Shown here piece after piece: positions 1-34,170 of a DNA stretch of 34,170 nt. The stretch is from positions 1 to 34,170 of the IMG/VR virus record IMGVR_UViG_3300035034_000631. One strand, written 5' to 3'. Both the position numbers and the translations under genes were made by a program. The stretch comes from a virus. Numbering within the stretch: the first letter of the stretch is position 1; the number at the start of each line of letters is the position of its first letter. The notes below the pieces were generated by a model. That model had not been told where the DNA came from and searched no databases. It was given only the letters and a program-made list of their open reading frames with translations.

Positions 1-127
1 GACCCTATGATGTTAAGACGTGGTGCGTTTAGACCAATGAGCGTTGAGCAAATTGCCAATAGTCGTGGTCTAGCGATGACATATCTTAATCCATCTAAGG
101 TTTACGCAAAACAAGGTAAGTATATGC
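1..127. repeat. Terminal direct repeat, left copy
   Basis: These 127 bases are identical to the last 127 bases of the window. An exact repeat of 127 at both contig ends is the usual signature of circular closure in a de Bruijn assembler run with k = 127, not a biological long terminal repeat. It lies wholly inside the compositionally foreign block. Confidence 0.9.
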
Positions 128-132
128 ACTAA
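1..132 (+). pseudogene. Plasmid Rep-like protein, 3' part of truncated ORF
   Basis: This is the continuation, across the circular junction, of the ORF that starts at 34008. Read together they give 55 residues ending KYMH and a TAA at 130-132. The opening MIDTVKLLIP and the NPSKVYAKQGKYM segment resemble the start of replication initiators of small plasmids, where the protein would continue for a few hundred residues. Here it ends just after base 127, where the phage-like composition begins, so I read it as a truncated rep gene. The TAA overlaps the ATG at 132. The family assignment rests on a short N-terminus and is uncertain. Confidence 0.4.
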
Positions 133-458
133 TGCGCCGCCTAGGCATTGAGCAACCCCTTAGCTACCATTTGCATGTGCCTATGCCTATGAACAGATCA
201 AGCAGGCTTAAAATCAAAACAGTTGCTGACATTAACCTGCCGCATAACAAAGGCCTGCAGTGGCGCACGCTATACGGCAACTACTTTGCTGTAGGTGGTG
301 AGCATATTGATGATGTGAAGCACCGCTGGCGTGAAGACATACCAGGCGTTGTTGACAAATTTTTAAGCACTAACGATAAGACATTTAACAACAGCAGTAC
401 AGGCGCTTTGATTAGGCGCACGTTTGCAGAACCCTGCAGGTATGAACATGCAAGATAA
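132..458 (+). pseudogene. Stealth-like glycosyltransferase, C-terminal fragment
   Basis: The 108-residue ORF reads like the C-terminal part of a phage/bacterial sugar-transferase-like family related to Stealth proteins: PLSYHLHVPM, RTLYGN with a following GG, DVKHRW, FLSTND and AEPCRYE occur in the expected order. A full-length member should begin with a DIVYIVRPG...NEELRYSLRS block; exactly that block is found at 33118-33207, on the other side of the circular junction and 963 bp of foreign sequence. The ATG at 132 overlaps the stop of the Rep-like fragment and has no good ribosome site, so it is probably not a natural start. Function, if intact, would be transfer of a sugar or sugar phosphate; as it stands the catalytic middle is missing. 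Confidence 0.55.
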
Positions 459-675
459 AGGCGCACTGGTTATACCACTATACCTAGATAACCACCCTGA
501 AATGGAAGTGGCAAAGGTAGTAATAAATGCAGAGTTTGCAGAAGAGTTTAATGCAGGCAAGCCTATAAAAACCCACTTTCAAAACTGCAAAGAGCATGGC
601 CGTGAGCTGAGCCACTACAGCATGGACGGCAGCGGTAAGACACCAACAGTAAAAATAGGGAGTTTAATTACATGA
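448..675 (+). CDS. Hypothetical protein, 75 aa
   Basis: I do not recognise this protein. The start is uncertain: TTG 424, ATG 442 and ATG 448 are in frame; 448 is preferred because CAGG lies seven bases upstream, and it overlaps the end of the preceding ORF. The product is soluble, mixed alpha/beta in character, with ALVIPLYLDNHPEMEVAKVVI near the N-terminus. It overlaps the next gene by four bases (ATGA), so the two are probably translated together. Confidence 0.6.
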   Translation: MQDKGALVIPLYLDNHPEMEVAKVVINAEFAEEFNAGKPIKTHFQNCKEHGRELSHYSMDGSGKTPTVKIGSLIT

Positions 676-968
676 GTGAAAACAAAGTAGCAAATATTTG
701 CTTAACAGTAGTGGTTGCACTATTTGCAGCACCAATATTAGCAGTGATAATAACAGACGGTGGCCCTGGCGCAGCACAGGCAGAGCCAACTGAAACGCAG
801 GCAGCCATTGATGCAGCATGCTACTACAACGCTACCAAGGCGCTGTACTCTGTGATTGACAGCCAAGGCCCGTACACAGAACTAGAGCAAAAAAACCTGC
901 AGTATGCCCGTGAGCAAGTTGAAGCCGTGCAAGGTGACTACTGGCAGAAGCAGGACTGCACACAATGA
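672..968 (+). CDS. Small secreted or membrane-anchored protein, 98 aa
   Basis: Residues about 8-28 are a continuous hydrophobic stretch (ICLTVVVALFAAPILAVII), followed by GPGAAQAEP, a plausible AQA signal-peptidase site. The remaining ~60 residues contain two cysteines (DAACYYN and QKQDCTQ), which could pair outside the membrane. It is linked to its neighbours by ATGA overlaps on both sides. No homologue is recognised; secretion is inferred from the signal-like N-terminus only. Confidence 0.65.
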   Translation: MSENKVANICLTVVVALFAAPILAVIITDGGPGAAQAEPTETQAAIDAACYYNATKALYSVIDSQGPYTELEQKNLQYAREQVEAVQGDYWQKQDCTQ

Positions 969-1189
969 ATAATTTAAGCAAAGGTGAATTTATATACCAA
1001 AGCGAAATGCAGCACCACACAGCCAGCAGCACACAGGTTGAAAACCATGAGAGGTTTAATCCTGCAGCCATGCCGCAAGACCTAGGGCCACGCAGCGCTA
1101 AGAGTGTGAGGCCTAGAGAAGTTAGCGGCGCAGCCCGCCGTGCAAAAAAGAAGCGTGAGCGCCAGAACAAAAAGCGAGGTAGAAAATGA
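965..1189 (+). CDS. Small protein with very basic C-terminus, 74 aa
   Basis: The last 20 residues are almost all Arg/Lys/Ala (AARRAKKKRERQNKKRGRK), suggesting nucleic-acid binding or a polyanion-binding tail; the N-terminal half is polar and histidine-containing. It overlaps the genes before and after by four bases. No family is recognised. Confidence 0.6.
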   Translation: MNNLSKGEFIYQSEMQHHTASSTQVENHERFNPAAMPQDLGPRSAKSVRPREVSGAARRAKKKRERQNKKRGRK

Positions 1190-1551
1190 AAAAAATTACT
1201 ATAGCATTTGACGTTGACGGTACGCTGCGCAAAAATACAGAAGAGCGGCACCGCACTGAGATTGAAGAGAATAAGCGCATTGTAGAAATGCTGCTGACGT
1301 TTGCCAGTTTTAAAAATGTAGAGGTGCATATTTGGAGCAACAGAGGTAAAGAGTATTGCCAGATGATACGCCAAGAGCTGCACCTGCAGAACGCTGTGCA
1401 GCTTAACCACTGCCACAAGAAGCTGTGGGCTGAGCAGCAGAGCAGTGATGATTGGGCTGACAGTGTAGATTACTTTAAGCCAGATGTTGCTATAGATGAC
1501 CAGCAGCGCTTTGACGGCGGTGTGCTTAATTTGATTGTGAGGGAAAAATGA
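1186..1551 (+). CDS. HAD-superfamily phosphatase
   Basis: The protein begins KKITIAFDVDGTL, the HAD motif I DxDGT with the nucleophile Asp at residue 9 and the acid/base Asp at 11. HIWSNRG near residues 48-54 fits motif II (Ser), and PDVAIDDQ near residues 99-106 fits the acidic motif IV. At 121 aa it is a capless, minimal HAD, the size of the phosphatase domain of phage polynucleotide kinases or of 5'-nucleotidase-like phage enzymes. It likely dephosphorylates a nucleotide or a nucleic-acid end; the substrate cannot be told. It sits in the leader operon upstream of terminase with ATGA overlaps on both sides. Confidence 0.8.
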   Translation: MKKITIAFDVDGTLRKNTEERHRTEIEENKRIVEMLLTFASFKNVEVHIWSNRGKEYCQMIRQELHLQNAVQLNHCHKKLWAEQQSSDDWADSVDYFKPDVAIDDQQRFDGGVLNLIVREK

Positions 1552-1880
1552 GCTATACAGGCCACAAAGATACTAAAATAAACGGCAAAAATATTGTAGA
1601 TTGGCTTAAAGCTACCGTGCAGCATGAGTGTGATTTTTATGGAGTAGAACCGCTGAGTGATGAACAGATTGCAGTAGTGGTTAGCAGTATGCGCATGCAC
1701 ACCTTGATTATGCACGCAGCAGAGTATGATTATTCAGAGCTTGGAAAGCCTGACCAGGTGCAGGAGTTTTGGCCTATGCAGTCTAGTGTTGGCAGATATT
1801 TTAGAGATGCAGCACGTGACACTTTAGATTTAATAAACATAGGCGAGCGCAAAGAAAAGGCACGCAATGATAGACAATGA
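1548..1880 (+). CDS. Hypothetical protein, 110 aa
   Basis: A soluble, mostly helical protein with no recognised domain. It has an INGKNIVDWLKATVQHEC stretch and a C-terminal basic helix (GERKEKARNDRQ). It overlaps the HAD gene by four bases and the next gene by 14, so it belongs to the same translationally coupled leader operon. Confidence 0.65.
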   Translation: MSYTGHKDTKINGKNIVDWLKATVQHECDFYGVEPLSDEQIAVVVSSMRMHTLIMHAAEYDYSELGKPDQVQEFWPMQSSVGRYFRDAARDTLDLINIGERKEKARNDRQ

Positions 1881-2106
1881 CGAACCAAAGCAACAACATG
1901 AGATAATAGAATTAGATATGCAGGTTAGTAGCGTATCAAGCCAGAAAGTAGATCTTGGCACCAAGGTAATTTACTTTGCGAAGCTGAGCAGTGATGACCC
2001 TAAAACGGTAATGCTTGGTACACTGAAAGCAGGCACTAAATTAAAAGTGAAAGTATATAGCGACCATGCCCCGCAAGAAGCCAACAAAAAAGAAGAGCCC
2101 CGCTAG
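1867..2106 (+). CDS. Hypothetical protein, 79 aa
   Basis: A small acidic-then-basic protein with beta-strand character in the middle (LGTKVIYFAKL...VMLGTLKAGTKLKVKVYSD). No family is recognised. Its 3' end overlaps the terminase small subunit by 41 bases, in a different frame. Confidence 0.6.
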   Translation: MIDNDEPKQQHEIIELDMQVSSVSSQKVDLGTKVIYFAKLSSDDPKTVMLGTLKAGTKLKVKVYSDHAPQEANKKEEPR

Positions 2107-2581
2107 ACCTAAAGCGTTGATAACTGCAGCCCAGGGCAAGCAGGAACGTGAGCAGGCAGAGCAGAAACGCCAAGAAGCAGTTGTTAGTAGTATCAACTGG
2201 CGGTGGCGTAAATTTGCGTTGGGCATTATGAATGGCAAAATGAACTACCGAGCTTATGCAGATGCTTATGATTTAACAGAGGTGGAAATAAACAGGAAGC
2301 AGTACCAGGTTGCCGCAGCAAATGCAAGTGTTTTGCTAAAAAATGCTAAATTTAGAGAATACTGGCGTGAATTATTACAAGAGCAGGGCTTTAACAATGA
2401 TGCAGTAGACAGTGAAATGCTGCAACTTATCACAGACCCTATGACCCCGCCAACTGTGAAACGGGCAGCAATAAAAGACTACAATGAGTTAATGGGCCGT
2501 ATTGTGAAAGCTGTAGACCTGACCAGCGGCGGCAAACCTATACCAATTTTAGGGCTAACGCATGAAGTGCCTACTGAGTAG
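2066..2581 (+). CDS. terS: Terminase small subunit
   Basis: The 171-aa product precedes the large terminase by a few bases, the standard order. Residues about 50-115 contain a helical DNA-binding-like region (WRKFALGIMNGKMNYRAYADAY ... NASVLLKNAKFREYW), typical of small terminases that recognise the packaging site, with a Lys/Arg/Pro-rich N-terminus. The C-terminal part (MTPPTVKRAAIKDYNELMGRI) resembles the oligomerisation tail of Terminase_2/P27-like proteins. It would bind phage DNA and load the large subunit. ATG 2066 was chosen because it begins the whole basic N-terminus. Confidence 0.75.
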   Translation: MPRKKPTKKKSPARPKALITAAQGKQEREQAEQKRQEAVVSSINWRWRKFALGIMNGKMNYRAYADAYDLTEVEINRKQYQVAAANASVLLKNAKFREYWRELLQEQGFNNDAVDSEMLQLITDPMTPPTVKRAAIKDYNELMGRIVKAVDLTSGGKPIPILGLTHEVPTE

Positions 2582-2584
2582 GCC

Positions 2585-3820
2585 ATGAGATTTATAGCAA
2601 CAACCACGCTGCGCAAGATACTCAAGATGAAAAAGCGCTTGAAGTTTGTGCAGGGCGGTACCTCTGGTGGCAAAACTATTGCTATTCTGCAGTACCTGAT
2701 AGACAAGGCCCAGCAGCGTGACGGCATTATTATTAGCGTTGTATCAGAGAGCCTGCCGCACCTTAAGCTTGGTGCCATGCGTGACTTTCTAAACATAATG
2801 AAAGGCCACAATTACTACGAAGAGAGCCGCTGGAACCGCACAGACCATACTTATACATTTTCTAACGGCAGCATCATAGAGTTTTTTAGTGCTGACAGCG
2901 GCAAGGCTACTGGCCCTAGGCGTAACGTGCTGTTTGTTAATGAGGGCAACAATGTGGCGTATCACGTGTTTCAAGACCTAGAGCTGCGAACTGATGAAGA
3001 GATTATTGTTGACTACAACCCTGTTGGTGAGTTTTGGGCGCAGACAGAAATAATGCCATACCACCCGCATGACTTTTGCATAGTGACTTACCGAGATAAT
3101 GAGGGGCTTGCTGAAAGTATTATTAGAACCATTGAAGCCAGAAAGCACAACACCAACTGGTGGCGCATACACGGCAAAGGTGAAATGGGTATTAGAGAGG
3201 GCCAAGTTTACAATGACTGGCGGCCAATTAAAGAGGTGCCTGTTGAAGCCAGGCTTGAGCGCATATGGCTTGACTTTGGTTTTACTAATGACCCTACAGC
3301 AATAGGCTTTGTGTACCGCTGGAATGGTGGCTTTATATTAGATGAGATTGATTACCGCACTGGCTTAAAGAATAGGCAGATACACAAGGCCATACAGGCT
3401 GCCATTAAAGAGCGCCGCAGAACTTATGCCAGGCAGCTGCGCAAAGACGGCATGCCCCGTGATGAAGCTGTTGCTGCAGCCCTGCGGTTGAAGCCATTAA
3501 CTATTGGTGATAGCTCTGAGCCTAAAAGTATTAAGGAAATTAAAGACTATGGCACAAACATAATTGGCGCAACTAAGGGTGCAGACAGTGTTGATTGGGG
3601 TATTGGCATGGTGCAAGACCAAGAAATTTATGTTACTGAGCGCAGCACCAACGTGTGGCATGAGCAGCGCAACTACCTATGGAAAGTTGACCGCAAAACA
3701 AACAAGCCATTGAACAAGCCAGAAGATGATTTTAACCACCATATGGACGGTATGCGCTATGCCATTACTGATATACTAGGCAACAAGAAACCGAAGCTAA
3801 AAAGCAGAGTTAGCATGTAA
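2585..3820 (+). CDS. terL: Terminase large subunit
   Basis: The 411-aa protein has a Walker A P-loop GGTSGGKT (residues 24-31) and a strand VLFVNEGNN (115-123) in the Walker B position, where Asn119-Glu120 replaces the usual Asp-Glu. The C-terminal RNase H-like nuclease shows three acidic positions: WLDFGFTNDP (Asp230), IGDSSEPK (Asp309) and HHMDGMRYA (Asp388). It pumps DNA into the prohead and cuts it. The length is a little short for the Terminase_3/Terminase_6 families but both domains are complete. It follows terS by three bases and precedes portal. Confidence 0.93.
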   Translation: MRFIATTTLRKILKMKKRLKFVQGGTSGGKTIAILQYLIDKAQQRDGIIISVVSESLPHLKLGAMRDFLNIMKGHNYYEESRWNRTDHTYTFSNGSIIEFFSADSGKATGPRRNVLFVNEGNNVAYHVFQDLELRTDEEIIVDYNPVGEFWAQTEIMPYHPHDFCIVTYRDNEGLAESIIRTIEARKHNTNWWRIHGKGEMGIREGQVYNDWRPIKEVPVEARLERIWLDFGFTNDPTAIGFVYRWNGGFILDEIDYRTGLKNRQIHKAIQAAIKERRRTYARQLRKDGMPRDEAVAAALRLKPLTIGDSSEPKSIKEIKDYGTNIIGATKGADSVDWGIGMVQDQEIYVTERSTNVWHEQRNYLWKVDRKTNKPLNKPEDDFNHHMDGMRYAITDILGNKKPKLKSRVSM

Positions 3821-3833
3821 TTGGCAGGTAGCA

Positions 3834-3839
3834 TATAAT
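3834..3839 (+). promoter_or_regulatory. Candidate -10 (TATAAT) upstream of portal
   Basis: A perfect TATAAT lies in the 75-base gap between terL and portal. The sequence 17 bases upstream (TAGCAT) is a poor -35, so this is a tentative promoter for the head genes. The portal ribosome site GAGGG follows at about 3885. Confidence 0.35.
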
Positions 3840-3895
3840 AGTAAATATACAAAGCATTAGAAGTTTTTTATGATAAACAAAGCAGAGGGCAACAG

Positions 3896-6094
3896 ATGAA
3901 CATACTAGGCGTGGAAATTAACAGAGCCAAACCCGCTAAAAACAACGTACTTGAAGTTGATAAAAATGACTATAGCGATAGTGTCGCAGGCAAGTTAGCC
4001 GCACGTTATGGCAGCAGCGTTACTGTTAATGGCCGCCCTACTGGTGCAGTCTACAACCAAGAAACCATTGAAGAGATTTACCAGGGCTACATATTTGCTG
4101 CGATTAAAAAGACCAGCAACACAGTGGCAGAAATTCTAAGCACACGCATTGAAACGTTTAACCCTAATGACAAAGATGAGCTGGCGCTAGATGATAAGCA
4201 CCCGTATTTGAAAGCTATTGATTTAGGCAAGCGTGATAACACCCTATTTTATAAAGGCATTGCTACATACCTAATGGTGCTTGGTGAAGCGTTTGTTGAT
4301 GCAGGTATACGTACAATGGTTGCTGGCAATATCAAGCCAGTAGGCAGCCTAGAGCTTATGCAGAGTAATGAAGTTGTGCGCACCTATGATGATGACGGCG
4401 TGCTAAAAAGCTATAAGTGGAAATACAAAACACCTGCAGGCATGGAAAAAACAGACCTGTTTGTGCCTACTAACGTTATTGCTATTACTGATTTAAACCC
4501 TTGGGATTTGCGCAAAGGTTACGGCCAGATACGCCCTATTGTAGATAAGATTGCTGTTGAGAATATGGCAACTAAACTACAGAGTGCAATTATTGCTAAC
4601 GGCATTAAGGCCCCTGGTATCGTGAGCAGCAAAGAAGAGCTTGGTGAAGATGAATACCAAGAGCTGCAGAACCAAGTTAAAAACCGCTGGACTAGCAACG
4701 ACATGGACAAGGCAGGCACGCCTATTGTTACTAACGGTGGCTTTGTTGACTACAAGAGCTTGATAGAAGACCTAGACAAACTGGCTATGGTTAAGATACG
4801 TAACATGAACCGTGATGCTTTCATGGCTGCATTGAGCGTATCTAAAACTATTCTTGGTATTGAAGAGAGCGGCACGACCCGTGAAACAAGCCGTATACAG
4901 CGTGAGCAGTTTGTGCTTGATGCGTGTATGCCAATTGCCAACGGTATCTTGAGTGCGCTAAACCAAGACTACATTAACAGCTACCCTGTTGAGTACGCCA
5001 AAAAACCTATTAAGATGCGGGCTATTGCACCTATTGAAAAAGACCTAGAGCAAGAGCAAGGTGAAGCCAAGCTTAATAAAGAAAAAGCTGAAACGTTTAA
5101 AACCTACATTGAAGCAGGCACTGACCCGCAGCAGGCTGCAGAGCTTGCAGGCATTACATTAAAAGATGATGCAACAATTATAGTTACACCACGCCCAATA
5201 TTGGTACCGCCTGTGGCTGCACCTAACGCTGCCCCTGCGCCTAATGTGAATATACAGAACCATAACCACAGCCACGACAATGACGAGCCTGTGGGCATAC
5301 CTGATGTGAATAAGAACGCATTGAGCAAGGCAGAACTGACCAAGCTTGAGAAAGCAGAAGCGGGCCTTAAGACTGAGATACGCCAATTAGATACTGGCCT
5401 TGGTGAGAAGTACATAAAGAACATAAACAATGTGAGCGCTGATGAACAGCAAGAATACATTGGCAATGTTGCTAAAGCTTTGGTTGCCTACAACACAGTG
5501 AGCATTACCATATACGGTGCGCAGCGTGCGGCCCTAATGGCTAAAGACTTTGGCGTTGATGCAATAGCCTTTGACTACAATGATGCAGTGCGCAAGATTA
5601 TTGAGCAGCGTATGACCAAGGTAGCTAACGGCCACTTTGCTACAGTTGATAAAGAAATTACTGGCGCTATTAGCAAGGCCAACGCTGACAACCTGCCACG
5701 CAAAGAAGTGATTAAGGCAGTGCGTGAGAAAGTACAGAACCAAGTAGCCACCTGGCAAGTAGAGCGCCTAGTGCAAACTGAGGTTAGCAATGCGTTTAAC
5801 CAGTCTACGTTTTTTGCAGACAAGCAATTTATAGACGGCAACGGCTACACCAACAGAGCCTACAAAGTGTGGCGTACTAACAGCCCAAACCCTTGCCCGT
5901 TTTGTACAGGCCAGAGCGGCACGCAGGTACCGTTTGAAGATAACTTCTTTAACGTAGGTGATGTGGCCGAGGGTACGGCATCTACTGCTGACGGCAAGCG
6001 CAAGCAAGTCTACTACCCTGTGCGCTTTGTTGATATTAACGCAGGTGGCCTACACCCTAACTGTCACTGTGACTATAAGCTGGTAATTGAGTAA
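3896..6094 (+). CDS. Portal protein fused to MuF (SPP1 gp7-like) domain
   Basis: The 732-aa product has an N-terminal portal domain (about 1-400; IYQGYIFAAIKKTSNTVAE, the YGQIRPIVDKIA helix and SGTTRETSRIQREQF are typical of HK97-type portals). A Pro/Ala/His/Asp-rich linker (about 430-475, with NIQNHNHSHDNDEP) leads to a C-terminal minor head protein domain ending in PCPFC ... HPNCHCDYKL, the cysteine/histidine signature of the Mu F/SPP1 gp7 family. The two are usually separate adjacent genes; here they form one reading frame with no internal stop. The portal is the dodecameric DNA-entry pore; the MuF domain would lie inside the head. It overlaps the next gene by one base (TAATG). Confidence 0.9.
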   Translation: MNILGVEINRAKPAKNNVLEVDKNDYSDSVAGKLAARYGSSVTVNGRPTGAVYNQETIEEIYQGYIFAAIKKTSNTVAEILSTRIETFNPNDKDELALDDKHPYLKAIDLGKRDNTLFYKGIATYLMVLGEAFVDAGIRTMVAGNIKPVGSLELMQSNEVVRTYDDDGVLKSYKWKYKTPAGMEKTDLFVPTNVIAITDLNPWDLRKGYGQIRPIVDKIAVENMATKLQSAIIANGIKAPGIVSSKEELGEDEYQELQNQVKNRWTSNDMDKAGTPIVTNGGFVDYKSLIEDLDKLAMVKIRNMNRDAFMAALSVSKTILGIEESGTTRETSRIQREQFVLDACMPIANGILSALNQDYINSYPVEYAKKPIKMRAIAPIEKDLEQEQGEAKLNKEKAETFKTYIEAGTDPQQAAELAGITLKDDATIIVTPRPILVPPVAAPNAAPAPNVNIQNHNHSHDNDEPVGIPDVNKNALSKAELTKLEKAEAGLKTEIRQLDTGLGEKYIKNINNVSADEQQEYIGNVAKALVAYNTVSITIYGAQRAALMAKDFGVDAIAFDYNDAVRKIIEQRMTKVANGHFATVDKEITGAISKANADNLPRKEVIKAVREKVQNQVATWQVERLVQTEVSNAFNQSTFFADKQFIDGNGYTNRAYKVWRTNSPNPCPFCTGQSGTQVPFEDNFFNVGDVAEGTASTADGKRKQVYYPVRFVDINAGGLHPNCHCDYKLVIE

Positions 6095-6375
6095 TGGCTG
6101 ACCTTGCACCAGTACCAGCTAAGGTTTACAGTTATGGTGGCTGCACAAGTTGCGGCAGCAGTTTTTGGAACTTTCTACGCCAGAACAAAATAGAGGTTGA
6201 GCATATCAATGTGCAGATACCCTACGAGCGAACGGCTGCCCAAAAGGTAGCAGCAGAGCATGGCATAGAGGGCAGGGTTTATTTTCCGCTTATACTTATT
6301 AACGGTGAGTGTATAATGGGGTTTAAGCCAGAAATTTTAAGTAACATAATAAACGAGGTACGAAACAATGGATAA
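6094..6375 (+). CDS. Glutaredoxin-like thiol-disulfide protein
   Basis: The 93-aa product has the thioredoxin-fold active site CTSC at residues 17-20 after a beta strand (KVYSYGG), a cis-Pro in YFPLILING (Pro65) and the expected helix-strand order and length of glutaredoxin/NrdH. It would reduce or isomerise disulfides. No ribonucleotide reductase is visible here, so it is not obviously serving dNTP synthesis; it lies between portal and capsid genes and its stop/start overlaps couple it to the portal. The portal-MuF product has a Cys-rich C-terminus that could be a client (inference). Confidence 0.8.
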   Translation: MADLAPVPAKVYSYGGCTSCGSSFWNFLRQNKIEVEHINVQIPYERTAAQKVAAEHGIEGRVYFPLILINGECIMGFKPEILSNIINEVRNNG

Positions 6376-6742
6376 TATTATCAAATTAGCACAGATGCTA
6401 CAGAGTGAAACACTAACAAGCAAAGAGCGTGGCCAGGGTATTATTTTAGCCCAGGCAATGTTTGGTACTAGCGCCCGTGCGCACCTAGATACTGTACGCA
6501 ATGAGCTGCGCCAGAAGCCAGTTGTTAATGACAGCGGTGAAGACGTAACGCCACCAGCAGCAACGGCTACAGAGCCACAAGAGTTTACTATTGGTGAGAA
6601 TAAGTACACAGCAAAACTAACTAAGGCCAAGCAAATGCAGTACCGCAAAAACGGTAAAGTAATTAGCGCTGATGATTTTGAAGCAGCCCGCAAAGAAGCT
6701 GCTGGTGAACCAACAGATAGTGGCCAAGAAAGCGAGAGCTAA
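6368..6742 (+). CDS. Hypothetical protein in head operon, 124 aa
   Basis: N-terminal helices (residues 1-50), a low-complexity Pro/Ala/Thr linker (DVTPPAATATEPQ), then a small domain containing FTIGENKYTAKLTKAKQMQYRKNGKVI. No family is recognised. The position between portal and capsid and the acidic, disordered C-terminus would allow a head-assembly accessory role, but this is inference from context. Confidence 0.65.
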   Translation: MDNIIKLAQMLQSETLTSKERGQGIILAQAMFGTSARAHLDTVRNELRQKPVVNDSGEDVTPPAATATEPQEFTIGENKYTAKLTKAKQMQYRKNGKVISADDFEAARKEAAGEPTDSGQESES

Positions 6743-6743
6743 C

Positions 6744-6947
6744 ATGAAGTTGCAAGATATTAAAAACGGTAAAATTAAAGTTGGCAGAACAACCACAATT
6801 AAATTTGCGGGCCAGACTTACCAAGGCAAAAAAGCAATTGATGAACTGATTGAAAAACAGGGAATTAAAAAGACAACTAACAACGTAAAGGCTGATAGTG
6901 TCACAGCAAACAAAACAGCAGCCCCTAAAGAAGCTACCAAAGCTTAG
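6744..6947 (+). CDS. Small hypothetical protein, 67 aa
   Basis: The start at ATG 6744, one base after the previous stop, is preferred over an upstream GTG because it gives a clean N-terminus (MKLQDIKNGKI) and a GAGAG ribosome site. The product is lysine-rich with an IKFAGQTYQGKKAIDELIE core and an Ala/Thr-rich tail. The core pattern echoes the FTIGENKYTAKLTKA stretch of the preceding gene, so a small head-associated domain duplication is possible. Function unknown. Confidence 0.55.
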   Translation: MKLQDIKNGKIKVGRTTTIKFAGQTYQGKKAIDELIEKQGIKKTTNNVKADSVTANKTAAPKEATKA

Positions 6948-7122
6948 TTTAAGCGGCGGGCATCTGATTAGATGCAGCAATGTTTATTTAAAGCACGGCA
7001 GCATGCAACCATGCAGGCGGCCATTACTGTACCTAGAGTATGGCAAGGTAGAAATTAAATGCCCTGTCACTAGGTGCGGTGCTGTTAGTGAAGTAGAAAT
7101 TGTGCAACCTGCTAGCTATTAG
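6898..7122 (+). CDS. Zinc-ribbon-like small protein (Com-like)
   Basis: The 74-aa product contains GHLIRCSN ... QPCRR ... VEIKCPVTRCGAV, four cysteines in the order of a short zinc ribbon such as the Mu Com family, although the first pair is more widely spaced than usual. The start is a GTG (6898) with AAAGG eight bases upstream; it overlaps the preceding gene by 50 bases in another frame. Com-like proteins bind RNA or DNA; the role here is unknown. Confidence 0.5.
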   Translation: MSQQTKQQPLKKLPKLSLSGGHLIRCSNVYLKHGSMQPCRRPLLYLEYGKVEIKCPVTRCGAVSEVEIVQPASY

Positions 7123-7148
7123 TAAACCGCTAGAGGTTGTTGTATTAT
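7119..7148 (+). promoter_or_regulatory. Candidate promoter upstream of the capsid fusion gene
   Basis: The 96-base gap before the capsid gene contains TTGTTGTATTATAAGAG; TATTAT (7143-7148) could be a -10, with only a weak -35 (TTAGTA, 7119-7124). A separate promoter for the most abundant structural protein would make sense, but the support is modest. Confidence 0.3.
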
Positions 7149-7218
7149 AAGAGTAATGTGACGGCGAGCGCCTAGAGTGCCAAACAACGGCGCAGGTTAA
7201 AGTAACAAAGGTAGAAGT

Positions 7219-9330
7219 ATGCCAAATAGCAAACAACTGAAAATTAGCCAGAATAACGCACCTCTTAAACCAGATGCAATTATTCAGTCTACAGTTAATG
7301 CTACGGCACGTGAAAGCGAAAACGATTCACAAGTGGTTTTGTTTGACGGTGGCCAAGAGATAACTAACGGTACTGTGCAAAAAGACGGCAGCTACTATGA
7401 TATTTCTAGCCTGGACGTTGAGAACTATAACGGGAAAGTTTACGAAGACCATAACTATGGTTACCGTAACGTGCTAGGTACTGTGATTGGCTTAGTCAAA
7501 GACCCTGTTAGTAACCGTGTCACCATTGCTGGTATACGATTTAGCCGCAGCAATTATTCATCTTGGCTTGCCAAAGATTTATTGATTGAGGGCTTAGTTG
7601 AATTTAGCATTGGTACCATAGGGGTAACAGAGCAAGACGGCAAACGCAGCGACCATAGGCTTGTTGACCTTAGTATTGTGGGCATGGGAAATAATGACCA
7701 CACGCTAATGGAAGAGAATAGCCTAGTAGCAGTAGCTGTTAAAAATGGCTTTGACCTTAGTAAATATAAATTAAGTGAAAACGGAGTAACTAAAATGTTT
7801 AAGATTTATAACATTAACGGCTTTGCTGTTAAAGTAAAAATCAACAACGCCGAGGGGCAAGAAACCGAAGTTGAAGTGCCTGCAGGTGGTAGCGTAGAAG
7901 CGCCAACAGCAGAAGCACAGACAACTGGACAAGAGCAAGTAGACAAGGCAGAAGCGCCTAAAGAAGATCCTGCTGCTGACCCAGCAGAAAACGGTGTAGT
8001 TAGTGCAGCTGATTTTAAAGCTGTACAGAACCAGCTAACTGAATTAGCTAAAAATATGAACACACCCGCTAAACCAGCCGAGGGTGCGCACGTAGATACA
8101 AACGGCATTGGTAAGGCAAAAGCAGTGAAAAACGAAGTTGCAAAAATGAGCGCTGGCCAAAGATTGTTTGAGCAGATTATGCTTGAGCGTAACGGTGGCG
8201 GTGCTGGTAAGACTACAGAACGATACATGGAACTTAACAGCTTTAACGCTGAGCAGCTAGTTGCTGAGGGCGTTATGGATAGCGACCTTGCACACAACGC
8301 AATGACTGATGATGCAGGCAGCGTTGGCGGCTTGATACCACCATACGAATTGCTAGACAAAATCATGCAGTGTGTTACACAGTATGACGGCTTCTTAAGC
8401 AAGTTTGGCTTCTCTGAGAGTGGCCTAAGCTACGGTTGGAACCTTGGTATAGGTGACATTGAATTTACACCAGTAGGTTACTGTGACCCAAGTGCTGAGA
8501 GTGATATGGAAACTGCATTGCAGAACCGTACACAAGAACGCCTTGCAACACACACAGTTATTTGTAACAAAGTAAGCCGCTTTAGCCCAGCTAACGTTGT
8601 GAACATTGTTGCTGGACGTTACCAGACTGGTTACAAGAAAGCCCTAGCAGCCTTTGCGATTGCAGAAATGCAAGTTGCTGTTGATGCACGTGTTACTGGT
8701 TTAGAGCGTACAGGTGGAACCGACATTGCAGCTGATGCAAACGGTAGCCTAGAGTACCCTGCAACTGGCCAAGATGACCAGGCTGCAAAAGTACTACAAC
8801 TATTCACAGACTTGAGTGACTGTGTTGTTGGTGGTGTGTTTGTTATGAACAAGAAGACTGCTGCAAAGCTTATTCTTGACTTTAACCTAGGTGCAACTGG
8901 CATTATGAGCAACACTGGCACAGCCGCTGTTAACGCTTATGACAAGCTAGGTATCGCACTTGGTGGTGAAATAGTAGTTGTGCCTAGCACACTATTGCCT
9001 ACACTTGGTACTGATGACACTATTACAGTGGCACGTACTACAGAGGGCGGTGGCAACGTAACAGTTGACCACGCTATATTCTACCTAGAAGCACAGAACT
9101 GGTACGGTGTAACTAACGGCGCACTACAGTTTGACATTGACAGCTTTGGCTCTTACGAAGTAAGCGTTACAAAAACTGTTGGTGGCGGTGGCTCTGGTAC
9201 AGTCCAGGTTACTGAAACACGAAGCGCTAAGCAACGTGGTGAAACAGTACTCTTTGGTGAAATGTACCGAGGTGGTGGTATCTTAGACTTTAGGCAAATT
9301 GGTGGTGTTAAAGCCGCATTTGCAGCCTAA
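7219..9330 (+). CDS. Prohead protease / linker / HK97-fold major capsid protein fusion
   Basis: The 703-aa product begins with a prohead-protease domain (about 60-180): VYEDHNYG carries the likely catalytic His78 and LVEFSIGT the Ser130 of the HK97/herpes-type serine protease, and VDLSIVGMGNNDHTLM follows as expected. Residues ~193-330 are Ala/Glu/Pro-rich with helical segments (ADFKAVQNQLTELAKNM), the place of a scaffold or delta domain. The C-terminal ~370 residues form an HK97-type capsid protein (SVGGLIPPYELLDKIM, then VGGVFVMNKKTAAKLI and the C-terminal GILDFRQIGGVKAAFAA). The protease would clip the linker during head maturation. An internal ATG at 7795 (Met193) with GGAG eight bases upstream could make a protease-free 511-aa capsid precursor. 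Confidence 0.9.
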   Translation: MPNSKQLKISQNNAPLKPDAIIQSTVNATARESENDSQVVLFDGGQEITNGTVQKDGSYYDISSLDVENYNGKVYEDHNYGYRNVLGTVIGLVKDPVSNRVTIAGIRFSRSNYSSWLAKDLLIEGLVEFSIGTIGVTEQDGKRSDHRLVDLSIVGMGNNDHTLMEENSLVAVAVKNGFDLSKYKLSENGVTKMFKIYNINGFAVKVKINNAEGQETEVEVPAGGSVEAPTAEAQTTGQEQVDKAEAPKEDPAADPAENGVVSAADFKAVQNQLTELAKNMNTPAKPAEGAHVDTNGIGKAKAVKNEVAKMSAGQRLFEQIMLERNGGGAGKTTERYMELNSFNAEQLVAEGVMDSDLAHNAMTDDAGSVGGLIPPYELLDKIMQCVTQYDGFLSKFGFSESGLSYGWNLGIGDIEFTPVGYCDPSAESDMETALQNRTQERLATHTVICNKVSRFSPANVVNIVAGRYQTGYKKALAAFAIAEMQVAVDARVTGLERTGGTDIAADANGSLEYPATGQDDQAAKVLQLFTDLSDCVVGGVFVMNKKTAAKLILDFNLGATGIMSNTGTAAVNAYDKLGIALGGEIVVVPSTLLPTLGTDDTITVARTTEGGGNVTVDHAIFYLEAQNWYGVTNGALQFDIDSFGSYEVSVTKTVGGGGSGTVQVTETRSAKQRGETVLFGEMYRGGGILDFRQIGGVKAAFAA
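7783..7797 (+). promoter_or_regulatory. Possible internal ribosome site and start for capsid precursor
   Basis: GGAG (7783-7786), eight bases, then ATG (7795-7797) in frame inside the capsid fusion gene. Initiation here removes the protease domain exactly at its end and leaves linker plus capsid. It would solve the stoichiometry problem of needing far more capsid than protease. It is a sequence inference and has not been tested. Confidence 0.45.
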
Positions 9331-9372
9331 CCTAAGACCCTAAGAAAATTTAAGTAGAAAGACTTTAACGCA

Positions 9373-9981
9373 ATGGCCCTAAACCCCGCAACAATTGCAA
9401 GCCTAACTGGTAAAACTAATGATGCTGCCCTAGTAGAGCAAATAGCAGCTGCAGCATCTGAATTAGAACGCCTACTTGGTTACCCTTTGTGCGGGGCTGC
9501 CGAAGCAGAAGAGCGCATATTTACTTACAAACCAGGGTACATATGGCAGCGGGTACACCCTTTATACGGTGCGCCTACTGCCATTGTGCTGGTGCGTGGT
9601 GGTGTAGAAACTACCATTACTGATTACCAGCTTGGCCAGAACGGTGAGCTGCACGGTAGTTGGTTTAATATGTTCAGAATGTGTGATTGCAAGTTAACTT
9701 CTTGCGCCTGTGATAAACAGTGTGACTATATAAAAGTCACTGCCAAGTGGGGCTTTGCCTCACCTGAAACTGTTGAAGAGGTAGAATATTGCACGTTACC
9801 TAGCGACTTGATGCAACTGATTGGTGAAGCTGTAAAGCAGAACACAGATGCAAACCGTGACATACAGAGTGAGAATGTAGGTACACGCAGCTATGGTAAA
9901 TTTGCCCGCTCTAACCAGAGCGTTTGGCAACGATATGAGGGTGTAGTTAATCACTACAAACTTAAAAGACCGAGGTTTTAA
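9373..9981 (+). CDS. Head-tail connector (gp6/gp15-like adaptor)
   Basis: The 202-aa protein starts with two helices (IASLTGKTNDAALVEQIAAAASELERLLGYPL), continues with a beta-rich insertion (IFTYKPGYIWQRVHPLYG...) and ends with a long helical region (LPSDLMQLIGEAVKQNTDANRDIQSENVG), the pattern of head-completion adaptors that dock on the portal. The insertion holds a tight cysteine cluster, CDCKLTSCACDKQC (about residues 99-115), six Cys in 16 residues, which could bind a metal. It lies immediately downstream of the capsid gene, as expected. Confidence 0.75.
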   Translation: MALNPATIASLTGKTNDAALVEQIAAAASELERLLGYPLCGAAEAEERIFTYKPGYIWQRVHPLYGAPTAIVLVRGGVETTITDYQLGQNGELHGSWFNMFRMCDCKLTSCACDKQCDYIKVTAKWGFASPETVEEVEYCTLPSDLMQLIGEAVKQNTDANRDIQSENVGTRSYGKFARSNQSVWQRYEGVVNHYKLKRPRF

Positions 9982-9982
9982 A

Positions 9983-10366
9983 ATGCAGAGCAACATACGA
10001 TTGAACCACAAGCTGCTGGTTTATGATGTACAGGCTAGTGAGTTTGGTGACACTCTTGCTGCAGGTACAGTTAACGAGTTAGCAGCCCTAGTAGAAGATA
10101 CGCAGGGCTTTCAACACGGTGGTTTTGCAGACGAAAACAGCGGTAGCATCACTGCATATATATCACCTGCTGACCCTTACTATGTGAGTAAGAATGGCAG
10201 GTTGTTTGGTTTAGTGGCACAGTTCAGTAGGACAAACGAACACACGGCTTATGACTGGTACCAGATTACCAGCGTGCGGCCAGGTGAGAGCCTACTGAGC
10301 CAAGAGCCAGACCTTGTAGAGTTAACATTAAATAAGATTGTGAAACGTGAAAGCGTAGAGGTTTAA
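9983..10366 (+). CDS. Probable head-tail stopper / head closure protein
   Basis: A 127-aa beta-rich protein one base after the connector. Its position, length and the short beta motifs (GSITAYISPADPYYVSKNGRLF, YDWYQITSVRP) fit the SPP1 gp16/HK97-type stopper that closes the filled head. No strong motif is visible, so the call rests mostly on gene order. Confidence 0.55.
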   Translation: MQSNIRLNHKLLVYDVQASEFGDTLAAGTVNELAALVEDTQGFQHGGFADENSGSITAYISPADPYYVSKNGRLFGLVAQFSRTNEHTAYDWYQITSVRPGESLLSQEPDLVELTLNKIVKRESVEV

Positions 10367-10369
10367 CCA

Positions 10370-10705
10370 GTGGGCGCAACAGCTGATTTGAAATTGAAAC
10401 AGGTAGCAATAGCGTTTAGGCTTAAGGGCCACAAAGCGCTAGTTAATGCTGCAGGTGACATTATTGAAGCCAGCACGCCACGCACACCATTTAAAACTGG
10501 TGAGCTAAGGCAGAAGCGCAGAGTTAAAGCAACACGCAAGGGCGCACGCATAGTGTGGCTAGCAGGCCATGCTGCAGTGCAGAACGCAGGCCAACGGGCA
10601 GGCGCTAGCTCTTTCACGAATTACACCACGCCAGGCACAGGTGATAAGTTTATTGAACATGGACTTAAAACAGTTGTGCCTAACCTATTGAGGTACTTTA
10701 AATGA
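10370..10705 (+). CDS. Tail-completion/neck protein, HK97 gp10-like
   Basis: A 111-aa basic protein with GTG start preceded by AGAGG about ten bases upstream. The phrase ASTPRTPFKTGELRQKRRVKATRKGARIVW is the hallmark of HK97 gp10-like minor tail/neck proteins (P...TG.L..S..V), followed by a strand and AVQNAGQRA and the FIEHGLK helix. It joins head to tail. It overlaps the next gene by four bases. Confidence 0.75.
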   Translation: MGATADLKLKQVAIAFRLKGHKALVNAAGDIIEASTPRTPFKTGELRQKRRVKATRKGARIVWLAGHAAVQNAGQRAGASSFTNYTTPGTGDKFIEHGLKTVVPNLLRYFK

Positions 10706-11097
10706 GCATAGCAAAAGAGCTAGTAGATTTTCTGGTTGGTGCAGGCTTAGCCACAGCGGCCAAAATGCACCCTAGCCAGATACCTGCAACTAATTTAGAG
10801 CAGACTGATATGTGGAGTGTTGTTGCCCAGGGCGGTAGCATAAGCGGTGGAAATATCTTACAATGGAAGCGTACACAACGGCTGCTTGTTACGCACCGCC
10901 ACAATGACGGTGAAGCACTTTACAACGCAGATGATGCACTACGTGCAGCAATAGGTGACTGTTTGGCACTGCCGAGCTATAAGGTTATACGGGCAACCGT
11001 GAACCCTATGACAGAGCAGGAAATGACGGGCCAGAAGCTACACGTTGCTACATGGTTAGTTGAGTTACAAATAATAAGTAAAGAAAGTGAGAGCTAA
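10702..11097 (+). CDS. Tail terminator protein
   Basis: A 131-aa protein with an N-terminal helix (MSIAKELVDFLVGAGLATAAKM), central beta strands and a C-terminal strand pair (KLHVATWLVELQII), the size and place of tail-terminator/minor capsid proteins (lambda gpU type), which cap the tail tube. The assignment is mainly from order: it sits between the gp10-like gene and the major tail protein. Confidence 0.65.
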   Translation: MSIAKELVDFLVGAGLATAAKMHPSQIPATNLEQTDMWSVVAQGGSISGGNILQWKRTQRLLVTHRHNDGEALYNADDALRAAIGDCLALPSYKVIRATVNPMTEQEMTGQKLHVATWLVELQIISKESES

Positions 11098-11098
11098 A

Positions 11099-11608
11099 AT
11101 GGCTTTAGATATAGCAGTCGGTACTTGGCAAGTTAAGTACAATGACGAAACATTACAGGGTATAGAAGCTGCAGAGCCAGCACTAGACCAAGAAACAGTA
11201 GACATTACAACCATTGAGGGGCATAACATTACTAAGGTGCGAAGCCGTAGCGCAGAGGTAGTTATTACCGCTGTTGATACTGGTATTACAAACCTTAAAA
11301 AGATTTTGCCAAACAACTGGTTAGATAGTGCTGCACAAATAGTTGGCCAGCCAGTAGGCACAGTAGTTGCTAACACTGCCGGCGCAATTGTTTATGGCAA
11401 GCCAGACTGTGGCACAGCGGAACTAGTAGCACCATTGCAGCTAGTACCTTGTGACGGAGTGGCAGCACACACAATTACACTGTTTGACGGTGTAGCTGAA
11501 ATTACTAACATTGCACTAGAAGACGGCGTACTAAAATACGAAATTACCGTTAGAAGTGAAGCAGTTGGTACACAGGTTGCTAAGGGTAGTATCACCTTTC
11601 CTAGCTAA
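11099..11608 (+). CDS. Major tail tube protein
   Basis: The 169-aa protein is beta-rich; MALDIAVGTWQVKYNDETLQGIEAAEP and DITTIEGHNITKVRSRSAEVVITAV are typical of siphovirus tail-tube proteins, which polymerise into the hollow tail. The ATG at 11099 is preferred to an upstream GTG (11087) because it leaves the normal N-terminus and GAGAG lies just upstream. A stable hairpin follows the stop, consistent with a highly expressed gene with a protected or terminated mRNA. Confidence 0.75.
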   Translation: MALDIAVGTWQVKYNDETLQGIEAAEPALDQETVDITTIEGHNITKVRSRSAEVVITAVDTGITNLKKILPNNWLDSAAQIVGQPVGTVVANTAGAIVYGKPDCGTAELVAPLQLVPCDGVAAHTITLFDGVAEITNIALEDGVLKYEITVRSEAVGTQVAKGSITFPS

Positions 11609-11614
11609 CTAGGT

Positions 11615-11636
11615 GGGGCAGGGTAACAGCTGCCCC
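11615..11636 (+). terminator. Hairpin after the major tail gene
   Basis: GGGGCAG (11615-11621) can pair with CTGCCCC (11630-11636) across an eight-base loop. There is no run of T after it, so it is more likely an attenuator or an mRNA-stabilising hairpin than a full intrinsic terminator. An AT-rich stretch follows before the tail chaperone gene. Confidence 0.5.
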
Positions 11637-11673
11637 AAAGCACGGTTTATAAAAATAATATAGAGGTAGAGTG

Positions 11674-12033
11674 ATGAACAAAATTACACTTGATAGAGTT
11701 AAAAAAGAAGAGCGAGCCAGATTTGTTGTAAAGTTGCGCAATGCAGACACGCAAGAAGTGCAGGAATACCCGTACTTAATTGAGCGCCTGAGCAACAAGA
11801 CAGCGGTGAACGTACAGCTACTGCAGGCAGAATTTGCCAGAGATAAAGACCGTGACAGCATAGTTGGTAGCAAGGTTATTCAAAGCATACTTGCAACCAC
11901 TACGCCAACAGAGGGCAACACTGTTGACTTAATAGATATATTTGACGAAGTGAGCATTGATGCTTTAGTTGAACTGGTGAAAGGTTTAACCGAAGCGGCC
12001 AAGAGCAGCACGGTAGGCAGCACAGAGGGTTAG
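11674..12033 (+). CDS. Tail assembly chaperone, first component
   Basis: A 119-aa protein between the major tail protein and a second small gene preceding the tape measure, the place of lambda gpG. It is mainly helical (KTAVNVQLLQAEFARDKDRDSIVGSKVIQSIL, VSIDALVELVKGLTEAAK). The start ATG 11674 follows a GTG in frame at 11671; GAGG and GTAGAG lie upstream. It would coat the tape measure before tube assembly. Confidence 0.6.
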   Translation: MNKITLDRVKKEERARFVVKLRNADTQEVQEYPYLIERLSNKTAVNVQLLQAEFARDKDRDSIVGSKVIQSILATTTPTEGNTVDLIDIFDEVSIDALVELVKGLTEAAKSSTVGSTEG

Positions 12034-12035
12034 CT

Positions 12036-12314
12036 GTGAATAGGCAATATGAAATTGCAAAGGCCAGAAAAGAGCGTGAGCTGCGTGAAGATGCAGCCAC
12101 CATTGCATACCACTACCCGCAGTACAGCCTTAAAGATGCAGATAACCTGCCTACAGGTGACCAAGCACTACTACTTGGTTATATAGAGCTAAATAGATAC
12201 CAAGGCATGTTAGACGGGCTGAATGTGGCCACAGCAAGCCAGAGCAAAAAAGGTTACAAATCAATGAGTAGCAAATTACTAAGAATTATTAAAAGACAGG
12301 CGAGCAGATTATGA
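12036..12314 (+). CDS. Tail assembly chaperone, second component
   Basis: A 92-aa protein in the -1 frame relative to the previous gene, the place of lambda gpT. The N-terminal half contains ATIAYHYPQYSLKDADNLPTGDQALLLGYIEL. In many phages this is made by a -1 frameshift from the gene before; here a GTG start at 12036 with GAGG seven bases upstream suggests independent initiation, and I found no canonical slippery heptamer in the overlap. It overlaps the tape measure gene by four bases. Confidence 0.6.
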   Translation: MNRQYEIAKARKERELREDAATIAYHYPQYSLKDADNLPTGDQALLLGYIELNRYQGMLDGLNVATASQSKKGYKSMSSKLLRIIKRQASRL

Positions 12315-14653
12315 ACCAGGGCGGCACAGTCACAGTTGACCTAGAGTTAAATGATAGAGAATTTAACGCCGCCCTTGGCCGTGCTGATAGCAAGGCCGCA
12401 CAGTTTACTGACAAAATGGACGCACGGGCCAAGAAGCTTGGTGACTTTGGCAAGAAGATGACTGCAGCAGTAACGCTACCAATTGTTGGTGGCTTTACTC
12501 TTGCAGCCAAAAGTGCTATTGACTTTGAGAGTAGGCTAGCAGATGTTAGTACGCTTATCACAGGTGACAGCACGCAGGCAGTTGGTGAATTAAAAGACGG
12601 CATACTTGAGCTAACAAAAACTGTACCTAAGAGCGCAGATGACCTAGGGGCCGGTGCATATTCAATTGTTTCTGCAGGTATCAGTGACACAAGTGAAGCG
12701 CTGAAAGTATTAAAAGACAGTGGCCGCCTGGCTACTGCAGGTTTATCTACTACAGCAGAAGCAACTGACGTTATGACTAGTGCATTAAATGCCTTTGGTT
12801 ATGATGCAAGCCAGAGCGCAGACGTTGCAGATATTCTATTTAAAACGGTTAAGGCTGGTAAAACAGACGTTAGCCAGATTGCACAGGCGTTTGGTGCCAC
12901 TGCCCCTATTATCGCTGCAGCAGGTATTAGCCTTGAAGAGTTTAGTGCGGCCACTGCTGCCCTAACAACTACTGGACAGCCAGCCAGCCAGGCGCAGAAC
13001 AGCCTGCGCCAAGCCGTAGTTAGCTTGCAAAAACCTACTGCAGACATGGCCAAGCTATTCAAGCTGGCAGGTATTGAGAGTGGTGAGCAGGCGCTAAAAC
13101 AGGACGGCCTACAGAAGACCATGCTGAAATTGAACAAAGCTGCAGGCGGCAACGCAGAAGTATTGGCCCGTGCATACGGCTCTGTTGAAGCGCTTGGTGC
13201 AGCCACTGGCTTAACAGACACTGTATCTGGTGCATTTACAAATACGCTTGGCACAATGACAGAGGGCAGTGAAGCTCTTGGTGAAGCCTTTGATAAAAAT
13301 GCTGGTACTACTGGCGCACAAATGGAAAAACTAAAAAACACTTTCACGGCATTGGGTATACAGATTGGTGACAAGTTGCTGCCGTTTGTTACCGCTGTAG
13401 GTGAAAAACTAGGTGACCTTGCTAATAAGTTTGGCGGCCTTAGTGACGGCGCACAGAACGCAATATTAGTTACAGCAGGCATAGCAGCAGCGCTTGGCCC
13501 TGTGGCACTAGCATTTAGTGCACTTATAAAAGTAGGTAAAACAACAATGGCATCATTAAAAACTGCGGCCAGTGCAGCAGGCAAAGCATGGCAGGGTGTT
13601 AAATTTGTCGCAAGTTGGGCAGGAAAATTTGCCAAGATTGTAGCCAAGGGTGCAGCCGCAGCAGCGAAATTAGCCGCACAAGCTGTAAAGATTGGTGCCA
13701 AGTGGGCAGCCCAGGCTATTGTGGCCGCCGCTGGTTGGCTTGCACAGTTTGCCTTAATGATTGCCAGGGCCGTATTTACAGCTGCCGTGTTTGTGGCACA
13801 GGCTCTGATTGCCGCAGCCGCTTGGGTTGCTAGTGCAATAGCAGTTGCTGCCGCATGGTTAATAGCAATGGCACCAGTGCTGCTAGTAATAGCCGCTATA
13901 GGCTTGGCCGTATTCTTAGTTATTAAATATTGGGAACCTATAAAAGAATTTTTTGCGAGCGTGTGGCAGAAAGTCACAGACATATTTGCAAGCGTTATTG
14001 ATTGGGTTAAAAAGAACTGGCCGCTGCTACTTGCAATTATTACTGGCCCTATTGGCCTAGCTATATTGGCGGTGGTTAAAAACTTTGACAAAATCAAAGA
14101 AGTTGCAGGCAAAGTAGTTGATAAAATCAAAGGCTTTTTTGGCAGCGCAGGCACGTTTATAAAAGAAAGCTTTAGTAAAACAGTGGGTTTTATTACTGGC
14201 ATACCTGGCAAAATCATTGGCGCTCTAGGTAACATGGCCAGCCTGTTATATAACTCTGGTAAAGATTTAATACAAGGCTTGCTGGACGGCGCAGGCAGTT
14301 TACTAACTAAAATTGGTACTTTCTTTTTAGACAAAGTGCCAGGTTTTATTAAGGCCCCGTTCAAAAAAGCACTTGGCATTGCTAGCCCTAGTAAGGTGTT
14401 TGGTGACTATGGTAAAAACATTGTGGACGGCCTAGCCATTGGCGTAGATAGCAACGCCAGCAAAGCGATTGCTGCAGCAGCTAACCTAGGTAACAGCGTT
14501 GCAGGCACAGCTGCAGGCGTTGACGGTGGCGGGTTTAACGTTGGCGCAGAGGGCGCAGGCTCTGGTGGTGGTGTAACCCAAATCAATAACGTATATACTG
14601 AGTACGACATGGACAGAGTAAGCCGTGACTTAGCATGGCAGTTAACGAGGTAG
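12311..14653 (+). CDS. Tape measure protein
   Basis: The 780-aa product sets tail length; at about 0.15 nm per residue that predicts a tail near 117 nm. Residues 60-300 match the tape-measure core (ESRLADVSTLITGDSTQAV, TTAEATDVMTSALNAFGYD, TTGQPASQAQNSLRQAV). Hydrophobic stretches at about 384-408, 466-540 and 568-590 are likely the membrane-active part released during DNA entry; 466-540 is a run of alanine-rich WLA/AAAW repeats. The end (KKALGIASPSKVFGDYGKNIVDGLAIG) is the usual tape-measure tail motif. Confidence 0.92.
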   Translation: MNQGGTVTVDLELNDREFNAALGRADSKAAQFTDKMDARAKKLGDFGKKMTAAVTLPIVGGFTLAAKSAIDFESRLADVSTLITGDSTQAVGELKDGILELTKTVPKSADDLGAGAYSIVSAGISDTSEALKVLKDSGRLATAGLSTTAEATDVMTSALNAFGYDASQSADVADILFKTVKAGKTDVSQIAQAFGATAPIIAAAGISLEEFSAATAALTTTGQPASQAQNSLRQAVVSLQKPTADMAKLFKLAGIESGEQALKQDGLQKTMLKLNKAAGGNAEVLARAYGSVEALGAATGLTDTVSGAFTNTLGTMTEGSEALGEAFDKNAGTTGAQMEKLKNTFTALGIQIGDKLLPFVTAVGEKLGDLANKFGGLSDGAQNAILVTAGIAAALGPVALAFSALIKVGKTTMASLKTAASAAGKAWQGVKFVASWAGKFAKIVAKGAAAAAKLAAQAVKIGAKWAAQAIVAAAGWLAQFALMIARAVFTAAVFVAQALIAAAAWVASAIAVAAAWLIAMAPVLLVIAAIGLAVFLVIKYWEPIKEFFASVWQKVTDIFASVIDWVKKNWPLLLAIITGPIGLAILAVVKNFDKIKEVAGKVVDKIKGFFGSAGTFIKESFSKTVGFITGIPGKIIGALGNMASLLYNSGKDLIQGLLDGAGSLLTKIGTFFLDKVPGFIKAPFKKALGIASPSKVFGDYGKNIVDGLAIGVDSNASKAIAAAANLGNSVAGTAAGVDGGGFNVGAEGAGSGGGVTQINNVYTEYDMDRVSRDLAWQLTR

Positions 14654-14656
14654 GCA

Positions 14657-15481
14657 ATGGAATTTGAAATTAACGGTTTAACGATAGGCGGCAGAACCAA
14701 CTTTAAGATACGCCCAGGCGTTGAGGGGTTAGATGAACCTGACCAGCGCAACAGCAGCTTTGTTTATAGTGGCCGTGACGGTGGCCTTGTAACGCAGCAA
14801 TTCTATGGCATGCGGCCTATTACAATTATAGGTACGATTGTTAGCGGCACCTGTGAGCAGCATGAGCTTGACCGCCGTGAACTTGCTGCAGCGCTTGAGA
14901 TACGCAAAGACTTGGACGTTACTATTAAGCTATTCACTGGCGCAACCTACAAGGTAAAGGCCCGCCGCATGCAACTAGACATGCCGCTGGTAGCGCCTAC
15001 ATTTAGTGATTACAAGATTGAATTATTATGCAGTGACTTTTTGCTATACCAGAATGATGCGGGCGCAGCGTTTGAAACTACCATACAGAAAGTTATTAGT
15101 GGTGGCTACATAACGCCATACGTGCTGCCTGTTGAATGGGAAGAGGGCGGAACGGGCAAGAACATAGCAAACAACGGTACAGCTCTTATATACCCGCAGA
15201 TTGAGTTTAGAGATAGTGCAACAAACCCTATTATTTATAACGATACTACGGGCGAATTTATGCAGGTTAACCTAAGCATGGTTGACGGTGATGTGCTGAT
15301 TATTGATATGCGTGAGCGCACAATACTTTTGAACGGCGGCAGCGTGATAGCAAACAAGAGCGCAGCCAGCACGTGGTGGGCGCTAGATACTGGCATTAAC
15401 AAAGTGCGTATTGATAGTGACAGTGGTGATGATAATGTATATGCTCTGGTGCGGTGGTTTAACGGGTTTATAGGTATCTAA
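14657..15481 (+). CDS. Distal tail protein (Dit-like)
   Basis: The 274-aa product follows the tape measure and has the Siphovirus tail-component pattern: EGLDEPDQRNSSFVYSGRDGG near residues 24-44, GMRPITIIGTIVSG, then a beta-sandwich with a ...DMRERTILLNGGS strand (residues ~215-230) typical of the Dit galectin-like part. It forms the hub ring linking tail tube and tip. GAGG lies upstream of ATG 14657. Confidence 0.8.
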   Translation: MEFEINGLTIGGRTNFKIRPGVEGLDEPDQRNSSFVYSGRDGGLVTQQFYGMRPITIIGTIVSGTCEQHELDRRELAAALEIRKDLDVTIKLFTGATYKVKARRMQLDMPLVAPTFSDYKIELLCSDFLLYQNDAGAAFETTIQKVISGGYITPYVLPVEWEEGGTGKNIANNGTALIYPQIEFRDSATNPIIYNDTTGEFMQVNLSMVDGDVLIIDMRERTILLNGGSVIANKSAASTWWALDTGINKVRIDSDSGDDNVYALVRWFNGFIGI

Positions 15482-16546
15482 ATGGCAACCCCGCAAAAGA
15501 AATACGAAGTTGAGCTTTGGGTTAATGATGTATTGATTGCAGATATTAGCCACCTAGCACAGCAGTTGAAGTGGCGCAAGCAGCGTAATGAAGCAGAGAG
15601 CTGCAGCTTTAGCCTAGACCTGGTTGCTTTTGAGCAGTATGCAGAGAGCATAAACCAGCACCCTAGAACTTTACTAGATAGCTATATTACAGATGTGAAG
15701 CTTAAGCGCAACGGTGAGTACTTGCTTGGCTGCCAGGTGGTGCAGGTAACGCCTACATTTAACCAGGCTGGTGCAAGTCTAGATATACGTGCTGACGGGT
15801 ACCTAAACCTGTTTGTTGACCGCTACGTTACTATTAGCTTTGATGATATTGAGAGTACAGAAATTGCTAATGCTTTGCTGGTAGAAACGCAAAGTGAAAC
15901 CAACGGTGACTTTGGTGTTGATGAGGGGCCGCTGCAATACACAACAGGGGTAGAGCGTGTGCGGCAGTACGTGCGTGAGAATGTGAAAGAAGAGCTGCAG
16001 AACCTAACAGAGCTGGTTACTGGTGGTTTTGATTTTGAATTTACGCATGATAAGAAATTTAATACTTACGCCAGCCTAGGCAGTGATCGTGAAGACGTTG
16101 TGCTTACATACCCTGGCAACGTTGAAACAATGACAGCACCCCGCAATGGCCAAACTATCTTTAACCATATTGACGGTATAGGCTCTGGCTTTGGTGATGA
16201 AGCAATTACAAGTACCGCAGATGATGCTGTTAGCCAGATGACATACAAGCGCCGTGAGCTGCCGCTTTCATTTAATGGTGTGAGCCTGCAAAACACACTA
16301 GACCAAAAAACAGATGCTGAGCTAGACAAGCGCCGTGATATTTTACAGCTGCCACAGATGACTATAAACGGTGAGCTTTTTGACCTGAGTGACTTGAGTG
16401 TTGGTGACAGGCCAGTGCTTGTTGTTAAGGGCCACCCGTACATAGATAACATTGACGGCCTTTATAGAATTGAAGTTATAGACGTTACTGTTGATGAAAA
16501 TGAGAGTGAAGCCATAACACTAACCTTTGATGACTACGGGCTATGA
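15482..16546 (+). CDS. Baseplate hub / tail-tip protein (Gp37-like)
   Basis: The 354-aa product starts directly after the Dit stop codon. YEVELWVNDVLIADISHLAQQLKWRKQRNEAESCSF and the central NVKEELQNLTELVTGGFDFEF resemble siphovirus hub proteins of the ReqiPepy6 gp37 kind. The second half contains DKRRDILQLPQMTINGELFDLSDLSVGDRPVLVVKGH, which looks like a hub OB-fold region. It would form the tip that receives the fibres and contacts the host. Confidence 0.75.
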   Translation: MATPQKKYEVELWVNDVLIADISHLAQQLKWRKQRNEAESCSFSLDLVAFEQYAESINQHPRTLLDSYITDVKLKRNGEYLLGCQVVQVTPTFNQAGASLDIRADGYLNLFVDRYVTISFDDIESTEIANALLVETQSETNGDFGVDEGPLQYTTGVERVRQYVRENVKEELQNLTELVTGGFDFEFTHDKKFNTYASLGSDREDVVLTYPGNVETMTAPRNGQTIFNHIDGIGSGFGDEAITSTADDAVSQMTYKRRELPLSFNGVSLQNTLDQKTDAELDKRRDILQLPQMTINGELFDLSDLSVGDRPVLVVKGHPYIDNIDGLYRIEVIDVTVDENESEAITLTFDDYGL

Positions 16547-16974
16547 GCAGAGTAAGCCACACAGGGCCGCATAGCTTTGCCACGCAGCTTAAGCAACTAC
16601 TCAAAGACATTAGAAACTTGAAGCGCAGGCAGACCATTGGCCCGCAAAGCCTAGTGCTTTATCGCACAGAAAACAACACGTATGCCAGCAGTGGCATTAG
16701 CGTTGGTGCATACCAGCAGAAAAAACTAACGGTTATATTTGCGCCTGGCACTAAAAAAAACATATACGCTAAGCTTGGATATTTCCATATTGTTGCTGGT
16801 GCCAGCGGGTTTGAAACTATTGAGCAGTACCCTGACCCTGACAACCAAGACCTGCCTGACGGTAAAACTGCATGGAAAGTTATTTTTAATGCAGATGCTA
16901 ATGCAGTCACGTTGCGCATAGGGTTTATACTTAAGAGTACAGATGAGGGCGTTATAAGCGTGACGGTATCATAA
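16543..16974 (+). CDS. Tail-tip protein, first of three tandem paralogues
   Basis: A 143-aa protein with a basic N-terminal helix (FATQLKQLLKDIRNLKRRQTIGPQ) followed by a beta-rich domain that ends STDEGVISVTV. The next two genes have the same plan: a basic amphipathic helix, a Q-x-I/F-G turn, a beta domain and a similar last strand. Location after the hub suggests small receptor-binding or baseplate subunits anchored by the helix. No named family is recognised. Confidence 0.65.
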   Translation: MSRVSHTGPHSFATQLKQLLKDIRNLKRRQTIGPQSLVLYRTENNTYASSGISVGAYQQKKLTVIFAPGTKKNIYAKLGYFHIVAGASGFETIEQYPDPDNQDLPDGKTAWKVIFNADANAVTLRIGFILKSTDEGVISVTVS

Positions 16975-17447
16975 TGGACGATAGAGTTACAATTAACCAA
17001 TATACAATTGCACGGCTGCTGCGTAGGGCTAGGCGTGATATTTTGAGCTTAAAGAATAAGCAATTTGCTGGTGGTGACAACCTGGCCTTTGTTGTAAATA
17101 CTACAGCTAGTACCTATGACCGTGCGCTAACGGTTGCTAACTTTGGTGAGAGCAGTATTTATTGTGAATTTAAAGGCACCAAACAAAAACACAGCATTGC
17201 AGATTTTGGCTTTAGGGTGTACACAAACGCTGCAGCAACTAATGAAACGCTGCCAGGTGATAGTGACTACCCGCTGCTTTCACCTATACGCAACAGGTTT
17301 TTTGGTACTGGCGGCACGCTAGACACCCGCAGCAAGTGGGATATTTCAGTGAGTAACTTTAGCGGCAGCAGCAAGACTTGGTATTTTAAGTACTACGTAC
17401 AGAGTACGGACACTGGCATTGTAAGCGCCAGCGCGTTGCCAATATGA
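16974..17447 (+). CDS. Tail-tip protein, second paralogue
   Basis: A 157-aa member of the tandem set: helix TIARLLRRARRDILSLKNKQFAGGD, beta domain, and last strand STDTGIVSASALPI matching STDEGVISVTV of the first. It starts within the previous stop codon (TAATG). Divergence from its neighbours is high outside the helix and last strand, as in binding proteins under diversifying selection (inference). Confidence 0.65.
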   Translation: MDDRVTINQYTIARLLRRARRDILSLKNKQFAGGDNLAFVVNTTASTYDRALTVANFGESSIYCEFKGTKQKHSIADFGFRVYTNAAATNETLPGDSDYPLLSPIRNRFFGTGGTLDTRSKWDISVSNFSGSSKTWYFKYYVQSTDTGIVSASALPI

Positions 17448-17902
17448 GAGTAACAGAGCAATTTATTAGAGAGATAAAAGATATGATGCGTGAAGTGCGT
17501 GAGCTTAAAGGTGTGCAGTTTATTGGCCGTGATAGTATACTTGGCTACCGCAAGCAAGGTGCTGGTAACTTTGATTTGTCTACAAGCCTGAGCAGCGGCC
17601 AAACGCACAAAGACTACCTGGTTACTTTCACACACGCCAGCGCTAAAAAAGGTGCATTGATTGAAATGCACAGCTTTGTGAGCCAGAACAGCAACGTACT
17701 AGCAAACTACATACCGCCTTGGGCTAACGGGGCCAACGTAGTTTTAAAGGTGCAAAAACTAATGCCGCATGGCAACACAAAAACGCAATGGTACTTAACG
17801 GTTATCAATGGTAATTTTGATTTGAGTGCAGTAAACCCTATATACGTTAAACTGTTATTTGAGGGTATGGACAATGGCAGCTTTAGCATTAGCGCAATTT
17901 AG
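17444..17902 (+). CDS. Tail-tip protein, third paralogue
   Basis: A 152-aa protein: helix FIREIKDMMREVRELKGVQFIGRD, beta domain (NFDLSTSLSSGQTHKDYLVTFTHA), last strand GMDNGSFSISAI. It overlaps the second paralogue by four bases. A candidate promoter follows its stop, so the fibre gene downstream may be expressed separately. Confidence 0.65.
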   Translation: MRVTEQFIREIKDMMREVRELKGVQFIGRDSILGYRKQGAGNFDLSTSLSSGQTHKDYLVTFTHASAKKGALIEMHSFVSQNSNVLANYIPPWANGANVVLKVQKLMPHGNTKTQWYLTVINGNFDLSAVNPIYVKLLFEGMDNGSFSISAI

Positions 17903-17904
17903 AC

Positions 17905-17910
17905 TATAAT
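17905..17910 (+). promoter_or_regulatory. Candidate -10 (TATAAT) before the tail-collar fibre
   Basis: A perfect TATAAT lies two bases after the third paralogue's stop; AGAGG follows as the ribosome site for the fibre gene. No good -35 is visible, so it is tentative. Confidence 0.35.
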
Positions 17911-17931
17911 AAATAAGAGAGGTAATTAAAC

Positions 17932-18951
17932 ATGGCAATATATACAAGCAACCGTGACGGCGGCAAAACAGACCAAGCAGGACATTTAAGGGCAGCTACT
18001 AAAATGTGGGTGGGTGAAATTATTGAGAATTTACAAGTAACAGCAAACAGCCCGCTAGGTATGAGCGTGTTGGTGACTACAGGCATGGGGCTTATACCTA
18101 GCGGCAGTGGTTATAGCTTTCCGTTTTGGACAGATGCAAATGAAGTAGTAACGATAACAACGGCTAGTGGTGCTAATGACCGCATTGATTTAGTAGTTGC
18201 ATACGTTGACCTAGACGAAACACCAAGCACTGGTGTTAGCAATAACAGCAATGATATTATAAAAATTGAAGCAGTAGCAGGCACGCCAGGTGCTGTGCCA
18301 GTGGCACCAGACAGCACTGCTATACAGTCTGCTATTGGTGCAGCTAACCCTTATATAATTCTAGGGCAAGTGCTTGTGGCGCAGTCAATTACCACTATAA
18401 ACACCAGCGCCATAACTGATAGGCGCACTAAAGCAAATAACCGTGAAGCTGCTGGTACGCTTAAAGAATTTGCAGGCGCTAATCTGCCAGCGGGGTACCT
18501 TTGGTGTGCGGGCCAGGCTGTTAGCAGGACAACTTACGCTGACCTTTTTAAGTCTATAAGTACAACCTGGGGAGTTGGTGACGGTTCTACTACATTTAAT
18601 GTGCCAGACCTAAGAGGGCGCACTACTGCAGGTAAGGACAATATGAACGGCACCAGCGCCAACAGACTGACTGCACCACTTGACGGTGATGTGCTAGGTG
18701 CTGTTGGTGGCGGCCAGGCCCACACGCATGATTTATCAAGCAGTGCTTATGCCAAAATAAATAATGCGGCTGGTAAAGCGGCAAGAATGTTGCGTGTTGC
18801 TACTAGCGCATGGACAAGCAACGCAAGTGCTACAGGTGGTGAGGGTGGTGATGCCTACAACTCTACTGGTGGTGCAGGCCTTGGCGGTGCTACTGATGAC
18901 GGCAGTGCGCTGCAGCCTACAGCAATAGTTAATAAGATAATTGCCTACTAG
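17932..18951 (+). CDS. Tail-collar domain fibre / receptor-binding protein
   Basis: The 339-aa product has a C-terminal phage tail-collar domain: ANLPAGYLWCAGQAVSRTTYADLFKSISTTWGVGDGSTTFNVPDLRGRTTAGKDNM (about 176-232), the diagnostic phrase of this family. Residues 1-170 form a baseplate-attachment domain (IYTSNRDGGKTDQAGHLRA... typical of short-fibre N-termini). The glycine/serine-rich end (GEGGDAYNSTGGAGLGGATDDGSALQPT) is the usual tip. It likely binds the host surface. Confidence 0.88.
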   Translation: MAIYTSNRDGGKTDQAGHLRAATKMWVGEIIENLQVTANSPLGMSVLVTTGMGLIPSGSGYSFPFWTDANEVVTITTASGANDRIDLVVAYVDLDETPSTGVSNNSNDIIKIEAVAGTPGAVPVAPDSTAIQSAIGAANPYIILGQVLVAQSITTINTSAITDRRTKANNREAAGTLKEFAGANLPAGYLWCAGQAVSRTTYADLFKSISTTWGVGDGSTTFNVPDLRGRTTAGKDNMNGTSANRLTAPLDGDVLGAVGGGQAHTHDLSSSAYAKINNAAGKAARMLRVATSAWTSNASATGGEGGDAYNSTGGAGLGGATDDGSALQPTAIVNKIIAY

Positions 18952-18955
18952 AGAA

Positions 18956-19516
18956 ATGCAAGAAAACTACCAAGGCATTTACGGTTACCCGCTAGGCGCA
19001 GCAGACTTAGTTGTTGTTGAGCGTGATAGCAAAGAGCTTAATGCAGAGCCAAGGGCGTTTGCGCCTGGCCTGCACTGGCCACCTAACACGCATAAGATAA
19101 TTTTATTCTACCCTGAAAGCATGACACCTGTATGCGAAACAGAGCTTGCAGAGCTAGTTTATTGGCAGCAACATTTTGCGACCCTAGGTTTTATGGTTTA
19201 CGCCGCATGTACAGATGCACCAGAAACAATAGCAGAGTGGTTTAATTCAGAAGAGAAACTGCTAAACGCAACTTACCCTATACTGAGCAGCCGCATGCTG
19301 CCAGAAAAACTGCAACTTACTTTACAGAACGGCAGAGCAAAACGTGCTACCGTGTTTCTAACAGCTGCAGGCGAAGTTGTTAAGCAAGAACATTTTTTTA
19401 GAGTAGGGCGCAGCCTTGTCGAGCTGCACAGAATGGCTTACGGTTATGTTAATAATGAACTTAATGCGAACACTTGGGTGGAACCAAAAATTAAAAGGGG
19501 TTGTGATGCCAAATAG
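18956..19516 (+). CDS. Peroxiredoxin (AhpC/TSA family)
   Basis: The 186-aa product carries the peroxiredoxin active site P-x3-T-x2-C as YPESMTPVCETEL (Pro53, Thr57, peroxidatic Cys60) after the strand KIILF, and the later RATVFLTAAGEVV supplies the conserved Arg and strand. A cysteine near the C-terminus (KRGCDAK) may be the resolving Cys. It would reduce peroxides or organic hydroperoxides. It lies between the tail fibre and lysis genes. ATG 18956 is used; an in-frame TTG (18941) overlapping the fibre gene is an alternative, and neither has a clear ribosome site. Confidence 0.8.
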   Translation: MQENYQGIYGYPLGAADLVVVERDSKELNAEPRAFAPGLHWPPNTHKIILFYPESMTPVCETELAELVYWQQHFATLGFMVYAACTDAPETIAEWFNSEEKLLNATYPILSSRMLPEKLQLTLQNGRAKRATVFLTAAGEVVKQEHFFRVGRSLVELHRMAYGYVNNELNANTWVEPKIKRGCDAK

Positions 19517-19838
19517 CGAGGGGCCAACAAACGCCCAGCTGTACCACAAACTTGGACAGTTGCACGCTGATGTGCTAGCAACTAAAGGCCAGGCTGAAAA
19601 AACAAACGGTAGAGTTAATAAGCTTGAGCGCTGGCAAATTGGTATAGACATATACCTGCAGCAAATCAAAGAGCAATTAAGCAAAATATTAAATAAGCCA
19701 AAGGTTGAAATAAACCAAGAAATACAGAAGCAGTTTGTACAGCGCCGCTGGTATGACAATGACAAACTGGTTGGTGGTATAGTTGCTGTGTTATTAGCTT
19801 TCGCAACCGCAATTGGCTTTTTCGCAGGGGGCGCATAA
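19506..19838 (+). CDS. XhlA-like coiled-coil membrane protein (lysis)
   Basis: The 110-aa product has a helical, coiled-coil-prone first part (NAQLYHKLGQLHADVLATKGQAEKTNGRVNKLERWQ) and one C-terminal transmembrane helix (KLVGGIVAVLLAFATAIGFFAGG), the plan of XhlA-type holin partners. ATG 19506 is chosen over an upstream frame start because AAAGGGG lies five bases before it. It overlaps the peroxiredoxin by 11 bases and the next gene by one. Confidence 0.65.
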   Translation: MPNSEGPTNAQLYHKLGQLHADVLATKGQAEKTNGRVNKLERWQIGIDIYLQQIKEQLSKILNKPKVEINQEIQKQFVQRRWYDNDKLVGGIVAVLLAFATAIGFFAGGA

Positions 19839-20101
19839 TGTTAACACCTATGGCAGTACTATTTTTAGTAACAAGAAGTTTAGCTTATATATTTTTAATA
19901 TGGCTTGGCTATAGAACACCTAACAAGAACATAAAGATTGGCTTAATGACTATAGGCTGCGGTGCATTAGCACTTGGCTTATTCAATACAGCAGTCATAC
20001 ACTACGGCTGGCCTGCACACTTTAGGGGCTTGGCTGCTAACTTTTTTGGCCTGTCGTTAATATACGCAGCAATTAAGATACGTGGTAGCGTTAGAAGATA
20101 A
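19838..20101 (+). CDS. Putative holin, three transmembrane helices
   Basis: An 87-aa protein with three hydrophobic helices (about 4-24, 31-50 and 60-80) and a basic tail RGSVRR, directly before the endolysin. This topology and place fit a class I holin that opens the membrane for endolysin release. It overlaps the upstream stop (TAATG). Assignment is from topology and context. Confidence 0.6.
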   Translation: MLTPMAVLFLVTRSLAYIFLIWLGYRTPNKNIKIGLMTIGCGALALGLFNTAVIHYGWPAHFRGLAANFFGLSLIYAAIKIRGSVRR

Positions 20102-20102
20102 C

Positions 20103-20111
20103 TGCTATAAT
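20103..20111 (+). promoter_or_regulatory. Extended -10 promoter of the endolysin gene
   Basis: TG at 20103-20104, one base, then TATAAT (20106-20111): an extended -10. The leader AACCGAAAAGGGCAACC before ATG 20137 matches the leader seen at the early promoters. Confidence 0.5.
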
Positions 20112-20136
20112 ACAACCATAACCGAAAAGGGCAACC

Positions 20137-21540
20137 ATGTATTACAAACTAGAAAAGAAAATATCACCAAACTACTTTACCAAGGCTGCAGCAGAGCGCT
20201 ACTACAGGCGTGCTAGGCAATTCTTAAAAGGTGCTGGCCATTGGTGGGGCTTATGGCAGAGCAACTACAGCCATGCTGGTATTGTTAATGGCTTTTTGAA
20301 CCCTGCACGTGACGGCAGCGCTAATGAAGTTATAAGCGACAGACTGGTTACTGTTATGGTTGAAGACCCTAACGTTGCTATTACTACGCAGAACGGGAAC
20401 ATTATTACTAAGTCTATTGAGTTAGACCCGCAGATTATGCACCGCTGGCGTGCAGGTGCGAGCCAAGCACAGAGGGCCAAAGCTAACCGTATATTTGAAA
20501 CTGCAGCGCAACGCATGGCTGATAACGGCTGGCACACTAAAGAATGGCTACCGCACAACTACTGGTGGAAAAGCACAGCCTGCAATGATATACGCTGGCC
20601 TGAGATTGTGGCCCGTGCAAATCAGATTGTTAAAGACCGCAAGGCTGCAACTGCAGTTAAGCTTGTGGCCCGTGAAACGTTTAAGCCAGCTAAGCCTATG
20701 ATATTCAAGGCAAATACTACTCTTGTGAATATACCTAGTAATACAAGCGCAGGTGGCAGTACATTTAAAAAAGATTCGAAAGTTAGCCAGGTTGCAGAGC
20801 TATTAACCTACAGTGACGGCAAGAAGTTTTACCGCACACAATACAGCAAAGACAATAATATTCTTAAGGGCTTTGGTGCTAGCAAGCTAAAAGATGTTGT
20901 GCCGCCTAAACCAGAGTGGGTTTTAAACCTAGTAGACATTAAAGACATTAAGCTTAGCGTGCTGCCTGCAGACGGTGTACCAGTGTTTGATTTTAATACT
21001 GGCAAGTTCAAGCCTGAAAGTGTTATACCAAAAGGCACCAATATTGACATAGCAAAAACAACTAAGGTTGGCGGCAATGAATATATCATTACTAACTACA
21101 GCGTGACTAACGGCCTGCCACACGGTATTCTGCGCAGCGCATTAGGTGTGCCAGTTGTGCCGCCAGTTGCAGATAAACCTGAGTGGCTAGAAAACTTAGA
21201 AGACATTAAAGATGTAACCATGTACGCCCGTGCAGATGCGCCAGTGATTAACTTTGAAAACGGCACAACCGTTAGCACTATCAAATTAAATACGCCCGTA
21301 GAGATAGCAGAAGCCACAGAATGGCACGGCCAGCCGCATTTGATAACCAAGTGGGCTGCAGGCCAGAAAGCGCCACACGGCATTGCTGTGCTGCATTTGA
21401 GTGACAAGCCAATAGAAGAGCCAACTAAGCCAGTAGAGCCAGCGCCAGTGCAGCCAGTGCTTGAACCAGTACCGCCAATTTACACAATGATATTAAAATT
21501 AATTGCCACAGTGCTAAGAGCGCTAGGCGTAAAGGATTAA
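20137..21540 (+). CDS. Endolysin: amidase-like domain plus C-terminal repeats
   Basis: The 467-aa product has an N-terminal domain (about 1-165) resembling N-acetylmuramoyl-L-alanine amidases: SYNY/HAGIVNGFLN-type start, AITTQNGN then SIELDP (the usual SIGIEL turn) and WLPHNYWWKSTACN, where His140 and Cys149 fit the last zinc ligands. The first and middle ligands are not obvious, so the fold may be degenerate. Then come about three ~80-residue repeats: one at about 195-255 (TLVNIPSNTSAGG...), and two that both start KPEW, read NL-x-DIKD and end with an LIT/IIT strand and PHGI. These look like SH3-like wall-binding repeats. This layout resembles Saccharibacteria/Gram-positive endolysins. Confidence 0.7.
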   Translation: MYYKLEKKISPNYFTKAAAERYYRRARQFLKGAGHWWGLWQSNYSHAGIVNGFLNPARDGSANEVISDRLVTVMVEDPNVAITTQNGNIITKSIELDPQIMHRWRAGASQAQRAKANRIFETAAQRMADNGWHTKEWLPHNYWWKSTACNDIRWPEIVARANQIVKDRKAATAVKLVARETFKPAKPMIFKANTTLVNIPSNTSAGGSTFKKDSKVSQVAELLTYSDGKKFYRTQYSKDNNILKGFGASKLKDVVPPKPEWVLNLVDIKDIKLSVLPADGVPVFDFNTGKFKPESVIPKGTNIDIAKTTKVGGNEYIITNYSVTNGLPHGILRSALGVPVVPPVADKPEWLENLEDIKDVTMYARADAPVINFENGTTVSTIKLNTPVEIAEATEWHGQPHLITKWAAGQKAPHGIAVLHLSDKPIEEPTKPVEPAPVQPVLEPVPPIYTMILKLIATVLRALGVKD

Positions 21541-21545
21541 ATAAA

Positions 21546-21809
21546 ATGACACCTACAAAAACACCACAAGAAATTAAGACAAGTGTGATACGCACAGTAA
21601 CGCCTATGGTTGTAGGTTTTGTTGTAGCCATACTAGCAGCACGGGGCATTGAGGGTGATGCTGAATTTAAAGCAAACCTATTTGCCACAGCGCAGCTATT
21701 GGTTAGCGGCGTGTACTACGTGGTAGTGCGCTTTATTGAGATCAAGTACCCGAAGTTTGGCATACTGCTAGGCGTTGCAAAGTCACCAGAGTACACAACC
21801 GGCGAATAA
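21546..21809 (+). CDS. Holin-like membrane protein
   Basis: An 87-aa protein with two hydrophobic helices (TVTPMVVGFVVAILAA and FATAQLLVSGVYYVVVRFIE), directly after the endolysin. Similar small proteins follow endolysins in phages of Gram-positive-type hosts and are annotated as holins. With the gene at 19838 this gives two holin candidates; one may be an antiholin. AAATAAA separates it from the endolysin stop. Confidence 0.6.
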   Translation: MTPTKTPQEIKTSVIRTVTPMVVGFVVAILAARGIEGDAEFKANLFATAQLLVSGVYYVVVRFIEIKYPKFGILLGVAKSPEYTTGE

Positions 21810-21814
21810 ACTGC

Positions 21815-21832
21815 TATACTACGCAAGTAGTA
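21815..21832 (+). promoter_or_regulatory. Promoter with overlapping dyad
   Basis: TGC-TATACT (-10 at 21815-21820) overlaps a perfect dyad TACTAC-GCAA-GTAGTA (21817-21832). The dyad could be an operator or, if transcribed, a GNRA-capped hairpin. No strong -35 is seen. Confidence 0.45.
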
Positions 21833-21940
21833 CTGTAGAGTTTTTGCGAGTTTGCCCTTCATTTTCTCTTGATACAGTGCGAGCATGACACAGCTTTTTA
21901 ACCTAGATGCGCAAGACACCCTACGGGGTGTTTTTTGTTT
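21827..21940 (+). ncRNA. Candidate short transcript between lysis genes and small membrane gene
   Basis: The stretch between the promoter at 21815 and the terminator at 21916 would make an RNA of about 110 bases. It has no convincing gene; the only ORF is a 20-codon MTQLFNLDAQ... read-through of the terminator. It could be a leader peptide or a small RNA. Weak evidence. Confidence 0.3.
21916..21940 (+). terminator. Rho-independent terminator
   Basis: ACACCC (21916-21921), loop TACG, GGGTGT (21926-21931), then a T-rich tract to 21940. It ends the transcript that begins near 21827 and probably also the lysis operon. Confidence 0.75.
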
Positions 21941-21956
21941 ATGCTAATATTGAGAT

Positions 21957-22127
21957 ATGAAAACACTACTAACATTTATTGGCGGCATGGCCCTAGGCGC
22001 ATTGCTGCTGTACGCTTTCTTGTGGTACCAGGTTATTGGCAAGGTAGATGAAACATTTTGCCAGATTAGAAGCGGCGGCGTGACTATTGAACGTGAAGCA
22101 TATTGCAAGAAACTACTTGACAACTAA
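21957..22127 (+). CDS. Small single-pass membrane protein, 56 aa
   Basis: The peptide begins MKTLLTFIGGMALGALLLYAFLWYQVIG, one transmembrane helix, followed by a short tail with two cysteines (ETFCQIRSG, EAYCKKLLDN). The tail would be outside if the helix is a signal anchor. It lies after the lysis cassette and may be a spanin-like or lysis accessory peptide, which is a guess. Its 3' end overlaps the -35 of the next promoter. Confidence 0.6.
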   Translation: MKTLLTFIGGMALGALLLYAFLWYQVIGKVDETFCQIRSGGVTIEREAYCKKLLDN

Positions 22128-22145
22128 AGACGCTTATGCTATTAT
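22117..22145 (+). promoter_or_regulatory. Strong consensus promoter for candidate small RNA
   Basis: TTGACA (22117-22122), a 17-base spacer, TATTAT (22140-22145) preceded by TG. The spacer contains AAAGACGCTTATGC, the same words found in the spacer of the promoter at 27698, and AAGTAC follows at the start region. Confidence 0.7.
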
Positions 22146-22150
22146 GTAAG

Positions 22151-22275
22151 TACAGTTAAATAAAAATAAACTAAAAACTGTAATACAACCCTACTAGTGA
22201 TATACGCCGTGCGAACCAAGCAAAGGTAAGCCAATAAGACGAACAAGCTAGACTGCATAGGGTTGTTTTTTATTG
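22151..22275 (+). ncRNA. Candidate structured small RNA with own promoter and terminator
   Basis: The predicted start (near 22152) coincides with a 7-bp stem TACAGTT/AACTGTA (22151-22157 with 22176-22182). A long-range stem CAACCCTA/TAGGGTTG (22186-22193 with 22258-22265), extended by CTAG/CTAG with a bulge, is followed by six T, so it also terminates the RNA. The interior (22201-22250) has no ORF. Promoter, two stems and terminator fit an RNA of about 120 bases; its role is unknown. Confidence 0.55.
22258..22274 (+). terminator. Intrinsic terminator of the candidate small RNA
   Basis: The 3' arm TAGGGTTG pairs with CAACCCTA at 22186 and is followed directly by TTTTTTATT. Confidence 0.6.
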
Positions 22276-22320
22276 CCGTGCGCTATATGTGGCGTATGGA
22301 CAGCAACCAGCAATTTGCGC

Positions 22321-22326
22321 TATACT
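22321..22326 (+). promoter_or_regulatory. Candidate -10 (TATACT)
   Basis: TATACT follows GCGC; the -35 region is poor. Transcription from here would start near 22333, just before the left arm of an 11-bp inverted repeat (22341-22351). Confidence 0.35.
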
Positions 22327-22340
22327 GATAGCACTGTTGT

Positions 22341-22443
22341 TACGTATGACTACCTAGCAGCAGTACAGAAATAGTTACTATAAGTGAGGGTATTGCTTGT
22401 ATTATTTGCTGTGGCTTGGTATAATTAAACTCAGTCATACGTA
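22341..22443. repeat. 11-bp perfect inverted repeat, arms 22341-22351 and 22433-22443
   Basis: TACGTATGACT at 22341 and its exact complement AGTCATACGTA at 22433 enclose about 80 bases with no gene. They could close an RNA stem or allow the short RNA from 22432 to pair with the longer upstream transcript. Confidence 0.7.
22397..22425 (+). promoter_or_regulatory. Promoter inside the inverted repeat
   Basis: TTGTAT (22397-22402), 17 bases, TATAAT (22420-22425). The predicted start (~22432) is the first base of the right arm of the inverted repeat. Confidence 0.55.
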
Positions 22444-22490
22444 GCAAATCTTAATGCAAGACAGCACCCCGCAAAGGTGCTTTTTTGTTT
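22432..22490 (+). ncRNA. Candidate ~59-base small RNA
   Basis: Bounded by the promoter at 22397 and the terminator at 22464. Its 5' end is complementary to 22341-22351, so it could act on the longer transcript from the promoter at 22321. No ORF. Confidence 0.4.
22464..22490 (+). terminator. Rho-independent terminator
   Basis: GCACC (22464-22468), loop CCGCAAA, GGTGC (22476-22480), then TTTTTTGTTT. Confidence 0.75.
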
Positions 22491-22890
22491 GGTACGGCCA
22501 GGCGAGGGTTGCAAATACCCAGCAGACAGCCAGCAGTTGAAAGGCTGCAGAACGTATTGCTACACAGCTAGATAGCCACTAGCACCACAATTTGTACGAG
22601 GGCTAGGCGTATGGCCCGTTATACGCCCACTGCACTGCATGCACAACTGCAAAGGTTTGAACAGCGCCTTACCTACAAGCTGTAGAACATTAACAAATAA
22701 GGGTTTAGCCAATATATGAAAGCCACGCATTAAAGCATCTAACATATAGGCAACCCCACGAATAGACCACTGACCGCATGGCATTTGTTACTGCAGGTAG
22801 TGTGCATCTTGGTAGGTAGCCTAGCCCGCAGGGCATTGAAACTGACGGGTTTATTAGCATGCCAATTTATAACAGAGGTACATAAAAAAC
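22491..22890. other. Non-coding stretch with hairpins; possible origin or RNA
   Basis: About 400 bases hold no credible gene on either strand. Visible structure: GGGT-7-ACCC at about 22508-22522, CAGC/GCTG near 22540, a perfect 7-bp hairpin GGCGTAT-8-ATACGCC (22606-22627) and GCCC-GCA-GGGC near 22830. GCAAAGGT recurs at 22650 and in the two candidate RNAs upstream. It lies between late and early genes, a common place for a replication origin or packaging site. No function can be assigned. Confidence 0.4.
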
Positions 22891-22893
22891 ATG

Positions 22894-22930
22894 TTGACAG
22901 CCAAGACGTTAAAGCTATATACTGTAAGTA
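22894..22930 (+). promoter_or_regulatory. Early promoter and dyad upstream of 22955 gene
   Basis: TTGACA (22894-22899), then AAGACGTTA in the spacer and TATATACT (22916-22923) as -10. A dyad TACT-GTA-AGTA (22920-22930) overlaps the start region. The leader has GAAAGGGCAA before ATG 22955, shared with the other early promoters. Confidence 0.65.
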
Positions 22931-22954
22931 CAAACATAATGAAAGGGCAATAAA

Positions 22955-23137
22955 ATGTTTAAGGAATTTATAAAAAACTATAGAGAGCATAGACAGATAC
23001 GCAAGCTAATTAACAGGCTTGAAGATAAGCTACTATTAAAAACTGTTGATGCAGTGAAAGAAGTAGAGCATGAGAACCCTGGCCAGTATGTTACAGCAGC
23101 AGGTGTTGACTATATACGTGCAAGAATTGCTGCATAG
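22955..23137 (+). CDS. Small hypothetical early protein, 60 aa
   Basis: A short, highly charged, helical protein (FIKNYREHRQIRKLINRLEDKLL...). First gene after the early promoter at 22894, with ribosome site GAAAGGG. No family is recognised; the small size and position resemble early host-takeover peptides. Confidence 0.65.
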   Translation: MFKEFIKNYREHRQIRKLINRLEDKLLLKTVDAVKEVEHENPGQYVTAAGVDYIRARIAA

Positions 23138-23138
23138 A

Positions 23139-23819
23139 ATGAGCATGACACTTGAACGTGCTAGAGCGCTTGAATTAGAAGCCAAGAAAAACGGCGGGCG
23201 CTGCACAAATTGTGAGCAGCAAATAAACATTTACGTGTATGGCATTAGCCGCACAATGGTTAAGGTGCTGCGTGTTATGGCCGCCAGCAAAGTAGAGCAT
23301 AGAGGTGACCATGCTATTGATGTTGAAGATCTAGGACTTAAACACAGTGAGCGCACACAGCTAACTAAAATGCGCTTTCATGGACTGGTAGCCAAGTACA
23401 AAGATGACGGTAAACAGATACCCCGCCACTGGTTAATTACTACCAAGGGCTGGCAATTTCTAGGCCGTGAAACAGTGCAAGAAAAAGTAGTGGTTCTTAA
23501 TAACCAGGTGCTTGGCCATGAGGGTGATTTAATTGCAATGAAACGTGTAGATGGTGAAGCTGATGATATAGAGCAGCGGCCAGTTACAGAAGCAGAAGCC
23601 CGCACCTACAGCAATGTGCGTGTGCCAGTAAAAAACCAAGTGCTAACCTGTGAGTACGTGGGCAAAAGCCACACTGCGACAGGCCACCAAACTGGTGATA
23701 CAGTAGAATTAACAATTGAACGCATGCAAGTTGGCAGGCCAATTAAGGTGCTTAAGCCTTTGGAGGGTGAGTACCGTGACATTGCAGCGTTTGCTAAGAA
23801 GTGGAAAGTTGTAGAGTAA
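23139..23819 (+). CDS. Putative DNA-binding protein with zinc knuckle and winged-helix-like region
   Basis: The 226-aa product has a CxxC zinc pair (GGRCTNCEQQI, about residues 22-32) and a region LTKMRFHGLVAKYKDDGKQIPRHWLITTKGWQFLG (about 78-112) that reads like a winged helix (recognition helix then wing with W/I strands). The second half is beta-rich. ATG 23139, one base after the upstream stop, was chosen over an upstream in-frame start. It could regulate early genes or act in replication; not certain. Confidence 0.6.
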   Translation: MSMTLERARALELEAKKNGGRCTNCEQQINIYVYGISRTMVKVLRVMAASKVEHRGDHAIDVEDLGLKHSERTQLTKMRFHGLVAKYKDDGKQIPRHWLITTKGWQFLGRETVQEKVVVLNNQVLGHEGDLIAMKRVDGEADDIEQRPVTEAEARTYSNVRVPVKNQVLTCEYVGKSHTATGHQTGDTVELTIERMQVGRPIKVLKPLEGEYRDIAAFAKKWKVVE

Positions 23820-24151
23820 TGGCATTTATAGATAACATACCCGCATACCATGAAGCTATGCTTAAAGAGTTAACGGCGCTAGAGGGCAAAGTTGCTGACA
23901 CGTACCTATTGCTAGAAGCGCACTACCAGGCAGAAGAGTTTGCAGGCCATGATTGTGATTGTGAATATTGTGAGAGCCAGGGTATTAAGCGTGGTGATAT
24001 TATGCCGCCTGAGCTATTTGAAGCCACAGAAAAAGAAGCAGAAAAACATAAGATTAATGTTGATGAACACAAGGCAGCAGTGCGCCGCCTAGAACGTTAC
24101 AGCGATGCAGTTAAAAGACCTATAGCTAAAATCAAGCGTCTAAAAAACTAA
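23819..24151 (+). CDS. Hypothetical protein with Cys/His cluster, 110 aa
   Basis: A helical protein with GHDCDCEYCESQGI near residues 43-56 (three close cysteines plus His), possibly a metal site, and a basic C-terminus (VKRPIAKIKRLKN). Its ATG overlaps the preceding stop (TAATG). Unrecognised. Confidence 0.65.
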   Translation: MAFIDNIPAYHEAMLKELTALEGKVADTYLLLEAHYQAEEFAGHDCDCEYCESQGIKRGDIMPPELFEATEKEAEKHKINVDEHKAAVRRLERYSDAVKRPIAKIKRLKN

Positions 24152-24164
24152 TTTAAAAACTCGC

Positions 24165-24191
24165 TTGCAATAAAGACGTTACTGCTATATT
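24165..24191 (+). promoter_or_regulatory. Early promoter of the recT operon
   Basis: TTGCAA (24165-24170), spacer TAAAGACGTTACTGC (15 bases), TATATT (24186-24191). It shares AAAGACGTTACTGC with the promoter at 28889; AAGTACC follows at 24196. The leader ends GAAAGGGCAAACAATG. Confidence 0.65.
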
Positions 24192-24222
24192 ATTGAAGTA
24201 CCATTTAACGAAAGGGCAAACA

Positions 24223-25065
24223 ATGGCAGATGAAAATGCTGTAGCTAATACAGCGCCAAAAGAATTAACAGAAGCGCAGCAACGTGCTGCAAAAACGAGA
24301 GATAAGAAAAAAGTTATACGCCGCCGCTATGGTGAGTTTATACCTAAGGGCGGTGACCCCGTAGCATTTTACAAACAGTGGAAAGCAAGTATATTTGCAG
24401 ACCCTGATGATGCAGATGATGAAACAATGTACTTTGTGTTGGCCCAGGCTAACGCACTAGGCATTGACCCTACTGTGCCAAAGCAGATTTATGCGCTGCC
24501 GTTCAATACTAAGAACAAAAAAACGCAGCAGTATGAAAAAAAGTACAACATAGTTATTGGCATTGAAGCCATGATTGCTATTGCTGACCGCACAGGCCAG
24601 TACGGCGGTACTACTAAACCTGAATATGAATATGCTATTGACCAGGACGGCAAGGCCCAGCTAGATGCTTTAATTAGCTGTACTATAGGTGTGCATAAGA
24701 TTGTACAAGGCGTGCTAGTGACCAGTGAGCAAACAGTATATTTTGAAGAGTACACAACGGGGTATAACCTGTGGAAAAGCAAACCAAAAACTATGTTAAA
24801 AAAGGTGGCCCTGGCGCATGCGCTGCGTGCTACGTTTAGTGCATTAAAAGCTGTGAATATATCAGAAGAGCTTGAGCGTGGTGATGTGATTGAGCAGGAC
24901 GGCAACGGCAATGTAATTGAAACAAACACCACTGCAGCCCTGCAGAGCAAGGCTAAAGCCTGCAAAACATTAGATGAGCTGCAAGTGTACAATGACAGCC
25001 TGAGTGCTGCTGACAAGGCTAAGGCACGGCCATACATTGAAGCTAGATTTAACGAGATAGGCTAA
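24223..25065 (+). CDS. recT: RecT/Bet-family single-strand annealing protein
   Basis: The 280-aa product has the RecT/Bet core: FVLAQANALGIDPTVPKQIYALPF (71-94), then VIGIEAMIAIADRTGQYGG (111-129), and WKSKPKTMLKKVALAHALRATF (184-205), the conserved PxTMLKKVA...LR helix. It anneals complementary single strands exposed by the exonuclease encoded next. ATG 24223 is chosen because GAAAGGGC lies just upstream, while the upstream frame extension crosses the promoter leader. The C-terminus (AACKTLDELQVYND...) is an added helical tail. Confidence 0.88.
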   Translation: MADENAVANTAPKELTEAQQRAAKTRDKKKVIRRRYGEFIPKGGDPVAFYKQWKASIFADPDDADDETMYFVLAQANALGIDPTVPKQIYALPFNTKNKKTQQYEKKYNIVIGIEAMIAIADRTGQYGGTTKPEYEYAIDQDGKAQLDALISCTIGVHKIVQGVLVTSEQTVYFEEYTTGYNLWKSKPKTMLKKVALAHALRATFSALKAVNISEELERGDVIEQDGNGNVIETNTTAALQSKAKACKTLDELQVYNDSLSAADKAKARPYIEARFNEIG

Positions 25066-25919
25066 TGCGCTACGTTGAAACAAAACAGCGCAGTGATGAA
25101 TGGTTTAAACTGCGGCTAGGCAAGGTGACTGGTAGCCGCATTAAAGATGTTGTTGGCATGACAGCTAGCGGCCAGTACTTAAAAAAGCGTGAAGACTACA
25201 AGCGTGAGCTAGTGAGTGAGCGCATTGTTGGCATACTTGGCCGCAAAGATGTGTACGTTACACCTGCCATGCAGTGGGGTACTATGAATGAAGATGCTGC
25301 ACGCACAACCTACATGTTGCGCACCCGCAACAAAGTCACAGAAGAGGGCTTTTGTATTTGGCAGCGTGAAGATGATAACGGCAACATGAAAGACCTTGCT
25401 GTTGGTGTGAGTACAGACGGCCTGGTTAATGATGACGGCAACCTAGAGGTTAAATGTTTAGAGAGCCACAACCACCTGTACAAAATCATTAGAGAAAATA
25501 TGCAGTTTGATGCAGAAGACCAGCTTGTGCGCACACTACCAGAAGAGTTTAAGGCGCAAGTGCAGGGCCAGCTAATGGTTACTGGCCGCCAGTACTGTGA
25601 TTTTGTAGGCTATGACAGCCGTGTGCCAGTGGGCTTAGATTTATTTGCGCTGCGTGTTGAGCGTGATGAAGATTACATAATGTTTTTAGAGTACGAAATA
25701 CTGCAGTTTTTGGCAGAGGTTGAGCGAGATTTTAAATACTTCTTGCAGTACCTGCCTATTGCAGAGCGTGTGTGCCTAGAGTGCGGCGTTGTATTTGTTG
25801 ACCAGGTGAGTGCCTGCGGTGACTGTATGAGCGGCAACACACAGATGACTGAGGTGCTGCAAGCGCCTAAGTATAAACTTACAGGAGTTGAAGAGCTGCT
25901 GCAGGTGGGCAAGGCATAA
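25065..25919 (+). CDS. YqaJ-type viral recombinase exonuclease with C-terminal zinc ribbon
   Basis: The 284-aa protein is a lambda-exonuclease-like nuclease: QRSDEWFKLRLGKVTGSRI (8-26), MQWGTMNEDAARTTY (65-79), STDGLVNDDGNLEVKC (116-131, supplying the metal-binding Asp and the ExK) and VQGQLMVTG (167-175). It digests 5' ends to expose strands for the RecT partner and starts inside its stop codon (TAATG). Past the nuclease, CLECGVVFVDQVSACGDC (238-255) is a four-cysteine zinc ribbon, which most YqaJ proteins lack. Confidence 0.88.
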   Translation: MRYVETKQRSDEWFKLRLGKVTGSRIKDVVGMTASGQYLKKREDYKRELVSERIVGILGRKDVYVTPAMQWGTMNEDAARTTYMLRTRNKVTEEGFCIWQREDDNGNMKDLAVGVSTDGLVNDDGNLEVKCLESHNHLYKIIRENMQFDAEDQLVRTLPEEFKAQVQGQLMVTGRQYCDFVGYDSRVPVGLDLFALRVERDEDYIMFLEYEILQFLAEVERDFKYFLQYLPIAERVCLECGVVFVDQVSACGDCMSGNTQMTEVLQAPKYKLTGVEELLQVGKA

Positions 25920-25925
25920 GCGTAT

Positions 25926-25954
25926 TTGAAATACGTTAGTGTTATTGCTACAAT
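25926..25954 (+). promoter_or_regulatory. Early promoter
   Basis: TTGAAA (25926-25931), 17 bases, TACAAT (25949-25954) preceded by TGC. The leader carries GAAAGGG before ATG 25984. Confidence 0.6.
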
Positions 25955-25983
25955 ATAAATACCAATAAATGAAAGGGTAAATT

Positions 25984-26508
25984 ATGGGCAAGAAATTAAC
26001 TCAAGAGCAGTACAACTACTCAAAGATAGTGCTAGACAGAACAAAAGCTAACGGCAAAGATTACACGTATACAGTTGCTGCAGCAGCTAAGGTAGCAGGC
26101 ATAGGTGAAATGACAGCCCGCCGCATACGTAAAAGCAAAAACTATAAAAGCTATGAAGCACTTAGCCGTAATAGCAAAATCACAACCGCAGAGCGCAAGC
26201 TTATGAAGACTGGCATGACACTAAAAGAAGCCCGTGACAGCATGACTGTTGCGCAGCCAGAAGACGGCGGCCATGAGTTGCAGAATGAAAACAGCCAGTT
26301 TATGGCAAACAACCAAGACGGTGACAGTGTGCCTATTGAGGAAGCAACGCCAACAGTAGACGGTGAAGTTAGTGATAGCATCACGCAGCTAGACCCGCCA
26401 AAGCCGCCACACCAATATCCAAGCATGACTGGTGTATACATAACTGCAGTAGCTGTTTTGGGGCTAGCGGTATATGGTGGGCTTGCACTTATCAGACTAA
26501 TATTTTAG
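25984..26508 (+). CDS. HTH protein with C-terminal membrane helix
   Basis: The 174-aa product has an N-terminal helix-turn-helix-like segment (TVAAAAKVAGIGEMTARRIRKSKNYKSYEAL, about 30-60), a long acidic Gln/Asn/Asp-rich linker (about 85-140), and one C-terminal transmembrane helix (TGVYITAVAVLGLAVYGGLALI). This order would tether a DNA-binding head to the membrane. It is the first gene behind its own promoter. The HTH call is by pattern only. Confidence 0.6.
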   Translation: MGKKLTQEQYNYSKIVLDRTKANGKDYTYTVAAAAKVAGIGEMTARRIRKSKNYKSYEALSRNSKITTAERKLMKTGMTLKEARDSMTVAQPEDGGHELQNENSQFMANNQDGDSVPIEEATPTVDGEVSDSITQLDPPKPPHQYPSMTGVYITAVAVLGLAVYGGLALIRLIF

Positions 26509-26520
26509 AAAGTAGAACCT

Positions 26521-26769
26521 ATGGAAAATTTAACGCCTGCGCAAAAGCGTGAGCAAACTATGGTGGCCCGTTACGGCAAAGACTGGCGCATTGTAGTTGG
26601 CCAGCGTGCTAAAGAAGCACGTGAAGCCAAGCACGGCGTAGAGCAATACAGCAAGGCTGGCGTGAAAGGTGGGGGCAAGCCCCGCCCTAACTCTAGGCCA
26701 TTTAAAAAAGACCGTGACCTGGCAAGCCGTGCTGGTAAAAAAGGCAGCACTAATAGGTGGGGTAAATGA
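26521..26769 (+). CDS. Small basic protein with KGG-like motifs
   Basis: An 82-aa basic protein. The C-terminal half (SKAGVKGGGKPRPNSRPFKKDRDLASRAGKKGSTNRWGK) has repeated AG-x-KG motifs like general-stress KGG proteins and many phage small proteins, probably disordered and nucleic-acid binding. The N-terminal part has a ...RYGKDWRIVVGQRAKEARE helix. Role unknown. Confidence 0.6.
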   Translation: MENLTPAQKREQTMVARYGKDWRIVVGQRAKEAREAKHGVEQYSKAGVKGGGKPRPNSRPFKKDRDLASRAGKKGSTNRWGK

Positions 26770-26915
26770 TTTTAATAAAAATGATTTTAGTTTTTATTTT
26801 GATGCTGCCAGCTATATTGCTTACAGGTTTAATTTGGCTGCTTGGCGGCTGGACTATGGACGAATGGACTAGGCCGAACCCAGCAATGGCACTTGTCGGT
26901 TGGCTAAACGTATGA
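26766..26915 (+). CDS. Small membrane protein, 49 aa
   Basis: The peptide starts MILIKMILVFILMLPAILLTGLIWLLGGW, one or two hydrophobic helices, followed by TMDEWTRPNPAMALVGWLNV. Its ATG overlaps the upstream stop by four bases and its end overlaps the nuclease start (ATGA), so it is probably translated, though short. Function unknown. Confidence 0.55.
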   Translation: MILIKMILVFILMLPAILLTGLIWLLGGWTMDEWTRPNPAMALVGWLNV

Positions 26916-27376
26916 CAGAGAAACAGGTTGCATTGTTAGCCAGCCAGATGATACAGACCAAGTACCCCACAATTAGATTTAGGCACGACTTAGCTGCAGA
27001 TTTAAAACTAACTGTGGGCCAGGCCCGCCGCAACAAAGCATTGAACCCGCACAGGGGCTTTCAAGATTTAACCGTGTTTGCTGCTAGAGGTGGCTGGCAC
27101 GGTTTGTGCGTTGAGCTTAAAAAGCCAGGTGAAAATATATATGCAACCCGCACTACCAAGTGGGGCGGCTATGCAACAGAACACCTACAAGAGCAGGCAG
27201 AACACCACACGTTGCTGCGTAAAGAAAAATACTGTGCAGAGTTTGCAGTTGGCATTGATCAATTTGAGAGCTTGCTAGAATGGTATATGGACGGGTGCAA
27301 AGGCCCGCTGGTGCTAGAGCGTAGCAGTGACGGCAAGCAAAGATTTACTAATACTGAAAGCGGAGAAATATTTTAA
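26912..27376 (+). CDS. VRR-NUC-type nuclease
   Basis: The 154-aa product fits the VRR-NUC/Holliday-junction-resolvase-like fold: GFQDLTVFAARGGWHGLCVELKKPGE carries the Asp and ExK metal site, and EHLQEQAEHHTLLRKEKYCAEFAVG the conserved Gln and later strand. Such phage enzymes cleave branched or flap DNA during recombination. It follows the recombination genes. ATG 26912 (overlapping the previous stop) is preferred; a TTG at 26900 is an alternative. Confidence 0.8.
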   Translation: MTEKQVALLASQMIQTKYPTIRFRHDLAADLKLTVGQARRNKALNPHRGFQDLTVFAARGGWHGLCVELKKPGENIYATRTTKWGGYATEHLQEQAEHHTLLRKEKYCAEFAVGIDQFESLLEWYMDGCKGPLVLERSSDGKQRFTNTESGEIF

Positions 27377-27687
27377 TGGATAATAAACAACCAGAACAAC
27401 TAACACACCAAGATGCACAGGTTATGATTGCCTACATGGTGCATATGAACAAGCAATTAAACTTGACTATGAACGCCAGTAACCTAGCATCTGTGGCTGC
27501 AGCAGGTAGCCTAGATAAAGAAAGCGCAAAGCGTGTACGTGAGCAGGCCCAGGCGCTTGGCGTAGAATTTGAACGCAATGACGGCAGGCTTGCAGCGATA
27601 CTGCAGAACATACTAGACCCTGAAATTAGGGCGCAGAATGAAGCCGTTAGGAAAGCTGCAGCCGGTGAAACAGATAAAAAGAAATAG
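27376..27687 (+). CDS. Hypothetical protein, 103 aa
   Basis: A helical protein (QLTHQDAQVMIAYMVHMNKQLNLTM...) with a second helical half (KESAKRVREQAQALGVEFERND). It begins inside the nuclease stop codon. No family is recognised. Confidence 0.6.
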   Translation: MDNKQPEQLTHQDAQVMIAYMVHMNKQLNLTMNASNLASVAAAGSLDKESAKRVREQAQALGVEFERNDGRLAAILQNILDPEIRAQNEAVRKAAAGETDKKK

Positions 27688-27697
27688 CATAAACGTA

Positions 27698-27726
27698 TTG
27701 ACTATTAAAGACGCTTATGCTAGTAT
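27698..27726 (+). promoter_or_regulatory. Early promoter
   Basis: TTGACT (27698-27703), 17 bases containing AAAGACGCTTATGC, TAGTAT (27721-27726). It shares the whole spacer word with the small-RNA promoter at 22117. The leader has ACGAAAGGGCAAACC before ATG 27764. Confidence 0.65.
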
Positions 27727-27763
27727 TGCTGTATGGTTAACTAATAAAACGAAAGGGCAAACC

Positions 27764-28027
27764 ATGAAAGAAACAAATAAAAAAACAACAAAATCAAATA
27801 AGAAACCCGCAGCAGGAAAGCTAAAAGCTTTTGGCTTTGGTATACTAGGGCTGTTAATGCTTGTGGTAGTTATGAGCATTGCATTTAGCAGCTATGTAGT
27901 TTGGGCAGGTACTACAGGTACTACGCCAAAGTTATTGCTGGTGCCGCAGATTGTATTTGCAGCCGCCAACTTACTAGCTGTATTCATTTTTGCAGCAGTA
28001 GCTGTAAGTAAAACTAACGATAATTAG
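27764..28027 (+). CDS. Small membrane protein, 87 aa
   Basis: A Lys/Asn-rich start, then two transmembrane helices (FGFGILGLLMLVVVMSIAFSSYVVW and LVPQIVFAAANLLAVFIFAAVAV). ATG 27764 is chosen because the promoter leader lies just upstream. Possibly linked to the secreted wall enzyme that follows. Function unknown. Confidence 0.65.
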   Translation: MKETNKKTTKSNKKPAAGKLKAFGFGILGLLMLVVVMSIAFSSYVVWAGTTGTTPKLLLVPQIVFAAANLLAVFIFAAVAVSKTNDN

Positions 28028-28077
28028 AGGGAGTAACCAAGGCGCAGAGATTGACAGCCCCCGCTAACGCCGTGATT

Positions 28078-28809
28078 ATGAAACGATTTATATTTGCAGC
28101 CGTTGCTGTGTGCCTAGTGGTAGGGTACGCATCACTTGCAATACAGACCGCAGTGAACACCACAGAAAATATTGAGCTGCAAGAAGTGCAACTTAAGAGC
28201 AACATTACAGAGTTAAAAGATTTGCAGTTGAGGTATGACAACTTAAACGTTGAGCTAGACCACACTGAAAATAAAACAGAAGAGCAGATTAAAAAACTGC
28301 AGACTGAAAAAGAAGAGCTTGAAGCAGAGCGTATACGCCTAGAAGCAGAGTTGCTAGCTAAGCGTGAACGCCAGCAGCAGGCTGATGAAGCAAGTAGAGT
28401 GGCCATTAACACTGGCGCGCTAACGCAAACAGCAAGCGCTGCGCCTGCAAGGGCCGCACCAACTGGCAATAAGGCAGCCTGGCTAGCAGCCAGCAATATA
28501 CCTGAGAGCCAATGGTGGGCAGTAGATAGCATTGTTAGCCGTGAGAGTGGCTGGAACCCGTGCGCATATAACCCAGGGCGCAGCAACTGCAACCTGAGTG
28601 CCGCACAAGTCAATGCTTTTTGTACTACCACTGACCGCAACGGCTGTGCAGTAGCATGTGGCCTAGGGCAGTCGCTACCGTGTGGAAAGTGGGGCAGCAA
28701 TTGGACTGACCCCGTAGCACAGCTAAATGCGCAGTACAGGTATGTTAATGATAGATACGGTGGGTACCCGCAAGCAGTAGCATTTTGGAACCAAAATTCA
28801 TGGTACTAA
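28078..28809 (+). CDS. Membrane-anchored lytic-transglycosylase-like wall enzyme
   Basis: The 243-aa product (ATG 28078; a TTG at 28051 is an alternative) has an N-terminal signal anchor (KRFIFAAVAVCLVVGYASLA), a coiled coil (about 30-105), an Ala/Pro linker (110-132) and a C-terminal SLT-like domain. VDSIVSRESGWNPCAYNPG supplies the likely catalytic Glu156; GLGQSLPCG and YGGYPQAVAFW are the later motifs. Six cysteines (162-202) suggest disulfides outside the membrane. It probably cuts or remodels peptidoglycan. It lies in the early region, not in the lysis cassette, so it may aid entry or host wall growth. Confidence 0.75.
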   Translation: MKRFIFAAVAVCLVVGYASLAIQTAVNTTENIELQEVQLKSNITELKDLQLRYDNLNVELDHTENKTEEQIKKLQTEKEELEAERIRLEAELLAKRERQQQADEASRVAINTGALTQTASAAPARAAPTGNKAAWLAASNIPESQWWAVDSIVSRESGWNPCAYNPGRSNCNLSAAQVNAFCTTTDRNGCAVACGLGQSLPCGKWGSNWTDPVAQLNAQYRYVNDRYGGYPQAVAFWNQNSWY

Positions 28810-28823
28810 ATACCACTGGTATT
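28809..28823. promoter_or_regulatory. Perfect palindrome AATACCA-C-TGGTATT
   Basis: A 7-1-7 palindrome that overlaps the stop of the wall enzyme and precedes its terminator; could be a protein-binding site. Confidence 0.3.
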
Positions 28824-28849
28824 AGGTTGAGTTTAAAGAGTTGTTTAGG

Positions 28850-28877
28850 TAGCCCCGCAACAGGGGCTATTTTTTAT
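28850..28877 (+). terminator. Rho-independent terminator
   Basis: TAGCCCC (28850-28856), loop GCAACA, GGGGCTA (28863-28869), then TTTTTTT. It ends the operon of 27764-28809 just before the next promoter. Confidence 0.85.
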
Positions 28878-28888
28878 TAAAAAAGTAT

Positions 28889-28926
28889 TTGACATAAAGA
28901 CGTTACTGCTATACTATTAAGGTATC
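28889..28926 (+). promoter_or_regulatory. Early promoter with dyad
   Basis: TTGACA (28889-28894), spacer TAAAGACGTTACTGC, TATACT (28910-28915). ATACT-ATTA-AGGTAT-type dyad (28911-28926) overlaps the start. Leader AACGAAAGGGCAAACC precedes ATG 28946. Confidence 0.7.
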
Positions 28927-28945
28927 AATAACGAAAGGGCAAACC

Positions 28946-29152
28946 ATGAAGAAATTTACAATAGGGCAAACAGTACAATACGACTACGACCAAGACCGCA
29001 CAAGGACAGGTGAAGTAGTTGAGTATAATGAAACCAAGAACCGTTACCGTGTTTTTTGGCACACTGAAACTAGCAAGCGCAGCAGCACTTGGACTGGCAA
29101 CCCTAATAAGCGCACCTGGATAAAAGCAGAAACATTAAGGGCAGAGGGGTAA
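28946..29152 (+). CDS. Small SH3/Tudor-like protein, 68 aa
   Basis: FTIGQTVQYDYDQDRTRTGEVVEYNETKNRYRVFWHTE is the pattern of a small beta-barrel (SH3/Tudor/KOW-like: V-x-Y then GEV-V then Y-x-V-x-W). It could bind nucleic acid or protein. First gene of its operon. Confidence 0.6.
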   Translation: MKKFTIGQTVQYDYDQDRTRTGEVVEYNETKNRYRVFWHTETSKRSSTWTGNPNKRTWIKAETLRAEG

Positions 29153-29156
29153 AATC

Positions 29157-29336
29157 ATGGCAAAAATATACGAAATTAAAGAGGTAGAAAAAGACGGCAA
29201 AAAGTTTTACTACCCTACAATAAATGACCTGCGGCTTAATGGCATGGACTATGAACTTAAGGCAGATGCAGAGGGCCTAGCAGAAGCTGCTATTAAGCAG
29301 TATGGTGAAGAGTACCTAGAGCGAAAGGCTAAATAG
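29157..29336 (+). CDS. Hypothetical protein, 59 aa
   Basis: MAKIYEIKEVEKDGKKFYYPTINDLRLNGMDYELKAD... is a small acidic protein in the same operon, preceded by a GAGGGG ribosome site. It ends in EYLERKAK. Unrecognised. Confidence 0.6.
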   Translation: MAKIYEIKEVEKDGKKFYYPTINDLRLNGMDYELKADAEGLAEAAIKQYGEEYLERKAK

Positions 29337-29338
29337 AT

Positions 29339-29836
29339 ATGAAAATTACAAAAGAATTTTACCAGGCAGTGATTGAGTTTAGTGACTATGACCACGCTGC
29401 ACCTGCAGATGATTTGACCCGCACACAAGACCTTGCCCGCTTTGGCTGGTGCAAAGTTTGTGACACTGGTTTTAAGCCAGGTGGTGATGCTGACCGTGAG
29501 CGCTTAGTGCAGGTTGGTATATGCAAGCCGTGTGATTTTAATATGCGATTATTCAACATGCGCAATGACAAAGAAACAGCACGCATTAACGGCCAGCACT
29601 ACCGTGTTGCATGCCAACTTGAAACAACGATTACTGCAACAGACAGCCTAGATGACATGGTTGAGAAGATGCGCAAGCAGAACCCTGGCCGCCAGGGGCT
29701 TGGTATGGGTGGCGAGATTAACATTATAAGATTTGCTGACGGGCGCACAATAATGACTAACGACCTATGGCACCAAGGCGCTGTGCCTGAAACTATGGCA
29801 CACCTAATGCCAGACAATGCTGAGTTTGTGAAATGA
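29339..29836 (+). CDS. Zinc-ribbon protein, 165 aa
   Basis: The protein has two CxxC pairs (WCKVCDTGF ... GICKPCDF, about residues 37-65) forming a zinc ribbon, followed by an alpha/beta domain with ETTITATDSLDDMVEKM. The role is unknown, but it fits a DNA/RNA-binding or regulatory early protein. Overlaps the next gene by four bases. Confidence 0.65.
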   Translation: MKITKEFYQAVIEFSDYDHAAPADDLTRTQDLARFGWCKVCDTGFKPGGDADRERLVQVGICKPCDFNMRLFNMRNDKETARINGQHYRVACQLETTITATDSLDDMVEKMRKQNPGRQGLGMGGEINIIRFADGRTIMTNDLWHQGAVPETMAHLMPDNAEFVK

Positions 29837-30132
29837 GTGACTATACATTTAAGCAGGAGTGCAGCAGCTGCGAACAGAAGCCAATAATTAAACAGACTGG
29901 CATGTGTTCAACCTGTACCTTTGGTGAGCGCAGCAGCATGTGGGAATGGCTAGACACTAAGCTTAGCTTTGAAGAGCGCAAGCTAGCCGTTGATTGCACT
30001 ATGGCAATGTTTAATGAGGTTGACCTGATTGAAGATGATAACAGCGTTAACCCTATTAAGGCAGCCTTGCTGCATATTGACCAGAGTGTTGTTGACAAGG
30101 TAGAGAAGCTAATAGATAGCGTGGAAAAATGA
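29833..30132 (+). CDS. Zinc-ribbon protein, 99 aa
   Basis: CSSCEQKPIIKQTGMCSTC (residues 10-28) is a four-cysteine zinc ribbon, echoing the protein just upstream; the rest is acidic and helical. ATGA overlaps link it to both neighbours. Possible paired function with 29339 (inference). Confidence 0.65.
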   Translation: MSDYTFKQECSSCEQKPIIKQTGMCSTCTFGERSSMWEWLDTKLSFEERKLAVDCTMAMFNEVDLIEDDNSVNPIKAALLHIDQSVVDKVEKLIDSVEK

Positions 30133-30674
30133 GCCAACAGATTGACCCTAAACTATTAAAAGTTGTGGCGCTTGCTAAGGACGGCATAGGCGGTGAGAAG
30201 ACCACAGCGCTTAAAATTGTTAAGCGTATCTGTGCAGAAAAAAACCTAGACTTTGATGATGTGATGAATGGCACAGAAATAGTTGAGTACGTGCTAGATG
30301 TACCGTATAGGAGCGCAGCAGAGCAAACAGTGCTGCGGCAGATTGTAGTGCATTTTGCATTGACTCAAGATAACCAAGAATTATTTGATAGCCCTAAGCA
30401 CAAAATGTTTATGTATAAAACTACGCCAGCCAAGCATATAGAAACGCTTAACGCTGCTGCAGTTTATTTGCGGGCATTTAGAGCAGAGCGCAAGAAGTTT
30501 TTAAATGACCTGACTGATGCCTACATTCACAAGCACAGCCTGTACCCACAGTTTGAAGTTGATGCAAAAAAGAAGACACCAAAAGAGCCACTAGACCTAG
30601 ACAAGATACGCCGCCAGCTTTCACTGGCCAGCAACATGGACGATGTAAACGTGCGCAAACAAATTGGTAAATAA
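30129..30674 (+). CDS. DUF2786-like protein
   Basis: The 181-aa product begins with LLKVVALAKDGIGGEKTTALKIVKRICAEKNLDFDDVM, the short helical repeat of DUF2786-type phage and bacterial proteins; the rest is a helical domain with a YRSAAEQTVLRQIVVHFALT motif. The biochemical role is unknown; it is commonly encoded near recombination genes. It closes this operon. Confidence 0.6.
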   Translation: MSQQIDPKLLKVVALAKDGIGGEKTTALKIVKRICAEKNLDFDDVMNGTEIVEYVLDVPYRSAAEQTVLRQIVVHFALTQDNQELFDSPKHKMFMYKTTPAKHIETLNAAAVYLRAFRAERKKFLNDLTDAYIHKHSLYPQFEVDAKKKTPKEPLDLDKIRRQLSLASNMDDVNVRKQIGK

Positions 30675-30678
30675 ATAC

Positions 30679-30716
30679 TAGACAAATACGTTAATGCTAT
30701 AGTACTATGATAGTAC
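30679..30716 (+). promoter_or_regulatory. Early promoter with perfect 7-1-7 palindrome
   Basis: TAGACA (30679-30684), AATACGTTAATGC spacer, TATAGT (30698-30703); GTACTAT-G-ATAGTAC (30702-30716) is a perfect palindrome over the start region. The best example of the shared operator-like dyad. Leader AACGAAAGGGCAAC precedes ATG 30736. Confidence 0.65.
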
Positions 30717-30735
30717 CAAATAACGAAAGGGCAAC

Positions 30736-31875
30736 ATGAGCAAACAAACAAAAGAAGAGAAGCTGGCCGAGTACAAGGCTAAGCTTAGTGCAGATGATGC
30801 GCCAGAACCACAGGCGGCTGCACCAGCAGCGGCAAAACCTGCAAAGGCTAAGAAACCCGCAGCGCCAAAAAAAGAAGCACTGGCGGCCTTAGATGCGGCC
30901 AATGACAAAGAGATTGTTGAGTTAACTGGCATACCAGCAGACACTGCACTTGCATTTGTAGAGCTAGCAGAAGAGCGTGGCCTTGATTTGAACAGAGTAG
31001 AAACACTAATGCAAGCGTATGGTGACAACTACGCAGAGGTGCTGCAACTAGCAGACGGCTTTGACAGCATTGTTATTGAAGATGTTAATGATGCTGCAGG
31101 TATGGCCAGCGCACGCAAGGCACGCTTAGCTATACGCCAGGTGAGAATTGATACCGAGAATAAGCGCATACAGTTAAAGGCAGACAGCTTGCGTGAGGGC
31201 AAGGCTATTGACGGCATGGCTAATATCATTAAAGATATTGCAGAGCCAGCAGAGAAACACCTGCAGCTGCAAGAAGACTACGCCAAAGTGGTAGAGCAGA
31301 AGCGCCTAGATGATTTGAAAGCCACCCGTATTGCAGAGCTTGGTGAGTACATGGAAAACGTACAGGTGTTTAACCTAGCAGAAATGCCAGAGCCACAGTA
31401 CCAGGAAATTTTACAGGGTGCGATTGCTAAGAAAAAACAGGCAGAAGTTGATGCTGCAGCAGAAGCTAAAAAGCTAGAAGATGAACGCCTGGCAGAAGTG
31501 GCCCGCCAAGAAGAGCGTGACAAAGTTGCGCAAGAGAATATGGTTGCTGCTGAGAAAGCCCGCAAAGAAGCCGAGGTTGCCAAAAAAGAAGCTGATGATG
31601 CCAAAGCTGAACTGCAGAAAAAAGCTGATGATGAAGCCGCAGCGCAGGCTGTAGAAGACCAGAAGCAGGCAGACATTGACAAGGCCGCCGCTGATGCAGC
31701 CAAGGCACCAGACATTGACAAGCTAGATGCAATGGCACAGAAAGTAATTGACCTTGGTGTTGAATTTAAAGGCATAGAATTTGCTGATGAAAACGCCAAG
31801 CACGTTGCTGAAAACACACTGGACTTGCTGCGCAAAACAGTTGCATATATTAAAGATAACGCCAAGAAAGTTTAG
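30736..31875 (+). CDS. Coiled-coil protein, 379 aa (DUF1351-like)
   Basis: An Ala/Pro/Lys-rich start (EPQAAAPAAAKPAKAKKPAAPK), then a helical domain (AAGMASARKARLAIRQVRIDTENKRIQLKADSLREGKAIDGMANIIKDIAEPAEKHL, about 125-180) like phage DUF1351-type proteins found near recombinase genes, and a long Ala/Glu/Lys coiled coil (about 220-330; KKKQAEVDAAAEAKKLEDERL). It may assist recombination or act as a large scaffold. Function is not established. It has its own promoter. Confidence 0.6.
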   Translation: MSKQTKEEKLAEYKAKLSADDAPEPQAAAPAAAKPAKAKKPAAPKKEALAALDAANDKEIVELTGIPADTALAFVELAEERGLDLNRVETLMQAYGDNYAEVLQLADGFDSIVIEDVNDAAGMASARKARLAIRQVRIDTENKRIQLKADSLREGKAIDGMANIIKDIAEPAEKHLQLQEDYAKVVEQKRLDDLKATRIAELGEYMENVQVFNLAEMPEPQYQEILQGAIAKKKQAEVDAAAEAKKLEDERLAEVARQEERDKVAQENMVAAEKARKEAEVAKKEADDAKAELQKKADDEAAAQAVEDQKQADIDKAAADAAKAPDIDKLDAMAQKVIDLGVEFKGIEFADENAKHVAENTLDLLRKTVAYIKDNAKKV

Positions 31876-31877
31876 AC

Positions 31878-32114
31878 ATGAGTATTACACCAGAAGAGTT
31901 TAAAGACCAAAGCGGGCCAATGACATGCGTGATAACAATACAGGGCAATAGCGCCAATGAGTTATTTGCTGCAGGCCCTGTAGATTTGCGTGATTACTTC
32001 TTAAAAGAGTACCTGCACGTTGAGCCTAGTGACGTTAAGCATATACAGTTTACGCAATTGAAGCAGTTAGGTGAGCCGCTTGGCCCGCAGATAGTACACA
32101 AAGATAATTTTTAA
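31878..32114 (+). CDS. Hypothetical protein, 78 aa
   Basis: A small acidic, mixed alpha/beta protein (MTCVITIQGNSANELFAAGPVDLRDYFLKEY) two bases after the coiled-coil gene, presumably co-expressed. Unrecognised. Confidence 0.6.
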   Translation: MSITPEEFKDQSGPMTCVITIQGNSANELFAAGPVDLRDYFLKEYLHVEPSDVKHIQFTQLKQLGEPLGPQIVHKDNF

Positions 32115-32133
32115 AATATAAAAACTCTTATGG

Positions 32134-32146
32134 TACTATTTTAGTA
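32134..32146 (+). promoter_or_regulatory. Candidate promoter/operator dyad before 32167
   Basis: TACTATTTTAGTA (TACTA-TTT-TAGTA) overlaps a TACTAT -10 (32134-32139). No good -35. The leader has ACGAAAGGG before ATG 32167, as in the other early operons. Confidence 0.5.
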
Positions 32147-32166
32147 ACAAAACGAAAGGGTATAAA

Positions 32167-32556
32167 ATGAAGACAGTTAGCTTAAGAAGAGGTGCAAAAC
32201 AACAGACAAAACACCATTTTTTTAATTCAGAATTTGGTGCAGCCAGTGATACACACCTAGAGCTGCGCCGCAACCCCGCCTATAAATTTGGCCTGCGCCG
32301 TGACTGGCATGACAGGCTAGAGTATGTGACAGACCCCGTGAAGCCAGTTGACGTAAAGCTAGCCCGTGACCTAGGTGAGATTGGCCTAACATACAGCGCT
32401 GTGCTTGATGACAGCAGCCGTATTGACCATTTGCTTGATGACATTACAGGTATAGCAATACACGCAGGGCCAGAGATAAGTGACCAAGCGCTTGAGGTTG
32501 CAACGGCATTGGCTGCTACTAAAGGCATTATAGATTTTATTAAAACAACATATTAG
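32167..32556 (+). CDS. Hypothetical protein, 129 aa
   Basis: A basic N-terminus (SLRRGAKQQTKHH) with LELRRNPAYKFGLRRDWHDRL, then an acidic, alpha-helical second half ending ALEVATALAATKGIIDFI. First gene of the last early operon. No family recognised. Confidence 0.6.
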   Translation: MKTVSLRRGAKQQTKHHFFNSEFGAASDTHLELRRNPAYKFGLRRDWHDRLEYVTDPVKPVDVKLARDLGEIGLTYSAVLDDSSRIDHLLDDITGIAIHAGPEISDQALEVATALAATKGIIDFIKTTY

Positions 32557-32564
32557 GGGGCGGC

Positions 32565-32750
32565 ATGCAAAATAAAGAACTTACACCAGTGGGAATTAAG
32601 CACAGAATTATTGAGCTTGAAGATGACATTGATGCTTGTAAAACTAAGATTGATAGCGGCACAGTAACTGGCCTTGAAGCCAAGCAGCTTAACAGACTGA
32701 TGCACCTATTCATGGCAACTAAAGATAAGCTGCAAAGTGAAATAGCATAA
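32565..32750 (+). CDS. Small helical protein, 61 aa
   Basis: TPVGIKHRIIELEDDIDACKTKIDSGTVTGLEAKQLNRLMHLF looks like two antiparallel helices. GGGGG precedes the ATG. Function unknown; overlaps the next ATG by one base (ATAATG). Confidence 0.6.
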   Translation: MQNKELTPVGIKHRIIELEDDIDACKTKIDSGTVTGLEAKQLNRLMHLFMATKDKLQSEIA

Positions 32751-32974
32751 TGAATGAACACACTAAGATTGGCGTTAGCAGGACAACACACCAGCTAGTT
32801 AAAGACATAGCCAAACACGAACACCGCAGCATGGCAGACCAGGTTGCTTATTGGGCCGCTGACTACATGAGTAAAGAAGATTGGAAACACAAAACAACTA
32901 TACCTAAAGTAAAAATTGCAAATACAAAACCAGCAGTAACTAAGAACGGGCAAAAGAATGAAAGCCGTAGTTAG
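32750..32974 (+). CDS. Ribbon-helix-helix protein, candidate repressor
   Basis: The N-terminal 40 residues, TKIGVSRTTHQLVKDIAKHEHRSMADQVAYWAADYM, follow the CopG/Arc/MetJ pattern: a short beta strand for the DNA groove, helix A, a S-M-A-D-Q turn and helix B. The tail is basic (KHKTTIPKVKIANTKPAVTKNG). Such proteins bind short palindromes as dimers of dimers; the early promoters carry dyads that could be its sites. This regulatory link is inference. Confidence 0.6.
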   Translation: MNEHTKIGVSRTTHQLVKDIAKHEHRSMADQVAYWAADYMSKEDWKHKTTIPKVKIANTKPAVTKNGQKNESRS

Positions 32975-33128
32975 TAACATGTTTTATGTATCAGTAATTT
33001 TAAGCGCATTTGCAGCAATGGCATTAATCACAATAACGGCCAGCCTGCTAATTAGCCTTAAGAGTTTAGAGGTTTACATTACTTACGTGTGGCAGCCAGA
33101 AACAGAGCAGGTGCAGCATGCAAACTAA
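32958..33128 (+). CDS. Small membrane protein, 56 aa
   Basis: MKAVVSNMFYVSVILSAFAAMALITITASLLISLKSLEV is one strong transmembrane helix, followed by a short polar tail. Its start overlaps the RHH gene and its end overlaps the Stealth-like fragment, in the phage style. Function unknown. Confidence 0.55.
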   Translation: MKAVVSNMFYVSVILSAFAAMALITITASLLISLKSLEVYITYVWQPETEQVQHAN

Positions 33129-33219
33129 AGATTTAGATATTGTCTATATTGTGCGACCTGGCGAAGTTAACGAAGAGTTGAGGTATAGCCTACGTAGCGT
33201 GGCAAAAAATGGGATATAG
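33118..33219 (+). pseudogene. Stealth-like glycosyltransferase, N-terminal fragment
   Basis: The 33-residue ORF reads MQTKDLDIVYIVRPGEVNEE then LRYSLRSVAKN, the diagnostic start of the same Stealth-like family whose C-terminus is at 132-458. It stops at TAG 33217 soon after the sequence changes character. At A-AAA-AAT (33204-33210), a classic -1 slippery heptamer, slipping would open a frame running to TAA at 33402; but that part belongs to the foreign block and shows no similarity to the expected middle of the gene. ATG 33118 overlaps the previous gene, the normal phage arrangement. Confidence 0.6.
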
Positions 33220-33404
33220 AAGAAGTAATACTTGAGGCATTTGGCGAAAGAGTTGATAAGGAACACGATTGGATTGTAAAAATCCGTAGTTACATACACC
33301 AGCTAAACCAAAAAGTGATGCTCGCATCAAGTGGCAGAGTTGATGACTTTTTTGTATTAGACGGTATAGACGTTTACGTTAATCCAAAATACTTCAATCT
33401 GTAA
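33210..33404 (+). pseudogene. 5'-truncated plasmid ORF (frame open to 33404)
   Basis: From TGG 33210 the frame reads WDIEEVILEAFGERVDKEHD and on through IVKIRSYIHQLNQKVMLASS to NPKYFNL, then TAA. It looks like real coding sequence (codon choice, no stops) but has no start codon near its 5' end, so its N-terminus was lost at the junction near 33208. Family not recognised. Confidence 0.45.
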
Positions 33405-33412
33405 ATAGAGAG

Positions 33413-33441
33413 TTATCCACAGATTTAAATGGTTTAAATAC
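33413..33441 (+). promoter_or_regulatory. DnaA box and AT-rich repeat (possible plasmid origin)
   Basis: TTATCCACA (33413-33421) is a perfect DnaA box; ATTTAAATGGTTTAAATA follows. A DnaA box beside AT-rich DNA and a Rep-like gene start fits the origin region of a small plasmid. Confidence 0.5.
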
Positions 33442-33454
33442 AGCCATCTTCTTA

Positions 33455-33670
33455 ATGGGTTATATGCAAGGACAGAGTAACCAGAAGAAAAGAAAAGATG
33501 TAAAGGATAGCGTACCTGAATTGAATGGTCAGGCACTTCACAACTTGGTCGGTTTCTTTGACGTGCTTATTCAAATGGACCTTGCTCAAAAAGTAAGTAA
33601 TGAAATAAGGAGCAAAGAAGATGACAGTGATTTACAAAGTAATTCAAAAAACACTACGAAAACTGATTGA
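33455..33670 (+). CDS. Hypothetical plasmid-type protein, 71 aa
   Basis: A hydrophilic protein with a KKRKD basic patch, a central helix (LNGQALHNLVGFFDVLIQMDLAQKVSNEI) and a polar tail. ATG 33455 or 33464; no strong ribosome site. It overlaps the next small ORF by 50 bases. In the foreign block. Unrecognised. Confidence 0.5.
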   Translation: MGYMQGQSNQKKRKDVKDSVPELNGQALHNLVGFFDVLIQMDLAQKVSNEIRSKEDDSDLQSNSKNTTKTD

Positions 33671-33743
33671 TTATTTGATGACTTGTTGGCTATGGTCAAA
33701 CAAACGTCAAAAACAGGCTGAGGAACGTAAGAGATGCAAATAA
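33621..33743 (+). CDS. 40-aa ORF in foreign block
   Basis: MTVIYKVIQKTLRKLIDYLM then TCWLWSNKRQKQAEERKRCK: a short amphipathic, basic-tailed peptide with an excellent AAGGAG ribosome site (33607-33612) eight bases before its ATG. The stop overlaps the start of the SpoVG-like gene (ATGCAAATAA), so it may couple its translation. No family. Confidence 0.45.
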   Translation: MTVIYKVIQKTLRKLIDYLMTCWLWSNKRQKQAEERKRCK

Positions 33744-34045
33744 GTGAAGTAACTCTAATACCAGTTAAACCTGTGAATGGTCTAGTAGCATTTGCCAGTT
33801 GCGTTATAGATAGCGAACTGTTTATTGGCTCTATCGGCGTTCATAAACGGCTTGATGGCTCTGGTTATCGCATTACCTACCCTACGAAAAGGATAGGCTC
33901 AAAACAGCTCAATTATTTTCATCCGTTGTCTAAACAGACAGGAAATTTAATTGAACAAGCGATAACTAAAAAATGCTTTGAGATATTTGAAAGAAGTGAT
34001 GAACAATATGATAGACACGGTAAAACTGCTCATACCAATTTATGA
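33734..34045 (+). CDS. spoVG: SpoVG-family protein
   Basis: The 103-aa product matches SpoVG: ISEVTLIPVKPVNGLVAFASCVIDSELFIGSIGVHKR then GYRITYPTKRIGSKQLNYFHPL. SpoVG proteins bind DNA/RNA as small regulators and are often carried by plasmids and phages. The end (ERSDEQYDRHGKTAHTNL) overlaps the Rep-like start by 38 bases. It is in the foreign block. Confidence 0.75.
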   Translation: MQISEVTLIPVKPVNGLVAFASCVIDSELFIGSIGVHKRLDGSGYRITYPTKRIGSKQLNYFHPLSKQTGNLIEQAITKKCFEIFERSDEQYDRHGKTAHTNL

Positions 34046-34170
34046 CCCTATGATGTTAAGACGTGGTGCGTTTAGACCAATGAGCGTTGAGCAAATTGCC
34101 AATAGTCGTGGTCTAGCGATGACATATCTTAATCCATCTAAGGTTTACGCAAAACAAGGTAAGTATATGC
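34008..34170 (+). pseudogene. Plasmid Rep-like protein, 5' part of truncated ORF
   Basis: Starts MIDTVKLLIPIYDPMMLRRG at ATG 34008 and continues through the circular junction to TAA at 130-132 (55 residues). Resembles the start of small-plasmid replication proteins; the remaining few hundred residues are missing because the foreign block ends at base 127. Confidence 0.4.
34044..34170. repeat. Terminal direct repeat, right copy
   Basis: Identical to bases 1-127; see the left copy. The contig thus closes on itself inside the truncated Rep-like gene. Confidence 0.9.

Follow-up and report, generated by a model that had tools for sequence, protein, structure and literature searches.

Does the break in a sugar-transferase-like gene of a metagenomic phage mark the capture of foreign DNA, or a chimeric contig that closed on itself? 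The locus belongs to one virus record, 34,170 bases long (the whole stretch analysed, hereafter the window), the genome of a tailed phage of the siphophage type, and the two parts of the gene lie near its opposite ends, both on the plus strand.

The split gene and the block within it

The N-terminal fragment (33118-33210; product MQTKDLDIVYIVRPGEVNEELRYSLRSVAKN; stop codon at 33217-33219) matched positions 2-26 of the Stealth-like family phrog_7999 (E 1e-7), and the C-terminal fragment (128-458), whose open frame extends back to base 120, matched positions 130-229 of the same family over bases 132-458 (E 7e-22). The family is 230 positions long. Alignment to intact phage homologues showed that positions 27-129 (~103 codons, ~310 bp), including the NDDFF motif, are missing and that a block of other DNA stands in their place; both terminal blocks of phrog_7999 are therefore present in the window, and a continuous frame with NDDFF is absent. 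These results bear out the sequence-only reading, which had described a sugar-transferase-like gene whose middle, probably over a hundred codons, had been replaced by foreign DNA rather than cleanly interrupted, and had proposed comparing its fragments with Stealth-like phage proteins. Judged from its frame, the split gene is most likely inactivated, and no full product would be possible.

The intact relatives of this gene are found in actinobacteriophages and match Stealth_CR2 weakly. Mycobacterium phage Malthus gp6, Streptomyces phage TurkishDelight gp22 and Microbacterium phage Cece gp215 all align at both ends with the two fragments, and the Malthus gene, like that in the window, lies shortly upstream of the terminase, whereas the window gene lacks the NDDFF-bearing middle of these proteins. 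No near relatives of the phage, or of the split gene, were found.

The block spans ~33204-34170, so that its length, previously given as 963 bp, is corrected to about 967 bp. Its GC content is 36.7%, whereas no 960-nt window in the phage part falls below 41.3%, in agreement with the difference in composition noted before. The edges proposed earlier, a sharp one near 33207 and another at 132-134, had to be moved. At the left junction (33204-33210), the bases AAAAAAT encode A-K-N if read with the phage gene and K-K-W if read with that of the element, so that a stretch of 7 bases or more could derive from either parent and suits both reading frames. At the right junction, the match to the donor described below runs to base 34170, which is equivalent to base 127, and the next base is C in 11 of 11 relatives and A at base 128 of the window.

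Four genes, all on the plus strand, make up the block, and, as had been proposed, those at its two ends are truncated. The first (33204-33404), of no recognised function, retains the C-terminal 65 residues of a protein that has 435 aa in the element copy L008, and shows 60-65% identity to L008, L011 and L012. The intergenic gap that follows holds a DnaA-box-like TTATCCACA and then GATTTAAA (33413-33421, plus strand); this predicted box is the only one of its kind in the window, and, of five relatives inspected, three have a related box at the corresponding position. A small intact gene, also of no recognised function, comes next (33455-33670; 47-59% identity in L008-L012), followed by an intact SpoVG-like gene (33734-34045; 69-73% identity to its best Saccharibacteria relatives), which matched Pfam SpoVG with an E of 5.8e-5, below the gathering score, a weak but real similarity. 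Both the DnaA box and the SpoVG-like gene had been recognised from the letters. The last gene, Rep-like, begins at 33999 and is cut at the right junction (34170) after 57 of about 375 codons (MNNMIDTVKLL...KYM), its frame ending at a stop codon just within the phage DNA (130-132). The MIDTVKLL protein gave no convincing match in Pfam, PHROG, NCBIfam or PDB, and its predicted structure had a pLDDT of 36.

A Saccharibacterial source for the block

The block had been taken for a captured piece of a plasmid replicon, and a search of plasmids had been proposed. This origin was not upheld: there was no DNA match among 72,556 plasmids and no protein match for the Rep-like start, the only plasmid match at the protein level was a SpoVG relative (38%) on a Legionella plasmid, and an intact replication initiator is absent. 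A phage origin was likewise rejected: phages yielded neither a DNA match nor a match to the Rep-like start, and in the viral collection no Rep relative could be confirmed and exact block words were absent. Four viral contigs carried a SpoVG relative (49-52%) but lacked the rest of the block genes, and a second phage with the block was not found among the records available, from which close ones may be missing.

The colinear relatives of the block are instead chromosomal elements near tRNA-Gly in Candidatus Saccharibacteria. Saccharibacteria are tiny parasitic bacteria. With the Rep-like start as the query, five of their genomes were matched; the gene order common to these loci and the block is the large-gene 3' end, the small gene, the SpoVG-like gene and the 5' end of the MIDTVKLL gene, the large-gene 3' end being found in three of these first five genomes. 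A wider search added further genomes from the same taxonomic order with a SpoVG-like match, several of them with colinear block genes. The window block has the same four genes in the same order as the Saccharibacterial element (L008-L012, L061-L068), at a DNA identity of 68-72% over the longer matches (about 70%). In the native elements, a large serine recombinase gene follows the MIDTVKLL gene, and of the 11 loci scanned, 10 have a tRNA-Gly(GCC), which lies at the recombinase end in those whose layout was checked; these features mark the donor as a chromosomal integrative element, and one native copy lies within a 1.01-Mb contig. On gene order and similarity, then, the block is one colinear segment of an element that is associated with tRNA-Gly, encodes a serine recombinase and resides in chromosomes of Candidatus Saccharibacteria. 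It differs from that element in extent: the window holds only 967 bp of it, without the recombinase, the tRNA-Gly end and most of the Rep-like gene, and no tRNA was detected in the window. For one element-bearing genome, the DNA search of its family extended to only two genomes, and a narrow literature search yielded no published account of such an element in Saccharibacteria.

The serine recombinase of the element (L008 6155-7723, and its relatives) resembles XisF and SCCmec Ccr at scores far below their cut-offs, and its gene overlaps the tRNA-Gly gene.

The contig ends and the assembly graph

The window begins and ends with an exact direct repeat of 127 bases (1-127 and 34044-34170). The repeat sits entirely inside the block: the second copy is its final 127 bases, and the first ends exactly at the right junction. 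JGI metaSPAdes assemblies use word sizes of 33, 55, 77, 99 and 127 (PMC10604447), and the record was presumably assembled in this way at k = 127. Because 127 is the largest of these words, the repeat is best read as an overlap left by the assembler, one that joins the ends into a circle of 34,043 bp, rather than as a biological terminal repeat. The contig ends therefore meet precisely at the right junction, given that the donor match stops at 34170 (base 127) and base 128 differs; were the break arbitrary, the chance of this would be ~1 in 34,000.

We explored this coincidence with a toy k = 127 graph, in which the native flanks and the gene middle were random placeholders. Real assemblers also use read pairs and simplification, so that the toy is an argument and no proof. 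A recombinant circle alone gave no branch and no preferred break. When an element with the same block was included, the unitigs 1-33330 and 33204-127 were obtained, which, when joined, are exactly this record. Adding the wild-type phage produced a phage unitig from 128 to 33210 and shifted the break to base 128. As the joined toy unitigs reproduce the record, the window looks like recombinant phage plus donor, with no detectable wild type, and the position of the break implies, within this model, that the same sample held a donor with 127 bp or more of identical sequence. A practical rule follows: the place of a k-length terminal repeat relative to a foreign block shows which sequences coexisted in the assembly graph.

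Several of these features would also be expected of a laboratory or assembly chimera, in which template switching or misassembly fused phage sequence to abundant Saccharibacteria DNA, after which the contig closed on the common 127-mer. The microhomology at the left junction is short, as is typical of template switching; the GC content of the block is foreign to the phage; the donor sequence appears to be present in the same graph; and the joint of the circle falls within the foreign block. However, neither junction has a repeat of 127 bases, or of as few as 33, and without one, graph collapse alone would be insufficient. Two separate joins would have had to coincide in the phage gene that they struck, in the 967-bp stretch and in orientation, and any wild-type phage in the graph would have moved the break. 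The self-closed chimeric contig, which had been offered as the alternative to capture, is weakened by junctions that lie inside the contig, by the lack of an assembler-word repeat and by a break that fits recombinant plus donor. We regard an artefact as unlikely, although it keeps an appreciable chance.

The same branch pattern would probably arise if one crossover through the 967-bp block had placed the recombinant phage inside the element, where the block would then flank it as direct repeats, the circle being the excised or implied form. The order element-block-phage-block-element should have the same two branch points as the graph of recombinant plus donor, no integrase was found among the phage proteins scanned, and a related prophage is present in a Saccharibacteria chromosome. 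Nevertheless, element flanks joined to phage lack direct evidence, and an earlier capture of the block would still be required; we hold this arrangement to be improbable.

Probable capture of the block and the likely host

For a phage gene that is split around one colinear element segment, with genes cut on both sides and the contig broken at the right junction, our preferred reading is that a siphophage recently swapped ~310 bp of its Stealth-like gene for ~967 bp from a tRNA-Gly integrative element of Saccharibacteria (probability about 0.6). Both junctions fall in one phage gene, no more than ~310 bp apart, and in one element, no more than 967 bp apart, with a single orientation, a geometry that independent chimeras would rarely be expected to produce. 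Because the assembler alone cannot make the joins, and two chimeric events would have to converge on one gene and one element segment, we consider a real molecule, the integrated form included, clearly likelier than an artefact. Some points count against capture: the identical donor of at least 127 bp, whose presence in the sample is implied by the break, comes free with an in vitro chimera and needs a recent event if the capture is real, and the block has no evident benefit to the phage and was met in no second phage.

The exchange would have occurred inside an infected cell by illegitimate, microhomology-assisted recombination at two junctions; an illegitimate event is suggested because the visible homology is only ~7 bases. 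The phage encodes its own RecT-family single-strand annealing protein (24193-25065, plus strand) and, as the partner of RecT, a YqaJ-family exonuclease (25065-25919, plus strand), which are plausible agents. RecT-mediated exchange usually uses homology longer than 7 nt, which counts against this account. After the exchange, the block would have been carried along as a passenger, its two small genes intact, and the Stealth-like gene would have been dead. Its persistence as an old neutral or beneficial moron, fixed in the phage lineage and with the SpoVG-like and small genes expressed, would suit the intactness of both genes; however, cut gene ends persist at either edge of the block, and a contig break placed at the junction points to a donor copy still identical over 127 bp or more, which makes such an age very improbable. 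The proposed capture may be compared with the mosaicism of temperate phages, which are described as gaining DNA through Rad52-like recombinases (PMC3945230). As in the mosaicism described there, the window phage has a RecT with an exonuclease, and foreign DNA replaces phage DNA; unlike in that mosaicism, the donor here is not a prophage, and the junctions show no long stretch of homology.

The host was probably a member of Saccharibacteria, to judge from shared genes. A prophage in a 71.5-kb contig of a Saccharibacteria genome, with ordinary bacterial genes on both flanks, has four genes in common with the window (the terminase, two tail proteins and one more), whereas none of 80 screened viral contigs with related terminases had more than three. 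The tetranucleotide profile of the window was closest to Saccharibacteria regions, mostly from element-bearing genomes (0.30-0.34, with few controls). The portal and Stealth-like genes, however, matched only actinobacteriophages, which makes the host less certain. The terminase was set aside as a host marker: with hundreds of relatives, the best 80 of them at 43-49%, it is not host-specific. The portal match in Saccharibacteria was weak (23%). Most of what is known of Saccharibacterial phages comes from CRISPR spacer matches and prophages; some are targeted by spacers of both Saccharibacteria and Actinobacteria, the bacteria that Saccharibacteria live on (PMC10746230). If the capture is true, a piece of a Saccharibacterial element beside actinophage-like genes in one phage would be physical evidence of entry into a Saccharibacterial cell. 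More speculatively, and with a small chance of being right, this may be a Saccharibacteria phage seen soon after it took a piece of a host element, with donor and recipient in one sample, and the block could allow it to integrate into the element by homologous recombination.

Other parts of the phage genome also drew our attention. The portal gene (3896-6094) is long, at 732 aa, and the C-terminal part of its product matches minor head and head morphogenesis families, which suggests a portal-head-morphogenesis fusion. A 526-codon open frame on the minus strand (12799-14379), antisense to the tape-measure gene, is probably a by-product of codon usage. Finally, the intergenic leaders at 24153, 27691, 28877 and 30703 (and also at 22110, 22883 and 25949) carry a repeated promoter-like pattern, in which a TTGACA-like box is followed by AAAGACGTTACTGCTATA and then by AACGAAAGGGCAA ahead of the start codon.
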